DNA from: Pseudocercospora fijiensis CIRAD86
Taxonomy: Eukaryota > Ascomycota > Dothideomycetes > Mycosphaerellales > Mycosphaerellaceae
Assembly: GCF_000340215.1 (NCBI RefSeq)
Contig: NW_006921537.1
Location: 1,019,011-1,083,010 of the forward strand
Reading direction: 5' to 3'
DNA length: 64,000 nucleotides
Every line of letters starts with the position of its first letter. Within the stretch, counting starts at the first letter, position 1. Below are positions 1-64,000 of this stretch, one piece after another. The translations under genes and the position numbers were made by a program. Under the pieces are notes generated by a model, which ran no database searches, was not told where the DNA came from, and saw nothing but the letters and a program-made list of their open reading frames with translations.

Positions 1-713
1 CTCTTCGTCTGTTTTCGAAGAATCGAAATAGCCGTCTGCGATTCGATCGAGGAGCGGGAAATAGGAAGTCGCGTTTTCTTCTGCTGCTGTTTCTCTGGAC
101 CTTGATCAGTTCTGGCCTGAAAGCTTGGAAGGACACGTCTTACAGCAGTTCTACAAGATATGGAGGCGCATCAAAAGCCGTCCGTAAAGCAACATTGACG
201 GATGGTGCTGCTTTGGCAGAAGCGAGCAAGCCAAATAGGGCAGCTGCTTGGTATATTGTGTTTCTGGCCATATTGGCCTTATGGAAAGCTGGCAATCCAA
301 GCAGAAATGTTTAGCAAGACATCGCAAGAAGCCAGGTGTTGTTCAGATCGGAATCCTCATGAAACCGAGCTTTGCTCTGAGCAATTAATTCTTTGCACGA
401 AAGATGTCTCGTCTGTTGCGCAATCACAAGCCAATCAGTAAATGTCCAAAACAATGGAGGATGGCACGTTCTTGTGCATTAACAGGTAGGGAGACAGGAA
501 GAGCCTCGGCGTCATCTCCATGAAGCAAGTGCGGCGCGAGTGAGGTACATGTAAGATACATTGCACAGGGTCATTTCATTAAAGCACAATCAATGTCTAT
601 TTCGTCGTTCGCGTGAGCGTCTACTAGGTAGGTAGTATAAATTCCTTCAACGAACCCTTATACAAGACTCGGGAAGTATCGCATCGCATCTGGCAGAATC
701 ACCAATGTCTCCC
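1..713. other. No gene recognised at the left edge
   Basis: Short open frames exist on both strands, but none shows a recognisable domain, a consistent splice structure or a convincing start. The segment lies beyond the 3' end of the arginase gene and may hold its 3' UTR. Confidence 0.5.
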
Positions 714-1743
714 TCAGAGAAGTGTGTCACCCAGCGCACACCTCACAATGCTGACTCCCGCCCTCACAGTCTGCTCTGCTCCATCCTCCTCGAGGCTTGG
801 GTTGACCTCCACCAGATCCAGCGCGATCAAGTTGCCCGTCTCATGCACAGACTCTGCAATGAAGTCGCCTTCTCGCAGCGTCAAGCCACCACGAACGGCA
901 GTGCCGGTTGAAGGAGCCCACATTGGATCAAGTGCGTCAATGTCGAACGAGAGATGGATAGGTGTGTCTCGTCCAATCCAACCGAGAGCCATGTCCATAA
1001 CTTTGCCGATGCCATAGCGGTCGATGTCGTGCATGGAGAAAGCCTTGATGTTGTTGTCGCGCAGGATCTTCTTCTCAGGTCGGTCCACATCTCTTAGACC
1101 GATGTAGACGAGCTTGGAGCAGGAAATGAGCTGGTCTTCCTTGAGCCAGCCGAATGGCTGATCCGGCTTTTCTGATGCGAGGCCTGTGAGGAAGGCGACG
1201 GGCATGCCATGAATGTTTCCTGAATCGCTTGTCTCTGGAGTATTGATATCCGCATGCGCATCCACCCAGATCACAGCGATGTCGCGTCCTAGTCGCTCTC
1301 GCATGGCTCTGGCAGTGCCTGAGATGGTGCCAATAGCGATGCTGTGGTCTCCGCCCAAGGTGAGGACGAAGCGACCGTCTCGTGCGTGGTCGTAGACTTG
1401 TGTGCTCAACTTCTTCGTGACTGCGCTAACCGCTCTTGGCTTCTTCATATTGCGGTAATCTGGGTCGTCGTCTGGCATGAGCTCGCCATATGCATGCACC
1501 TTGCCATCGTACTTGATATCGTATTCGAGTTCATCGGAGAGTTGGTCGACCAGGCCTGATTCTATCAGGGCCATGGGCGCCGCGTCGGTTCCTGGTTTGC
1601 ACTACATTCCCAGCTCCTCAGCCTTCAATTGCAGCCACTCGAGGCGTTCGATGACTTACTTGTCCGCCGCTGAAGCCTACCGCAACGAGGCCCAGCTCGT
1701 TCGGCTTCGAGAGAAATTTAGGTTGAATAGTCGGTGCGTCCAT
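714..1743 (-). CDS. Arginase (L-arginine to ornithine and urea)
   Basis: Binuclear-manganese hydrolase of arginine catabolism, expected in the cytosol. There are two exons, 1743-1660 and 1601-714, separated by a 58-nt intron (donor GTAAGT, acceptor TAG). The product is 323 aa, the normal length for fungal arginases (CAR1/agaA type). Exon 1 encodes the N-terminus, starting MDAPTIQPKFL and ending GFSGGQ; exon 2 continues CKPGTDAAPMALIESGL. All metal-binding motifs are present: GGDHS, DAHADINTP and SFDIDALDP, plus the NIHGMP loop that contacts substrate. The C-terminal ALDLVEVNP block is intact. The start was chosen because the family N-terminus begins there, and a large in-frame upstream extension has no family similarity. 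No sign of damage. Confidence 0.95.
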
Positions 1744-2606
1744 TTTACGATCTCGAAGGATAGGGCGTTTGATGATGTATCTTAGGTGTACTGATACCGA
1801 ATAGTCGAATCCTTTTGTCTGTGAGCTTGTTACCGAATGCGTGGCCGAACTGTTCTTCAATGAAACGTGAAGCTGGAATGAGGAGAACAAGGAAACATTG
1901 GGAATTTGACTTCCTTATGAACAGGGCGGCAGACTTCCCGTGTCAGCTCTGACCGCTGCACAGAGACTTACGTATCGAGTTTTGGTTGAGCGTTGATACT
2001 ATTCCCCTAAGTGCAAGTGTTTCGAGTATACCTGTACTTAGGGGAAATGTGTTGTGGACAGCGACCGTGAAGCGCAGGAGGTACCGGGTGGCCGTGTTTA
2101 GCCGACTAGCGCGAAAAAGTCCGTGCCCGATGATCCATGTGATCTCGTGGCATGACCCGCATGTGCATGTGAAGGATGAACCTCAACCTGACAACATGAG
2201 ATGGTGCTTGTGCTGCTACAAAGATCGACGAGACGCGATCGAATATCGTGGGGGACGAGACTGATGAAGTGGGACAAGCCGTAACGGTCCGGATCGCATT
2301 CTTGATGATAATAGCATGGTTCTGGATACATCGATTCCAATCTGAAGGGCATTGACACTAGTTGAGGATTGCAAAATGAAACTGTGTTGACCATTACCAA
2401 GTCTTGCACTCTGATGGTGAAAGGATCATTGTTTTCCAGCTTGGTTTCTAGCTTTGACGATTCTCTTGTAAAAAAATCCACGTGTGCTTTGCATTTGCTC
2501 TGGAACCAATGGTGCGCAATTTGACATTACCGAGAATATCTCTCACCTGAGTGGGCCGAAAGCAGCGCGTATCATATCTCGTTGAATTCATAATTATCGC
2601 AGCCCA
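1744..2606. other. Arginase upstream region, no further gene seen
   Basis: This holds the arginase promoter and about 0.8 kb without recognisable coding potential. A minus-strand open frame at 2098-2481 has no domain and is probably chance. Near 1995-2045 there are two copies of a CTAAGT/ACTTAGGGG-like inverted motif (CCCCTAAGTG and ACTTAGGGGAAA) about 30 nt apart; no function is assigned. Confidence 0.4.
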
Positions 2607-2831
2607 CTATCTGAGGTATTTCTTGTAGTTCGGGGCGCTTTGTATGCCGTGGACAGCTCGCGCATGGCGAATCAAAGCATCTCCTCGAGCAAAGCCTTTG
2701 ATGCCGTGGGACCATCTGTCAACAGGGCAGAGGAACGGAAATGTTGGTTCATGATGTGGCACGTGAGTGTCCGCCGGTGTAGGTCCTTCGGGTAAGCGAA
2801 AGTCCGAGTGCATATCTGCCACGAGCTCCAT
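2607..2831 (-). pseudogene. Degenerate C2H2 zinc-finger-like fragment
   Basis: The frame encodes about 74 aa ending YKKYLR. It contains a stretch reading CPVDRW, then GFARGDALIRHARAVHG. This resembles fungal C2H2 fingers in which a CP-x-C pair is followed by F-x5-L-x2-H-x4-H, but the second cysteine position is occupied by tryptophan. Upstream, the same frame stays open to about 2883 and then meets TAG, with no clear start. It lies just beyond the 3' end of MRM2 on the same strand. It could be the last exon of an unrecognised gene or a relic; the lost zinc ligand favours a relic. Confidence 0.3.
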
Positions 2832-3141
2832 GAGCAGTGTAAGAAGTACGTGAAGCTCGAGAAGCTTGAGACACCGCTACTTGTAGATCTGTGATGCGCG
2901 TGCCCTCGCCGAATGTTTGGGCCAGATGGAGATCAGGCTGAGGAGACTAAAGTCGAAGTGTTCAGATTGGATGTTGAGCTGACTTCTTGCTGTGGAATGC
3001 CACGGCGGTCCGGCGAAGTCAACAATGCTGGGTTGACGAAAGCCCTTTGGGGTATTTTTGGCTCGATGTGCTCCTGGAACAGCACTGCCAGCAAGTTTCG
3101 CGGCCTACTGAGGGCCGGTGTTCAAGCAAGCAGTCCTTAGA

Positions 3142-4250
3142 TCACGGATCGCCAAGTACGGCTTCACGTTGGACGCCAGCTTTACGCTTAAGGCCAACAA
3201 GGTAAGCCTCACGGCTTTCCTTGCGCGAAGAATCGGGCTTGATGCGATGGACCTTCTCAAAGAGCTTCTTCAAGCGCAGCTCCAGAGCATGGTCTTCAGC
3301 ACCAGTATAGAATTTGCAAAGAAAGTTCCCTCCGCTCGCCAAGGTATCAAAGCAGAACGTCAGAGCAGACATGCACAGATCCTGACATCTCATCAGTCCG
3401 GATCGGATTTGTAGAAGTCGTCTCTTCAACTACTCACCATGCTCCCTCCATGATCCCGCGCCACAATGCCACTGGTGTTCATGAGCCTGTTATATGGGTT
3501 AGAAACGCTGCGTACCCATGTAGAGGTCACCAAGGGCCAAGGTTCTGACATATCGCTTAAGACAACCTGCACGACTCTGCCCTCGGCGAGATCAAGTTGT
3601 GCCTGGGTCATGCCTCCTTTAGGTATCTCCTTGAGCTTCCTCTCCTCTTCAGCAGCATGTTTTTCGAACTCGAGGATGCTTTGATTTGCCGAGCTCAGAT
3701 CGTCCTCCGTGACATCCCCTTCCGTAATATTCTTCCGTCTTACTCTGCCTCGATCTGGGTCGCTGACGAACTTTCGCACCTCTTCTCGGATTTCTGGGCT
3801 CAAGAAATTGCCTTGTAGCGCGTTGACGCCTCGCGGAGGTTGGGCAGGAATAATGTCAATGCCCACCACACGTCCTCCCGGGCTTACTCTATTGACTGCA
3901 ACCTGGCTCCAACTCCCAGGCGCAAAGCCTAAGTCGACCACGGTATCGCCTTTGTGGAAAAGGCGGTATTTCTCATTAATCTCCAGGAGCTTGAAGGCTG
4001 CTCGAGACTTCAGGCCCGCGACCTTGGCTTCTCTTGAGTAGGCATCCTTTCCCTGGCGTGCTTTCCATCGTGTCGAAGACGAGCCTGATGCGAGGCAATG
4101 CTGCTGGTCGTGGCGTCCAGGTCTAATCCATGTGTATGTCGAGCATATTGGCGACAGAAGAGTCGATGCCGGTAAGCTCGAGATCCGGCTATAATATTTC
4201 GGATTCCTGCATAGATTGGCGAGTGCTTGCTCCGTTCTCCTTGCAAGCAT
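3142..4250 (-). CDS. MRM2: Mitochondrial rRNA 2'-O-methyltransferase (FtsJ/RrmJ family)
   Basis: SAM-dependent methyltransferase predicted to 2'-O-methylate a uridine of mitochondrial large-subunit rRNA. Two exons (4250-3438 and 3381-3142) with a 56-nt intron (donor GTGAGT, acceptor CAG) give 350 aa. The N-terminus (MLARRTEQALANLCRN) is basic and Ser/Arg-rich like a mitochondrial presequence. The FtsJ core follows: SRAAFKLLEI (Lys87), DLGFAPGSWSQVA (SAM loop), VVLSDMSEPW (Asp233), GGNFLCKFYTG (Lys294) and RKESREAYLVG (Glu329). These complete the K-D-K-E catalytic tetrad. An insertion of roughly 60 residues between the SAM loop and the Asp233 strand is typical of fungal members. Intact. Confidence 0.93.
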
Positions 4251-4365
4251 CGCCAGCTCACCGGCCTTTACAAGTCGATGGCGCTATGCAATAATGCAAA
4301 TAACATGGAAGACCGCTTCGCTGTGTTCGCAAAGAAAGAAACAAATTTCATATTCACAGCCATTG

Positions 4366-4381
4366 TCACGTGATCACGTGA
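4366..4381. promoter_or_regulatory. Perfect 16-bp palindrome with two CACGTG E-boxes
   Basis: The sequence TCACGTGATCACGTGA is its own reverse complement and contains two CACGTG cores 8 bp apart. It lies in the 673-bp region between the divergent MRM2 (start 4250) and MFS transporter (start 4924) genes. CACGTG is the core of bHLH factors of the Cbf1/Pho4/SREBP type. Which gene it serves cannot be told from sequence; it is nearer MRM2. Confidence 0.5.
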
Positions 4382-4923
4382 TCAGATCATTCGCCAAGAC
4401 GCGAACGCGAAAGCTGCGATAGGCGCTCCATTGCTCCTTCTTTCATTTGCGATCAGAAATATCCCCGTGCGACTGAAAGTATTGGATGTACGTGCTGACA
4501 ATGACGTGAGGCAATCGTGCATCACCCTCAATGCGCCATGACATACCGGAACGCGGTGCCCTGACCGCAAGACGGCAGTGGGCCTACAGAGATGGAGACG
4601 ACGATGAGCTTCAACTCCCGCGTTGACGGACACTGTCTGACGGTTCGGTCAAAGGCCTATTCTGGACTGCTGTCAATCATCGAGACCGACGACGCTACAA
4701 CAGTTGCAACGATGATTGCAGGCAGAATATCGGTGTGGGTGAACCGAAGTTGTCCCTCACTCCATGCACCCAAGGATGCGGACATGCAGGTCCATATGCA
4801 CCTTCAATACAAGGACTATCACGTTTTTCATCTCGAAATACCCACTGCTTCGCGCGATCCTCCAGTTGGCCTGTAACCTGTTGCACAATCTTTTCTGCCA
4901 AGTCGCTCTCTGGTGTGCAAGGA

Positions 4924-6659
4924 ATGGCGGCTGTTCCTCTGTCAACGCTTCAGTCTAAGCCTTCGGCTATCACCAGCACTGAGCCCGTGGACGAAGACGC
5001 GGAAGCTCGAGACTTTGACATCACCAGTATCAAATCTGATCACGATGATCAGGACCCGCTGCTCGAGAGCGATGTTGAGGGAAAAGCCAAGGATGATAAC
5101 CAATGCAGAGAAGGAGTTTCAAGCACGAAAAGAGCCTGGCGTAGACCAGCGGTATGCAAAGCACAGCATCACAAGTGAGGACAATCCATTTTGACAACCA
5201 TTAGATGTACTGGCTAGTCCCAGTGTATTTGCTCTACACCCTCGGCTACGGAGGCATATGGGTGCCCAAGCTCGACCTTATTTACGATCTTACGTGCCGT
5301 GCCTACTGCATCGACCATCAATGCAAGGCAGCATCGAACGCCGTGACAAGCAGCCTCCTTCATGCAAGAAATGATAGGTGCCGTGCTCCTGAGATACAAG
5401 GTCTCGCCGCGGAGTTTGTGATGGGCTGCAATCTGCTTGGGGGAGTAATGTCAATATTTACTTGTCCTAAGTTTGGGCAAGCTTCCGACCTGTATGGGAG
5501 AACGAGGATTCTGGCGATCGGAGGGTCGGGCATGCTGGTCAACTGCATCTTGACCATTCTCGTGGCGACTTTCCCCGAAACATTTCCACTGCCATGGCTC
5601 TATGCGACATACATTCTCGAGTCAGTTCTTGGTCCCTACGCCTCAATCATGGCTATTGTCAACTCCTATGCCGCAGATATCACAACGCCACAACAAAGGA
5701 ATGTAGCATTTGGATACCTGCAAGGCTGTCTCTATGCGGGGGTTGCTGCTGGCCCATTACTTGCCGCCGGTATCGTCCAGCTCACCGGTAGTGTCGTCCT
5801 AGTCTTCTGGCTCGCGCTGTTCGGCGTAGTCATCTTCATGTTCTGTATGGCTTTCGTGGTTCCAGAGTCCATGACTGAGCATCAAAGAACAGCCGCACGT
5901 GACGCGTATGAAAAACGGAGAGCACACAGTCATGGTCGCTCATGGTACGCTCGACTCAAGCCTCAGAGCTTACTGGCATCTTTGAGGACGCTCTGGCCAA
6001 ATGGGACTGGCACGTCACCAATTCTACGGCGGAACCTGGTTCTACTTGCGACCATCGATACCACCTTAGAAGGCATTGTTCGGAGCTCATTTAGCATCAT
6101 AGTATATATTTCCATACTGCGCTTTGGCTGGGACACATCGGCAAAGTCTGTTTTCATGGGTGCAATCAACATTGTGCGCGCTGCAGGTCTGGTGCTCCTG
6201 CTACCACTTATCACCTGGTACTTCAAGCGGAAAAGCGGTAAAGGACCACGACCGCCGACTGGCCGTGGCTGCGACAACTTCGATCTTGGTCTCATTCGTT
6301 GCGGGGCGATTTTGAATTGTCTGGGTTGGACAGGTTACGCTATGGCAACGTCACCGATTCTCTTTGTGATATCCGGCATTTTCATCGCGCTCGCAGGGAT
6401 CGGAAGACCGGTTGTACAATCCTCGCTGACCAAACACGTTCCCTCAACCCAGACTGGTCTTTTGATGGGGGCGACTGCGCTATTGTATGGACTAATGAGG
6501 GTTTTATCGCCTATCTTGATGAACGGATTCTACACAGCTACTGTGGGTGTTATGCCTGGAGCCACCTTCGCATGCTTGGGAGCAGTCTGCGCCCTGTTGT
6601 CTGCACTTGCATTTCTGCTCAGACCAGGAGTCTTCCTTGATGAGACAGAGTTGCAATGA
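4924..6659 (+). CDS. MFS transporter, first gene of the candidate cluster
   Basis: Major facilitator superfamily permease, probably exporting a small molecule across the plasma membrane. Two exons (4924-5151, 5205-6659) with a 53-nt intron (donor GTATGC, acceptor TTAG) give 560 aa. The first ~75 residues form an acidic cytosolic tail (DDQDPLLESDVEGKA). The membrane domain begins YWLVPVYLLYTLGYGG. A motif-A-like loop (FGQASDLYGRTRIL) follows the second hydrophobic segment, and several further hydrophobic helices follow, with a basic central loop near RTAARDAYEKRRAHSH. It resembles fungal DHA1/TetA-like transporters. It sits next to the methyltransferase gene in tail-to-tail orientation, only 65 nt apart. 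The substrate is not predictable; export of the cluster product is inference. Confidence 0.88.
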
Positions 6660-6724
6660 TCGATGCATTGTGGTCTATTCAGTATTCTAGCTCTGAGAAC
6701 ATCACTCAACGCTGCGGTCGAGTA

Positions 6725-8332
6725 TCAACATGCTTTCTGAAGGAGATACACGGCCCCATCATCACGCTCATTCTGCCATTCGTTCGTCACAGCAAGACCG
6801 GCATCACGAAAGAGCAGTCTCAACTCGGCCCGGCTGTATTTATACGACTGGCTGAGGAAAATATGCTCTCCCCTCGCAATCTTGATTGTCTCCTTCAACT
6901 CTGGACTATAGGAGGACGGGATTTCGAACGCCAAGGCTTTGCTGGCTTTGACAAATCGCTGTAGGCCAGCACGATCAGCATTACTTGCTAGCTCTTGCGC
7001 GCATGAGGACCTGACTTACGATATGTCTTTTTCGCAGATTGTCCCAGCGAGCGATGTACTCCCAGTCTCGGGCATCCTGCAATGCTAATGCGGCGCTGCC
7101 GCCAAGTATCTTTCCTGCATTTCGAATCCCGTTCTGAGCATATTTGCGCCAGTGGGTGGATTGCGATCCGTATGCGGCTGCCAGACGTTCTTGGTCTTGG
7201 CAGCTGTCGATGCCTATGAGTATGCAATCCCCAGGACCAAGCGCCGCGACGTGCACGAAATTGCGCAGCAGAGCGACAGCCGCTTCGGGTTCGAAGTTGG
7301 TGAATGATGAACCTAGCCAAAGTAGGCACTTCCGCTGCTCTCTTCCGCTGCATGCAGGATCACGCGTCTGCTGGGAAGCAAGTTGATCTTGCAGAGCCTG
7401 AAGGGCCTCTACGTACGGAGCGCATATCCCGTGGACAGCGATTTTGTCCTTTCCCGAAGGCTGGTGCGGAGATTCTTTGTGGTTGCACAAAAATGACTTA
7501 CTAGCCACTGCATTCGCCAATCGAGCGCAGAGGTCATGATATTGCAAGTCCACCTGCGTGAATCTCGTCAGTTTCATCAACATGAAGCCACTGTGCCAGG
7601 ATTCAACGTACAGCACAGTAACTTGCTGTGAATATGTTATGGGTGGTCGGCAGAGCGTTGATTTGGCGATGCATGGATTCGAGGAGGACGAGGGCTTTGT
7701 CTGGTCGTCTGAAACTAGTCAGTCTGCCCTTGGACTGTACGAAGTGATCACTCCTACCCTGCTCCAAGATCAACCACATTCAAGTGAGCCAAGTCGCCAT
7801 CTTTCACTGGAACAGCATCAAAGCCGCGTGCAGAGTCTTGCCTGGTACGTTTCTGGTGCGGAATGCTAGACGCATCGAGAACTTCTGAGGCCTGCAAAAG
7901 TCATTACGATGCCAATGCTTGCCAGTTGGTAAGTAGCACTCACGATTTCGTCTACATTATCGCGCAAGATCGTGATCTCCTCACGATACAGATAATATCC
8001 ATCACTGTGCGTAATAGCATCGTACAATCGGATGCCATCGCCTTCGTAAAGTACAGCTGATCTCAGACGTCAGGAATCGCCCTAAGAAGGAACTTATGGC
8101 CTACTGTACAAATGGGAAGGCTCTTCGACCAATTTAATCGGCCTCCGTTCTCGTCGATTATCCAATTCTGCTCGTTCTGCGTGAAACTACGGATTATCTG
8201 GTGTCGGACTGCTGTATCGTGGTCACGAGGCCTCTGGTCGCGCAAATTCAATACGTCGACCGGAGTAGCTGTTGGTCTATTGGGACATGGTGAAAAGTAC
8301 TTGGAAGCGTACCAGGCGCTAGAGGCTGGCAC
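6725..8332 (-). CDS. EgtD/EasF-type SAM-dependent amino-acid N-methyltransferase
   Basis: Member of the histidine-specific methyltransferase fold family (ergothioneine EgtD/Egt1 N-terminal domain; ergot-alkaloid EasF), which methylates alpha-amino groups. Six exons were reconstructed: 8332-8110, 8056-7944, 7891-7758, 7708-7612, 7553-7020 and 6958-6725, with introns of 53, 52, 49, 58 and 61 nt. Phase closes to 444 aa. Landmarks: KSLPISVLYEGDGIRLYDAI and GYYLYREEI (residues ~70-100, the LYDE-G-LF/YY region), VVDLGAG (~151-157, SAM loop), SYCAVDLQ (acidic strand end), GIDSCQD and SQSYKYS near the C-terminus. The E-x-S pair that holds the histidine ring in EgtD reads S-Q-S here (Ser403), so histidine is an unlikely substrate. 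The gene diverges from the decarboxylase gene across a 538-bp shared promoter. The start at 8332 is the best ATG but not certain. Confidence 0.82.
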
Positions 8333-8441
8333 GAAGCTTCAGCAGCGAAGGACGGATTGTTTCAGTCGAGAGACAGTGTCGCTCGTCTCATGACTGCGGG
8401 ATTTTGCTCGTCTCCCGATGCAGGCACGCAATGTGAGTAAC

Positions 8442-8472
8442 AGCACACCGCCCATAGGCTGTGTGGTGTGCT
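8442..8472. promoter_or_regulatory. Inverted repeat in the bidirectional cluster promoter
   Basis: Perfect 8-bp arms, AGCACACC (8442-8449) and GGTGTGCT (8465-8472), are separated by 15 bp. A GCC/GGC pair inside extends the symmetry. It lies within the 538-bp region between the divergent N-methyltransferase (start 8332) and decarboxylase (start 8871). This is a plausible site for a dimeric pathway regulator, but no such regulator gene is seen in the cluster. Confidence 0.35.
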
Positions 8473-8870
8473 CGTTAAGCTGTGATTGAGAAATAAAGAA
8501 ACGGCACTTGCCAGCACTGGCATAAGAATTTATTCGCCGACGAAGAACCCTCGCGTCGGCCCGTCCCCACCCAGCTACACTTCAGCAGGGTATAGACGAT
8601 CCCGGCCTGGACTAATGGTGCATCACATCAGGCTTCATTGCACTCGAGCTCTATTTCCATCACTTTTCGAGTCATGCCATTGCTACAGGCTCGTATGGTA
8701 TACGAGTGGCCGATACGCAAGAGCCATGTCGATATTCCGCAACGGCCCCGAATTCAGCGGGGCATCGTCGAATCTGCGTGAAGTTGAACTCAGCAACTCG
8801 TGATCACGTTCGGATTTTGTATTGTCTAGACCAGGAAGCGCCACGACTGAACGCGTCTCGCACCGTGATC

Positions 8871-10603
8871 ATGGAGAAGAGTCGGCGGCATGACTGTATA
8901 CCTGCTACAGGTCTTACTGCTCAAGCAGCCAGCGAGCTTATCAGACGACATCTCGCGTCGGATGCTGAGCCTGCTCTCAATCTAGCGGGCTACCACAATA
9001 CTTTCATGGAGCGGGAGATTGAAGACATCATGTTTGAACATCTGGTCTGTACGTTTCCGTCACGTGTATCAAGCAATCTCACTGACATTTGATAGCCGAA
9101 GAATATCACACATCACGAGGCATATCCGGCATCGAATGAGATTGAACGTGACTGTGTGACCATGATTGCGGAGCTGTTCAACTCACCTGTCGATTGCAAC
9201 GGGCTCACAGCTGTGGGCACTTCTACCGTCGGCTCCAGCGAGGCAATCATACTTGCTGTACTGGCAGCGAAGCGACGATGGGAAGGCGAGTCTGTGTTTG
9301 CCACAGGTCGGAGAAACCGCTGATGGTGAACACACAGAGAAGCGCCTTACTCAAAGAAAGTCGACAAACGCGCCGAATATGATTGCGAGCTCATTGGCCC
9401 ACGTGTGTTGGCAGAAAGCAGCTCTGTACCTGGGGATCGAGCTACGATTCTGTGGAATTTCTGAAAATACTCTCGCGATGGAGCCGCATAGAGCAATCGA
9501 GCTCGTAGATGAGAACACCATTTTAATTGGTGCTGTCCTCGGTTCATCATTGACGGGCACATATGATGACGTCCAGTGCTTGAACGACTTGCTGATGGAG
9601 AAGAATCACGCCACTGGTTTGGACATCATGATCCATGTTGACGCTGCTTCGGGAGGTTTTGTGGCGCCGTTTCTCGTTCCTGAGCTCGAATGGGATTTCA
9701 GACTTCCCCTCGTTAGCTCGATCAACGTTTCTGGTCACAAATGTAAGCTGTCCGTAACCATTGATGGACCGGGACCAGACTAATTTTGGTAGATGGGTGA
9801 GCGCTCAATACAATGCATTGATTCCAACGTCACTGACGATCGCACAAGCCTCACTTATGCTTCGGTCGGCTGGGCCTTGTGGCGATCGAAAGAGCTTCTA
9901 CCTCAAGATCTACTTTTCACTGTCGACTACTGTGGTGCCTCTCACATGGTGTCGTTTACGTTGAACTTTTCGAAGTCCGCAGTGAACGTCATTGGCCAGT
10001 ACTATCAGCTGATGAGACTCGGTTCGTTTGAGATCTCAATCGTAGAGTACCTGGGAAGCTCATTTGTTTATAGGAAAAGCCGGCTATGAGGCAACTATGC
10101 GCCGTCTAGCAAATACAGCAGAAAAAATCGCGCAAGGCATTGGAGCCATCCAAGATGGCGCTTGTTTCCGTGTCTTGAGCAAGAACGACAAGCGTGGCCT
10201 TCCAGTCGTTCTCTGGTGCTTGAAGAAAAGAAATTGTCGTGATGGTGAGTTCCACGATTGTGCCGGTATTCGTTGCTACTAATTTGAAGCTAGAGTACAC
10301 GATTGCTCGTCAGCTGCGAACCAAAGGTTGGATCATACCAGGTATTTATCCATGTCCGAAGCTAGAGTGCGTTTGCTAACCTCATTAAGCGTACGAAGTG
10401 AACACTTCTACAACTTCTTTCACTGTCATGCGGGTCATTGTCCGTACTGACCTCACTGAAGAGCGCTGCACTTCATTTCTTTCTGATCTCAGCGATGTAA
10501 GTGTAGCTCAGCTTAGGACTTTACAGCTTACGCTAACACTGGCCAGGTCGTGCTAAGCTTGGAAGCAGAAAGCGTGGGAGATATGGAGGCTGCTAGACTA
10601 TAG
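8871..10603 (+). CDS. Glutamate-decarboxylase-type PLP decarboxylase
   Basis: Group II pyridoxal-phosphate decarboxylase, predicted to remove CO2 from an amino acid. Nine exons: 8871-9044, 9096-9293, 9340-9742, 9793-9796, 9849-10021, 10074-10244, 10294-10341, 10390-10496, 10547-10603; introns 46-52 nt. The total is 444 aa. Landmarks: NLAGYHNTFMEREIEDIM (GAD N-terminal block), GTSTVGSSEAI (phosphate loop), HVDAASGGF (Asp225 contacts the pyridine nitrogen), INVSGHK with Lys258 as Schiff-base lysine, then YGLTYASVGWALWR. The YG of the HKYG motif is spelled through a 4-nt exon. No C-terminal calmodulin tail. The first donor is a weak GTCTGT. The start MEKSRRHDC was chosen near the family N-terminus; the frame is open further upstream. 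Within the cluster the substrate may be a modified amino acid rather than glutamate; this is inference. Confidence 0.85.
9793..9796 (+). other. Four-nucleotide micro-exon (ATGG) of the decarboxylase gene
   Basis: Exon 3 ends after the catalytic lysine codon plus one T. A 50-nt GT-AG intron (GTAAGC, branch-like CTAAT, TAG) ends at 9792. Four bases follow, then a 52-nt intron (GTGAGC, branch-like CTGAC, AAG) starts at 9797. Joining T + ATGG + C gives TAT GGC, i.e. Tyr-Gly, restoring the invariant HKYG motif and the downstream frame. Treating the whole 9743-9848 as one intron does not close the frame from the strong GTAAGC donor. Confidence 0.75.
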
Positions 10604-10625
10604 ACTGCTAGATCGCATGGGAAGC

Positions 10626-12424
10626 CTACAACCTCGAATCATGTTTCCAGCCCTTTGCGTCCTTGAGATGCAGCTTCGGTCTCCTTGCTCGTTCTTCGAG
10701 CTCTGGAAATTTCCCAATGCGATCTGGTCGCCATTTCCACAGCTCCGACAGCTCTTGATCCAATTTCCCCTCCATTGCCTGGACAATGTACTTTCCGACA
10801 TTGGGCATGTTCTTAAATGAATGTCCAGATCCTCCTGTTGCGATCATCAATGACTCGGGTGAGTCTGGATGATAGCCGATCAACCAGTTGTAGTCGAAAG
10901 CTGTCTTGATTCAGCTCTCGGAGTCATAGAATCATCACGAAGCGATACTCACTTTCCATATCCCAGCATAATCTTAGCACGGTCAGCACAGTGCTCGGAA
11001 AAGATTGTGCAAGCTAGTTACCTGGAAGACTCGATCTCTGCTTCTGTGAGCTCAGATAAAATCCAGCGAGTAAACTCAATGGTCTTTTGCTGCGCTTCCC
11101 ATGGCTGCGTGTCAGTCGGATGGTAGGCTCCGTCTCGAGGAATGGAGTGATGACCCCAAGGGCGTTTTGTATCCTTGATATTAATGTACGAGAAGTCAGT
11201 GCTTAGGCAAGGGTCAGCTACATAAAATCGAGCGCGCCCATCCGACGTAACTCACTTGCAAATCTTCATGATTCGATCCTTCTTTGGTGGAAAGCTGGTA
11301 TTGTCAATGAACTATATCTGTTGTGAGATCTGGTTGACTGACCAATAGCCTCTTCTGGAGCTACCAAGGAGTCAATAGGTACAGTAGAGTATAATCAACG
11401 CATGAGTAGACTTACATGTCGATCACAGGCATGTCCTTGTATCGCTCGTATTGCTCTGGTGTCAGTCGAACATGTGTGACCACATATGCAGTCTATAACT
11501 AACAAGTCAGCCATCCCACGTTAAGACACAAGAAACGTCGAGTCTGTAACCTACAGCCTGTAATTGCGACTTGAAATCTAAAAGCGTATCGCTATACGCC
11601 CCAACAGTGAGGACGATTTTGTCGGCGTACCAGATCGTTCCATCCTCGGCCTCGACTCCACAGACTGCGGTGGACGGCTCTCTTCTCTTCAAGCTCACGA
11701 CAGTGCCTGGCTTCCCATGAACGAAATTGACACCGAGTTTGCAGCACTCGCGATACAGTACTCTCATAGCCTCGACAGAATCCACCCAGCCGGCATTTTT
11801 GTTGAAGATGGCTCGAAAATCTTGTTTGCGTTCGTGATGTCGGCGATCGTAACCTAGGAATGGGAATTTCTCAACTGCAGTAGACCAATCTGGAAGTTCA
11901 ATGACCTTGGATGAATCTCCATGGAGCTTTGTGTTTTGACAAGAACGATCGTATGCCTGAACTCGACCGAGCTCAGTGGTGCCGTCGGTGCCCCATATCC
12001 TAGGAGGAAGCATGTGAATTTTTTGAACTCTAGGGATGCTTATTGTCGTACACTCACCATCCTGTGTGATGGAACACATCTTTGAAAAGGGGCTCCTGCC
12101 ACAGATGGAAGGCCTCGTGGGCGAGCCGAGTGTATATTGGATCAACGTACTCTGTACGAACAATCTGCGCGCCAGGTCAACTGAGTATTGCAACACAATA
12201 TTGCGAAGTGGTGAGCTTTACTTTGTTTAGATCGTAGCCAGCAGAGGACGGCGAGGGCACCGGCCATCGATCCAGACAGCGTATGTTTGTGTACCCGGCC
12301 CGAGCTAAGTGCCATGCTGTCGACAGACCTTCATATCCCAATCAACCATGAACTATCAATATATAACGTTCCACTTACCAAATGTTCCAGTGCCGACTAT
12401 GAGAATTGTCGTCGATTTCTCCAT
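10626..12424 (-). CDS. FAD-dependent amine oxidase, amadoriase/FsqB-like, peroxisomal tail
   Basis: Flavoprotein of the sarcosine oxidase/fructosyl-amino-acid oxidase family, oxidising secondary amines to imines. Ten exons: 12424-12379, 12328-12222, 12164-12058, 11999-11555, 11492-11416, 11360-11343, 11294-11256, 11201-11022, 10972-10953, 10900-10626; introns 48-62 nt. All phases close to give 437 aa, the usual amadoriase length. Landmarks: ILIVGTGTFGLSTAW (FAD Rossmann loop), SSAGYDLNKIVRTEY, PVIDISRRGYCFPP, HHSIPRDGAYHPTDT, RLCWDMETFDYNW with Cys342 at the covalent-flavin position, and GGSGHSFKNMPNVGKYI. It ends SRL, a canonical PTS1. Exons of 18 and 20 nt are unusually small; the 20-nt one carries Cys342. 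The 3' end lies 22 nt from the decarboxylase stop. Some homologues (FsqB) make C-C bonds in alkaloids. Confidence 0.85.
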
Positions 12425-12993
12425 TGCGAACGGTGTAAGATTTAGAGGTAGCAAGACTTCGATACGAGCAAATATGATCTCCGTCGCTGCTTTGATCAGT
12501 TTCTCGCTGCAGGATATTGATCTCTGCACCACAGCTTTAGAAGCGGCAAAGTTTCCGAGGATCGAAAGCTCATAGTCAGGCCAATGGAAATCGAAAATGG
12601 CGCTGACGATCATAGTTCCCCATTGCATTGTCTGACGATGACCGTCTTTTCCTGCCAAGCAAGTGATGCTCTCCTTCGCGATGCGTAGCCGAAGATTGAA
12701 AGAAGTGTAGCCGCTCTACCTTACCTTGCAACATAAACTCATGTTACATTGTACCTTACCTCCCTGGCCATTCAGACGAGCAACCAATTTAGCCTCAAAG
12801 ATACCCGACCAGCTCTGCTAGCATCAAATAGGCCCAGACTATCAGGAGATGTATCAATCAGGACAGGCTGGAACCCATAGCTCCGCAAGCGGATAAGGGA
12901 ATGGTGAAATGACAAGCCTTACAAGCCCTTCAAGAATGCCATGTATCACATGTAGTGCAGTATTGATTGCTGATATGCCATCGTTCTCGTTAA
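12425..12993. other. Intergenic region between FAD oxidase and O-methyltransferase
   Basis: About 570 bp lies between the FAD oxidase start and the O-methyltransferase stop, both on the minus strand. It should hold the oxidase promoter and the O-methyltransferase terminator. No further coding exon was recognised. Confidence 0.4.
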
Positions 12994-14058
12994 TCACAAT
13001 CGTTGTCTCGAATCCGACTTCAATCGAATCTCCGACACCCCATCGAAAATCGGGAGCACATTAACCTCAACCCTAGGATCAGACGCAACGAAAGCATTGA
13101 ACTCCCTAACCAGCTCCCCAGCCTGTTCCCAGTGATGCAAATCCAGCGGCTCTGGAAGATTCGTGGTGTTGTGGGAACTGACGGCGAAACTTCTCGCAAA
13201 CACTAGAAATATTTCGTCAATGCCATCTTGAAAAAAAAGAAAACCTCTGCTGCTGCGATCGTACCGTTGTCGACCAGTATGACACCTCCTTGTGCCAGGA
13301 GACCGCGGTCCAGAATTTTGGAGACGATGGGTTTGTACGCGGAGAATTCTAGATCGACGAAGATGATATCGAAAGGTTCGATCAATTGTTGCAATCTGGA
13401 GGAATCCACTCAGATTCGTGCAAGGCATAGGAGTGAGTGCTGCATGGACCTACGCATCTTCAGCCGAGGCGTGTATCACCCGGATCCGATCCATGTGCCC
13501 AGTAGACTGAAATCTAGCTTGTGCCTTGGCAGCGAGAGCTTCGTCCATTTCGATTGTAATTATCTGTGAGCATCGCATTAGCGTGTTCAGGGCGAGAGAT
13601 CGTGGTATCGATACCTGGCCTCGGCTCGCAGCAGTTCCCTCGTACCAAGCCATCGCACTGAGTCCCGTATAACAACCTATATCCAGCACTGCCGTGTGGA
13701 CATGATCAGCTGAGCGCCCAGATCAGACATGGTGAGCCTACCTACCTCGTCTTGCTCCCATGTCGCGGGATTTTTGTAACATCCATTGTGCCTGGCCGAT
13801 ATGAGAGGTGTGATTTCGACGTGATGCGACACCTAAGAATCCGTACCTGCAGGATTGAAGACGCTCTATCAGCATCCGGGAAATTCTCGACGGTCCATTG
13901 AGCATGTGATTGAAGGGCGGCCGAGATGCCGGTGGAGGAATCGAGAGAATACTGGTCTAGTCGTCGAACGACATCGACCTAGGAACTTCATTAGCAAAGA
14001 TTGACTTCGCCGCTCGCACACAACCACGGACCGGTAGTGACAGGAGGCTGCAAAGCAT
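12994..14058 (-). CDS. O-methyltransferase, caffeoyl-CoA/catechol OMT type
   Basis: SAM-dependent O-methyltransferase of the metal-dependent catechol/caffeoyl-CoA class common in fungal clusters. Seven exons: 14058-14032, 13978-13847, 13791-13746, 13688-13615, 13563-13454, 13395-13265, 13202-12994; introns 51-62 nt. They close to 242 aa. Landmarks: HAQWTVENFPDADR (N-terminal helix), MGARRVLDIGCYTGLSAMAW (SAM loop), IITIEMDEALAAKAQ (acidic strand), FDIIFVDLEF (metal-Asp region), GGVILVDNVFARSF and LPIFDGVSEIR (C-terminal strand). The start at 14058 is the least secure part: the frame is open upstream to about 14142 without an ATG, so a small extra 5' exon is possible. It diverges from the oxygenase gene across about 1 kb. 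A hydroxylated aromatic intermediate is the natural substrate guess. Confidence 0.82.
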
Positions 14059-15041
14059 GATCGGGATTCCAAAGCGACAGTTTTTTTGCGGTGGAATGAG
14101 TTGATCAAGCACAGGCTGTTGCTGTTCGATCGTCCAAATCACCGTTTAGATATACCCCTCCATGCACGTGTGGTAGCCTGATGTTCCGCATCGCTTCCCT
14201 CGTCGCCGATATCTCGATGTTACTCGTGTATAAGCGACGCTTTTAAGGTCGAGCGGTGTGCGATCACCAGATAGAGCGGCATATAGACAATGACCATGTA
14301 GCATCAACTGCATCATCCTGCCACCCTCTCCAAAGAGTCTCTGCACATCGAAGTGCTATCCACGAGTGGCGGACCGCCGGATAACAGTCTGCTATTCGCA
14401 GTGATCCTGGATTTCAAGGGTATGCGGGATATTCACTGTCATCCCGAGAAGCTAGATGAACAGCGAACGATGTCGTGCTAAGGTTGAGCCCACGCGGAAG
14501 GTCCGAAAGGGCTCGATCCGGACCATGGCATCAGCAAAGTTCAACAAGGCCATGGTATGGTTCCAGGGTGTTGTATGGCACGTGGTTGTTCCGAAGATTT
14601 ACAGCGTCGTTTGAACACTTCGGAGTGAAAGTGGGTATCTCTCAAATCCTTGGATTGCAGCGAATAGCAAAAGCTGTACGTGGTCTAGAAGCCAAAGCTG
14701 TGGAGGCATCAAAGGTCTTCTTACACCTAGAATTTGCCGTCAGTCGGCAAGACATTGGTTGAATACCCTACACAGCAGCTTCACGACGAGGATGTATGTG
14801 ATCGCGATTGCGCTTCGCGTTCGCCTGCGTATGATCCCATCCCATCCATTCAGAGGCCGAGATCAAATTTGACACTGCATAGCGAAGATGAAGGGAATAG
14901 ACAAGGCATATTTGCGGAGCAATACGTCTCGTTGAGGCCCTTTGTGCTCGGCCAAGTCTTGCCATCGTATCTATCTCTCTGCTTCGTTGCCAGACTCCTC
15001 TTCCATTTCATTCAATATAGGTTGAGGTAACGATAGACACC
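14059..15041. promoter_or_regulatory. Shared upstream region of O-methyltransferase and oxygenase
   Basis: About 980 bp between two divergently oriented cluster genes. No conserved exon was found in either strand; the open frames at 14475-14762 and 14734-15030 have no domain. It probably carries both promoters, and possibly an unfound first exon of the O-methyltransferase. Confidence 0.4.
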
Positions 15042-16080
15042 ATGCTTGCAACGATACCACTCGAAGCACTCATCTCAAATGAACAGAAAGCCGTAGAGAG
15101 ACTGGTCGAAGCCGCTTCAAACGACGGTTGCTTTTACCTCGACATCTCAAGCGCAAAAATTCTTTTCGATGCAGCCGACCAGATTTCCGTAGCAGCAGAC
15201 TCATTTTTCAATCTTCCGGTCCACGAAAAGCTGCTTTATGAGATGGATCATTTCACAAATTTGCACATGGGCGGGTGCGTCGTCCTGAGATGATTTTCTT
15301 TTGGCCCTGCTGATAAAGAGATTGAACAGATACAAGACGCTCGGGAAACACAGTGGAGTCAAACAAGGCAAGCGAGATGCTTTTGAGAACTTTCTCGTGC
15401 CGTTGAACGCTCTAGTCGGGCTGCAGGAGAATCTTTTGGCCTGGCCTGCTGCGATCGAAAACAAGCTTGATTTGCTATGCTGGTTTGAAATCGAATGTCA
15501 CAGAGTGTGTCAGCTAATACTGGAACGCTTGTCGAGCGTACTGGGAGCTCAAGACGTGCCTTTTCAGCAAAACCATCGATTGGACGAAATGTCAACCACG
15601 TCCCTGGCCTTGTTGAAGTACCCGCCATCATCGGCCCTCGAGGGGGGTAATGCAGGTCATATGGCACACACGGACGTGGGCTCGCTCACTCTGCTTTTCA
15701 CCAAAACACCAGGACTGGACATCTGGCGCGAATCGACAGCTTGTTGGGCACCCGCTCTACCTCAATCAGGTTGTATTATTGTTAACGTTGGTGACGCGCT
15801 GAGCTTCATGAGTAAACGGCGATTCAAAAGCTGCTTGCATCGTGTCGTACCGATCACTGCGTCGACACGCTTTTCTCTTGCCTTCTTCCATCGTCCGGAG
15901 TTGGGTGCAAAGTTTCACGACGGCGAAGGACGAGAGTGGACCGGAGAAAGCTGGCATCGTGCAAAGTATCAGCTGTTCAGGGCGGACAATAGAGTGCAGG
16001 CTTCGAATGCGCTCCTGACAGGAAAGATAAATTTTCTGGGACACATAGATGAGCATGGCAGGACTCAGGTGACTGCATAG
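15042..16080 (+). CDS. Isopenicillin-N-synthase-like 2OG-Fe(II) oxygenase
   Basis: Non-haem iron oxygenase with the DIOX_N plus 2OG-FeII_Oxy layout, using 2-oxoglutarate and O2 for hydroxylation, desaturation or ring closure. Two exons (15042-15274, 15330-16080) with a 55-nt intron (GTGCGT...ACAG) give 327 aa. The N-terminal domain runs IPLEALISNEQK through SFFNLPVHEKLLYE, then GGYKTLGKHSGVKQGK. The catalytic core shows AHTDVGSLTLLF (His191, Asp193), CLHRVVP (His248) and TRFSLAFF (Arg258-x-Ser260, 2-oxoglutarate carboxylate clamp). The iron triad is complete. It converges on LYS9 with a 95-nt gap and marks the right end of the cluster. Homologues occur in many fungal pathways, so the exact reaction is open. 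Confidence 0.9.
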
Positions 16081-16175
16081 ATCATACAGTGGGGCAAAAT
16101 TGTCTATACGGCTCGATAGCCGCTGACTCTAACTTTTCAAGAACGAAGTCTGACTAGGTGTAATCATTACCGCGT

Positions 16176-17737
16176 TCAGAGAGTCTTTTCGATCATCTTG
16201 ATACCCTCTTGCTCGATCCTTTCGCGGATAGGCTCACAGATCTCATCAGAATATGGTGCTAGGATGCCAGGTGTGTTGAAGGCCGGGTGGCCATCGAGTA
16301 GAAGTTGGGTGGCAATGCCGCATGTGACGCCGACAGAGAGTGACATGCCAGAGTAGCCCTTTGGATCGCCGAACAGCTCTAGGGTAGATGTGCGTGTTTC
16401 CTACCCTCAAGGTTAGTCAAACTTGAGGAAGGCCACAGACAACATTGACACACGTACCATACTGCCATCCGACCACTCAATCACAAACTTGTGCTGCAGC
16501 ATAACAAGGTCTCTCTCTCCAGGTTTGAAGCTCATTCTATTTTGCAGGTGCTCGGCGAGGGTATCAAGTAGGCTGCCCTTCACTGATGGTTTGGTGTCTG
16601 AGAACAAGTCCATCCAGCGGAGTCCAGCAATTACATAGTCTTGCTCTTTCTCATCAGCATAGCTCAGAATCTGTTTGATGCGAGCAATCAAAGATCTGGG
16701 TAGTCATGGTTAGCGCTTGCCATCTGTAGCATGTACAACGGTATGACTTACGCTTCGCTCGAGTCAGCCGCATTCACAGCTTTCGCAGTTGCGTCCGCCC
16801 ATGAGATACCTGCAGTCAGCCATGACTTTGGCTGCGTATCTAGCCATCCAAGCTTAAGAAGAGCTCTCGTCAGCTGAGGATTTCCGTCGTATCTTAGAGA
16901 GCCTCTGATGACAGTGTGAGCTTCGGGTATGTTGTACAGCTCCCTGAACGGCTTCGTGTCGCGATTCGGATAAGCCAAGAAGTCATATCCATCAACAACA
17001 TGGTATGGAGCAGCAACAGCCATTAGGTCTTCTGCTGGAATATCCACCTGCTTGCCATCCTTGTAAAAAGAAGCCGAGTTGCACTGGGACATGAAAACAC
17101 CTCGTGGTGACCAAGAGAACTTCATTCTCAGTGGATTGTCAGCAATTGCAGGCTCCGGGACGCCGCCGCAGTATGAGTAGAACTCTTTGATCTAAGTTGC
17201 AGGTCAGATGAAGCCTTGAAAGGCACGATCTAAGTGCAGAAATACCTTGCCGTTCTGCGCATGCACCTCGCTGATTGTTTTAACAGCGTATACATGGTCG
17301 ACACCTGGATCCACGCCGACCTCGTTCAACACCACAATACCAGCTTCTTTGATGGAATCCTCTAGTGCTCTGATAGCTGGTGAGACGTAGCTAGTCGTCA
17401 CTACATTCTTCTTGCTGCGGACCGCCGACTTGATGACCTTTGGATGATACACATAAGGAATGAGCGATATAACGAGGTCCGACGTAGCAATTGCTTTGTC
17501 GAGCTCTTCATCTGACTCGACATCCAGGCGTGCCGGCTTGGTGTGTTTGAGGCCCTGGGTCAGCTTTTCTGCAGTCTGTAGTGTGCGGCAAGCTGCAGAT
17601 CGTCAGTAAAGGCGAGAGCAAGTGCGTAGTCACCCCATACCGACTGTGATCTCGTTCTTTCCATTGCGAGAGAGGTACTCAACGCAAGGCCGAGCGACCA
17701 TGCCCGAGCCGAGGACTAGGATTTGCTTGAGAGCCAT
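16176..17737 (-). CDS. LYS9: Saccharopine dehydrogenase (NADP+, L-glutamate-forming; saccharopine reductase)
   Basis: Alpha-aminoadipate pathway enzyme: condenses aminoadipate semialdehyde with glutamate to saccharopine (EC 1.5.1.10), the penultimate step of fungal lysine synthesis. Five exons: 17737-17641, 17592-17246, 17191-16752, 16695-16458, 16400-16176; introns 48-57 nt. The protein has 448 aa, close to the family norm. Landmarks: QILVLGSGMVARP (Rossmann loop), DVESDEELD, LNEVGVDPGVDHVYA, YCGGVPEP, MKFSWSPRGVF and DGYDFLAYPNRDT. It is intact and probably a housekeeping gene flanking the cluster, although it supplies lysine-pathway intermediates. Confidence 0.95.
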
Positions 17738-19228
17738 GGTGTGGTGGATGTCGAGATATGAATTCGACGATGGATAAGAGAGAATGGTGCGAGGGACGAA
17801 AAGCCAATGCCAAGTCTAATGCAGGGTATCAGGGAAGAATCAGGCATCACGGTGCTGGCGTGACTTTTGCAAGACATTGACGATGTATGCTGGCGGTGTC
17901 CAGACTCGGCGTTCCATCTTCTATTGCTACGGAGTTCGTCGGTGAAGGTGTCTTTGGAAAGTCTTCTCCCTTCAGCTGAGCCAATATTCCCGATTGCCCT
18001 CAAATATGCTCCACGATAGCCATCTTTTCGAAGATCAAGAAGTGTGATCAGGTATCCTTGTTGCAGATAGGCCAGGGCAAGGAAGATCTGGCAGCATGTC
18101 GGCTCGGCGGAAGGACGGGCGTGGTTCGCGGCGTTCAACTCCGACGGGCAAGGCTGAGGCATGCTCTGGGGATGCATTCGGTGAATGGTAGGCTGATGAA
18201 CGACAGTCAGCATGTCATACGTGAGGCTGATTGAAGACCATCAAAACTTACAGCAGTCCCCATTGAATTGGAGAATTTGCTGCGGCTTTGAGATGCAACT
18301 GTGGTCGGAGTCAGGACGAGAGCGTGTGAGGCAGGAGCGGAGTGAAGTCCGAAGCTTGGCATGCACAGGACCGTTTGGCTGTAGAATCTGGTCCGCCATG
18401 TCTGCTTCACGAAACGTGATGATGCACGCGTCTGTGAGGGATAGGACTAGATCGTGACTTCGATACCCTAGCCTAGCGGGACAAAGGCCTCCCGTCCTTG
18501 GCGTTGAGCACAGACAACCAAACGGTCAGGAGCAGACACAGACCTCGGTACTGTACGTTTTTATCCCTCGTCGTTCAATTGTTATTTCCTCAACACAGAC
18601 ACTTCCATCTCACATCCGGAACTCACACGAGGATAAGGAATCGTAAAATCCACATCTCAGTTTGTGCTCACAGTGGCATCTGGTGTGTACAACCGGCTAC
18701 ATGTTGCCAACAGGAAGATGTCCAACACAGTCCATCTCATCACACGAAAATGCTTTCCGCGTACCCCCCGCAAGGTCAGGGTCAGCTTCTCACAACTCAA
18801 AAACAAAATCGCAGCTCGCAGCTCGCAGCCATAATGGAACAGAAACGGAAACAGAAACAGAAACGCTTGGAACGCAGCAGCAACAACAACAACAACGACG
18901 ACAACAAAAAAATTTGCATCCAGAATCCGAGGACAGATGATATGGGGTATCTCGCTTGATGATGCCGTCCGTCCGTCCAATCCGATAAAACCTTGACTGA
19001 CACACCCACCCCCCAAAAAAGACATATGTGCAGAGGAACTCAGAGAACCCAAATCTAGTCCATCTCCTTTCCTTTCCTTTCCTTTCCTTTATTAGAAAAT
19101 AATGGATAATGCTGCGCGCGCACGTGGATGCTGCCGGATTCTATAAAAACGCTTGGAGGGGGGAGGGAGGCCTGCTTTTTTACAAGGGCCGTAAAAAGAA
19201 ACAATTCGTTCATTCAACGTCATAACTG
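17738..19228. other. LYS9 upstream and low-complexity intergenic DNA
   Basis: No recognised gene. A minus-strand open frame upstream of LYS9 (to 18213) has no domain and probably covers promoter/leader. From about 18830 there are CAG/CAA-rich and AAC-rich tracts, then a (CTTTC)n tract at about 19065-19090. Then comes the 3' region of the next minus-strand gene. Confidence 0.4.
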
Positions 19229-20698
19229 TCAGCGAGATCCCGGTCGCGGTTGGTCTGGATGCGATTCCTGGCGCGTAGAGGCTGAAGATGTAGGCCTTAT
19301 CGTCTCTTCAGCGAGCTCTTGAGCGCGAGACGCAGGCCTCTGTGGATCTTCGCCATGGCCATCGCCGTTTCCGTTGTGGTCAGGCTTCTGCGACGATGGC
19401 GGTGGTAGGCCGTCTCGCCGGGCTCCGACACTGCTTCCAGTATCCGGTCTCGAATCCGACTCTCGCGTGGCTGACGCGTTACTTCTGGTTCTAGCGTGAC
19501 CCGGACCTTTCCGTGACGTGGAGCTGGTTGTGGAGAACGAAGGCGAAATATATTGCGGACCGCCAGAAGGAGGCGGATTAGCCTGATGCCCCCCTTGCGC
19601 TTTTCGCTTGCGAGGCGAGTCTTTGTAGTCACCCTCCTGGATATTCGAACTCGGATGTGCCGATGATGGCTCCCCTCGGCTGGCCGGAGTTTGTGGCATA
19701 TTCGAGCTCTTGGATTCACTTGGCGGAACCCAATGATGAAAGTATATCGAAGGTGATGATGACAGCTGTTCCTGTTGGATTGTTTGGCTTTGCTGCAGTG
19801 GATGCGCGCTCCCTGGCCCGGGCTGCGGCGGTTGGTGAACATACATCTCATTGGTGGTCAGCCTTGGCAGCTGCGTATGCGTTGCGGAACGTGGAGCAGA
19901 AGTATTTTGGCCTCTCACCGGTGATGGTTGGTATGCCGAAAACGTCGTGTGGATGGGTCCTGGGGGTTGGGGCTCAGCAGTTGGTTGACTCGGCAGCATC
20001 TGCTGTTGACTCGGCTGAGCCACTCCATAAGGTGGTGGTGGTGGTGGTGGTGGCGGAGGAGCTCCTATGAGTCTCCCATCTCGTCGCATGTCGGGCGACG
20101 CCTGCTGCAATTGCTGCTGCTGCGCAGCTTGTAGTTGACTGGCGTACTGTTGCAACCAATCCATGCTAACATTCACCAGGTGTTGACCTCCCCCAATGCC
20201 CGCATATATGATGGGGATCATGGAAGGCGGCACGCCGCCTTGTAATGATTCACGCAGCATCGCCTGCTCGATCTTGCGCTGCTCAAGTCGCAGACTCTCT
20301 TGCCGCGTCTTTTCCTCTTCCTGCTTCCTCTTGTCCTCCTCGGCCTTCGCAGCAAGCCAGTTGCGCATGTGATCTTCCTGGCCCTGCCATTGCCTCGGAG
20401 GCTCTGGAATTGCTCCCAGCTGTTGGCTCAAGGGAGGTGGAGGTCCAGTCCTGCTCGGATCCGGAAGAGTCATTGCAGAAGGAGGAGGCAGCCCGCGATG
20501 AGGATGAGGAGTTGTCATCTTGGCTTCGTCCGGTGTCGCGCTGACCGGCAGCGAGCTCACCGGTGAGGGGTTACTGGCAACCCGTAGTTTGGGAGAAAAG
20601 CGCGACTTGTGAAGCGATATTCTTGGGTTGAACTCATGGGTGTATCTGTTGCCGGACTCACTTTTGGTCGGCTGAGATATAGTAAGCAACATGGACAT
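19229..20698 (-). CDS. Conserved Pro/Gln-rich protein of unknown function
   Basis: One long open frame encodes up to 489 aa. The likely start is an internal ATG at 20518 (MTTPHPHRGLPPP), giving 429 aa, because the upstream 60 residues look like leader. Order: proline-rich N-terminus; a charged helical segment QWQGQEDHMRNWLAAKAEEDKRKQEEEKTRQESLRLEQRKIEQAM (about residues 103-147 of the long form), probably coiled coil; the GGVPPSMIPIIYAGIGGGQ motif; then glutamine-rich, polyproline (ten Pro) and Ser/Thr-rich disordered regions with a KRKAQ basic patch. The helical and GIGGG parts match a family I associate with Pezizomycotina, with no assigned function. Nuclear localisation is only suggested. 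Confidence 0.72.
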   Translation of the reverse strand: MSMLLTISQPTKSESGNRYTHEFNPRISLHKSRFSPKLRVASNPSPVSSLPVSATPDEAKMTTPHPHRGLPPPSAMTLPDPSRTGPPPPLSQQLGAIPEPPRQWQGQEDHMRNWLAAKAEEDKRKQEEEKTRQESLRLEQRKIEQAMLRESLQGGVPPSMIPIIYAGIGGGQHLVNVSMDWLQQYASQLQAAQQQQLQQASPDMRRDGRLIGAPPPPPPPPPPYGVAQPSQQQMLPSQPTAEPQPPGPIHTTFSAYQPSPVRGQNTSAPRSATHTQLPRLTTNEMYVHQPPQPGPGSAHPLQQSQTIQQEQLSSSPSIYFHHWVPPSESKSSNMPQTPASRGEPSSAHPSSNIQEGDYKDSPRKRKAQGGHQANPPPSGGPQYISPSFSTTSSTSRKGPGHARTRSNASATRESDSRPDTGSSVGARRDGLPPPSSQKPDHNGNGDGHGEDPQRPASRAQELAEETIRPTSSASTRQESHPDQPRPGSR

Positions 20699-22284
20699 TC
20701 GCTAGGCTGGAATTGGGCATGTGATCGAAAGTGGTATGCAGCAAATTCTCTCGTGCTTCGCAAGAGGGGTCGGTCAGGGTAAGAAGGATAGCAGTATGCA
20801 GAGGGAGCATGCGATAGTTACATACTTGAAAAGCACGTGTGACGTTCCTCAAAGTCAGCCAAATTGGTGGAACGGTATCGATGTTCTGCTAAGCTCGCGT
20901 GAGACGCTGCTTGAAGTGTCGATCAACGGGCTGTCAACGATGATTCGTTCCAAGGTCAGGGCAGGCAGTGTCAAGAGCGCGCAAGCTAGACTGCAGCAAG
21001 CTGCTGCGGAGATTCGAGTGAATGTAAGGCGGGCAAAGGCGATCGAATCAGTCTCCAGGACGCGCATACGACAGCTTCAAGAGCGAGACGGCGCACAGCG
21101 GCGAGGAAGCCCGAAATGTTGGAGAGCTGAGAAGAGTAATGCCAGGTAGATCCCGTCCCCGTTTGGTGGCATGTGAGAAGTGGTTGCGCCGATTGCTCCA
21201 GCGGCTGTGGGATGCGGTCAATTGAAAGGCATAAGCAGAGTGGACAAATGAGCGCGAATACGCTTCTGATACGTGCAAGCTAAGTGTGCGGAATGACGAA
21301 GCTTCAGCGGACCGAATCTGACGAGGTGAAAGTGGCTGAGGAGCAGGACAGGACAAGCCATCCACGGACACTGCACTGCACTGCGATTACAATAATGTGG
21401 CCCTGCAGATTCCAGAAGGGCCAGGGCGTTGGGTGTTCGGTAGGCCGTCACTCTCATCAGCACAGAGCGGGTCGAATGCATGCCGTCGATCCTGTAATTG
21501 CTACCTCGCCTCCCAGAGCGGACAAAGGCCGCTGTGAGATGCTCGTCCAGGAAAGTGTGGAATGTGAAGCGGAGAGGATTGCAATTTGCGGCACCACGCA
21601 GCACACGCACAGCCAGTAGCAGTGCCAGTACCAGGCCAGAAACGGGTTCGACGCACACAAGCAGTGCAGCGCGATGCGGACAAGCTTCGCCGCAAATGTC
21701 GCTTGTGGTCTCGTGAGATGCGATGAAACAAGCGAAAAGAAAGTGGACCCGGCAGAGCTTGACCAGAGAGGGAAGCCTGCCAGCTCAGACTTGACATGCA
21801 ACAAGAGCGAGCTGGCCGCGTCCCTTCCTGGCCATCTCACTCACGCAAATTGTTAATCGATACGGCCGGCTGGCCAGAGTTTGCCGTGCATCGAGCTCGT
21901 GAACCGGCCTACTAGTAATCAGGCGGTTAATAGTAGGGTAGAAGGCCGCGTGCTCGGAGGTGAGCGAAGTGGGGATGGATGCTTCTTAGGTGAGGCGAGG
22001 CGAGGCGAGGCGAGGCGTGAGAGGCGTGAGAGGCGTGGCGCGGACGCTCAAGCATGCTTACCTTACCACGAGGCTGCTGGTGTTCTGCTGGCATTATTGG
22101 GTGAAGATATGTCTATCGTTGCAATTATTGCCCTGCTCTCGTTGCTCTTCGGCCGCGATGAGAAGACGTGCGGCACAGCGGAGTCTTCTGCGCACCTCTG
22201 CCCAATGAATGGGTCAATGTGAAACGAGAGTCCAGTACGCGTTGCGCCGTTGCGCCGTTGTGCCGTTGCGCCGTTGGAGCACCA

Positions 22285-22320
<36 letters not shown>

Positions 22321-24408
22321 TCACCGCCTCCCGCGACTCCCGCAGTCTCAAACGTACGTATGGCTCAAACATGGTCATACGTGACGCGCGGTGTTTGTTG
22401 GTGTGGCTGGAGTGTGCTCGAAATGGGGGCGGCACCGCCGGCTGTCTTGCTTGTCAGAAGGCGCTGAGTTGGAGAGCAGGTCAAGAAAGGTTGTAGCTAC
22501 GTGTCACTCCGCTTTGAGAAACATCTCCGAAAAGCCAGCTGGACCTTGTCATTGGCCTGAACCAGATCGTCGCATATTCTACTACTATCTACATGTGCTG
22601 CGTGATGGCAAATGCTGCAGCATCAGTCGCCGCCTGAACCTGTTCTGCACCGCGCCATTCCTCCGTCGTTTTTAAGCTTCACCGTGTCCCAGGATTCGTC
22701 GCGTGTTCGGCTCGTGGCATTTGAAGAAAGTCCCGATCAGGACTGCATATCACGCTGATCCGCACTCAGAACAAGTTTTGACGAGCAGCAGGAAGGCAAT
22801 CTCGAGACGTGCTAATGTTAAGCCTCATACCGATACTCCGCGGCCACGGGAAGGCACGTACACGTCGGTGTTGGAATCTTCCATGTCTCCCTGCGAGAGA
22901 CAAAGTAGCACACGGGACCCTTCAAGCCGCTGCTCAGCTTTGATCGCGCGCTGCAATTCTTGCCATCGCGCTGCCATTCTGTGAACACGGCAGGGAATGC
23001 GCACGGAAGTCGTGCAACCAGAATCAGGGCACGCCGGAAAGAGCCGGAAGTGACGATCATCTCCGAGTAGCAAGTCCGCGACTGCTTGATAACTTGGCAA
23101 TACCAACACGAGAGCCTGATCCATATCCACTGACCAGGTTAGTGCAAGCAACGCATCTGGCCACCCGTTCAAGCTGAATCTGATGCCGAACGCGCACAAC
23201 CGAGATGAATACTTTAAGGCTGGGAACATGCTGTGTAGGCCCAGGATGTCTTATACATCGCTCCAAACAACTGAGCAGTCACAATCAGCCAGACTGGGAA
23301 TGAGCGGCGCCGATCACGCGCACGCCTTGAGCGAGATGGCAGGACACGCAACGACAGCAACACGACTCCACGAGCAGCAGCAGCAGCAACAGCATGCCAG
23401 AATTAGGCAACAGAAGGTCAAAAGCGTTGCGTGCTTGGAAGAAACTGACTTGGTGCAGCCGGATCAGCGCTGAGAGATCGACAGACATGCACACTCAAAA
23501 CTCATCGCACCATCGAGTAAAGCCGGTTTTCTCATCACGCTCGCAGCAACGACCTGTATCTCAAACATCACCGACACCGGCGCAGAATCATGTCACCTCC
23601 ACACATCGTACAACTGGAAAAAGCAGGAACAGTATCCACATGCCAGGGATAGCTCGCATCGCAGAGACTTTGCTCCCGAAAGGCTGTAGCTGTACACGGC
23701 AGACTTCTACTGTACCCTCCTCCCAGGGTCCGCTGACATGCACCTCATCTGAGACATGCATACCTCGAACCAGTCCGAGCGTCGAACTACATCAGCATCT
23801 GCTCCCCGCCGCCCAACATTTACCATGATGAAGTATCCTTCGCACACGCAGAACAATCGCGTTCCAAAGCCGTGTTTGCATGAAGCGAGAGCCACATTGG
23901 ATTGCGTACATGATATTTACACCGAATAATTTGTCTCAGCTGCAAGCGAACAGAAAGGGCTCGACACTCCTGCTTCGAAAGGAAGACCTGATCAGTTCTA
24001 TGGATATTAAGCAGTCGCCATGTTTGCCCAGCATCCTCACCACGCCGTAGAAGACGTGTTCACATCGGGAATGAACTTCACGCTTGAAGAAAATAGACAT
24101 TCACATATCCCACAAATGCAATAATAGAAAATCCTCGTCCTTCAAGATGATAAGTACTCGGTGATTCTATACATTACCATATTACTATAGTATAAATCCA
24201 TATAATGTTTTGACTCAGGGTATCTCAAACGAAATGACGAGGCAAAAAAAAACCCCCCCTTCTTCCCCTGATGAAGCGTGCCTGGTCTGTGCCTTATCCA
24301 AAACGCCTATGAAAAAAAACTCTCACTCCGACTCCTGACAAGAATTTCAAAAGTCGTGCCATGAACCTGTTTCAATGGTCGCCCGCCGCCGCTCCGTCCC
24401 AAGGCATG
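20699..24408. other. 3.7-kb intergenic region with minisatellites
   Basis: No gene recognised on either strand. It contains short tandem arrays: GAGGC/GAGGCGT units at 21991-22040, GCCGTTGCG-like units at about 22243-22276, and 8-bp GGACCGTG units at about 22284-22322. A CAG/CAA tract lies near 23378-23395. Most of it is upstream of the 19.2-20.7 kb gene, so an unseen long 5' UTR is possible. Confidence 0.45.
21991..22322. repeat. Cluster of three short G/C-rich tandem repeats
   Basis: Three different arrays lie within 330 bp: (GAGGC)n turning into (GAGGCGT)n, a nine-base GCCGTTGCG-type array, and five near-perfect copies of GGACCGTG. They share no unit and are separated by unique DNA. Confidence 0.7.
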
Positions 24409-27090
24409 CTATACCTTCTTCTTTTGACGTAATTTCCATTCCGTCCGGGCGACACGCATCAACATATCCTCATCCTTGATCGGGATGAAGGATGTGAGCA
24501 CTTTCATCGCGTTTTCAAAATCGCTGTCCAAGATGATAGCCCGGGTGGCGTCGATCAACGCAGCACTTGTGGCGTGCAAGACATCCAGACTCGCGCCGCC
24601 GAAAGGGTGGGCATCTGTGGCAGCAGGCGTCTGGGTCGTCGAAGGTCCTTTCATAGGTGTGTTACTCGGTGGTGGTGGGTTGGTTTTAGGTGCAGAGAGA
24701 TCGTCGCCGAGGAGCATGAAGACATCCCAAATTCGTAATTGCGCCGGGAATGGTACGCTCATGTTGAATAGGGTTAGATACCATCGTGTTCCATAAGTCA
24801 TAGATGTGATTCCAAGCTCGGCAAGTTTGTCGTGGACCGGTCCACCCAGTAGCCATTGCTTGTCGAAGTCCTCTAATGCGGCCATGAGACCACTGAAGTT
24901 TTCCCTAAAGAAGCTTTCGAGTCCTCGCAATTGCCACATGCGTACCATCATCACGAACGCGTTCTCCTCATCAAAGTAGCAAAGCAATGTGACAGCTATG
25001 CTCGCCATACCCTGGACGTAGCCGACTTCTGGAAAGTAGAGCGCCATGGCATGAAGAACGCGGAAAAGTAGTCGTTGGCCTCCTCGATATCTCCTCCTGA
25101 ACATGACATGGAGCTGAATAGTCCGCGGTACATCAACATCGATCTGAACGTCGTCCGCGGAACTCACTGCCTGCAGTTTGTGGAACTGTCCTATCAGCTC
25201 TTCATCTGTTGCAAGGCTGGTTCGTCTTCGCGCAGAGGCTGCCAGGAAGCTATGCCAAGCTGTGGCTCGCCATCGGTCAGGAATGCCTTTCCATGTTCGT
25301 TCAATCAGTTTCGGATCTGTCGTATCGAATTCGAAATGCATGCCGCCTCCCTTCGCTTCTCGCGAACGTTTTGCAGGTCTAGCCATTTTTCGCCACTTCT
25401 CTTCTCGTGCCCATTCGCGCTGCTTGAGCACTGAAGCGGTCTTGCCAGCATCCTCATTCTCATCAATGTCTTCGAGACCTGGTGGCAGTGTGAGCATATC
25501 GGAAGCCTCAGCGAGTACCCGTTTAGTCCTCGAGCGGAAGAGGTTTCGAGTCGAACTCGTCGAGTGAGTACTATGTACCGATGGCGGTCCTTTCTTGCCG
25601 GCCCAGTCATTGCTGGGCCGCGGTGGTACTGATCTTGAAGAGCGCGGGTTGGAGGGTCCTCGCACTAGTTTTCGTTCTCGACGTGGCTGTTCAGCTTCTA
25701 CTCGGAGTGATGTTGCCACTCTCTGCATCCCAGTGCCTATCTGGTGGCGATCGGACATGACCGAGGCTCGACCCGTTGTGCGATCCTGGTGAATGAAGCC
25801 ATACCGGTCGACGGCAGAGCTGTCAACGTCTTCCCAGTCCTCAATGCCTCCAGCTAACTCACGCGCATCACGTGAATATGTCGACAGGTAGCTTGACCTC
25901 TGCTCGGTCAACGGCCAGTTGTCGGTATTCGGCTCTCGCGTCTTGTCGACACTCAGGCTACCGTTCACCATATCGGGAGAAGAGGTGTCTCTGGTAAGTT
26001 CTGGGGTAGTCTTTCCGGAGATCGCGATGCTGGCAGGATAGATCCATTGGGCAGCTCGTTCGTCACCATGCTCGTACATGTTTCGGACTTTCATGGAGAA
26101 TGTAATCTCTTCAGCAGACAAAACCCGTCTGCCCTGGATAGCAGCTTGCAGCATCTGTACGCTGGGTTTCCGACGGCCGGCCAGAAGTCCAGATCTGGGT
26201 TGTTCCTGAGATGCAGTGGGGTCCCGTTGCTGATGTCCATCGGCGGGTGTGTCTGACTCTGGGGCAACAGGTTTGACAGTCGGCTCGCTGAGGACGTAAG
26301 GATTGTCGGCTTGAGCGCTGAAGACGGGTGTGGTCACGCCACTACTCGCATTCCTTGCCTTGTCGTCGCCTTGGGTATGGATCAGATCTTGCATTTTCCG
26401 GCCGCCGAACAAGATGCTGCCTCTGGTGGAGAATCCGACCTTGTCAGAGGCCAGATCCTCCAGACTGAGGTCGTCCACACTCGCGCTGGTCGCGGGCAAC
26501 TGAGTCGGCCGAGCTTCGAAGCTGTTCATCTTGGCCGGACGCGATGGTGATGCCGACGCGCTCCGAATGTTCCACTTTGCACGTCGCTGCGGGTTCTCCC
26601 TCTTGTTCTGCCACCTGCCTGACGAAGACCTGCTGCGCCCAGTAGCAGCAGTCTCGTCATTCTGAACCACAATGGTGGGCACGGTCGGCTCTCGCACAGC
26701 ACGCGTGTCCGTGGAGGGGTGCTCGGTGGAGGCTGCAGTCGATACAGAGGGTGCAATGCCGGAGTCGCGTTTGACCTCGTCCGACTCGGACAGCACGGAG
26801 AAGCGTTCGACGGGACTCTTGGGAGGCTGAGGCGAGGGCGATGTTGGCGGCCTAAACGACCTGGAGCTCGTATAGGCGTGCGAAAATGGCAAGGGGGATT
26901 TGTCTGCGGCAGGAGAATTGTTGGTGGGAGAGTTGTTGCGACTTCTGCTGCCATTGCCACTGCCATTCCCATTGACAGATCTCGTGCGGGGAGGCAGGCC
27001 CTCCTCAAATTGTTCATAGCGATATGACTGCAGCGAGCTCAGCGATGGCTGAGACTTGACGTCGCGGCGGACATGGCTGTCGTCGCGCAT
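24409..27090 (-). CDS. TBC-domain Rab GTPase-activating protein
   Basis: Predicted Rab-GAP controlling membrane traffic. Single open frame of 893 aa. The N-terminal ~570 residues are Ser/Pro-rich and probably disordered, with basic patches. The TBC domain occupies about residues 600-840: WKGIPDRWRATAWHSFL, then IDVDVPRTI holding the catalytic arginine finger (I-x-x-D-x-x-R type), and YFPEVGYVQGM with the glutamine finger (Y-x-Q). LRIWDVFMLLGDD completes the C-lobe, and a ~50-residue proline-rich insertion after it is odd but occurs in fungal members. No frame damage; the start is the first ATG of the frame. Confidence 0.9.
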   Translation of the reverse strand: MRDDSHVRRDVKSQPSLSSLQSYRYEQFEEGLPPRTRSVNGNGSGNGSRSRNNSPTNNSPAADKSPLPFSHAYTSSRSFRPPTSPSPQPPKSPVERFSVLSESDEVKRDSGIAPSVSTAASTEHPSTDTRAVREPTVPTIVVQNDETAATGRSRSSSGRWQNKRENPQRRAKWNIRSASASPSRPAKMNSFEARPTQLPATSASVDDLSLEDLASDKVGFSTRGSILFGGRKMQDLIHTQGDDKARNASSGVTTPVFSAQADNPYVLSEPTVKPVAPESDTPADGHQQRDPTASQEQPRSGLLAGRRKPSVQMLQAAIQGRRVLSAEEITFSMKVRNMYEHGDERAAQWIYPASIAISGKTTPELTRDTSSPDMVNGSLSVDKTREPNTDNWPLTEQRSSYLSTYSRDARELAGGIEDWEDVDSSAVDRYGFIHQDRTTGRASVMSDRHQIGTGMQRVATSLRVEAEQPRRERKLVRGPSNPRSSRSVPPRPSNDWAGKKGPPSVHSTHSTSSTRNLFRSRTKRVLAEASDMLTLPPGLEDIDENEDAGKTASVLKQREWAREEKWRKMARPAKRSREAKGGGMHFEFDTTDPKLIERTWKGIPDRWRATAWHSFLAASARRRTSLATDEELIGQFHKLQAVSSADDVQIDVDVPRTIQLHVMFRRRYRGGQRLLFRVLHAMALYFPEVGYVQGMASIAVTLLCYFDEENAFVMMVRMWQLRGLESFFRENFSGLMAALEDFDKQWLLGGPVHDKLAELGITSMTYGTRWYLTLFNMSVPFPAQLRIWDVFMLLGDDLSAPKTNPPPPSNTPMKGPSTTQTPAATDAHPFGGASLDVLHATSAALIDATRAIILDSDFENAMKVLTSFIPIKDEDMLMRVARTEWKLRQKKKV

Positions 27091-29699
27091 GGTAGAACTA
27101 TTGTCCTGGCGCTGCTGCGTTGCACATCGACGTCAATGCGCACGATCCTCGACTGCCCGGAGACTCGTTCGCGTGTGCAGAATGGGCGAAATGGAGGGCA
27201 GGCGCGGACGGGCATTGGGGCTCGACGGTGGAGGGGATTGTTTATACCAAACCGACAGCTCTACTCTGGGTAATAATGGTGGACCGGGCAGGGAGGTGAA
27301 ACGGGCGCGCGCACCTCCACGTAACGCAGCGCAGGCGACTCGCTAGACATGCTCCATGATTGCCGATGGCGGATGGCCCATTTCGACATGCACGCAATTT
27401 CGACCTCGACCGCCCGCGATTCGCCCGCCTGTGCATTGCACGAGCCTATACGGAGCTCTTCTATCAGGTCTTATGCAGCATCTCGGATGAGCCATCGTGG
27501 CCCGTTGGCGCGCATATCCGGCATCCAAGATTTCTTCACGACGAGTCACTCGCCGCTCTGAATCGACCAACGTTTCGCGCCCGCCCGAGAAATCGAGTGA
27601 GTGAACGCTTCGCCCGCTGTGGACAGCTCTGAAACGCTGCAACCCCCCTGACCATCTGCTATTGGGATTGCATGCGTAGCACGAGCTGGAGAGCCTGGCC
27701 AAAGTGCATGTACGGCTGCGGTGTGACCCCTACAAGACTGCAAGGCATGACCGGCGCAGCGATAACACTGCGATAGAGTATCGCGCTATGCAATGAAGTC
27801 ATGTCTGCGTGGCTGGGCGTTGTGAACAGCGAGCCGACCAAGAACGTGGCTAGCAGCGAGGAGCACATGCGAGTAAACCGACCGAAGACATCCTTCCCGT
27901 GCCGACAACGTCTTTTCGAGGCGCACGCAGCTGGTAATCGATACTTTGATGATGTTATGCGCTTGCATGATTGAACTGCAAATTACCTTCTAGCTGGAAC
28001 AAAGCCTTGCCTCGCCAGAAGTGGTGCGACATCTATTATAATGGAAATGATTCAGATCTCAACGGGGAACCACCGAGGCTCTTCTCCATCCACTCGGAAA
28101 GGAAGTCATGGACACTGATCGTGCGTACGGAGTGAGTTGAAGCTTCATGTTCAGTACCACAGGCGGCCGGCAAAGACTGTGTACACTCCGTTCATCTTTT
28201 AGTGACAGAAAATCGGCTGCATCATGGTTGTGCCTGCTCATTCATATAATAAAGCTTCTAGACTTGCTCCTACGAACCAAGCATACCTTGCTTGAATGCA
28301 AGTGTATCGAAGAAAACGCGTCCGGACGCGACCACAACACTTTGAAACAAAACACTGTGTCTGAGAGTCTCAAAGTACCAAGTTACGAAGTCGCGCATCA
28401 GCACGTCTAGGTCTAGCTGTTGAAGCGCGGATCACGAGAACAACAAGTCGTCTGAGGTGTTACTTTTCGGGGGAGTACGATTGCCGACTCGAGAGGTCGC
28501 ACAGCACGATCTGCACTGCGAACGGGCCTTCACAATCTTTAGTAGACCAACACAGATTTTGGATGAATCGGTCGTGAGGCATCCGAGGAATGTCACACTC
28601 AATGGCTTCGACAGTCCTAAGTTCTCTCCTAACTTCGGCCAGGAATATCATTTGAAAAGCCATCTCGGTTCGCTACGATATGAAAGATAACCATCTGGCC
28701 ACGATTCTACAATACTGTGGCAATGGCATATCCGCAGACTTCGCGAAACGTGACGCACTCCAAGATTTGATCAAGGACAAGGGCATGCGTCGAGCTGTGT
28801 CGTCAACGAATCCTGGTTGGGCTTCATGAGCTTAAATTGTTTATTGCAGCTGATCACTTCGAATACGGCTAGCGAGTGCTTCGATGTGGGCTAATAATGA
28901 GTTCATCGAATACCTACAGCGTCTTCGCGCATCGGAAGGCTATCAATTTTCCCCCATTCTGGGCTAGCAAGGGTTTGGGCCAATTGAAAACTCGGCTTCG
29001 CTGTTAAGCGTAAAAGTAATAGCCCTCCGATGCGCGAAGACGCTGTACTTGTAGATTGCATACACCGTGCGATGGAGATTGCAGCTCTTTGGACGTGGAA
29101 AAGTCCCATCGATTTCTGGACATTCAAGGCTGAAGTAAATACGTACCAGGCATAGAATCTCACAACGGCTGTCGATGCTGGAGCGGGCACCACTGATGCC
29201 AATCACAACCCGGCCGAGGAATTCCGCTCAAAAGCACAACCACTAGAAACGTGAAGGCATCACGACATTTTCTGCTATATGGCATATTCTTCCTCAACGA
29301 TGACTTTCGCGACTTCAACTCAGCCACTATCACCTGCAGTGAGCTCCTCATGACAGGATGTAGCAGCTGCTTGCGAATCGTGAGGCATGTCGATACTTTC
29401 GATTGACTTCGTGTGCTGCGGGCATCCGATTGCTCCGCTATTATTAAGAACTCAAGGTCTCCTTCTAGGGCACTTATCCTACCAACGAAGTACGCATTCA
29501 GGATCGCAAACTTAAGACGAATTACCCGGCAAGCCATCGCACTCACCAGAACACTGTCGTCGTCGCTCGCCCAACGAATCTTCAACCATGATCGCTCTCA
29601 GCCGCCTGAGGACAATCTCATGGGACGTAGGCAAAGGCGCGACATACAGACCGCAGGGTACGAACTCGCACTCGGACGAATCCCAATATCACCACTGCT
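27091..29699. other. Intergenic region, no gene recognised
   Basis: Upstream region of the TBC gene followed by about 2 kb in which no domain or consistent splice model was found. Short open frames are scattered on both strands. Confidence 0.4.
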
Positions 29700-30239
29700 A
29701 ATAAACTGCAGCTAGGGACAGCAAAGGTCGTGTCATCCGAATTGAGGTCGTGAAAGAGAAGCCAGGCCTTAAACGCTCGCTGAGCAGCTCCCTCAAGAAG
29801 AAACTTATGCTTTGGAAAAAAGGAAGAGAAGACCACGATTGAGGACGACCAGCTTACTGGCATGGCCACCAATATCACACAGCCATCGTCCAACAAAGAG
29901 AAGGGTCGAGCTACTTTTGTCGATAATGTTTCGCATGCTTGATGGTACTGCGAGGGATGTTTGTAACAGGTCCTCGGACGGATTTCATTCATGCGATCCT
30001 GAACGACCACAGCCGATTGAAGGGAAAGTTTCCTACTTCTTTGACTCAGCGGGCGAGAACTTGATACTTCTTCGTTCTGGAGCGCACCAGCTTATTGGGA
30101 GAATGGATTTGTGCAACCACTTGCAGGCTTTCGAGGCTGATGACTGCTGCCGCCAAATTCCAATACCATACAAGTTTGGCCCTATACATGTATGCAGATG
30201 TCAGCAAGGCGATTCTGTGCGTGTCGTGTGAGATATCGA
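29700..30239 (+). pseudogene. Unidentified coding-like segment with a broken frame
   Basis: Several adjacent plus-strand stretches look protein-like but lie in different frames. One reads KGRVIRIEVVKEKPGLKR through LKKKLMLWKK (about 29724-29822). After an A6 run near 29815-29823 the frame must shift by one base to continue EEKTTIEDDQLTGMATNIT to FVDNVSHA (about 29935). A third stretch, IEGKVSYFFDSAGENLILL to DSVRVV plus stop (about 30012-30231), could be joined by a GT-AG intron. I do not recognise the family. Either a decayed gene or a real gene with a base error in the A-run. Confidence 0.35.
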
Positions 30240-30544
30240 CTTGAGTAGGAATGACAGTATCCTAACATTACAATTGCGACTACAATTCTCAAAACAGGTG
30301 GCGAGAACTAGTACTATTCCAACATTTTTATCTCTTTCGTAATTTCAGCTTGGAGTTTCACATGGCATTCGGGATACGACACCATCATGATGACATGATC
30401 TTCACGTTCAAAATTGGCTCTGAGTCTTCCTCTTCGACGCCTCAGACTCTGCTCACTACTCATCACTCTCTACTTGTTGCTGATCTATCGGAGATAGTTC
30501 ACTACTCCAATTTCCGGAGCTCACTACGCGTCGCCGGACGCACA

Positions 30545-30722
30545 CTTACTACTCACTACTTACCACTTACTACTTACCACTTACTACTTACTACTTACTA
30601 CTTACTACTTACTACTCACTACTTACTACTCACTACTTACTACTTACTACTCACTACTTACTACTTACTACTTACTACTTACTACTCACTACTCACTACT
30701 CACTACTTACTACTCACTACTC
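30545..30722. repeat. Heptanucleotide tandem repeat, (ACTACTT/ACTACTC)n
   Basis: About 25 copies of a seven-base unit in two alternating variants, CTTACTA and CTCACTA, with two CTTACCA forms at the left. Because seven is not a multiple of three it reads as a four-part repeating peptide if translated, but no gene context supports translation. Confidence 0.85.
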
Positions 30723-31429
30723 AAACGTCGTACGAAGAAAACAACTTCCGATTCACGAGCACGCCTGAATGACTTGGCTTGATGGTAGGTAATCTCTAAG
30801 GTTATCCTACATATACAATCTGAACACCTTCTGATCCACTAACACTAATCATCACTCGCCACCTCCTCCACCCACATCCTCACCATTTGCCCTCCAAATA
30901 AAAATCACCACGTCCAACAACAACGCAGTCCAACTCCCATCACCACCCTGATAACAATCTATTACCTAACATCATCATCTCACCAACACCACCAGCCTTC
31001 TACCAAAACAGTAACTTCTTCTTGACCAAAACCGGACATTGGATCATCCGGATCTACGGAGTTTGTGTTACCGATCAAGAAAGGTTCTGGCCAAGAATGG
31101 CAAAGCTACAAGGTCAAGGCTTGGGTGCAGGAAGCTCACCTGGTCGAGGAAATCTACCGGGGACTTGGCGTGATGCTGGGCTTGCTGCGATGGGATGAGA
31201 GTGATGACGATGAGAGAAAAAGAACACCCATATAGCAAAGGGAGATGGATGGATGGATAGATAGCGTCTGTTCTCTCGCTCTTTCCTCTCTAGTCGACTA
31301 GCAGTAACGTGTGCTGTTGTTCGTGGTATCTCAAAAAATCTCATCAACATGCTCAGTTCATATCACAAATTTTGGAACAAAAAATTATTCCAATAACAAC
31401 AACAGAACCCGAGAGCGAGCGAGCACTTT

Positions 31430-33142
31430 TTAATGCCCACCGCTGATTTTCTCGTGCTTTTCTTTTTGCATTTGTTCGTAGGCGATTCCATGTCGGTCGC
31501 CACCGATACCGGTATGAGCAGTGCCATTCCCATCGCTGCTCCCCTCGCTTCCAGCCGGGTCTTTGCCCTCAAGCATTTCGCTGTGCTGTTGAATGCCATG
31601 GCGCTCGAATTGGGGGATGTCGGCGTTCGCGTTCGGTGCTTCGCTTGCGGGTGTCCAGGCTAAGTAGTCACGGCGGACCTCGACGTAATCGTAAGCGAAC
31701 TCGCCGAGCTGGTCGTCGTCCATACCGAGAAGTTCTGCCTCGTCGGATGCGCGGAGCTTCAGGCCGGGGATGTAGTTGATGGCGTAGGCGATGAGGGCGG
31801 AGATTACGAATGACCAGCCAGTAGCTGCTGCGATGTATGCGATTTGTTGGTAGAGCTGTTTCCAGTTGTGCTCGATCCAACCACCTGGGTAGAGTCCGGT
31901 GTTGACACCATCGAGACCAATGACGTATGGTGCGGCGAAAATCCCGTTGAAGAAGAGACCGATCATGCCGGCGACACCGTGCTCAGCGAACACATCCATG
32001 GAGTCGTCGATCTTGATCCAGTACTTGATCTTGGTTGAAAAATTGCATATCACACCAGTTACGACACCGAGAACGACTGACGCCCAGAGAGGAATGTATC
32101 CAGAAGCTGGGGTGGCGGCGACGAGACCAGAGATGGTTCCCGAACACCAGCCGACCATCGACCACTTGCGAGCCAATCTCCAATCGAGGATAACCCAAGT
32201 GATGGCAGCGAACATGGCAGTCAGGTTCGAGTTCCAGCAGGCGTAGACGGCACGAAGGTTGGCACCAAACGACGAACCTCCGTTGAATCCGAGCCAGCCA
32301 AACCAGAGGAGGACTGTACCAAGCGTGATGAGAGAGACGTTATGTGGGCGGAAATTCAACATCATCTTTTCTTGCCGTCGGCCGAGAACCATCGAGTAGG
32401 CGAGAGCAGACATTCCAGAACCGATTTCGACAGGTCCACCACCGGCGTAGTCGAGAACACCCCATTTGTACGCCCAACCATTGGCTCCCCATCCCCAGTA
32501 TGCAATCGGGCAGTAGACGAAAGTCGCCCAGAAGAAAATGAACACCAAAGCCGGAATGAGCCGACCTCGCTCAGCAACCGCTCCCATAACAATAGCAGCC
32601 GTAACAGCGCAGAACTGCATCTGGTAGAACGAGTAAAGCAGATCAGGGATCAACGGGCTCCCGGGCGAAGGATGTGCGAGGGTATTCATGAGTCCGAATT
32701 TCTTTAAATCGCCAATAAATCTGTTGTCGGCATAGTTGCTGAAGGCGAGCGAGTATCCGCAGAAATACCATTGGAAAGTTATGATGGAGTATGAGCCCAT
32801 ACATGCGAAGATCATGCTGAGGGCTGACTTTCTTCGTGCGAGGCCTGAGTAGAGAAATCCTAGACCCGGGACCATGACTAGTACCATGGCTGAGGCTACG
32901 ATTATGTAGGCTTGATCTCCGGCTGCGAACCATTGGTTTAGGTTTTCGACGTCTGGGAGGGCGGATTGTTAGTACAGTTCTTTTTTGTTGTGGTGTGGCG
33001 GGAATTGCTTTTTGACACGTGATTGTTGAGGGTATCGGCGCGGGCGTTGAGGAAGTGAAGGGAAGGACTCACTGGAGTCACCGCCAAGGTCTTGATTCGT
33101 TCCATTGAACTCCGCCGGAGCTCCGACCCAAGAGTACGACAT
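31430..33142 (-). CDS. Ammonium transporter of the MEP/AMT family
   Basis: Plasma-membrane ammonium permease. Two exons (33142-33073, 32952-31430) with a 120-nt intron, the longest in the window, give 530 aa. The extracellular N-terminus starts MSYSWVGAPAEFNGTNQ and runs through ENLNQWFAAGDQAYIIVASAM into the membrane. Eleven hydrophobic helices are expected. Signature parts are present: VPGLGFLYSGL, WGWGANGW, the first pore histidine in FRPHNVSLITLG, WFGWLGFNGGSS, and the second pore histidine in FAEHGVAGMIGLFFNG. The cytosolic C-tail holds the conserved GMDDDQLGEFAYDYVEVRRD region. Several GATA motifs upstream fit nitrogen-catabolite control. Which MEP paralogue this is cannot be decided. 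Confidence 0.95.
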
Positions 33143-33499
33143 CTTGTGTCGAGGAGCGGGAAGCCCGCGGTGCTGTTTTGGGAATTACTGTCGAGCTGCA
33201 ACCAAGAGAAGCTGTATGGATGGATGGATGGATGGATGGAAGCTCGGCACGCGACGCAAGGGATGATGTCGTGTATAGACCAACGCCGGCACAGGACAAG
33301 TTAGGCTTTGCAACAGTAAAATGCAAAGCGAGAGGTGAGGAGGATGAAGTAGGTAAGTTAATAATCAAGAGAAAGGTGTGTGTGTTTGCAGGGCTAGAAG
33401 CACGCTCAGCGGAGAAGGACGGGTGCACTGGGTTCCTTATGAGGCGCCATCTGCATCAGATCTTCCCACTACTTCGAACCTTCTTAGCTCACAACATCA

Positions 33500-34130
33500 C
33501 CTTATCTTGCTAGGTTGCTGGGCGTAGACGAGACGCCGCAGGAACGCCCAGATCTCACTTGCTGAGCGAAAGGAAGGGATTCGCGAATAGCTTGTGCTTG
33601 GCTCGTGGCATGTTCTCTGGTGAGGATCAGGCTTGCGGACCAGCAAATAACTACTCCTTGTAATGCCTTTTTGCTTCTTCCGCTATCCAATCCTTGTCCT
33701 ACTACACAGCCCGGAAACTTCCCTAGCATTCGGCAGCGAGGACCCTGGGGATTTTTAATCTTCGAAGCCTCTTTCTTGGATCTTTCTTGGGGTCTAGAGA
33801 AAGATGCCCTCGCTTATCAGAATCAGCACCAACACCAGTACAAGTCTGTTGCACGGCTCAACAATTATGCGTTTTCGTGCCTAGCACCCGCGCCTCGTAG
33901 AGTCGTGGGAGACGCGACGGTCTCGCATACATTAATTTGATCGTCTATCGTTTCTTCTCCGAGATAAGAGATGACAAGTGCTGCTGACCTCACAATAGAG
34001 TTAAGAGAGAAGCCAAAGCGTGGCCACAATTGGCTCGGCTAGGACACCCACACATCGTGAGCTTTTCTATTTTCGCTCAAACTGGCCTTGAGCGTGCGCC
34101 GTGATTGGCTTCTCGGAGACACCTTATCAT
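33500..34130. promoter_or_regulatory. GATA-factor motifs upstream of the ammonium transporter
   Basis: HGATAR-type hexamers on either strand occur at about 33501 (CTTATCT), 33812 (GCTTATCAG), 33960 (GAGATAAGAG) and 34121 (CCTTATCA), i.e. 0.35-1 kb before the start codon. AreA/NIT2-type activators bind such sites when good nitrogen sources are scarce. Functional assignment is inference. Confidence 0.45.
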
Positions 34131-34789
34131 GGCTAACAATGACAACTGCCATGCCACCTTTCTATTTGATGTAGATAGCAGCCGTGGACGAGTAGACGAT
34201 TCAAATACGCATCCTTTTCTCGGTCATGGCTGGAAGGAAGGCTTGGCTAAACATTTACACCATCGAGATTGCTTTGCTTAGCAGAGAGCTTCGTGTCGAG
34301 ATGGAGGCTCAACCCGAATCCGCTCTGTCCTTGGCCTTGGCTTCCGGACCCAAACCCCACGAGGAAGCCCTTGCGCTTACCGTTCCTCCGAGCAGTTGAT
34401 GCATCTTTCTCGAGCACGAAGCGGAGTTTCCTCTGTGACAGATTTATCGTGAGAGGACAAGGAGCTGGGCATGAGAGATCCGACATGGAGATGGCAATTA
34501 CATGAATACAACACTCAGAACTCAACATGCGGTACTTCCGCGCTGGCGCGCGCCGAGTGTCGGAGATCCCCTGTTCGGGAAACTGGCGCGATCCTTCCAG
34601 GAACGTTGAGGCTGAGAGGTTTGTCGGTCGCCGAGGTCGCGACTCATTGCTCAACTGCATCGACACCTCACGACAGGAAAAGATCGATGTCTTCGCATCG
34701 ATACAGCACCTTTCATCATCAGTTCTTGCCGTTTACTCAGATTTTTTTTTTGGAGTTGGTCGGCAGTACGAAACTTCACACCTATGCGC

Positions 34790-35163
34790 GAAACGGAACG
34801 AAAAAATTTGCGGCCTCGCGGCTCCCACGGCAGCTGTACCTGGTCGTACGTGCGAACCACGAGGATACCACGTATGCCATGCGTGTGAAAGAGCTTGTGT
34901 TTCCTGGTAAGCACTTTGGAGGTACCCGCACTGGGTAGTGGTACAAGCGACGTGAGTTGGACAACGTCAAGGTTGGTACACCTGTCGCACTCATTAAGAG
35001 CGACTTGATAGGCCTTTGCCGTCTACACAAGACATCTGGTGAGTCGTTGCTAGACAAGTTGTTCGATCGAGCTTGCGATGCGAAGCTTGAATACTCCACG
35101 CTTCCTCTGCATGATCCCACAAGGATCTGTCAAACCAAGCAAGTCCGAATTTTCCGCATATAG
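34790..35163 (+). pseudogene. Unidentified frame interrupted by one TAG
   Basis: From about 34790 a frame reads TKKFAASRLPRQLYLVV, NHEDTTYAMRVKELVF and GKHFGGTRTG, then TAG at 34936. It continues in the same frame as WYKRRELDNVKVGTPVALI, CRLHKTSGESLLDKLFDRAC and on to a stop at 35163. Coding character on both sides of a single in-frame stop suggests a nonsense mutation, for example CAG to TAG. I do not recognise the family and see no start. Confidence 0.3.
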
Positions 35164-35615
35164 CTGTAGGCGCATAGGGTAAGCATGTCATGAGAGAAAG
35201 AAAGGCCTTGCTTTCCGGTTGCGCAGGGTTCGGGAAGTTGTAGAACAGATCCGCATTCGCTGCATAGGGTTCGTGCGCTGGCTGAGATCATGTCTTGATG
35301 TTGGCAACACGCTTGCTTTTTCTATGAGTGTATAGGCAGAGAATGGATCCGAATGGGTGGCACTTTGTGTGGAACACTATGAGTGTTTCCTCGGACTGTA
35401 GCACACAGCATGGATAGCCTTGCGCCTCTCAAGCCTCACAAAATTCTCAGCCTCGCCTCGCGAGTGCGCATTTGGTTGGCCGGTGGCGGAAATTCAGCTG
35501 AGGAAGGAACGTGGAGGAAACACAGAAGGAAGACCTTGTGTACATTGCCAACACCGGTAGTTGTAATCTGTCGAATGCGTGATCGTCTACGCACATCATA
35601 TTCATCTCAACAAGC

Positions 35616-36572
35616 CTATCCCAGGCACCATAAAGTCGCGACAAGAACCAGCAATGCAGAACCAGCAAAGCTTGCAGCACGCGAGGAATCGCCTTTCGGC
35701 ACGTTCCCGGTGGCTTCCTGACCCAAGTACCATGCACCAATGTCTGTGAGGTCGCCTTTTTGGGTAAGCATTGCTGCATTTTTGCCCACATTCGATACAT
35801 CAGATCTGAAAGCGCCGAAGTAGGAGTAGTGAGTGATATAACTGTGACTATTGTTAGCGAGGTCCTACTGGGGGTAACTTACAACTCAATCAACTTACTC
35901 TATCCTGTCAAAGAATGCGCTAGACAGATTATAAAACTCCTGACTCTGCTCCAAATCCGCGTTCGCATACGCATACTCGGTGATCCACATCGTCATATTT
36001 TCATAAGTCGCATTGGCCCGACCAACATGACTCGCTAAGCCTTCGAAATCTCCATACCAATGCACGGGGATGAAGTCCGGCGTGCACTTGCCCGCACAAG
36101 CTGTAAAAAAATTCTGAAGCCAATCAAACCCATCTTGCGCACCTGTCACCGCTGGCGCACCAAGTTGTATCCCAAGATCCTTCAAGGGCTCGATTTGCTG
36201 CATCCAGACTTCAGCTGCTGTTTCCGCATCGATGCAAGAGCCTCCATTCACGCAGCCATCTGGCTCGTTGAAGCCGAGAACCCATGTTATGTTGTAGCCG
36301 TTTTTTATCAGGGTTTGGACTTCGGTGTGGAAGCTTGTGTCGCTGCTATTTGCTCCCCACATCATTGGGACATATTGTAATTTTTTGTGGTCGATTTCGT
36401 GGCTTGGGGTTGAGTGCCAGTTGTAGTACCATGTCAGGTCTCCGGAGGTCCAGTAGTGTTCATCGTCTTGATTTCGCGCGGAAGATTCTACCAATGCGAG
36501 GCCGCGTTTCGGGGAGGTTGTTTGGCATAGAATTAAGGGCAGTGCTGCGAGCAGCAGGGCTGATGTGTGCAT
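35616..36572 (-). CDS. GPI-anchored glycoside hydrolase family 128 protein (Asl1-like)
   Basis: Predicted cell-wall beta-1,3-glucanase. Two exons (36572-35899, 35841-35616) with a 57-nt intron (GTAAGT...ACAG) give 299 aa. Residues 1-17 are a signal peptide (MHTSALLLAALPLILCQ). The catalytic core starts KRGLALVES; GFNEPD supplies the acid/base glutamate and WITEYAYA the nucleophile. NHWY-type motif PVHWYGD and THYSYFGAF complete the barrel. The C-terminus SSRAASFAGSALLVLVATLWCLG is a small-residue site followed by a hydrophobic tail, as in GPI anchoring. Family members remodel or sense the wall. An upstream in-frame ATG exists, but the signal-peptide start is preferred. Confidence 0.88.
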
Positions 36573-37175
36573 CTTCGAGGTCGAGATTATCGTTCGGACA
36601 GATGTTTGACTAGATGAGTGACGGGCGCGCCTCTGCTCTCCTCTTCGTCCTGCCTTTCCTGGTCTATTCACCCGTACGTGCCTTGAGAATGCTGCTATGA
36701 GGAAGATATATGAATCAAAGATGCAAAAGAAAGGAGAGACGAGACTAAGGAAAACCAATGCTGTCCACGTACGTACGGTGGAGACATTGTAGCTCGCTGG
36801 CGCGCCTTGGGAGGTTTTGATGGGAAATGCAGACTTCTCATGAATAGGCGCGGTGTTCTCTTATTCCAGTAACACGCAGCTCGGCCATGACTAGGCGAAA
36901 GCGTACCGAGCAATAGTTCCAGATGAGGTCGAGAAGAGGGCTGCTTTGAGGATGGTGCGGTGTTTGAGTACGCGCGAAGTCTATTTTTTGCGTCAACGGC
37001 CTCGGCATGCTGATCCGGTCGAGCGACACCGTACAATACGCGTTTTCTCTGCGGGATAACTGACACCTCATCTCGCCGCGATCAGGACTGGAGGCTTCTA
37101 ATGGTTATTCGTGGCGTACGTTCTTGTTCGGGCCAAGAATTGCCGCAGCGAACGTGTGATGAATTATTTCGATGA

Positions 37176-38126
37176 TTGATGAGTATGGCAGCTACCGCCG
37201 CTGGTTCGGCGTCACCAACAGCTGAATCGGCGAAGAAGAAAGCAAGATTGAACCCGGCAAGGAGAAAGTCTGCCAAGGCAAAATCACCAGCAGAAGGCAC
37301 AACTTGTTCTGCCAAAGATAGTGTCAGTCAGCTGACATCAGGCTCCGGGACCACGAGCAATGCTAAGACAACCTCGACTCCCAAATCAAAGAAGCAGTCG
37401 TCCGTGATCGCAGAAAGATCGCAACCGCAAGCAGATGTAGCGAAGCGAACGCCTGCTCCCCGAGCTGACTCTGGAGCCAACCATGGCAACTCCGACCATA
37501 CCAACCAGGGCCGGGTGAAAGCTTTGGCAGTTGCTTCTCCAGCCATGGTCACCGGCGGCCTAGTCGGTTGCGCTGCTGGAGCAGCTGTAATTCTCGGAGC
37601 TGGCCTCTGGAAGAACATGGCAGGTGTAGACTCCGCGATTCTCGCAGCACGTACAGCCAAGCTTTGTGTGGACAATCTCATTGAGGAGGTCATCACCAGT
37701 CTCAAGGCCGGAACATATAGCGGCGCCGAAGCAATCGATGTGCTGCGAAGGACTACGCTTGCATATGCTAGCACGATTCCTGGAGGTGCACCATTCGTCG
37801 AACGTCTCTTCCAGGAGGTGCAACTGGTACGTAAGCAGCGAGGCAACGAAGTAGATCGAGTTCTCGCCGAAGCCTCTACGGAGTTGATGGAAGCCGGTCA
37901 ACGCGGTGCGAATTCAGCAGAGTTACATACTCTGATATGCAAGCAGTTGGTCAGGCTGTCTGCGTTCGCCAATAATGCCACACGGGATGTGATTGCGAGA
38001 AATCCGACGTTTAGGCCCTACGTGGCGAGCGCTCAGAAAACGCTACGTCCACCTCGTGAGGCAAAGGTCCCTACTGTGAAGCTCAACATGGCTGTCAAGC
38101 ACAAGCTACCGAGTGCCTTGACTTGA
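37176..38126 (+). CDS. Unrecognised protein with one hydrophobic segment
   Basis: Single open frame of 316 aa; the first of several near ATGs is used. The N-terminal ~110 residues are Ala/Ser/Lys-rich and basic (AKKKARLNPARRKSAKAK). A glycine-alanine-rich hydrophobic stretch, AMVTGGLVGCAAGAAVILGAGLW (about 122-144), could be a membrane span. The C-terminal ~170 residues are mostly helical (NLIEEVITSLKAG, FVERLFQEVQLVRK, ASTELMEAGQR) and end in a basic tail. No family recognised. It is divergent from the GH128 gene. Confidence 0.6.
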   Translation: MMSMAATAAGSASPTAESAKKKARLNPARRKSAKAKSPAEGTTCSAKDSVSQLTSGSGTTSNAKTTSTPKSKKQSSVIAERSQPQADVAKRTPAPRADSGANHGNSDHTNQGRVKALAVASPAMVTGGLVGCAAGAAVILGAGLWKNMAGVDSAILAARTAKLCVDNLIEEVITSLKAGTYSGAEAIDVLRRTTLAYASTIPGGAPFVERLFQEVQLVRKQRGNEVDRVLAEASTELMEAGQRGANSAELHTLICKQLVRLSAFANNATRDVIARNPTFRPYVASAQKTLRPPREAKVPTVKLNMAVKHKLPSALT

Positions 38127-38360
38127 TCACAACCCGACTTCTGGCGCATCACTCAGCTCTAGCAAGAGGAAGCAGGTATGAAGTATCATTCTCGATTGCT
38201 CTGAGTATCGAAATGATGAAGAGAGCATGTCAGCACATGCCGCAAGATGAAGGCTCATTCTCCATAATCACATATCAATCTAAACCTCGCCCATATCTTA
38301 GACCCAAGGCTCGCTGTCGTATACTCTGTGGAGCCATTACTCGTTGAAAATCCTAGCCCT

Positions 38361-38724
38361 TCAAGCTCGTCTCCTGTGATGATCCGGATACCGCTCAAGA
38401 GCCTTCCAGTCCTTAGCATCCAGCAAATCACTCACAACCCCAGCCTTCCCCTCGGGAACCAAAATCTCCCTCGCCACACCACGATCCGTAGTATAAGCTC
38501 GATCACCGTAGGCGGTCACGGTGTCCGTTTCGTTCAGGCCTCGCACGCTGGCGTTGTGGCAGAAGTCGCTGCTTGGCGCGTAGCAGCACTTTTCTGCTGC
38601 GAGATCGGTGCAACAGACGTAGGTGTCGCTGCGGGAGCAGGGGAGTTTACATGCAGAGTTCGACTGTTGAGAGGACTTGGGTGGTGAAGAGGAGTAGGAT
38701 GGTGAAAATTAGTGGTACGAACAT
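38361..38724 (-). CDS. Candidate small secreted cysteine-rich protein, frame unresolved
   Basis: From 38724 a frame opens MFVPLIFTILLLFTTQVLS, a textbook signal peptide, but stops at TAA 25 codons on. One base out of register, the same DNA encodes ACKLPCSRSDTYVCCTDLA, EKCCYAPSSDFCHNAS and a longer charged tail ending HHRRRA at 38361. The two parts fit together as a secreted protein of about 120 aa only if a base is gained or lost near 38650. A 55-nt GT-AG intron starting at the third codon would also restore frame but would delete the signal peptide, which is unattractive. Effector-like by size and cysteine content only. Confidence 0.45.
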
Positions 38725-39212
38725 CTTGAGAGATGGTGTTGGGTTGATTGCTTGAGGTTGTGACTGGGTTTTGTTTTGGTTCGTTGGATGTTGTAGGTGA
38801 TATCAAGTTCGTTGGTTTGGATGTTGAGTTCCGGAGATGAACGATATGGTAGAGGTGGAATCAATGCTTGGTGTGTCTGGATGTTGGGTGTGGTGAGTAT
38901 GATGATGGTTGTTGTTTTGTTGCATCAACAGAAGAGATATAAATCTCCTCGCTCATCACTTTCGCATCTCAACCTGACTTTCGATGAGACGTTTTGCACG
39001 AAGTGAGAGAGAAGTGAAGGACTAGAAGAAAGCAATCGCTATATCGAAGATGAAAAGTGGTCAAGAGGCACATCTCTGCAGAATCCCTCCCTTCGAACGC
39101 TACGTGAAGCCATAGTAATATAGCCAAATGACCGACAAAGACACAATCCCGAATTCGCGTTTCTCAAGCCCCTTGACCTTGGGATTTCTTCATTTTTGAG
39201 CGACAGCATGAT

Positions 39213-39962
39213 TCAATCAGTCTCCATTGCCATTGCATCACTTCTTCCCGGCGCTTCATGCCGTGGAGATTTCCTCGCACGCCCGCGTGCTTCACATTCC
39301 TGCTCCGTCTCAGAAGAAGAAGGCAAACCAAAATACGGCGGAGGGCTCCCCCAAAGCTCCGGCTCACGAGGTAGTCCTGGCTTGGTTGGACTCGTATCTG
39401 CTCTCACAGGTGTGCGACGCCGCCGCTTCTCTGCGACCTGTTCCGACTGCTGCGTAGCGAAGTTCCGTGCTCGCTTGCAGGCTTGAGTGTCTTTGGCGGA
39501 AGTTGAGGGTTTTTGGTACTGGAGGTCAAACTTTGGAGGCGTTTTGGGACTGAGAGGTTCGATTTCTTCGCTTTGCTCGCGTGCCGTGTGCCAGCTGATT
39601 GTGCTGGAGTCGAGTATAGAAGAATCGACGGGTGATTGCGGGTGGAATTCATCTTTGGGGTTGCACTCGGGATCGGGACTCAAGCCTTGCTTGGTATTCT
39701 CATGGCCCGATGCGAACTCGTAGCTCGTCGTTTGTTGGTTGAAGGCTACTGGGAATCGCTGCTGAGTAGGGCTGAGCGGCAGCTCTGGCGGTAAGACTGT
39801 GCTGGATTTGCGTGCCGCCATTTCTGGCTGACTGCTTTCTGCACAGATGAGATTCCAAAGTCGAGAATGCTGCAGTCGATGAGTTCTGAAGTCACACTCT
39901 TCTACCCAGTCAAAATGTTTGCATTTGTGTTGACAGGAAACAGGAAACAGGAAGGTAACCAC
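39213..39962 (-). CDS. Unrecognised Ser/Pro-rich protein
   Basis: Open frame of 249 aa. The likely start is the internal ATG at 39821 (MAARKSSTVLPPELPLSP), giving 202 aa, since the first 47 residues are cysteine/histidine-rich and look like leader. The protein is disordered and rich in Ser, Pro and Glu. It has SP/TP sites (PLSPTQ, PLSPKTPPKFD, RTPVRAD, TSPTKPG) that suit cyclin-dependent kinases, and a basic KRRRRTP nuclear-localisation-like patch. No family recognised. Confidence 0.55.
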   Translation of the reverse strand: MVTFLFPVSCQHKCKHFDWVEECDFRTHRLQHSRLWNLICAESSQPEMAARKSSTVLPPELPLSPTQQRFPVAFNQQTTSYEFASGHENTKQGLSPDPECNPKDEFHPQSPVDSSILDSSTISWHTAREQSEEIEPLSPKTPPKFDLQYQKPSTSAKDTQACKRARNFATQQSEQVAEKRRRRTPVRADTSPTKPGLPREPELWGSPPPYFGLPSSSETEQECEARGRARKSPRHEAPGRSDAMAMETD

Positions 39963-41707
39963 TTCCAGGTCTCGTCTCGTGAGTCAGATTGCTAGGCATT
40001 CGCTGCTATTACAACCCTGGTCCATACTGTCGTTCGAAGCGTTCTCGCAGACAATCTCTCAAGTATTTCTCGTTTATTTGACGGCTTTCATGTGCTTCGT
40101 GAGCTCAGTAGGTACCCAGTACCGATGAAAGGACCCCTCCTTCTATCGCACGCATCAAATTTTGCTGGCTCCTCTGGACGTGCCTGTGATCGCATCTCCT
40201 CTTATCTGCCCGAAAAGCGGGCAGATGAAACGTCCAAGCGCGGTGTCAGAGTTGTTCTCATGCAGAGCAGGTTTCGCGGAATGAAAGTGAGAAAAGCTTC
40301 AGGTATCACAGTAGTCTTGAAAGCCCTACCTTCAGTGTGTTCTCCGTGTCTTGCGAAGAGAATTGAAATGATCCATGCGGCTTGACATGTCATTCACGCA
40401 CCTTGCGATGCATTCTACGCAATTCCTGTGGTAGCTCGACGAGTATAGCATACAATGACCTGCATCACAACGCCGACCATCAACCCTGCCAAAACTCTGC
40501 CAGCACATGCCGGATCCCGAAAGCATATTACGAGAGTTCGTCGTGGAGAGGTGACAGATGACAGAGCATGTGATGAAATACTGTACACAACGCAGCTTGA
40601 TGAGCTGAGAGCTGAGCTGCCCTTGCGGCTGAGTGAGCCTTCGCGATTCCTGCCGGCTCTGCACGGAACCAGAAGCAGAATCACAAGATGCCTGCACGTC
40701 GTCCTCGGAAGCCTGATATTGCCGAATCGCCGTTCACCTTCTGCGACCGAAGCTAGGGTGTTGGGCGCCGAAGCCACAGCTGAGCAGATGGAGCCGTAGC
40801 CGTAGCACAACAATGGCAATAATGTCCGGGCAAAGGCAGCGCGATGTAGGCCTGGAAGTGGGCATCGCCGCCGTGGCAGGCATAATCGAAGACGTAGATA
40901 GACGTAGTAGTGCAAGCACGAGAGCACGTATACATGTAACGTTAGCTGCTGCAGAGGCTTGTGAGTGTGATGGCGCAGATGTCGGCGCCAAATGCCATGT
41001 GAACGAATCAGATGCGGGAAAGCGAGCCTTGCTTGCTAGTTCATCCTGAGGTTCCGTGGAAGAGTACTGTACATAGGTATTCTTGTGAAGACGGACGGCC
41101 GGCAGCACATCAGGTCCTGATGCTGATGACGGCCACACCGCAGCCCTTCTCACTACTACTGCCAACTGCTCAACCTCTGCTCTCACCTGAAGCACAGCAC
41201 TCACCTCATTTCGTGTGCGTCACATAGATGCTTGCTGTGCGCTGTCTGTGCAACGACAACAACGCTGCTGCACCGCCGCCGCCGCCGCCGCCGCCGCCAC
41301 ACTCCCGTGGTCGGATCAGCTCTTGGCATTCTTCTGAAAGCGGCTAGCATCCCTGCCGAAGTCCAATCTCGCGTTAACAACGGTCTGTGGCAGTGGGTCT
41401 ACTTCGAACTTCGAGCAGATTAACAGTCGCAGCTCTCGCTCTCGCCTTCTCTGCTCGCGCGCCTTCCCTCGCAGCCACCGCACCCACCGCAACCACCGCA
41501 CCGCAGCCCACGCGAATGCGCCCGCAGTGAATTGGACAGCGCCACCCGCAGTGCATCTGTCTGCGTAACGCCGATCTGCTCGGCTGTGCTGTGCTGCGTC
41601 CGGCCAACCAGCCAGCCAGCGCCTCGACGACTTCACATATCCACGTCCGCCCCCCGAATCTTCACGCCCGACGCCCCCTCCGCGACCACGACCGCGACAA
41701 CTGAGCC
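39963..41707. other. Intergenic region upstream of AUR1-type gene
   Basis: No gene recognised in 1.7 kb. It contains a (CCG)n tract at about 41274-41299 and C-rich, pyrimidine-rich DNA (CACCGCA repeats near 41480-41510) just before the start codon at 41708, probably 5' UTR. Confidence 0.4.
41274..41299. repeat. (CCG)n trinucleotide tract
   Basis: Eight or nine uninterrupted CCG triplets about 410 bp before the IPC synthase start codon. Confidence 0.85.
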
Positions 41708-43033
41708 ATGCGGACATACCTGTCGCTCGCCGGCGATGGGTCGTCGCGTCTACTCGCCTACTTACCAGCCTTCCCCATCTACATACCACACCGCATCCGA
41801 CGACGATGGCGCTCCACCAAGAGCAAAATCCATTCGAGGCAGACTCCTACCAGCTCAATAGCCTCCGTAGAAACATCTTTCAACCCGGCAGACACCATAC
41901 GCGCCCTCCGAACACACCACTGGAGCCATTTCGATGCTCAATATCTCTTGCTCGCCATCATAGGCATTTTCAGCTTATGCATGATCCAATCCCCTGGACC
42001 GCTCATGAAAACCGTCGTGGCTACACTGCTCATGACGAGCTTAGTCATACCCATAACGAGGCAATTCTTTTTGCCATTCTTACCCATTGCAGGCTGGCTC
42101 ATCCTTTTCTACGCATGCCAGTTCATCCCAGGAGAGTACAGGCCCGGCATCTGGGTGCGAGTGCTCCCTGCAATGGAGAACATCCTCTATGGAGCAAATC
42201 TCAGCAACATCCTCGCAGCACACAAGAATGCGCTTCTTGATGTGCTCGCGTGGCTACCATACGGTATCACACATTTCGGTGCACCCTTCGTGTGCTCCGG
42301 TCTCATGTTCATTTTTGGACCACCGGGCACCACACCTACCTTTGCCCGAGCATTTGGATACATGAACATGACCGGAGTCATCATACAGATTCTATTTCCG
42401 TGCAGTGCCCCATGGTACGAGAACATGTACGGTCTTGCACCCGCGAACTACTCAATACCTGGATCTCCAGCGGGCCTTGCAGCCATCGACAAGCTTTTCG
42501 GCGTCGACCTCTACACCTCGACCTTCACCGCATCTCCTCTGGTCTTTGGTGCCTTCCCATCACTCCACTCAGCAAACGCCACCATCGAGGCATTGTTCAT
42601 GTCTCACACTTTCCCAAAGCTGAGACCGCTATTCATCCTCTACACCCTCTGGATGTGGTATGCGACCATGTACCTGAGCCACCACTACGCCGTAGATCTC
42701 GTGGGCGGCAGCATAATTGCATCTATTGCATACTTTATTGCAAAGGGCAGCTTCTTGCCACGACTGCAACCGGGCAAGATGTTCCGCTGGGACTATGACT
42801 ACGTGGAGCATGGCGAAGAGCCAGAGAAGTACGCATACGGGCTCACGGACCTGGACGAGTACGAACTGGCACTTCACGGCGACAGTGATGAATGGACAAT
42901 TGGATCATCCTCCAGCTTCTCGAGCAGCAGCCGCGAGCCATCAACTGGCATGCGATCACCGATCGCAGATAGCGACTCATGGGAAGGTGACACATTGGCT
43001 TCCTCATCCGATAACGAGTATCAGAAAGCATAG
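41708..43033 (+). CDS. AUR1: Inositol phosphorylceramide synthase catalytic subunit
   Basis: Transfers phosphoinositol from phosphatidylinositol to ceramide in the Golgi; the target of aureobasidin A. Single exon, 441 aa. Several hydrophobic helices run from residue ~78 (AQYLLLAIIGIFSLCM). The PAP2-type catalytic motifs are FGAFPSLHSANA (first His) and YLSHHYAVDLVGG (second His and Asp). The lipid-facing PFLPIAGWLILFYACQFIPGEYRPG block and WYENMYG are also present. The acidic Ser-rich C-tail (SSSSFSSSSREPS) is cytosolic and variable in the family. Likely essential and intact. Confidence 0.94.
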   Translation: MRTYLSLAGDGSSRLLAYLPAFPIYIPHRIRRRWRSTKSKIHSRQTPTSSIASVETSFNPADTIRALRTHHWSHFDAQYLLLAIIGIFSLCMIQSPGPLMKTVVATLLMTSLVIPITRQFFLPFLPIAGWLILFYACQFIPGEYRPGIWVRVLPAMENILYGANLSNILAAHKNALLDVLAWLPYGITHFGAPFVCSGLMFIFGPPGTTPTFARAFGYMNMTGVIIQILFPCSAPWYENMYGLAPANYSIPGSPAGLAAIDKLFGVDLYTSTFTASPLVFGAFPSLHSANATIEALFMSHTFPKLRPLFILYTLWMWYATMYLSHHYAVDLVGGSIIASIAYFIAKGSFLPRLQPGKMFRWDYDYVEHGEEPEKYAYGLTDLDEYELALHGDSDEWTIGSSSSFSSSSREPSTGMRSPIADSDSWEGDTLASSSDNEYQKA

Positions 43034-43968
43034 GTGCTTTTTTGCCCACTCGAACATGATCGATCTTTCGCATTCGCCACATGATTGGCGATAATGAATG
43101 TGACGACCAACAACAGCATTGCATGGAGCTTTGTTTTACCCATTTTGACGAGCATTTTCGGCGCTTCATCCACACCTTCAGCAAAGTTGAGGACTTTTGG
43201 AACCTGAGCAAGGCACGGCGCAATTTGTCTTCCTGAGCGCTTCGGACCGGCGAAGAGCGTTTTATTCGAAGATACCCTACATTCGCTTTTGTGTATTTGT
43301 ATAGCGACATTCGCTTAGGAGTGATGTGCTGCAGCGATGGAGCAAGTGGATCTGGCGGCATGTGCATATGGCAAAGATGCATAGATTTTTGGCATAGAAA
43401 GTCTAGGCGCCATGACAGCGATGGCGTGGATATGACCTGGGCTCAAGAGGTCGTGAAGAGGTGGGAACGGGCTACGACCTGATGCTGCATAATATTCCCA
43501 TCAGAGCAGCGGGAATTGTATAGAATCATAATACAGCGCGCATGTGACAGCACTCGGAAGAGTGGAGTCGACTTCAGCCACTGTCTTCTATCTACTCAGT
43601 AATATAGGCACCGTGCCTTCCCCATCGGTGGCCGTATCTCAGCTCGGGCCGGGCTTCCATGTGAGAGGCTGAACCGCTGCCTGTCTTCCCTGTATACTGT
43701 ACACGTTCACACATTGGGTATCTTCTATTGCCCAAACGCCCATCCTATGCTCGTTTTGAAGCCGACCGTCCAAGCAAACCCTTTCTTTACACGTTCCCAT
43801 TGAAGACTTCTTCGCGAATGATTGCAAATGCCGGCAAATAGCGTGAAGATAGCCAGGGTCAAATGGCTTCATGGCGCCACAGGTTTTGCAGTTCCTGAAA
43901 CACCAGATCGGCGTGCGAAGGCGCGCGATAATTGCGATGAGTGCCTGCCTATTCAATGCTTCGCTCCC
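43034..43968. other. Intergenic region between convergent genes
   Basis: About 930 bp between the stops of two convergent genes. It should hold both 3' UTRs; no additional gene recognised. Confidence 0.4.
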
Positions 43969-44569
43969 TCAAGGCACAATCACCACTCCCATACTGCCAG
44001 CCTGCGCTATCACGCTCTTCACCATCGCTTCCAGACTTACGCCCGAGAGCCTCGTCTCGCCCTGCTTGATCTTCGCGATTTCGTAAACGTGCTTCAAGCT
44101 GACAGTTCCCACCGTCCCCAAGCCGGCATTTCCTGGAGCGGCTCCAGTATACGATGCCTTGCCAGCTCCAGCAAGTCCAGCCTTTGACTTTGGACCTGCG
44201 GTATTGCCTGCACCTTTCAGCTTGTTCTTGATGGGCGATACGCCTGCTGCGGAAAGGAGTAACGATGCGGTCGGCGGTGTTCGAATCTCGAAGTGGAAGG
44301 ATCTATCTGGTCGAACAGTCACGCGAGCTGGCACTGGAGTTCCGGCAATCCAGTTCGCCGTCCTCGCATTGAATTCCTTTGTGACTTGTCAGATGATTTT
44401 CACGCCAGACATTGCATCTGCTGATAACATTGCTTACCTTACAGAATTCCATACTCTTCACTCCTTTGGAACCCAGCGCTGGACCAACGGGCGGCGAGGG
44501 CGACGCCTGCCCAGCGCCGACTATCAGCTTGACGATCACATCTGACTGCGCTGCGCGTTTCGCCCCCAT
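43969..44569 (-). CDS. MRPL19: Mitochondrial ribosomal protein uL11m
   Basis: Large-subunit protein of the mitochondrial GTPase-associated centre. Two exons (44569-44438, 44376-43969) with a 61-nt intron (GTAAGC...AAAG) give 179 aa. The L11 N-domain reads [26 protein letters not shown] and [14 protein letters not shown]; the loop [22 protein letters not shown] leads into the RNA-binding C-domain with [14 protein letters not shown]. The proline pair of the [10 protein letters not shown] hinge, where stringent-response and thiopeptide contacts map in bacteria, is kept. A long presequence is absent, as in many uL11m proteins. Confidence 0.93.
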
Positions 44570-45299
44570 CTTGGCACGGAATGGCGTTGGACGATAAATG
44601 AGATGGCAGCCAAAGCCTGAGAAAGCAGAGTGCCATCCACCGCGATGCCGAGGAAAAGCCTAAATGGGACCTCACGTGGATGTGTGTATCACGGGCCACC
44701 CAATCAGCAGCCATTGCACCTACACCATGTCACCTCCGTGCGCTCTCCCAGAGCTCAAGCTTTGCTCTGGAATGTGAACTTGCAGACGGACTTCCGCCAT
44801 CTGTTCGTTCCCTCTCCCATTTCCATAGACTTTTGGGCCAACATCCCGGCCAAGGCGACCAACACCCGTCGCAATGTCTCCCACAGTGCATCGCCCAGTG
44901 CATCAGGTGCTGCATGGCCGGGCCCGCAATCAGAACGAGCCAGCGCATGCTCCGCCGCTTGCAACGTTGTCGCGCGCAAGTCGCAAGTGGCCTTCCTTAC
45001 CCCCCTGAGAGGCTATTATCTGCCACACCCAGGCCCCAGGAGTAACACAGGCCAGGCGAGCCAGGGAAGTGCTTGCAGCGAGACACAGCCATCTCTCCTA
45101 TTCTTGGCCTACTATTTGCTGTTTGTTCGGATACCAGTTGCGCTTCCAGATTCACTGAGTCAGTGCGGACAGCCATCCTGGACCGCCGCATATACTATGG
45201 TAAGTACAATATACATAGACGTGTCGCGACTCCTGGCCTTCTCCACAGCCCTCCATACTCCATACGTTCGCGCCCACGACTGACGCTCCATGCGTTTTC
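44570..45299. promoter_or_regulatory. Bidirectional upstream region of uL11m and DUF6594 genes
   Basis: 730 bp between two divergent genes. No third gene recognised; open frames here are probably chance. Confidence 0.4.
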
Positions 45300-47456
45300 A
45301 TGCAGCCAGAGCCAGCATCGCCCGCAGGACGAGCCTCACAGCGAACACCACCTCATTTGATCCTTTCGCGTCCCGAAGACGACAACGCTGCACAGCCGAC
45401 CATAGCTAGGAAGCGGAGCAAAACTGAGAGCGCGGTCAAGGAAAACAGTCAATCTGCCTCTGTAGAATGGATCGATAGTGATGCAAATACACCGAGACGA
45501 CGAAGCAAGCGCTCCAATCACGGTACAAGTGGAGCGACACAAGGCCAAAGAAGCCGGCGGAGTACGGAAAGTGAGGTTGGCGGGTTCTTTCCCAAGCTTG
45601 CAAGGATACTGGAGTCTGGGGACTCCAGCGTCATCTCGAAGCCCAGCGCGCGAGTGACAGCTGCTCGTCGTCGAGTTGAAAGAGGCAGCGAACGTCGCAG
45701 CCCTCGCAAGGACGGCTTGTTGCAGCGAAAACCAGTCAAACATAAGGTGGGCGGGCTGTCGAGACGAACGGATCCCCTTCCCAGGTTCAACCCATCCTTG
45801 CTGTCGGTCCTTTCTAGCTTAACGCGAAGCTCAGATCGATCGTCCAGTAGTAATACAACGATCACGCAGCAGTCATATGACCAACATCGCATAGAAAATC
45901 CAAAAGCAAAAACGTCCCGAAAAGTTGCGGAGTCCGACATCAGCGCCACTAAAAAAGGTCATCCACCTTACGCATTGGACATCATGGACGCCAATTCGAT
46001 TGACAGAAGCCACGACGGGCAATCGATCTATACAGAATCGTCTTCATCGTCGCAGTATGAGCCTTCTGACGCTGGATCTAGCGAATTGCCGGAAACGCCA
46101 TCAAGCCACTCCACATTTCCTTCACCTACCGTAACAAGAAGTGGGTCCTTGACCGGCAGCGTCGGTAGCGTCGCCGAGCTTCGTCGCAAGTATGATCAGC
46201 ACTCCAACACATCGCCGGGCTCCACCAGGAGCAACAGTTACAGTCCAGAAGCCAAACCGCGAAATCTTCGAAGACTGCCGAAACTAAATGATGTCGCAGA
46301 GGACGACGAGCAATCACGACAACCCTCTCCACCTTACAACGAAGTGGTGTACGATGCACGGAAGAGACCCTCGTCGCAGGCGTCGAATCTGCCTGAGCGA
46401 TACGAGGAACGTTTAAGACAGCAACAAGACGAACTGCGACAGCATGTCGCTCATACTCAGAATCAACACGGACAAAATTATATCGATCCAGCTCATGCAC
46501 AACGTCGCTCTCATTCTACATCGTCCAATGGCTCAGCTCGAGCGCAAAGAGAATGGCAACACTTGCTTGCGATGCAGCAATACCAATATCCACAACCACC
46601 AGCACAAATGGCATATCCTCCACCTCCTCAGACAACCAACGGCCACATTGCGCATCCAGATCGACCGCCCGTCCCCGATCCACCTAACTCTAGTCAAGTG
46701 ACCATCGCAGGCTACGAGATGCTAGCGCGCGAGCTATCAAACAATTCATCATCCGTAAAACCCATGTATCGAAAATTCTCATACCTCAATCACCGAATCC
46801 TTCTCCACTTGCAAGACGAGCTACAAGAGCTAGAAGAACGACTACGAACCGTGGACGAGATCGTCGCACAACTCGACCACTCTTCTTCCGAACAAACCAC
46901 CCCAGCTTCCCGTCGAGGCGACGCAGCTTTCGGCGGCGACTGGCATCACCAGAGAACATTACTCCTCGGACGCATATTCCAGAAAACAGAACAATACAAT
47001 CGTGCGCTGAAAAGTTTCCAAGAATTAAGCGCAGATCGAACATCTCCAGAACCAGAACAGATCGAAACTTATCGGGAATGGTTGAAATTGAAAACTCCGA
47101 TTCATGAAGTCGAGACGAAATTTTTGGATCATGGGGATGATCTTTTGCTTCCGAATGCCTCTCGACCATCTCCTCCGCCACAGAATCGAGATCAGATGAT
47201 CATGTTTACTTGTCTTCCTGTGGGATTGATGTTACCGGTTCTTCTCTTCAGTGTCATTCCCACTCTCGCGGGAAGATTTCTCGTTACGTTTTTGATCTCT
47301 GTCGCTGCGGGTTTTGTCACGGCTACGACGACGGGGATTAGAGAGTTGTTGCTGGTGAATGAGTGGGTTGTTTATGGGAGTGCGTATTTTTTGATTATGG
47401 CGGCTGTTGCTGGGGTTATACCTCAGTATGGGGGGAATGCTGTGATGAGTTCTTGA
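45300..47456 (+). CDS. DUF6594 membrane protein with long disordered N-terminus
   Basis: 718 aa in one exon. Residues 1-470 are disordered, rich in Ser, Arg and Gln with several KR-rich patches and a poly-Ser run. The DUF6594 core starts at about 478 (TIAGYEMLARELS) and continues MYRKFSYLNHRILLHLQDELQELEERL, the helical LQ-EL-LE signature. ENDs in three hydrophobic helices (MFTCLPVGLMLPVLLFSV, FLVTFLISVAAGFVTAT, YFLIMAAVAGVIPQ). This family is expanded in filamentous ascomycetes and has no known function. The start codon follows an upstream TTTTCATGCAG, which could also be an acceptor, so an earlier exon is possible. Confidence 0.82.
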   Translation: MQPEPASPAGRASQRTPPHLILSRPEDDNAAQPTIARKRSKTESAVKENSQSASVEWIDSDANTPRRRSKRSNHGTSGATQGQRSRRSTESEVGGFFPKLARILESGDSSVISKPSARVTAARRRVERGSERRSPRKDGLLQRKPVKHKVGGLSRRTDPLPRFNPSLLSVLSSLTRSSDRSSSSNTTITQQSYDQHRIENPKAKTSRKVAESDISATKKGHPPYALDIMDANSIDRSHDGQSIYTESSSSSQYEPSDAGSSELPETPSSHSTFPSPTVTRSGSLTGSVGSVAELRRKYDQHSNTSPGSTRSNSYSPEAKPRNLRRLPKLNDVAEDDEQSRQPSPPYNEVVYDARKRPSSQASNLPERYEERLRQQQDELRQHVAHTQNQHGQNYIDPAHAQRRSHSTSSNGSARAQREWQHLLAMQQYQYPQPPAQMAYPPPPQTTNGHIAHPDRPPVPDPPNSSQVTIAGYEMLARELSNNSSSVKPMYRKFSYLNHRILLHLQDELQELEERLRTVDEIVAQLDHSSSEQTTPASRRGDAAFGGDWHHQRTLLLGRIFQKTEQYNRALKSFQELSADRTSPEPEQIETYREWLKLKTPIHEVETKFLDHGDDLLLPNASRPSPPPQNRDQMIMFTCLPVGLMLPVLLFSVIPTLAGRFLVTFLISVAAGFVTATTTGIRELLLVNEWVVYGSAYFLIMAAVAGVIPQYGGNAVMSS

Positions 47457-48229
47457 GATGGGGTTCTGGGGGATGGAGAGGGAGGGGTGGGTGAGGAGAT
47501 GGTGATTTTGAGGGAGGAAGGAGGAGGGTTATGGTTTTTGCTTTTCTGAGGTTGGGTTTTTGGGAAGCGAAGCATGGTGTTATGGCGTTTACGAAGTTTT
47601 TTTTACCTTACGATGCTGGTATCATCGTATAACAGGAGAGAAGAAGAAGAAGGAATGTGATACCCCCCCAAGAGGACTACATACACGAACGGCGATGAAA
47701 TGCAGGAAAGGAACCGGGACGGCATGACAATAGTATAATTAATCTCACTCACTTTCTCATTCAACCCCCACTCTCCTTCTCCTTCTCCTTCTCATCTTTC
47801 CTCTACCTATCAACCTCCCTCACCATCCCCATCTGCAAAGCCCACGGCATCCCCATCCACATCGCCCGTTGCGTATGCCATTTTTTGGAGCCGTGGCAGG
47901 GAAACGAGGTTGTTCTTGGTAGATGACGAGAACGTATAGGAGCGACTCGGCACCAGTAACCGACTTTATCTGATCTTGACAGGATGTATGTAACTCGAGG
48001 GAGCAGATGAGGACACCCACTTATGTTGCCGAAGCTGTCCCTGTTTTGCTGCGATTGTCATCACGCGGGTCAATTCTGTCTATTGCGCGATTTTCTGAAT
48101 CAGGAATTGTGAAGAAAGCAGAGCATTTTGAGGTCATTTTGTATTACTAGGAAGTGTTGTGGACCGCGGGCGCGTTCCAAGAGTAGCAGCGCAGAGGTTA
48201 TCCACGTTCGAAAATTTTCGGCTTGGCGT
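47457..48229. other. 3' flank of DUF6594 gene, no gene
   Basis: G-rich then C/T-rich DNA with a CTTCTC repeat near 47765-47800; no coding feature supported. Confidence 0.4.
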
Positions 48230-48910
48230 TGCTTAAAAAAAGCCGGCGGTGAGTACCTCCCTAACCTAGGCTACCCCGGATTTCCTAGGTACGGTGTACA
48301 CTCTATATACGAACTTAAATTCCAACCCGGCATCCAATCATTTGAATTGGTTTGCTGTTTGACGAGTGTCCTTATACACTTTATTGAGGGCCTGAAATTT
48401 TCGGGAGCAGGGGTGTCCGGCTACTATATAGCGTTATAATCCTCCGGCGGCAGACTATTTAATACTTTGGACCTCGCTATAATAATAGCACAGTTCAAGG
48501 TATTAATTTTTAAATATTTTACGATCCCTTTTTTTTACTTTTTAGGAAAGGGGTTTTTTTCGAAGTCTATATATATATATATAATAAGATAGCATATATA
48601 GTAAAGAGTATATATAAACGTATATATAGAAAGTAAATATACTAGTTACAGGTATATATTTATAATGCTAGTATACAATATATTATAAGAGTATTAGGAT
48701 AGATTAGGCTAATATTAGTAGAAACTATACCTTTATTACCGGACAACTTAGTCCGTTATATAACCTAGATATATTCGAAAATCAAAGAAATATATACGTT
48801 TACTTAAATTATAGAATTAGAGCCGCGCGAGTTAGTATAATAGTCTAGCAACCTGTTAAGTTACTTAGATAGGAACTCGATAATAGAATTTCCTCTTAGT
48901 AGTTACAGTC

Positions 48911-49090
48911 TATTCTAAACGCCGTCTAAGTATAAAACTATATATAGTAGATTAATGTATAAAGTACTCCTCCTCGAAAGTTAAAACCTAACTCCGATAT
49001 AGTAGTACTACTACCTCCTATCCTAGACGCCGTCTAAGTATAAAACTATATATAGTAGATTAATATATAAAGTACTCCTCCTCCTCGAAA
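48911..49090. repeat. Diverged direct duplication in the AT-rich island
   Basis: Copies at 48911-48979 and about 49019-49090 share ~70 bp around CGCCGTCTAAGTATAAAACT and AGTACTCCTCCTCGAAA. They differ mainly by C/T and G/A changes (TCTAAACG versus CCTAGACG) and by one extra CTC. Confidence 0.75.
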
Positions 49091-49536
49091 CTAACTCGTA
49101 GACTTAGCGAAAATTATATATCTAGTATAAAAAAAAAGTCGATATACCTACTAGACGCCCTAGAGCCTTACTATTGCCCCCCCCCCCCCGATTAGGCTAA
49201 TACTTAGTACCCTATAGGCTATTATATTAGGGCGCCCCTAGACTAGATAGCTATAGAATACGGAGTATCCTATATATATCTCGATAAATACTAATCCGAT
49301 TTCAATAAAAATTATACTATTAGAACCGCGCGGGTCGGTTCTATAGAACGTAAAACTTTTATATAAATCGACGACCTTCGAATTTAGTATTAGTAGGTAT
49401 TAGCTAGTATTAGCTCTAACTTAATTCTTAACTATTAATAATTCTATTTCTCCCGGCTATACTACTTAATATAGTCCCTACTATATAAAGGCATATATCT
49501 TAAAGGAGTTATAAGATCGATAGGGGTTAAGAGGTC

Positions 49537-49569
49537 GTAGGTTCGAGTCCTATACTAGCTATTTTTTTT
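49537..49569 (+). ncRNA. tRNA-like T-arm (B-box) with terminator-like T-run
   Basis: GTAGG-TTCGAGT-CCTAT forms a 5-bp stem with a canonical T-loop, matching the Pol III B-box GGTTCGANTCC. It is followed by a 7-nt stretch (ACTAGCT), A, and eight T residues, the order expected at the end of a tRNA gene. No convincing A-box or matching 5' acceptor strand was found in the preceding 100 nt; AGCTAGT occurs 150 nt upstream. A decayed tRNA or a tRNA-derived element is likely. Confidence 0.35.
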
Positions 49570-49570
49570 A

Positions 49571-50215
49571 TTTATACGTAATTAATAGGAAATGTACTTA
49601 AATCTTTAATTAAATATTACTACTACGCAATTAATAGGAAATGTACTTAAATATTTAATTAAATACTACTACTATTAAGCTAATACCTTTATACGCAATT
49701 AATAGGAAATGTACTTAAATCTTTAATTAAATATTACTACTATTAAGCTAACACCTTTATACGTAATTAATAGGAAATGTACTTAAATCTTTAATTAAAT
49801 ATTACTACTATCAAGCTAATACCTTTATACGCAATTAACAGGAAATGTACTTAAATCTTTAATTAAATATTACTACTATTAAGCTAACACCTTTATACGC
49901 AATTAATAGGAAATGTACTTAAATCTTTAATTAAATATTACTACTACGCAATTAATAGGAAATGTACTTAAATGTTTAATTAAATATTACTACTATTCAG
50001 CTAATACCTTTATACGCAATTAATAGGAAATGTACTTAAATCTTTAATTAAATATTACTACTATCAAGCTAATACCTTTATACGCAATTAATAGGAAATG
50101 TACTTAAATCTTTAATTAAATATTACTACTATTAAGCTAACACCTTTATACCCAATTAATAGGAAATGTACTTAAATCTTTAATTAAATATTACTACTAT
50201 TAAGCTAATACCCTA
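49571..50215. repeat. 68-bp tandem satellite, ten copies, two shortened
   Basis: Each unit contains CGCAATTAATAGGAAATG, TACTTAAATCTTTAATTAAA and TATTACTACTATTAAGCTAA. The GGAAATG word starts near 49588, 49635, 49704, 49772, 49840, 49908, 49956, 50025, 50093 and 50160. Spacing is 67-69 bp except two intervals of 47-48 bp lacking the AAGCTAATACCTTT part. Copies are nearly identical, with scattered T/C changes. Confidence 0.9.
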
Positions 50216-50231
50216 GCTAATAAGCTAAGAA

Positions 50232-50330
50232 ATGCGGGGTAAGTTAAATTCCCCTTTACTTTAATCTTTGTTTCGATTGACGTTCTACGCTGAAATCCGG
50301 GGTAAGTCAAATTTCCCTTCAATCTTTGAT
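50232..50330. repeat. Imperfect 40-bp direct repeat at the island border
   Basis: GCGGGGTAAGTTAAATTCCCCTTT followed by AATCTTTG (50234-50270) is repeated about 65 bp on as CCGGGGTAAGTCAAATTTCCCTTC followed by AATCTTTG. One difference is TTA against TCA, the kind of change RIP makes. Confidence 0.6.
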
Positions 50331-50641
50331 TGTATATTACTTCTGCGAAATTTCTCAGCCAATCATTTCGGTCTTGGCGGACAACTTAGATTTTCGCGGG
50401 CGGTGGCCGCGGTGTCTAGATTGGCAGCTGCGCTGCCAATCAGAACACGAGCTGAGAAGGCAGCTCGGGCACCGAGAACTCGGATTGATGAGCGTTGGAT
50501 GCTTGGTGTGACGTCGGTGATCGGGATTCCGGGCCCGCTTTTCGCACGTGGAGACGCGTCTCCGCGAACCTTCTCTTTCGTGATGCTCGTACTTTGGGAA
50601 CGGACAACACATTCCATGTTTGTTGCAGACAGATCGCAGCC

Positions 50642-52072
50642 ATGTCAGCCGAGGGCAAGGAGAACAGTATTGATCCTGTGGCAGTGCGTGCAGAGCTGAA
50701 AGCGTGGGAAACGGCGTTTAAGGAGCAGAATGGTCGGAAAGCTGGACGTGAGGATATCAAGAAAGACGCGACTATACGTGGGGCAGAGATCGATGCGATA
50801 GAAGAGGACGCATACTGACAGGACTTGGCAGAGGCGAAATACAAGCTATACAACGAATTGACCTCGAGGGCTTCCCGACCGAAGACCGCTTCAACACCCA
50901 GCAAAATCATCAAGCATTCCCGAATCGAGAAGCCTGCGAAAGCGACGCCTAAGAGAACGCCGAGCAAGAAGCTATCTACCTTACAAGGCCCTGTCTTATC
51001 ACCTGTACAAGAAGCCGAACCTACACCTGCCTTCATCCGGAATGCACTGGGCCCAACACCACATCGAGACGGCCAAGTTCTGAGCATCTTCGACATCGCC
51101 ATCGAGAGCACGCCATTGAAAGGCGACAGTCCATCAAAGACCAATGGCATAGCATTGATCGCAGGCACCCCAAGCAAAAGCGCTACAGCCGCCTCAGAAG
51201 AATCAGGACACTCACGAACTCCGCAATCTCTAAGCAAGCGCTACTTCCTCGACGCCTTTGCCGGCACTCCCCTAAAAAGAAAACGAGACGACAACGACAT
51301 CGGAACTACAAGCAGCTCAAAACGCAAATTCGCCACTCCTGCCTTCCTACGAAGATCTGTTCCACTTGCGCCTATAGCAGAGCACAATGCGGAAACATCG
51401 ACATCATTACTTCCACCTTTCAGGAAACGTGGTTTGGTGAGGAGTTTGAGCAGTATTATCCAAGGTCTAAAGAAGCAGGAAGAGAAGCGTATGGATGACG
51501 AATGGGATGTCATGAATGAGATTGAGGAAGAGGAAGCGAATGGAGGGCCGCTGCCGAAGAGACTCCCGGCCAACGTACAGGTTGAGGATAGCCAGGATGT
51601 TGTCGAGATGCCGTTAGGTCCAGACCAGGCTTTTGAGTCGAGTGAGAGTGAGGAAGAGGATAGGGGTACGGGGAGGAAGCCTTGGAAGAAGAAAGGTTTG
51701 AAGAGGCAGACGAGACGGGTTAAGATGAAGCCTGTGGTTCATAAGCCCCAAAAAGCCGAAGCCGAAGCTGAAGGAGAGGAAGAGGAGGAACCCGTGGCTG
51801 AAACTCAACTCCAGCATGATCCGAATTCGGTAGATGAGCTTGGAGACAGTGCAGCAGAATCTGGTTCAGATACGGAAAAGCAAGCTAGGGGAAAAGCAAA
51901 GCAGAAGTCGGCTGCAAAAACGAAAGGACAGGGGAAGGAAGTCGAGAAGGATGAGTCCAAGAAGAAAGGCCGGAAGGTCGATCCTCTGGCTCATACGAAC
52001 TTCAGAGCTCTTAAGATCAAGAATAAAAACTCCAAAGCGGGTGGCAGGAGAGGGAAATTTGGCAGACGATGA
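50642..52072 (+). CDS. SLD2: DNA replication regulator Sld2 (Drc1)
   Basis: CDK-regulated initiator that bridges to Dpb11 when replication origins fire. Two exons (50642-50777, 50832-52072), 54-nt intron (GTGGGG...GGCAG) with a CTGAC branch-like site; 458 aa. N-terminal block: ELKAWETAFKEQNGRKAGREDIKKDATIQAKYKLYNEL. The next conserved block is TPHRDGQVLSIFDI. SP/TP sites (LSPVQ, STPLKGDSP, GTPSKS, RTPQS) suit multisite CDK phosphorylation. The C-terminus DPLAHTNFRALKIKNKNSK and GGRRGKFGRR is the typical fungal ending. It starts within 450 bp of the AT-rich island yet is intact. Confidence 0.88.
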
Positions 52073-52273
52073 AGGATGATGGCATTACGTTGGAAACGAC
52101 GAGGTCATGTCCAGCCAGAATCTGTACACGTAGAGTCAGTCATCGGAACAGCAGCATGCATGGGAGAGAAGAAAAAATTTCTTCATCTTGATTATCGTGG
52201 TGTTTCTGAATACTGCACGCAATGAAGACGAACGAATTCAGCAGTATAGCAAGTCTCAATCTCGATAGATTGT

Positions 52274-52335
<62 letters not shown>

Positions 52336-53091
52336 CTCAAATTTGCAGAAAAAGATGCTCCCTCGCTCCATTTCATTCCATTCCATCCATATCAAGAGGA
52401 GTACAACTCGAAATCACGAAGCAAGGAGTCAAAGTCCTTTTTTTTTTAAAAAAAAAGGGCCAACTCAACCTGCAACATGGCTCCAAGGACTAACGACCCA
52501 AGACATGAAAGATGTCTCTATAACTACCGCGCCGCCCCTCCAGCATCTTTTCTGCTAGTGTACAAATCATGTGCGTTTTTCGCTGTAGCGACAGATTTCT
52601 TTTGCACACACTCCATCCAGAATTGGTAGAAAGATCAATTAAAAAGGCAGCCAGCCAGCAAGCAATAACGCAACGCAGTTCGAGCAACGTATCGACAGCT
52701 GGCTGGCTGCGTAGAAAACAAGAAAAGCAAAAATCTTCCGTCGTCATTCTTGCTGCCCATTATTACGCCCAGAACACCTTTCGCAATGCCCAAACACACA
52801 CACACAGAGTCCATATGCCAGCCATTTCATGTCATTCCGCGTCGTCGGTCGTTCGTCTGTTCGTCGTCCTCGAAAATATGCAGTCATTCATGTACGTCGT
52901 TCTTATCTGCTTCCATCCATCCATTAATTTCCGCCAATTTTTGATCAGATCGTATCGTAACAGGCGCAGCCCTCACAATCGTTGGTCGTCATTTCCATGC
53001 TATGCAGTCATCCAGAGTCGTCATGTCATCTCGTAGCTCTTTCGCCATTATCGTACACGCTAAACACACGAATTGCCTTTTTCCGAGACCT
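52073..53091. other. Convergent 3' region, no gene
   Basis: Between the SLD2 stop and the C2H2 gene stop. Apart from the GA microsatellite and an A/T run near 52440-52456, nothing is recognised. An inverted repeat CAGCCAGC (52649) / GCTGGCTGGCTG (52700) is noted. Confidence 0.4.
52277..52332. repeat. (GA)28 microsatellite
   Basis: Uninterrupted GA dinucleotides for 56 bp in the convergent 3' region between SLD2 and the C2H2 gene. Confidence 0.97.
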
Positions 53092-55437
53092 CTAATTCGA
53101 AGCGATCCAGGAATCAAGCATGTCGCGGACCTCGCCGTACTGGTCTTCTTCGGCGGCGCTCAGAAAGTCATCGAGACCATAGGCGTTGCGAGCGGTCATG
53201 GCTGTGCCGTACTCCGCGATTGGCGACATGTGAGCAGGTGGCTTGACGGCTGCGCTGACGTGGACCGTATCGTAGTCGGAGTTGTAGACGCTTGAGCCAC
53301 TGCAAGATTCGCCGGGAGGAGAAAAGACATCGCGACCGACGTCTGGATGTGAGTCCATGATATCGAAGTTCATCGTGTCGTGGAAGATATCGACGCCGCC
53401 GTCCATCGGGCTGGAGCCGCCAGTGAAGCCGTCAAACGCTGCAGGTGAGGAGTAGTCGGTGAAGACAGTCTGCGTCTGCGGCGGACTTGAGCCGTGATGA
53501 TACGACTTGACGGGGCTTGGTGATGATCGTGTCGACAGCTTCGAAGGTGAGACGGCGTGAACTGGCTCCTCTGGAATGCTGAGGTCGATAAAGATCTTGG
53601 ACTTGGCGGCCTGCGTGTGGGGTGCGGATGGAGGTGATGTGGGTGGTGTATCGACCCATCCGTTGCCGTGCTGGTTGAATGAAGAATTCGCGCCGTCCAT
53701 ATCGAGGAAGTCGTGGGCGGTCATCTCGTCGCTGTCTTGTGGCGGAGTGTCTGGCATGCTGCGCACGCTTGCTGCAGAGCTCATGCTGGATGCGTGTCCT
53801 CCATTCGCACTGTTGGCGGCGTCGATGTTGCGCGCCATCGCAGCCTTTCTCGTACGCGCGTCCATGTCAGGGCGACTCGACCGCTTCGACTTATCCTCAC
53901 CAGAGCGGTCCTTCTTTGGGCGGCCACGCTTCGGCTTCTCCTCTTCCAGCTTCTCGAATCCAGGCAGAACGCCCTCGCACATGTCGCGCTGTCGGTGACG
54001 GGTTAGTGCGTCAGCTCGAGCAAAGGTCTTACCGCATGGGCACACTGCTGGTCTTTCGTTAGTGTGGGTGAGATGATGACGCTTGGTGTCGTGAAGACGG
54101 TTGAAGCGCTTGCCACAGGGATTGCAGCGGAAACGACGATCGTCGAGATGGTTCTGAACGTGCGAGCGAGCATTCTCTTTTCGGTTGATTGCGGTGTCGC
54201 AGCCCTCCCACTTGCATCGGTACGGCTCGCCCTTACCCTGAGGATGAACGAGCCATGAGTTGATTTGCTCTTCGCTGATGCCGGTGTCGATATATGTTGC
54301 ATCGATACCAGCAGCGTCAAGAGCGGCTTGCTCAGGGCAGATGGGTCCGCCACTGATCATGAAGTGCGGGCTGTTGAAGTCGTGCTCGGCTCCGGCAGTC
54401 GCCTGCAACAGGAGGTCGGCAGGTGGCTCTTCGTACAGCGTCGGCATCGGTGTGCTGTGCTGCGGTGGTGGCGAAGAGGCGTCGGCAATGGATGACGAGT
54501 AGGCTGAAGCGGCGTAGTCTTGCTCGCCATGAAAGCCGAACGATCCGTTGTGGAAGGAGGCTTGTTGGTTGGTGAACTGACTACCATCAAGCTGTGGTGG
54601 CATTGGCGCGACGTCGAGTTGATAGCTCTGACTACGCTGGTGCTTGACATGTGATGGCGGTGGGCTTGGCCAGCTTTGGGTGTGGTGTTGTGGCGTGTTC
54701 GGCACAGTCTGAGACTGACCGTGGGTGATGGGCCCGTGGGTGATGGGCGTCGAGGGTATGGCCGACATGGACGGTTGTGAGAAGAAGACAGGCGCGGCCA
54801 TCTCGTTTGGAAGAGGATGGTTGACCTGAATGAGTGGTTGCGATTGCGCGTGGGGATTGGGCGATCCTTTGCCGAAGTTTTGCTCATACCACGCAATGTG
54901 CTTTTGCAAGTCTTGAATTGCGGCCTGTTGGCTAGGATCGACAGCTGATGGATCGAAGGCACCATTCAGCTGGGATTGAAGGTGGGATTGGAAGTCTTGG
55001 GTGTGCGCGTGCGGTGGCAGCGTGCTGAGTCCCGGCGGTGCTGGGCGTTCCTGCGTTTCTTGCTTGATGAAATGCTGTGACTGATCCGGCATTTGGTATC
55101 CTGTGTCGTTAGTCATTGGTTGAGGGGTCCTTGCGAAGGGTAGTCCTGGTGGTCCTTGGTGGTGATCCTGGGGCAGTAATGGTCGAAATCCGGGCGAGTT
55201 GATGGCGCTCATCGCTTGGTCGGCGCTGAGCCCTCGCCGATGGTGGCCTGGTCGAGTCGAGGCGGGTCTCCGGGGTTGATGTGGCAATGGTGTCGCAAGG
55301 ATGGGCACTTCGAGTGATTGTTGTCTGCGATGAAGCTGCCGTCGCTTTTGGATCGAAGATGCGCTTGCGGGCAGCATTTTCGGGGTGCAAGAAGAGTCCG
55401 GGAAGGTCCTATGGTGGTCCGTGGGTCTGACGCTCAA
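53092..55437 (-). CDS. C2H2 zinc-finger transcription factor (Swi5/Ace-like finger array)
   Basis: 781 aa in one frame; the likelier start is the ATG at 55377 (MLPASASSIQKRR), giving 761 aa. Three C2H2 fingers lie at about 408-487 of the long form: YRCKWEGCDTAINRKENARSH, FRCNPCGKRFNRLHDTKRH and AVCPCGKTFARADALTRH. An AT-hook-like KPKRGRPKKDR follows at 501-511. The rest is Gln/Pro/Ser-rich with many SP/TP sites (DTPPQDS, SPSPVKS), suggesting phosphorylation control. The fingers resemble fungal Swi5/Ace2 and ACE1 regulators, but orthology is not certain. The 5' flank contains a long GGT/GAT-type triplet array. Confidence 0.85.
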   Translation of the reverse strand: MSVRPTDHHRTFPDSSCTPKMLPASASSIQKRRQLHRRQQSLEVPILATPLPHQPRRPASTRPGHHRRGLSADQAMSAINSPGFRPLLPQDHHQGPPGLPFARTPQPMTNDTGYQMPDQSQHFIKQETQERPAPPGLSTLPPHAHTQDFQSHLQSQLNGAFDPSAVDPSQQAAIQDLQKHIAWYEQNFGKGSPNPHAQSQPLIQVNHPLPNEMAAPVFFSQPSMSAIPSTPITHGPITHGQSQTVPNTPQHHTQSWPSPPPSHVKHQRSQSYQLDVAPMPPQLDGSQFTNQQASFHNGSFGFHGEQDYAASAYSSSIADASSPPPQHSTPMPTLYEEPPADLLLQATAGAEHDFNSPHFMISGGPICPEQAALDAAGIDATYIDTGISEEQINSWLVHPQGKGEPYRCKWEGCDTAINRKENARSHVQNHLDDRRFRCNPCGKRFNRLHDTKRHHLTHTNERPAVCPCGKTFARADALTRHRQRDMCEGVLPGFEKLEEEKPKRGRPKKDRSGEDKSKRSSRPDMDARTRKAAMARNIDAANSANGGHASSMSSAASVRSMPDTPPQDSDEMTAHDFLDMDGANSSFNQHGNGWVDTPPTSPPSAPHTQAAKSKIFIDLSIPEEPVHAVSPSKLSTRSSPSPVKSYHHGSSPPQTQTVFTDYSSPAAFDGFTGGSSPMDGGVDIFHDTMNFDIMDSHPDVGRDVFSPPGESCSGSSVYNSDYDTVHVSAAVKPPAHMSPIAEYGTAMTARNAYGLDDFLSAAEEDQYGEVRDMLDSWIASN

Positions 55438-55491
55438 GCTGTGGATGAGCGTCGTGGGTCCCGTAACTCTGCAGGAGCGTTAGCATCATGC

Positions 55492-55614
55492 GCATTGATG
55501 GTGATGGTGGTGGTGGTGGTGATGGCGGTGGTGGTGGTGGTGGTGGTGATGGCGATGGTGACGCTGATGGCGACAACAACGCTGATGGCGACGGTGACGC
55601 TGATAGTGACAGTG
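55492..55614. repeat. GGT/GAT triplet array upstream of the C2H2 gene
   Basis: About 120 bp of (GATGGT), (GGT) and (GATGGC/GACGCT) triplets, ending 115 bp before the most 5' start codon of the minus-strand C2H2 gene. It is probably in its promoter or 5' UTR, where it would read as ACC/ATC-rich RNA. Confidence 0.8.
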
Positions 55615-56319
55615 AACGATGCGCCAACATACCACGCAGTTCAGCAGCCGCCGGGCGGTGACTTCGAGTTGTTATTCCTCCCCCAGACGTGAATCCCAAC
55701 ACGAGCTGAGGAGGTGTAGTGGTATGAGGCCCGTGAGGCCGATGTGAGTTAAAGGAGAGTCTTCTGTGCCTGCAAAAGCTCGCCTCCGCTTCTAGCTATG
55801 TACAGCAGTAGTCGTGCAAGAGCTAGCAGATCGTGAATGGGAGAGGTTGGGCCAGATTTAAGCAAAGAGAGATGTCACTGACGTGAATGCATGAGGTGCC
55901 GCTTACAGGGTCAACACGACGCGTTGCCATGGGGATCTCCCGCGGGCCCATCCCAGAGCGACGACGCCGTTCAGCCTCGTCTCTGGAACCCTTGAATCTT
56001 GGTGAGGCGATTGCGCTGCGATTGCGCAATCCTACCGTGGCTCGACATACTGCTAAATGTCCGAGCCGACGGGAGGACAGCAAACGTCTGCATTGTTATG
56101 GTGATGGTGGTGGTGTTGTCGGAGCAGCAGAACAGCGAAGCGGGCAGCGTGAAACTCGCGGCAGGGCAGGCAGGAGGCATCCCAAGAGGCAAGAGCGAAA
56201 CCTGACTAAGCTCGGCAGCGCCCGCCTTGGCGCACCTTGACCATTTGCCGCCTCCACCCATCCCAAATTCTCTGTTCCTCCCACATCTTGTTTGAAGAAC
56301 CATCTTTGGGGAGAGCACG
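55615..56319. promoter_or_regulatory. Shared upstream region of C2H2 and ubiquitin-eS31 genes
   Basis: About 700 bp between divergent genes. No exon recognised; the C/T-rich stretch before 56320 is probably the ribosomal-protein 5' UTR. Confidence 0.4.
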
Positions 56320-56891
56320 ATGCAGATTTTCGTCAAGACCCTCACGGGCAAGACTATCACCCTTGAGGTGGAGTCTTCGGACACCATCGACAATGTCAAG
56401 TCCAAAATCCAAGGTACGCATGCGCAGCACTGGAATCGCCGCCGGAGCACATCTAACATTTGCGCAGACAAGGAGGGAATCCCACCGGACCAGCAGCGCT
56501 TGATCTTCGCCGGCAAGCAGCTCGAGGATGGCCGCACCCTCTCCGACTACAATATCCAGAAGGAGTCGACCCTCCACTTGGTCCTTCGCCTGCGTGGTGG
56601 CATGGCTAAGAAGCGCAAGAAGAAGGTGTACACCACCCCAAAGAAGATCAAGCACAAGCGCAAGAAGACCAAGTTGGCTGTGCTCAAGTACTACAAGGTG
56701 GACGGTGATGGCAAGATCGAGCGTCTGCGACGAGAGTGCCCAGCCGAGACCGTAAGATGCGCCATACCTCTGTCCTGGGACATAATACTGACTTCTGCTA
56801 GTGCGGTGCCGGTATCTTCATGGCTGCCATGCACAACCGCCAGTACTGCGGTCGCTGCCACCTGACCTACGTTTTCGACGATCCAAAGTAA
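56320..56891 (+). CDS. UBI3: Ubiquitin-ribosomal protein eS31 (S27a) fusion
   Basis: Precursor cleaved to ubiquitin and the small-subunit protein eS31. Three exons (56320-56413, 56468-56751, 56802-56891), introns 54 and 50 nt; 155 aa. Ubiquitin occupies residues 1-76 ([19 protein letters not shown] to LVLRLRGG). The eS31 part starts [15 protein letters not shown] and ends LTYVFDDPK. Its zinc ribbon is complete across the last junction: C-x4-C (CPAETC) and C-x2-C (CGRC). All junctions are in phase. Highly expressed housekeeping gene. Confidence 0.97.
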
Positions 56892-57265
56892 AGTAGCGCT
56901 TCCGAAAGTGTAAGGGATCTGAACGTGCGCGCGGCGGTTTAGAGAACTCGGACGTACTGGATCCTGAGTTGAGAACATCGTTAGTTAGCACGAATGGAAA
57001 TTGATGGTCAATACAAGGCACGGCACGGCAAATGAGTCGCCATTTCTCCCTTGCCCACGCGTGCTTTCCTCGTAGTAAAAAGTGCTGACCTGCCGTCTAT
57101 GAACTCGGGCTTTCGCAAGTGACTCAACGCTCTTGCCTATGATCATGACTCTACCGGAAAATATACTCACCATGATGCAGTGACGATCCCCCTCTATCTT
57201 TCATCAATTTGACCTAATGCCTTAGAACAGCTCACAAAATCCAACACCAACTAACTGGACTCAAA

Positions 57266-58015
57266 ATGGCAGCCGCGAAAGTATTCGACACGGTAGAACT
57301 CTTGGAAGCAATCCTACTCGAACTCCCAATCCGCGACGTGCCGCTGGCTCAGCGCATCGCGCAAACCTGGCAGCAGACCATCAACGGCTCTATCAAGCTC
57401 CAGCGGTCACTCTTCCTCAAACCCGCCTCATACTCCATCTCGAAGAGCAGCAGCATGCAGTTCGTAGACCTCAACACACCCTGCTCCACCATTCTCCAGT
57501 ACGCAGGACCTCAAACGCTTCTAACAAGCATCCTCCCAATCACGAAGTCCTCAACAAAAACCCCCACGGTCCTAAATTTCGACCATAAGCCTCGCAAATC
57601 AAATCCAAACCCCAACAACGAAAACTCCGCCTGGAAAAACATGCTCCTAACCCAACCCCCTCGCACCACAGCGCACTTCTTCAAAAACACCACAAACGGC
57701 CCCTGCATACCGACAGAAGAATCCATGAATTTCCACCCACGCGACGATGGCCAAAGGACTCATGTAGGAGCTGCGGCAGTCATCACCCAAGGAAACATCT
57801 TCGATTTAAACGCCGTAAGCATCGAAAAGGACAAAGGGTTTCTTACGCTTGGGGAAACGGAACGAGGGTTGAGAGAACTTCATAGATGCTGGGGTGTGGA
57901 AAAGTGCAGAGGGCGGAAGGAAGGGGATTTTGGATGGGTGGGGTTTCGGGAGCTTGAGGCTGTGGTTGAGTTCTGGGAGGATATTACTAGTGTTGTTGTG
58001 AGGGAGATGGTGTAG
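57266..58015 (+). CDS. F-box-like domain protein
   Basis: Single exon, 249 aa. The N-terminus VFDTVELLEAILLELPIRDVPLAQRIAQTW followed by INGSIKLQRSLFL matches the F-box plus first helix of the many F-box proteins found in Dothideomycetes, which tie substrates to SCF ubiquitin ligases through Skp1. The remainder is divergent: a basic Asn/Pro-rich loop, then GLRELHRCWGVEKCRGRKE and a final acidic helix. Substrate unknown. The start is the only ATG before the F-box. Confidence 0.78.
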   Translation: MAAAKVFDTVELLEAILLELPIRDVPLAQRIAQTWQQTINGSIKLQRSLFLKPASYSISKSSSMQFVDLNTPCSTILQYAGPQTLLTSILPITKSSTKTPTVLNFDHKPRKSNPNPNNENSAWKNMLLTQPPRTTAHFFKNTTNGPCIPTEESMNFHPRDDGQRTHVGAAAVITQGNIFDLNAVSIEKDKGFLTLGETERGLRELHRCWGVEKCRGRKEGDFGWVGFRELEAVVEFWEDITSVVVREMV

Positions 58016-58524
58016 GGTTGCTATGCTCCACGCCTTGTAGGAGATGGTGGGATGGGGAGATTTAAAGTGTGTGGGATGGTGGTGTAGAAGTTGCTCTGTC
58101 TGGTAAAGGAAGCGAGAATAGTGAACATAATGAGAGGTGAAGTCGAATTTTCCCATGCTGAACTGACGACGTAGTTTCGCTTTCCACTTCGTATTGATTT
58201 CTGCATTCCTGAGGATTCTTGTCGTAGGCTGGTAATGAAATCGTACGGACGCGGTTGTCGGTAGCGTCTTCAAGGATGTCCTCCTCCCTCTGTGGCTCGA
58301 CACTCTGATCCAGCGCTGGATTATCATTGCCTTCGCTCAAATCTTTCTGCAGTACTGATCGATTTCCAGCGACTTCGTCAACATCACTGCCGCTATCCTG
58401 TGCTGAATCTCCACTCATTGAACGTGAGTCTTGTCGTCGATCCAGCGATGTCCAAGAAGCGGCATCTAGTTGCTCGCTTTCTCTACGGCTTGGGTGCAAA
58501 CGAGGCTCGTCTGTGACCTGCGTA

Positions 58525-60013
58525 ATCACCGGGGAAGGTGAATCTGTGCGAGCTTCTCGAAAATGTCACAAGTCCAAAGTGGTCCGACGCTCTGCTTGAG
58601 GACTGCCTTCGGCGGCGACTGCAAAGATCATACGACGTATATCTCCAGACCATGCGTCTTTGGCGGTGAAGGTGCAAGACTTCATGGCATATCTTGAAAT
58701 CGATGCAGAAGGTAGAGGTCCATTCTCTGCAAAAGACAAACGATCCGTTAAAAACGCCCTAAAGCATCTAAGGTTTGGCCTCCGAATGAAAGAGTATGCC
58801 GCTTTGATGGACGATATCAAGGCACACAACGCTCAGCTCTTTCAGCTTACGACGCAGAACGCAGCTCTCGAACCGCTTCGGGAAAGAACCACGGCCGTGA
58901 AGGCCCCAGACCACGAGAACGCAAGAGCGTATGCATCGAGCATCTTTGGCACCCTGCAGAGAGGATTTCTCAGCTCTTGTAAACTTTCTCACAGGGCCAG
59001 TCTGTACATGAAACCCGTGTCTGGCCGCGGCGCACGAGTTGGGCGGGTTGGAAATTCCACTTGTGACAATATCTTTCGGATAGTCCTGCATCATGATGTG
59101 AGTGTCATGCCGGAAATACAGACGCCATACTCGGTAGAGGAAGCTGAAAATTCGCTTGACGCACATCAAAGAGCATCGCGATGACAGCTATCGTCAAGAT
59201 CGACGCACTGTGAGGTTCCAGTCACCTCGCCGCCAGCTCTTCGAGGCAGGGCCAACCGCTGAAGGGCAGGAAATTCAAGACTTGTGCAGCACTCTTCGAC
59301 ACTTGCGCGCCACGCGAGTACAGTGTGCCATATGTTTGGGATACATGAGCGATAAGATCCAGAGCTGGCGACACGGGCTTTCCCGGCCAGAGAAAGCTCT
59401 CGTGGAAGCCGACTCGATCAAAGCAGTCTCGTTGGCAGAGGTGGTCGCGGGGAAACGGAACTGCAGACTCTCGCCATCCGAGAAACGAAAGCTTGCGTTG
59501 GCGTTGGCCGCTGGCATGCCTCGATTATATGATACGCCTCGCCTGTCCAAGCAGTGGGGTCGAGATGATGTGCTTCTATTTCGCAAGCACGGCCTATTAG
59601 TGACAGGAGTTCCTTTCGTGCCTACTGCGTTGCTACCTCAGACGGCAGGACTCTCTTCGAAGAACGCCAAATACTTCCACACATGCAATTTGGTTCGGAA
59701 TGAGACAGTGTTTGCATTCGGAATCCTGCTTCTCGAGCTTTGCATGGAAAGATCTCTTGATGAGCTCAGAGCATCCGAAGACGTAGGATCCGATTGGACA
59801 AAGGATGGCACTTCTGACTTCCTGACTGCGACGCGCCTCATCAATCAAGTTTACGAGGACGCTGGTGAGAGGTATGGGAATGTCGTGAGCAGATGCATTT
59901 TGTGTGAATTCGACCAGAGAGATACGGAGTTGGAAAATGCAGCATTTCGCAGAGCCTTTTATCAAGGTGTGGTAAAGGAACTTGAGTTGGAAGAAGAATC
60001 CTTGGGTCTGTAG
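58525..60013 (+). pseudogene. DUF7580-family protein, 5'-truncated and frameshifted
   Basis: Member of a fungal family linked to heterokaryon-incompatibility/prion-inhibition-type architectures. Coding similarity begins VNLCELLENVTSPKWSDALL and RRRLQRSYDVYLQTM (about 58538-58660), with no start or usual N-terminal helices before it. Near 58655-58663 the frame must shift by one base to continue VKVQDFMAYLEIDAEGRG, RSVKNALKHLRFGLR and FGTLQRGFLSSCKLSHRASL. A GTGAGT donor at 59098 and acceptor at 59143 give a 46-nt in-phase intron, after which the DUF7580 core runs to 60013 (SLAEVVAGKRNCRLSPSEKRKLALALA, VFAFGILLLELCM). The missing N-terminus and the shift make a pseudogene likely. Confidence 0.6.
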
Positions 60014-60362
60014 AGTTCGGAGTAACCAATGATGCGCCAGCCATGATCAGTGAATACGACCAGGTCGGCCGCAAGAAGTTCCTGGGGCGTCCAAGCTCTC
60101 TCGAATCAATTACTGTCTTGCAAATCGTAATGGATATCGTTCTGATCCTGCGGAATCTGTTCCGTGGGACATCCAACATATAGGCTACACACAGATAAGG
60201 AGCGCTAGCTTCAGCCCACTCTGCAGGCCAGTGGCGACACCAGCGCTTTCGCAGCGAGGTGTTCTTGATTTGCAAACCACCAATACTCGTGCCAGCGAAC
60301 CATGGACTTGCCATATTCGTGATGTTCGAGCATTCTCCTCTGCGGCAGAGTTACGAATAGCC

Positions 60363-61652
60363 TTAGGCAGCAACAGCATGTCTTTGCGTTGCATCCTGCT
60401 CAATCTCGTCATGCTCCAAAATTTCCTGTTGTTTTCGGGCCTCTCTCAAGGCTGCGGTTTCTGAGCGTTCACCTGCGATAGCCCTCCACTTCCTCAGCTT
60501 CTCGAGTGCTCGCTCTTTGCGATCTGTCGACCAAAGCGCTCGTCTTCCAGGCCCTAGATAACCTCGTCTAGCTGATGCAGCATGCTCAAACATCTGGTCT
60601 AGTAGCTCCAGGGTATCATCGTTAAAGGAGAATACTTCCTTGTCCATTTCTGTCAGGATATCGACAATGCCGTCCACATCCGTATACTTCTCCCACAGCA
60701 TCCGCATGTGTTGGTTGTAGAGCCCTGTTGATGCGCCGAGAGCGAAGGCAGAAGGACCCAGTTTTCTCAATTCTGGAAGCAGAACCATACCTAAAGGCGA
60801 GCCTGGATAGTGCTTCTCGATGAGCGAGATGTAATGCTGTAGAAGAGCAGGAAGAGCAGCGTATTTGGCTGAGTCTATAGGTCCGTCCTCCCCTAGGCCT
60901 CGAACTCGTGAGAAGACTTCCGATTCGAGCACTTGGAAGAGCTCAACATCCGTTTGCGCTTCGTCCATTCGTTTCTTGATCTGCCTAGATTGCTTGTCCT
61001 TGATCTCGAAGTCTTCGCGCTTAGATAACTTTTTAGGGTCTTCCGCTCTTGCTTCCAGAGCAGCTTGCTGTCGCATGTGTTCCGCCTCTTCTGCCAAGGG
61101 CTGTAGAAGATCGGGAAATTCATGCTGTGTCCGACTGATGAACTGCTTCTTGCTCTCATCGGGCTTGGTCTTTACGCCTTGTCTAAATAGCTCTTCAAAT
61201 ATTCGCAGCTCTCGCGGCGTCATGGTCGTGTTCTCGAATCGCTCGTCGGGATTAGCAGAACCTGTGCTGCCTTCGAAAGGTATTCGTTCCATTTTCTTTC
61301 CTTTTGGACGTGAGCTTGCTAGCGATCGTCGTTCACTCAGGGTTGGATCCTTTCGTGGTCGTCGAATCACGACTGGATCCCTTCGTGGATTCGCCAGGTG
61401 CTTTCTAATAATCTGCGGTTCTGCTTCGACCTCTTCTTGGGATGTGATATGATATGCTGGTCCATCGGTTGCATAGCCTCTGCGTACAGTGCTGGTGGCA
61501 TAGAGGAATGGCAGAATTGGAGCATCAGCCAGGAAATGCCTGCTTACTGCTTTGGACGATTTGCGAGCATACATTGTGGATGACATATCCAATTTCCTGA
61601 GGCGATATGTCCTGGTGATGGAGTTGGAATTTGCATTGATCGCCGCTGACAA
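60363..61652 (-). CDS. Mtf2-like mitochondrial protein
   Basis: 429 aa, one exon. The C-terminal ~190 residues match the Mtf2-like C-terminal domain: DVELFQVLESEVFSRV, YAALPALLQHYISLIEKHYPGSPLGMVLLPELRKLGPSAFALG, LYNQHMRMLWEKYTDVDGIVDILTEMD and GYLGPGRRALWSTDRKERALEKLRKWR. In yeast, Mtf2/Nam1 couples mitochondrial transcription with RNA handling and translation. The N-terminus (MSSTMYARKSSKAVSRHFL from an internal ATG) is Ser/Arg-rich and fits import into mitochondria; either the first ATG or this one may be used. Diverges from CMR1 with a 120-bp gap. Confidence 0.87.
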   Translation of the reverse strand: MSAAINANSNSITRTYRLRKLDMSSTMYARKSSKAVSRHFLADAPILPFLYATSTVRRGYATDGPAYHITSQEEVEAEPQIIRKHLANPRRDPVVIRRPRKDPTLSERRSLASSRPKGKKMERIPFEGSTGSANPDERFENTTMTPRELRIFEELFRQGVKTKPDESKKQFISRTQHEFPDLLQPLAEEAEHMRQQAALEARAEDPKKLSKREDFEIKDKQSRQIKKRMDEAQTDVELFQVLESEVFSRVRGLGEDGPIDSAKYAALPALLQHYISLIEKHYPGSPLGMVLLPELRKLGPSAFALGASTGLYNQHMRMLWEKYTDVDGIVDILTEMDKEVFSFNDDTLELLDQMFEHAASARRGYLGPGRRALWSTDRKERALEKLRKWRAIAGERSETAALREARKQQEILEHDEIEQDATQRHAVAA

Positions 61653-61772
61653 AGCCCGATTCGCGGTGAACGCGCTCCTGGACGCGTCAAGAAACTACGT
61701 CAACGACTCTGTGACTTGAACTTGCATACCACCTTTGTTTAAACAGTATTGGAGGCTTTTTGCATAGTAATC

Positions 61773-63361
61773 ATGGCGGCAAACAAGAAGAAAACTGGTG
61801 CTGCAGTGTCGGAATATGAACGAGCGCGTCAAGAGAAAATCGCAAAGAACCAGGCCCTTCTCCAGCAGCTGCAGCTCGACGCTCAGCACGTCGGAGTTGG
61901 ACCCAAATCAAGACCAAAACCAGCATCGGCAGCTGGACAGAAACGAAAGCGTGAGGCCAAGAAAGAGATTAAGGAAGAAGGGCCGAGGAGAACATCGTCG
62001 CGATTGAAGGGGATCGTTGCCGACTCAGAAGTGGCCCGGCAGAAGCAAGAAGAAGAGAATCAAGCGGTTCAACAGGCTCAGATCGCGAAGAGACAACGAG
62101 TGAGCGCCGACATCAATCTCCATGATGCGATCGTCAATGGCACCAATTGGAATAGCGCAGGCAATTGGCTGTCTACAGTGGGACCTGCGAACCCTGGCGA
62201 GAGAACGTTCAGCGAGCAAGATATCAAAGATACATCGGATAAGGAATTGAGGGCACTTAGAGAACGCATGAGCGGTCTTGGGCTGTGGGAAGGTGCGGAA
62301 CCGAATAGGATCAAGATCACGCCTGAGAGGATATATGCCCTTGGATTTCACCCTACCCAGGATAAAGCATTGGTTTTCGCTGGCGACAAAATGGGCAGTT
62401 TAGGTCTTTTCGATGCATCGCAGACTACACCAGAAAAGATTAAGCAAGAAGCGGACGACGCAGACGAGGACGGTGATGTCGACGACGAAATAGAGCCAGC
62501 CATCACCACTTTCAAGATTCATACCAGGACAATATCGGCCTTCCAATTTGCACCGCATGATCACAACGCGCTCTACTCCGCCTCATACGACTCCTCAATC
62601 CGCAAGCTGGACCTGCAGAAAGGAGTGGCTGTTGAAGCATACGCACCGGAAGACAAAGACGAAGATGCTCCGATTTCTGGAGTTCAGATATCTCACCTTG
62701 ATCCCAACATGCTACATTTCACTACGCTCGATGGCCAATTTGGCATGAAGGACATGCGAACTCCAACACATCAAACCGCCGAACTCATGCAGCTGTCTGA
62801 GAAGAAGATTGGGGTTTCAGCCTGCATCCGGCACATCCGCATCTGTTAGCCACAGCATCTCTAGATCGCATGCTAAAGCTTTGGGACCTGCGTAAGATCA
62901 CCGGCAAAGCTGGTGATCGCGCACCGCATCTCGTTGGCGAGCATCTGTCGAAGCTGTCAGTCTCACACGCAGCATTCAACGGAGCAGGGCAAGTCGCGAC
63001 AGCTTCCTACGATGATACCGTCAAAATCTACGACTTTTCGGATTCGGGAGACTGGAAGGCTGGGCACTCGCTAACCGACAACGAGATCAGTCCCGCGACT
63101 ATCATACCTCACAACAATCAGACTGGGCGATGGGTAACTATCCTCAGAGCGCAATGGCAGATGCAGCCTCAGGATGCCATTCAGCGATTTGTCATCGGCA
63201 ATATGAATCGCTTTGTGGATATCTATACTAGTAAGGGTCAGCAATTGGCACAGCTTGGAGGAGATTCGATTACTGCTGTACCAGCAGTGGCACAATTTCA
63301 CCCTACCATGGATTGGGTTGGTGCTGGCACGGCATCTGGAAAGTTGTGTCTCTGGCAGTGA
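61773..63361 (+). CDS. CMR1: WD-repeat DNA-damage-binding protein Cmr1, one-base frame break
   Basis: WD40 protein (DDB2/WDR76 family) that joins replication-stress and protein quality-control foci. Start [23 protein letters not shown] at 61773. The N-terminal region holds the NIHDAIV-like block [13 protein letters not shown] and [13 protein letters not shown] repeats follow ([45 protein letters not shown]). At 62811-62814 the run of four G breaks the frame: upstream reads SEKKIG, downstream [19 protein letters not shown] in the -1 register. Five G would restore a ~530-aa protein with no other defect, and no intron fits. The rest ([24 protein letters not shown]) is intact. A sequencing error is more likely than a real mutation. 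Confidence 0.85.
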
Positions 63362-63700
63362 AGAAGTCAACTCATCGTCGAAATGACCTTCAGAAATACC
63401 CGCTTTAGATTCGAGCGGCATAGCAAAGCATGCTGTCTGGAGTCAAGCAAGAAGCTCAGGAGAATACAGCATCCGAAGTCAGAACCTCAGAAAAGAATTC
63501 ATGTTTCCCGGTGCAGCTTGCAGTAGAGGCCACAGTATTTTATCAAATTATCCATGCGATTACAAAGATGACTCCATAACTCGTGTCAAAAGCAAATAGG
63601 CCCAGTTGAGACACGAGCCGCGCAGCCAAACGCCATTCCGACATTCGTGGAGTCAAGTTTCTCAAGTGAGGCCTCGTCAGAGCTCACTTTTCAACAACAA
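63362..63700. other. Convergent 3' region, no gene
   Basis: 340 bp between the CMR1 stop and the stop of the edge gene; nothing recognised. Confidence 0.4.
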
Positions 63701-64000
63701 TCACTCCTTCTCTCCTCTGACGTCCAAACGCACGCGACGCAATGCCTCAAGAGCCCCGTCGCTCTCCTTGCGAGTCAGAAGGCCGCCGCCAACTTCCTCC
63801 TCATGAGCCTTCTCGAGCAATTTCTGCCAGTCCTGCTCTTCTGCTTTCGCCGCGAACCATTTTACTACCCAAGACTTCTTCCGCGGTCCTCGAGCCAGCG
63901 ATTCGCCATACCTGCGAGAATCAGTAATTTTCGAAAGCTGCTTCGCCTTCAGTTAAACACCCGTTGAAAGTACTCACTTCTTCAATACTGCCTCGCATGT
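63701..64000 (-). CDS. C-terminal part of an unidentified protein, cut by the right edge
   Basis: Two exons are visible: 64000-63978 (partial) and 63911-63701, joined by a 66-nt intron (donor GTGAGT, acceptor CAG). The phase is consistent. The 77 visible residues read TCEAVLKKYGESLARGPRKK, then WVVKWFAAKAEEQDWQKLLEKAHEEE and a tail ending RLDVRGEKE. It is basic and helical; the family is not recognised from this fragment. Confidence 0.65.

What the first reader, a model, noticed from the sequence alone, without database searches (positions are those of the whole stretch)
4924..16080. Six-gene candidate alkaloid/amino-acid pathway without PKS or NRPS
Seen: six adjacent genes encode an MFS exporter, EgtD/EasF-type N-methyltransferase, GAD-type decarboxylase, FsqB/amadoriase-type FAD amine oxidase, catechol-type O-methyltransferase and a 2OG-Fe(II) oxygenase, flanked by housekeeping MRM2 and LYS9. 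Known: EasF N-methylates an amino acid in ergot alkaloids, and FsqB oxidises an N-methyl amine to close an isoquinoline ring in fumisoquins. Inference: these enzymes could act in series on one free (probably aromatic) amino acid: N-methylation, oxidative cyclisation, decarboxylation, O-methylation, a final 2OG-Fe(II) oxidation, export. I know of no described cluster with this combination, and core-enzyme-based cluster finders would probably miss it.
Basis: partly seen in the sequence, partly recalled or inferred. Interest (0 to 1): 0.88.

Follow-up and report, generated by a model that had tools for sequence, protein, structure and literature searches.

The report
Amino-acid alkaloid cluster with remodelled decarboxylase
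Six neighbouring genes in the fungus that causes black Sigatoka of banana, one of them among the genes most strongly switched on in infected leaves, likely build and export a small nitrogen compound from free amino acids, and one of them is a relative of glutamate decarboxylase in which residues of the glutamate pocket have been replaced.

Summary
In detail: six adjacent genes (MFS, EasF-like methyltransferase, GAD-like PLP enzyme, FAD amine oxidase, O-methyltransferase, 2OG-Fe(II) oxygenase) lie exactly at 4924-16080, between MRM2-like and LYS9-like genes. All six splice by hand into open frames; two first exons are unresolved. The genome is Pseudocercospora fijiensis CIRAD86. Reading them as one pathway gains support, but its details change. 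(1) The decarboxylase passes the glutamate decarboxylase cut-off, yet its pocket is rebuilt (E. coli T62, F63, D86, Q163, T212, L306 become G, Y, H, H, S, C). Among the 120 listed relatives only the Pseudocercospora ones and, at five of six sites, Zopfia show this; a canonical copy lies elsewhere in the genome. (2) The FAD enzyme is not an FsqB orthologue, but it has the arginine and lysine implicated in substrate binding in FsqB. (3) A PLP decarboxylase needs a primary amine, so N-methylation before decarboxylation is doubtful. (4) Equal contig lengths put methyltransferase, FAD oxidase and decarboxylase together in P. musae. (5) The FAD gene was published in 2016 as row 5 of the infection-induced list (log2FC 11.1), and that paper lists a co-expressed cluster of matching composition, role unclear. 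No product is known.

The parts
4924..6659 (+). MFS transporter, 560 aa, 2 exons (4924-5151, 5205-6659)
   Evidence: model; PF07690 E 5e-19
6725..8391 (-). EasF-like SAM methyltransferase; six exons 8110-8276, 7944-8056, 7758-7891, 7612-7708, 7020-7553, 6725-6958; first exon (8375-8391 is one guess) unresolved
   Evidence: PF10017 187 bits; TIGR03439 174.6 bits, below its 205.55 cut-off
8871..10603 (+). GAD-like PLP decarboxylase with replaced glutamate pocket, 444 aa, 9 exons including a 4-nt microexon
   Evidence: public copy MYCFIDRAFT_155148, 99%
9793..9796 (+). 4-nt microexon that gives the conserved GHKYGL motif
   Evidence: relatives
8988..8993 (+). codons G40, Y41 (E. coli GadB T62, F63)
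   Evidence: alignment
9111..9113 (+). codon H64 (E. coli GadB D86)
   Evidence: alignment
9400..9402 (+). codon H145 (E. coli GadB Q163)
   Evidence: alignment
9547..9549 (+). codon S194 (E. coli GadB T212)
   Evidence: alignment
9931..9933 (+). codon C288 (E. coli GadB L306)
   Evidence: alignment
10626..12424 (-). FAD amine oxidase of the sarcosine oxidase/amadoriase family, 437 aa, 10 exons
   Evidence: 100% match to MYCFIDRAFT_46458; PF01266
12156..12158 (-). codon R54 of the FAD enzyme (FsqB Arg66, substrate-binding Arg)
   Evidence: spacing K51-x-x-R54 against FsqB R63-x-x-R66
12994..14058 (-). O-methyltransferase, COMT/PaMTH1 type, 246 aa, 7 exons; first exon (14020-14058) uncertain
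15042..16080 (+). 2OG-Fe(II) oxygenase, 327 aa, 2 exons; His191, Asp193, His248 and Arg258 present
3429..4283 (-). flanking FtsJ-family methyltransferase (MRM2-like), outside the cluster; stop-to-stop frame
16180..17602 (-). flanking saccharopine dehydrogenase (LYS9-like), outside the cluster; stop-to-stop frames, only 17207-17602 scanned

Best explanation
The six adjacent genes at 4924-16080 likely form one biosynthetic cluster, without PKS or NRPS, that would turn free amino acids into an exported N-methylated, alkaloid-like compound during growth in the plant. Predicted steps: the EasF-like methyltransferase N-methylates an amino acid whose carboxylate it still binds; the FAD oxidase oxidises that N-methyl amino acid to a reactive iminium, which closes a ring or is trapped by a partner; the GAD-like enzyme decarboxylates a different, still primary, amino acid that is not glutamate, before N-methylation or on a parallel branch; the O-methyltransferase and 2OG oxygenase tailor the product; the MFS protein exports it. 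Shown: gene order, open frames, residue changes, equal contig lengths in relatives, published induction of the FAD gene. Inferred: every reaction, substrate, order and product.
For: Open spliced frames. GAD: above TIGR01788 cut-off (471 against 380.4 bits) but T62/F63/D86/Q163/T212/L306 changed to G/Y/H/H/S/C, while N83, S126, S127, D243, A245, H275, K276 and R422 are kept (alignment). G40 and H64 occur in 6 of 121 aligned rows (window, its public copy, P. fuligena, P. musae, P. eumusae, Zopfia). Twelve rare shared columns tie Zopfia to Pseudocercospora, against at most 3 for any other row; clade support 100/99 on 36 chosen rows. A canonical GAD (S, F, D, Q) sits on C2. FAD: K51, R54, K277, C342, K376 line up with FsqB R63, R66, K304, C414, K448. 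Methyltransferase lines up with EgtD Y39, Y56, N166, Y206, S284 and has Ser at E282 (the stretch with Y39/Y56 is weak, i-Evalue 0.15; roles in PMC8593015). FAD gene log2FC 11.1 in infected leaf, row 5 of Table 1 (PMC5006380); [quoted passage not shown]
Against: No product or reaction is known. Locus tags of GAD and methyltransferase differ by 56 in P. musae and 26 in P. eumusae, so adjacency there is unproven. Only the FAD gene could be tied by ID to the induction data; the IDs of the 2016 cluster were not readable here and its text names no decarboxylase. The FAD tree puts Zopfia nearer to an Aspergillus/Fusarium group than to Pseudocercospora, unlike the GAD tree. Arg54 is common in the FAD family (77 of 104 rows), so it does not point to this pathway. 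FAD relatives occur in many fungi for which no remodelled GAD was listed. The best NCBIfam hit of the FAD enzyme, N-methyl-L-tryptophan oxidase, is far below its cut-off (90.3 against 257 bits). E. coli GadB D86N/H465A still uses glutamate, so D86 alone does not exclude glutamate. The methyltransferase start is unresolved. None of the six genes is a transcription factor, and no shared promoter word was found.
Confidence: 0.5

Rival explanations
1. One reading: all enzymes act in series on one aromatic amino acid, FsqB-like, to give an isoquinoline that is then decarboxylated.
For: FAD enzyme keeps FsqB Arg66 and Lys448 equivalents; FsqB cyclises N-methyl-dopa (PMC6222107); methyltransferase keeps amino-acid-binding residues.
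Against: PLP decarboxylation of a secondary amine is not expected (general PLP chemistry, recalled); none of the six genes is a phenol hydroxylase; FsqB Asp444, whose loss leaves 0.03% activity, is Gly here; FsqB itself gives only demethylated product from N-methyl-tyrosine.
Confidence: 0.15
2. A detoxification or uptake cluster: host amines or N-methylated amino acids of the leaf are methylated, oxidised and moved by the MFS protein.
For: Very strong induction of the FAD gene in infected leaf; amine oxidase, O-methyltransferase and transporter fit amine handling.
Against: A PLP decarboxylase makes amines rather than removing them; relatives of the GAD occur in Zopfia and in P. fuligena, which is not a banana fungus (recalled); two enzymes keep carboxylate-binding residues.
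Confidence: 0.15
3. The GAD-like enzyme is a second glutamate decarboxylase for GABA or pH control that happens to lie beside unrelated metabolic genes.
For: NCBIfam equivalog hit over cut-off; D86N/H465A GadB retains activity; a glutamate decarboxylase was reported in the proteome of a P. fijiensis strain, gene not stated in the passage seen (PMC10607838).
Against: Six pocket positions changed together, five of them shared with Zopfia; canonical GAD elsewhere; equal contig lengths with methyltransferase and FAD in relatives.
Confidence: 0.08
4. Ergothioneine- or ergot-type pathway, as the methyltransferase family suggests.
For: PF10017 and EasF/EgtD-like hits.
Against: Both NCBIfam cut-offs missed; EgtD E282 position is Ser; a separate EgtD-type match over positions 2-298 of 304 lies on C9, so the genome has another candidate; no DMATS match in the genome, though that search had no positive control.
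Confidence: 0.03

Closest known systems
Fumisoquin cluster fsqA-G (Aspergillus fumigatus, Clonostachys rosea)
   Same: N-methyltransferase plus a covalent-FAD amine oxidase on amino acids, with a transporter; FAD residues Arg66, Lys304, Cys414, Lys448 matched
   Different: No NRPS-like FsqF, ATP-grasp FsqD, phenol monooxygenase FsqG or Zn2Cys6 FsqA among the six genes (fsq gene list in PMC5999785, passages); has GAD-like, OMT and 2OG genes; Asp444 is Gly
Glutamate decarboxylase (GadB/TIGR01788)
   Same: Family, PLP lysine, R422 and most cofactor contacts (contact roles recalled)
   Different: Glutamate side-chain pocket replaced, Q163 is His, loop L306 is Cys
EasF / EgtD amino-acid N-methyltransferases
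   Same: PF10017 domain, amino-acid backbone-binding residues
   Different: Below both NCBIfam cut-offs; Ser at E282
Fructosyl peptide/amine oxidases and monomeric sarcosine oxidase
   Same: Nearest solved sequences (5t1e 9e-73, named only uncharacterized there; 6a6v 1e-72); covalent Cys, Lys51 and Lys277
   Different: Arg54 where the two aligned amadoriases have Gly; Pro269 where they have Glu (fructosyl-named P0167 likewise)
PaMTH1 catechol-type O-methyltransferase
   Same: Best PDB matches 4ymg/4qvk at 5e-54; the Asp and Asp-Asn positions kept
   Different: The Asp-x-x-Lys lysine position is Phe here
Co-expressed cluster Table S7J of Noar and Daub 2016 (PMC5006380)
   Same: 2OG enzyme, two methyltransferases, oxidoreductase, transporter; the FAD gene 46458 is in Table 1 of the same paper
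   Different: Gene IDs of S7J not readable here; the text names no decarboxylase and calls the role unclear

Membership tests
fumisoquin (fsq) cluster | NRPS-like core FsqF, ATP-grasp FsqD, phenol monooxygenase FsqG | tested here: not met
   None among the six genes; no condensation domain match on C6; the scored AMP-binding match on C6 is 2.9 Mb away (14 of 89 candidates scored)
fumisoquin (fsq) cluster | FAD enzyme orthologous to FsqB | tested here: not met
   6gg2 at 1e-22 against 9e-73 for 5t1e; D444 position is Gly
fumisoquin (fsq) cluster | N-methyltransferase orthologous to FsqC | not tested
   FsqC sequence not fetched
glutamate decarboxylase TIGR01788 | score over curated cut-off | tested here: met
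   471 against 380.4 bits
glutamate decarboxylase TIGR01788 | glutamate side-chain-binding D86 and T/S62 | tested here: not met
   H64 and G40; D86 role in PMC12961736; T62 role recalled
glutamate decarboxylase TIGR01788 | GABA formation | not testable with these tools
   needs an assay
EasF family TIGR03439 | score over curated cut-off | tested here: not met
   174.6 against 205.55 bits (the query held a provisional N-terminus and two extra residues)
EgtD histidine methyltransferase TIGR03438 | cut-off and imidazole-site E282 | tested here: not met
   112.2 against 290.9 bits; E282 position is Ser (imidazole role recalled)
N-methyl amino acid oxidase (FsqB/MSOX type) | covalent-FAD Cys, substrate-binding Arg and Lys | tested here: met
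   C342, R54, K376
N-methyl-L-tryptophan oxidase (NCBIfam NF008425) | score over curated cut-off | tested here: not met
   90.3 against 257 bits
amadoriase (fructosyl amine oxidase) | Glu of the FEPNE motif and Gly at the Arg54 position | tested here: not met
   Pro269 and Arg54; role of this Glu recalled
catechol O-methyltransferase | metal-binding Asp, Asp-Asn and catalytic Lys | tested here: not met
   Asp and Asp-Asn kept, Lys position is Phe (roles recalled)
2OG-Fe(II) oxygenase | HxD...H and RxS | tested here: met
   H191, D193, H248, R258

The most novel reading that the evidence does not exclude
The GAD-like enzyme is a new kind of PLP catalyst: its rebuilt pocket and loop cysteine let the carbanion left by decarboxylation attack the iminium made by the FAD oxidase. 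Two free amino acids would thus be joined by a decarboxylative carbon-carbon bond, giving a fungal alkaloid class made with no PKS, NRPS or amide-forming enzyme.
Probability: 0.07. Interest if true: 0.87.

Novelty: new variant of a known kind. Interest (0 to 1): 0.6.

Why it matters
If right, this is a core-less amino-acid pathway in a major banana pathogen, containing one of its most infection-induced genes, of a type that cluster finders keyed on core enzymes would be expected to pass over (not tested). The decarboxylase is a clear case where an automatic name (glutamate decarboxylase, over an equivalog cut-off) is probably wrong, and the Pseudocercospora-Zopfia residue signature gives a marker to find more such clusters. 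It makes the nature of a plant-induced fungal metabolite directly testable with three purified enzymes.

Tried and rejected
Considered and rejected: ergot-type (no DMATS match, but that search had no positive control); ergothioneine (Ser at E282; another EgtD-type match on C9); FsqB orthology; plain glutamate decarboxylase. Promoter search for a shared word in the four intergenic regions found no 7-, 8- or 9-mer in all four; shuffles gave 0.21 shared 7-mers on average: uninformative. In one search the row meant to be the C9 EgtD-type protein was another frame of that locus, so it said nothing; only the P. eumusae and P. musae rows were used. Literature: searches for GAD plus fructosyl oxidase clusters (10 papers), the locus tags (0 papers), EasF/GAD/sarcosine oxidase (1 paper) showed no title or abstract start describing such a cluster; a search on histidine-specific methyltransferase with decarboxylase terms listed 10 of 170 papers, among them PMC5006380. 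Two other P. fijiensis papers (PMC9002641, PMC10607838; passages) do not hold the numbers 46458 or 155148 in their main text. The early scripts had wrong splice sites; replace them. No structure prediction was run.
Full report
What is there. The window is contig C6:1019011-1083010 of a 73.9-Mb genome. The FAD and GAD models match Pseudocercospora fijiensis CIRAD86 proteins at 100% and 99% on a contig of the same length, 4,991,523 bp, so the organism is that fungus. Six genes fill 4924-16080. Splice sites were placed by hand; all introns are GT-AG, 41-98 bp. The decarboxylase has a 4-nt microexon that gives the GHKYGL motif. The methyltransferase body reads open to its stop (426 steps, the last a stop), but the ATG that aligns with the start in P. 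eumusae runs into a stop, so its true first exon is unknown; the first exon of the O-methyltransferase is also a guess.

Genomic setting. The flanks are housekeeping-like: an arginase-family gene, an FtsJ methyltransferase and saccharopine dehydrogenase. Scans for ketosynthase and condensation domains gave 17 and 30 matches, none on C6. Only the best candidates are scored in such scans, so these are lower bounds.

The decarboxylase. Against solved GADs, the query keeps N83, S126, S127, D243, A245, H275, K276 and R422 (E. coli numbers, read off the alignment with the 466-residue GadA chain), but T62, F63, D86, Q163, T212 and L306 are G40, Y41, H64, H145, S194 and C288. D86 contacts the glutamate side-chain carboxylate (PMC12961736, passages); the role of T62 is recalled, and T62S is active in E. 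coli (PMC10071571, passages). In 121 aligned rows (window plus the 120 listed of 7,999 hits), G40 and H64 occur in 6: the window, its public copy, P. fuligena, P. musae, P. eumusae and Zopfia rhizophila. S194 and C288 are likewise in no other row; H145 is in two others. Zopfia keeps the F at Y41. Zopfia shares 12 rare columns with Pseudocercospora; no other row shares more than 3. A tree of 36 rows that I chose from the 121 groups the four species with Zopfia at 100/99. Zopfia is a Dothideomycete of uncertain order, Pseudocercospora a member of Mycosphaerellales. A canonical GAD with S, F, D and Q at these sites lies on C2. Against this reading: GadB D86N/H465A still decarboxylates glutamate, so only the combined change argues against glutamate, and no assay exists.

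The FAD oxidase. Nearest solved sequences are 5t1e (9e-73, named uncharacterized) and fructosyl amine or peptide oxidases; FsqB (6gg2) matches at 1e-22. From the FsqB numbering, window K51, R54, K277, C342 and K376 fall on FsqB R63, R66, K304, C414 and K448, while Asp444, whose loss leaves 0.03% activity (PMC6222107, section 10), is Gly, as in 97 of 104 rows. Arg54 is found in 77 of 104 rows, so it is a family trait; in the fructosyl-named P0167 it is Gly, and Pro269 is Glu there. A tree of 70 of 104 rows (dropped: the public duplicate of the window protein, rows of 380 aa or less, and P0201-P0226; one P. musae fragment kept) puts the window in a 22-row clade (100/99) apart from P0167. Within it Zopfia lies nearer to an Aspergillus/Fusarium group than to Pseudocercospora, unlike the GAD tree, so the two genes need not have travelled together.

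Methyltransferases and oxygenase. The N-methyltransferase misses both the EasF and EgtD cut-offs but lines up with EgtD Y39, Y56, N166, Y206 and S284 and has Ser at E282 (chain numbers less 2; the stretch with Y39 and Y56 is weak). Y56, Y206 and S284 bind the carboxylate and N166 the amine (PMC8593015, passages); the imidazole role of E282 is recalled. It therefore looks like an amino-acid methyltransferase not specific for histidine. The O-methyltransferase is closest to PaMTH1-type chains but has Phe in place of the Asp-x-x-Lys lysine, which weakens catechol methylation. The 2OG enzyme has its metal and cosubstrate residues.

Co-location and expression. Equal contig lengths put methyltransferase, FAD and GAD together in P. 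musae, methyltransferase and GAD in P. eumusae, and GAD and FAD in Zopfia. Equal length is taken as the same contig (inference); locus tags of GAD and methyltransferase are 56 and 26 apart, so adjacency is open. The O-methyltransferase, 2OG and MFS genes were not searched in relatives. In PMC5006380 (section 5 and part 1 of 2 of section 12 read), protein 46458, this FAD enzyme, is the fifth of the 20 most induced genes in infected banana leaf (log2FC 11.1; 802 differential genes, 483 up). [quoted passage not shown] Its gene IDs are in a supplement that could not be read here; I take it to be this cluster.

How it likely works. Methyltransferase and FAD oxidase both keep residues for an intact amino-acid carboxylate, so they likely act in turn on one amino acid. 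The PLP enzyme needs a primary amine, so it likely acts before N-methylation or on a second amino acid. Ring closure as in fumisoquins is possible but not shown: FsqB cyclised N-methyl-dopa but only demethylated N-methyl-tyrosine (abstract), and none of the six genes is a hydroxylase of phenols. All reactions are predictions. A recent animal example of repurposed primary-metabolism genes forming an alkaloid bundle (PMC12833800, abstract and outline) shows that such core-less clusters can be real.

Noticed in passing
window 9793-9796: A 4-nt microexon in the GAD-like gene. The public models of the four Pseudocercospora species (P0004-P0007) lack the GHKYGL motif it gives, which suggests the same annotation error four times.
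   Followed up: partly
window 8276-8400 (minus strand): The start of the methyltransferase is unresolved: the ATG that aligns with the P. eumusae start runs into a stop; either an upstream exon is used or the 5' end differs in this isolate.
   Followed up: partly
FAD relatives P0147-P0157: A distinct clade of this oxidase holds rust fungi (Puccinia, Cronartium, Austropuccinia), function unknown.
   Followed up: no
C6:865648-866844 (L015): Another gene of this FAD oxidase family (37% identity) about 157 kb from the cluster on the same contig.
   Followed up: no
window 48001-50000: AT-rich tract (GC 0.36 and 0.29 per kb) in an otherwise about 50% GC window, perhaps a degenerate repeat block.
   Followed up: no
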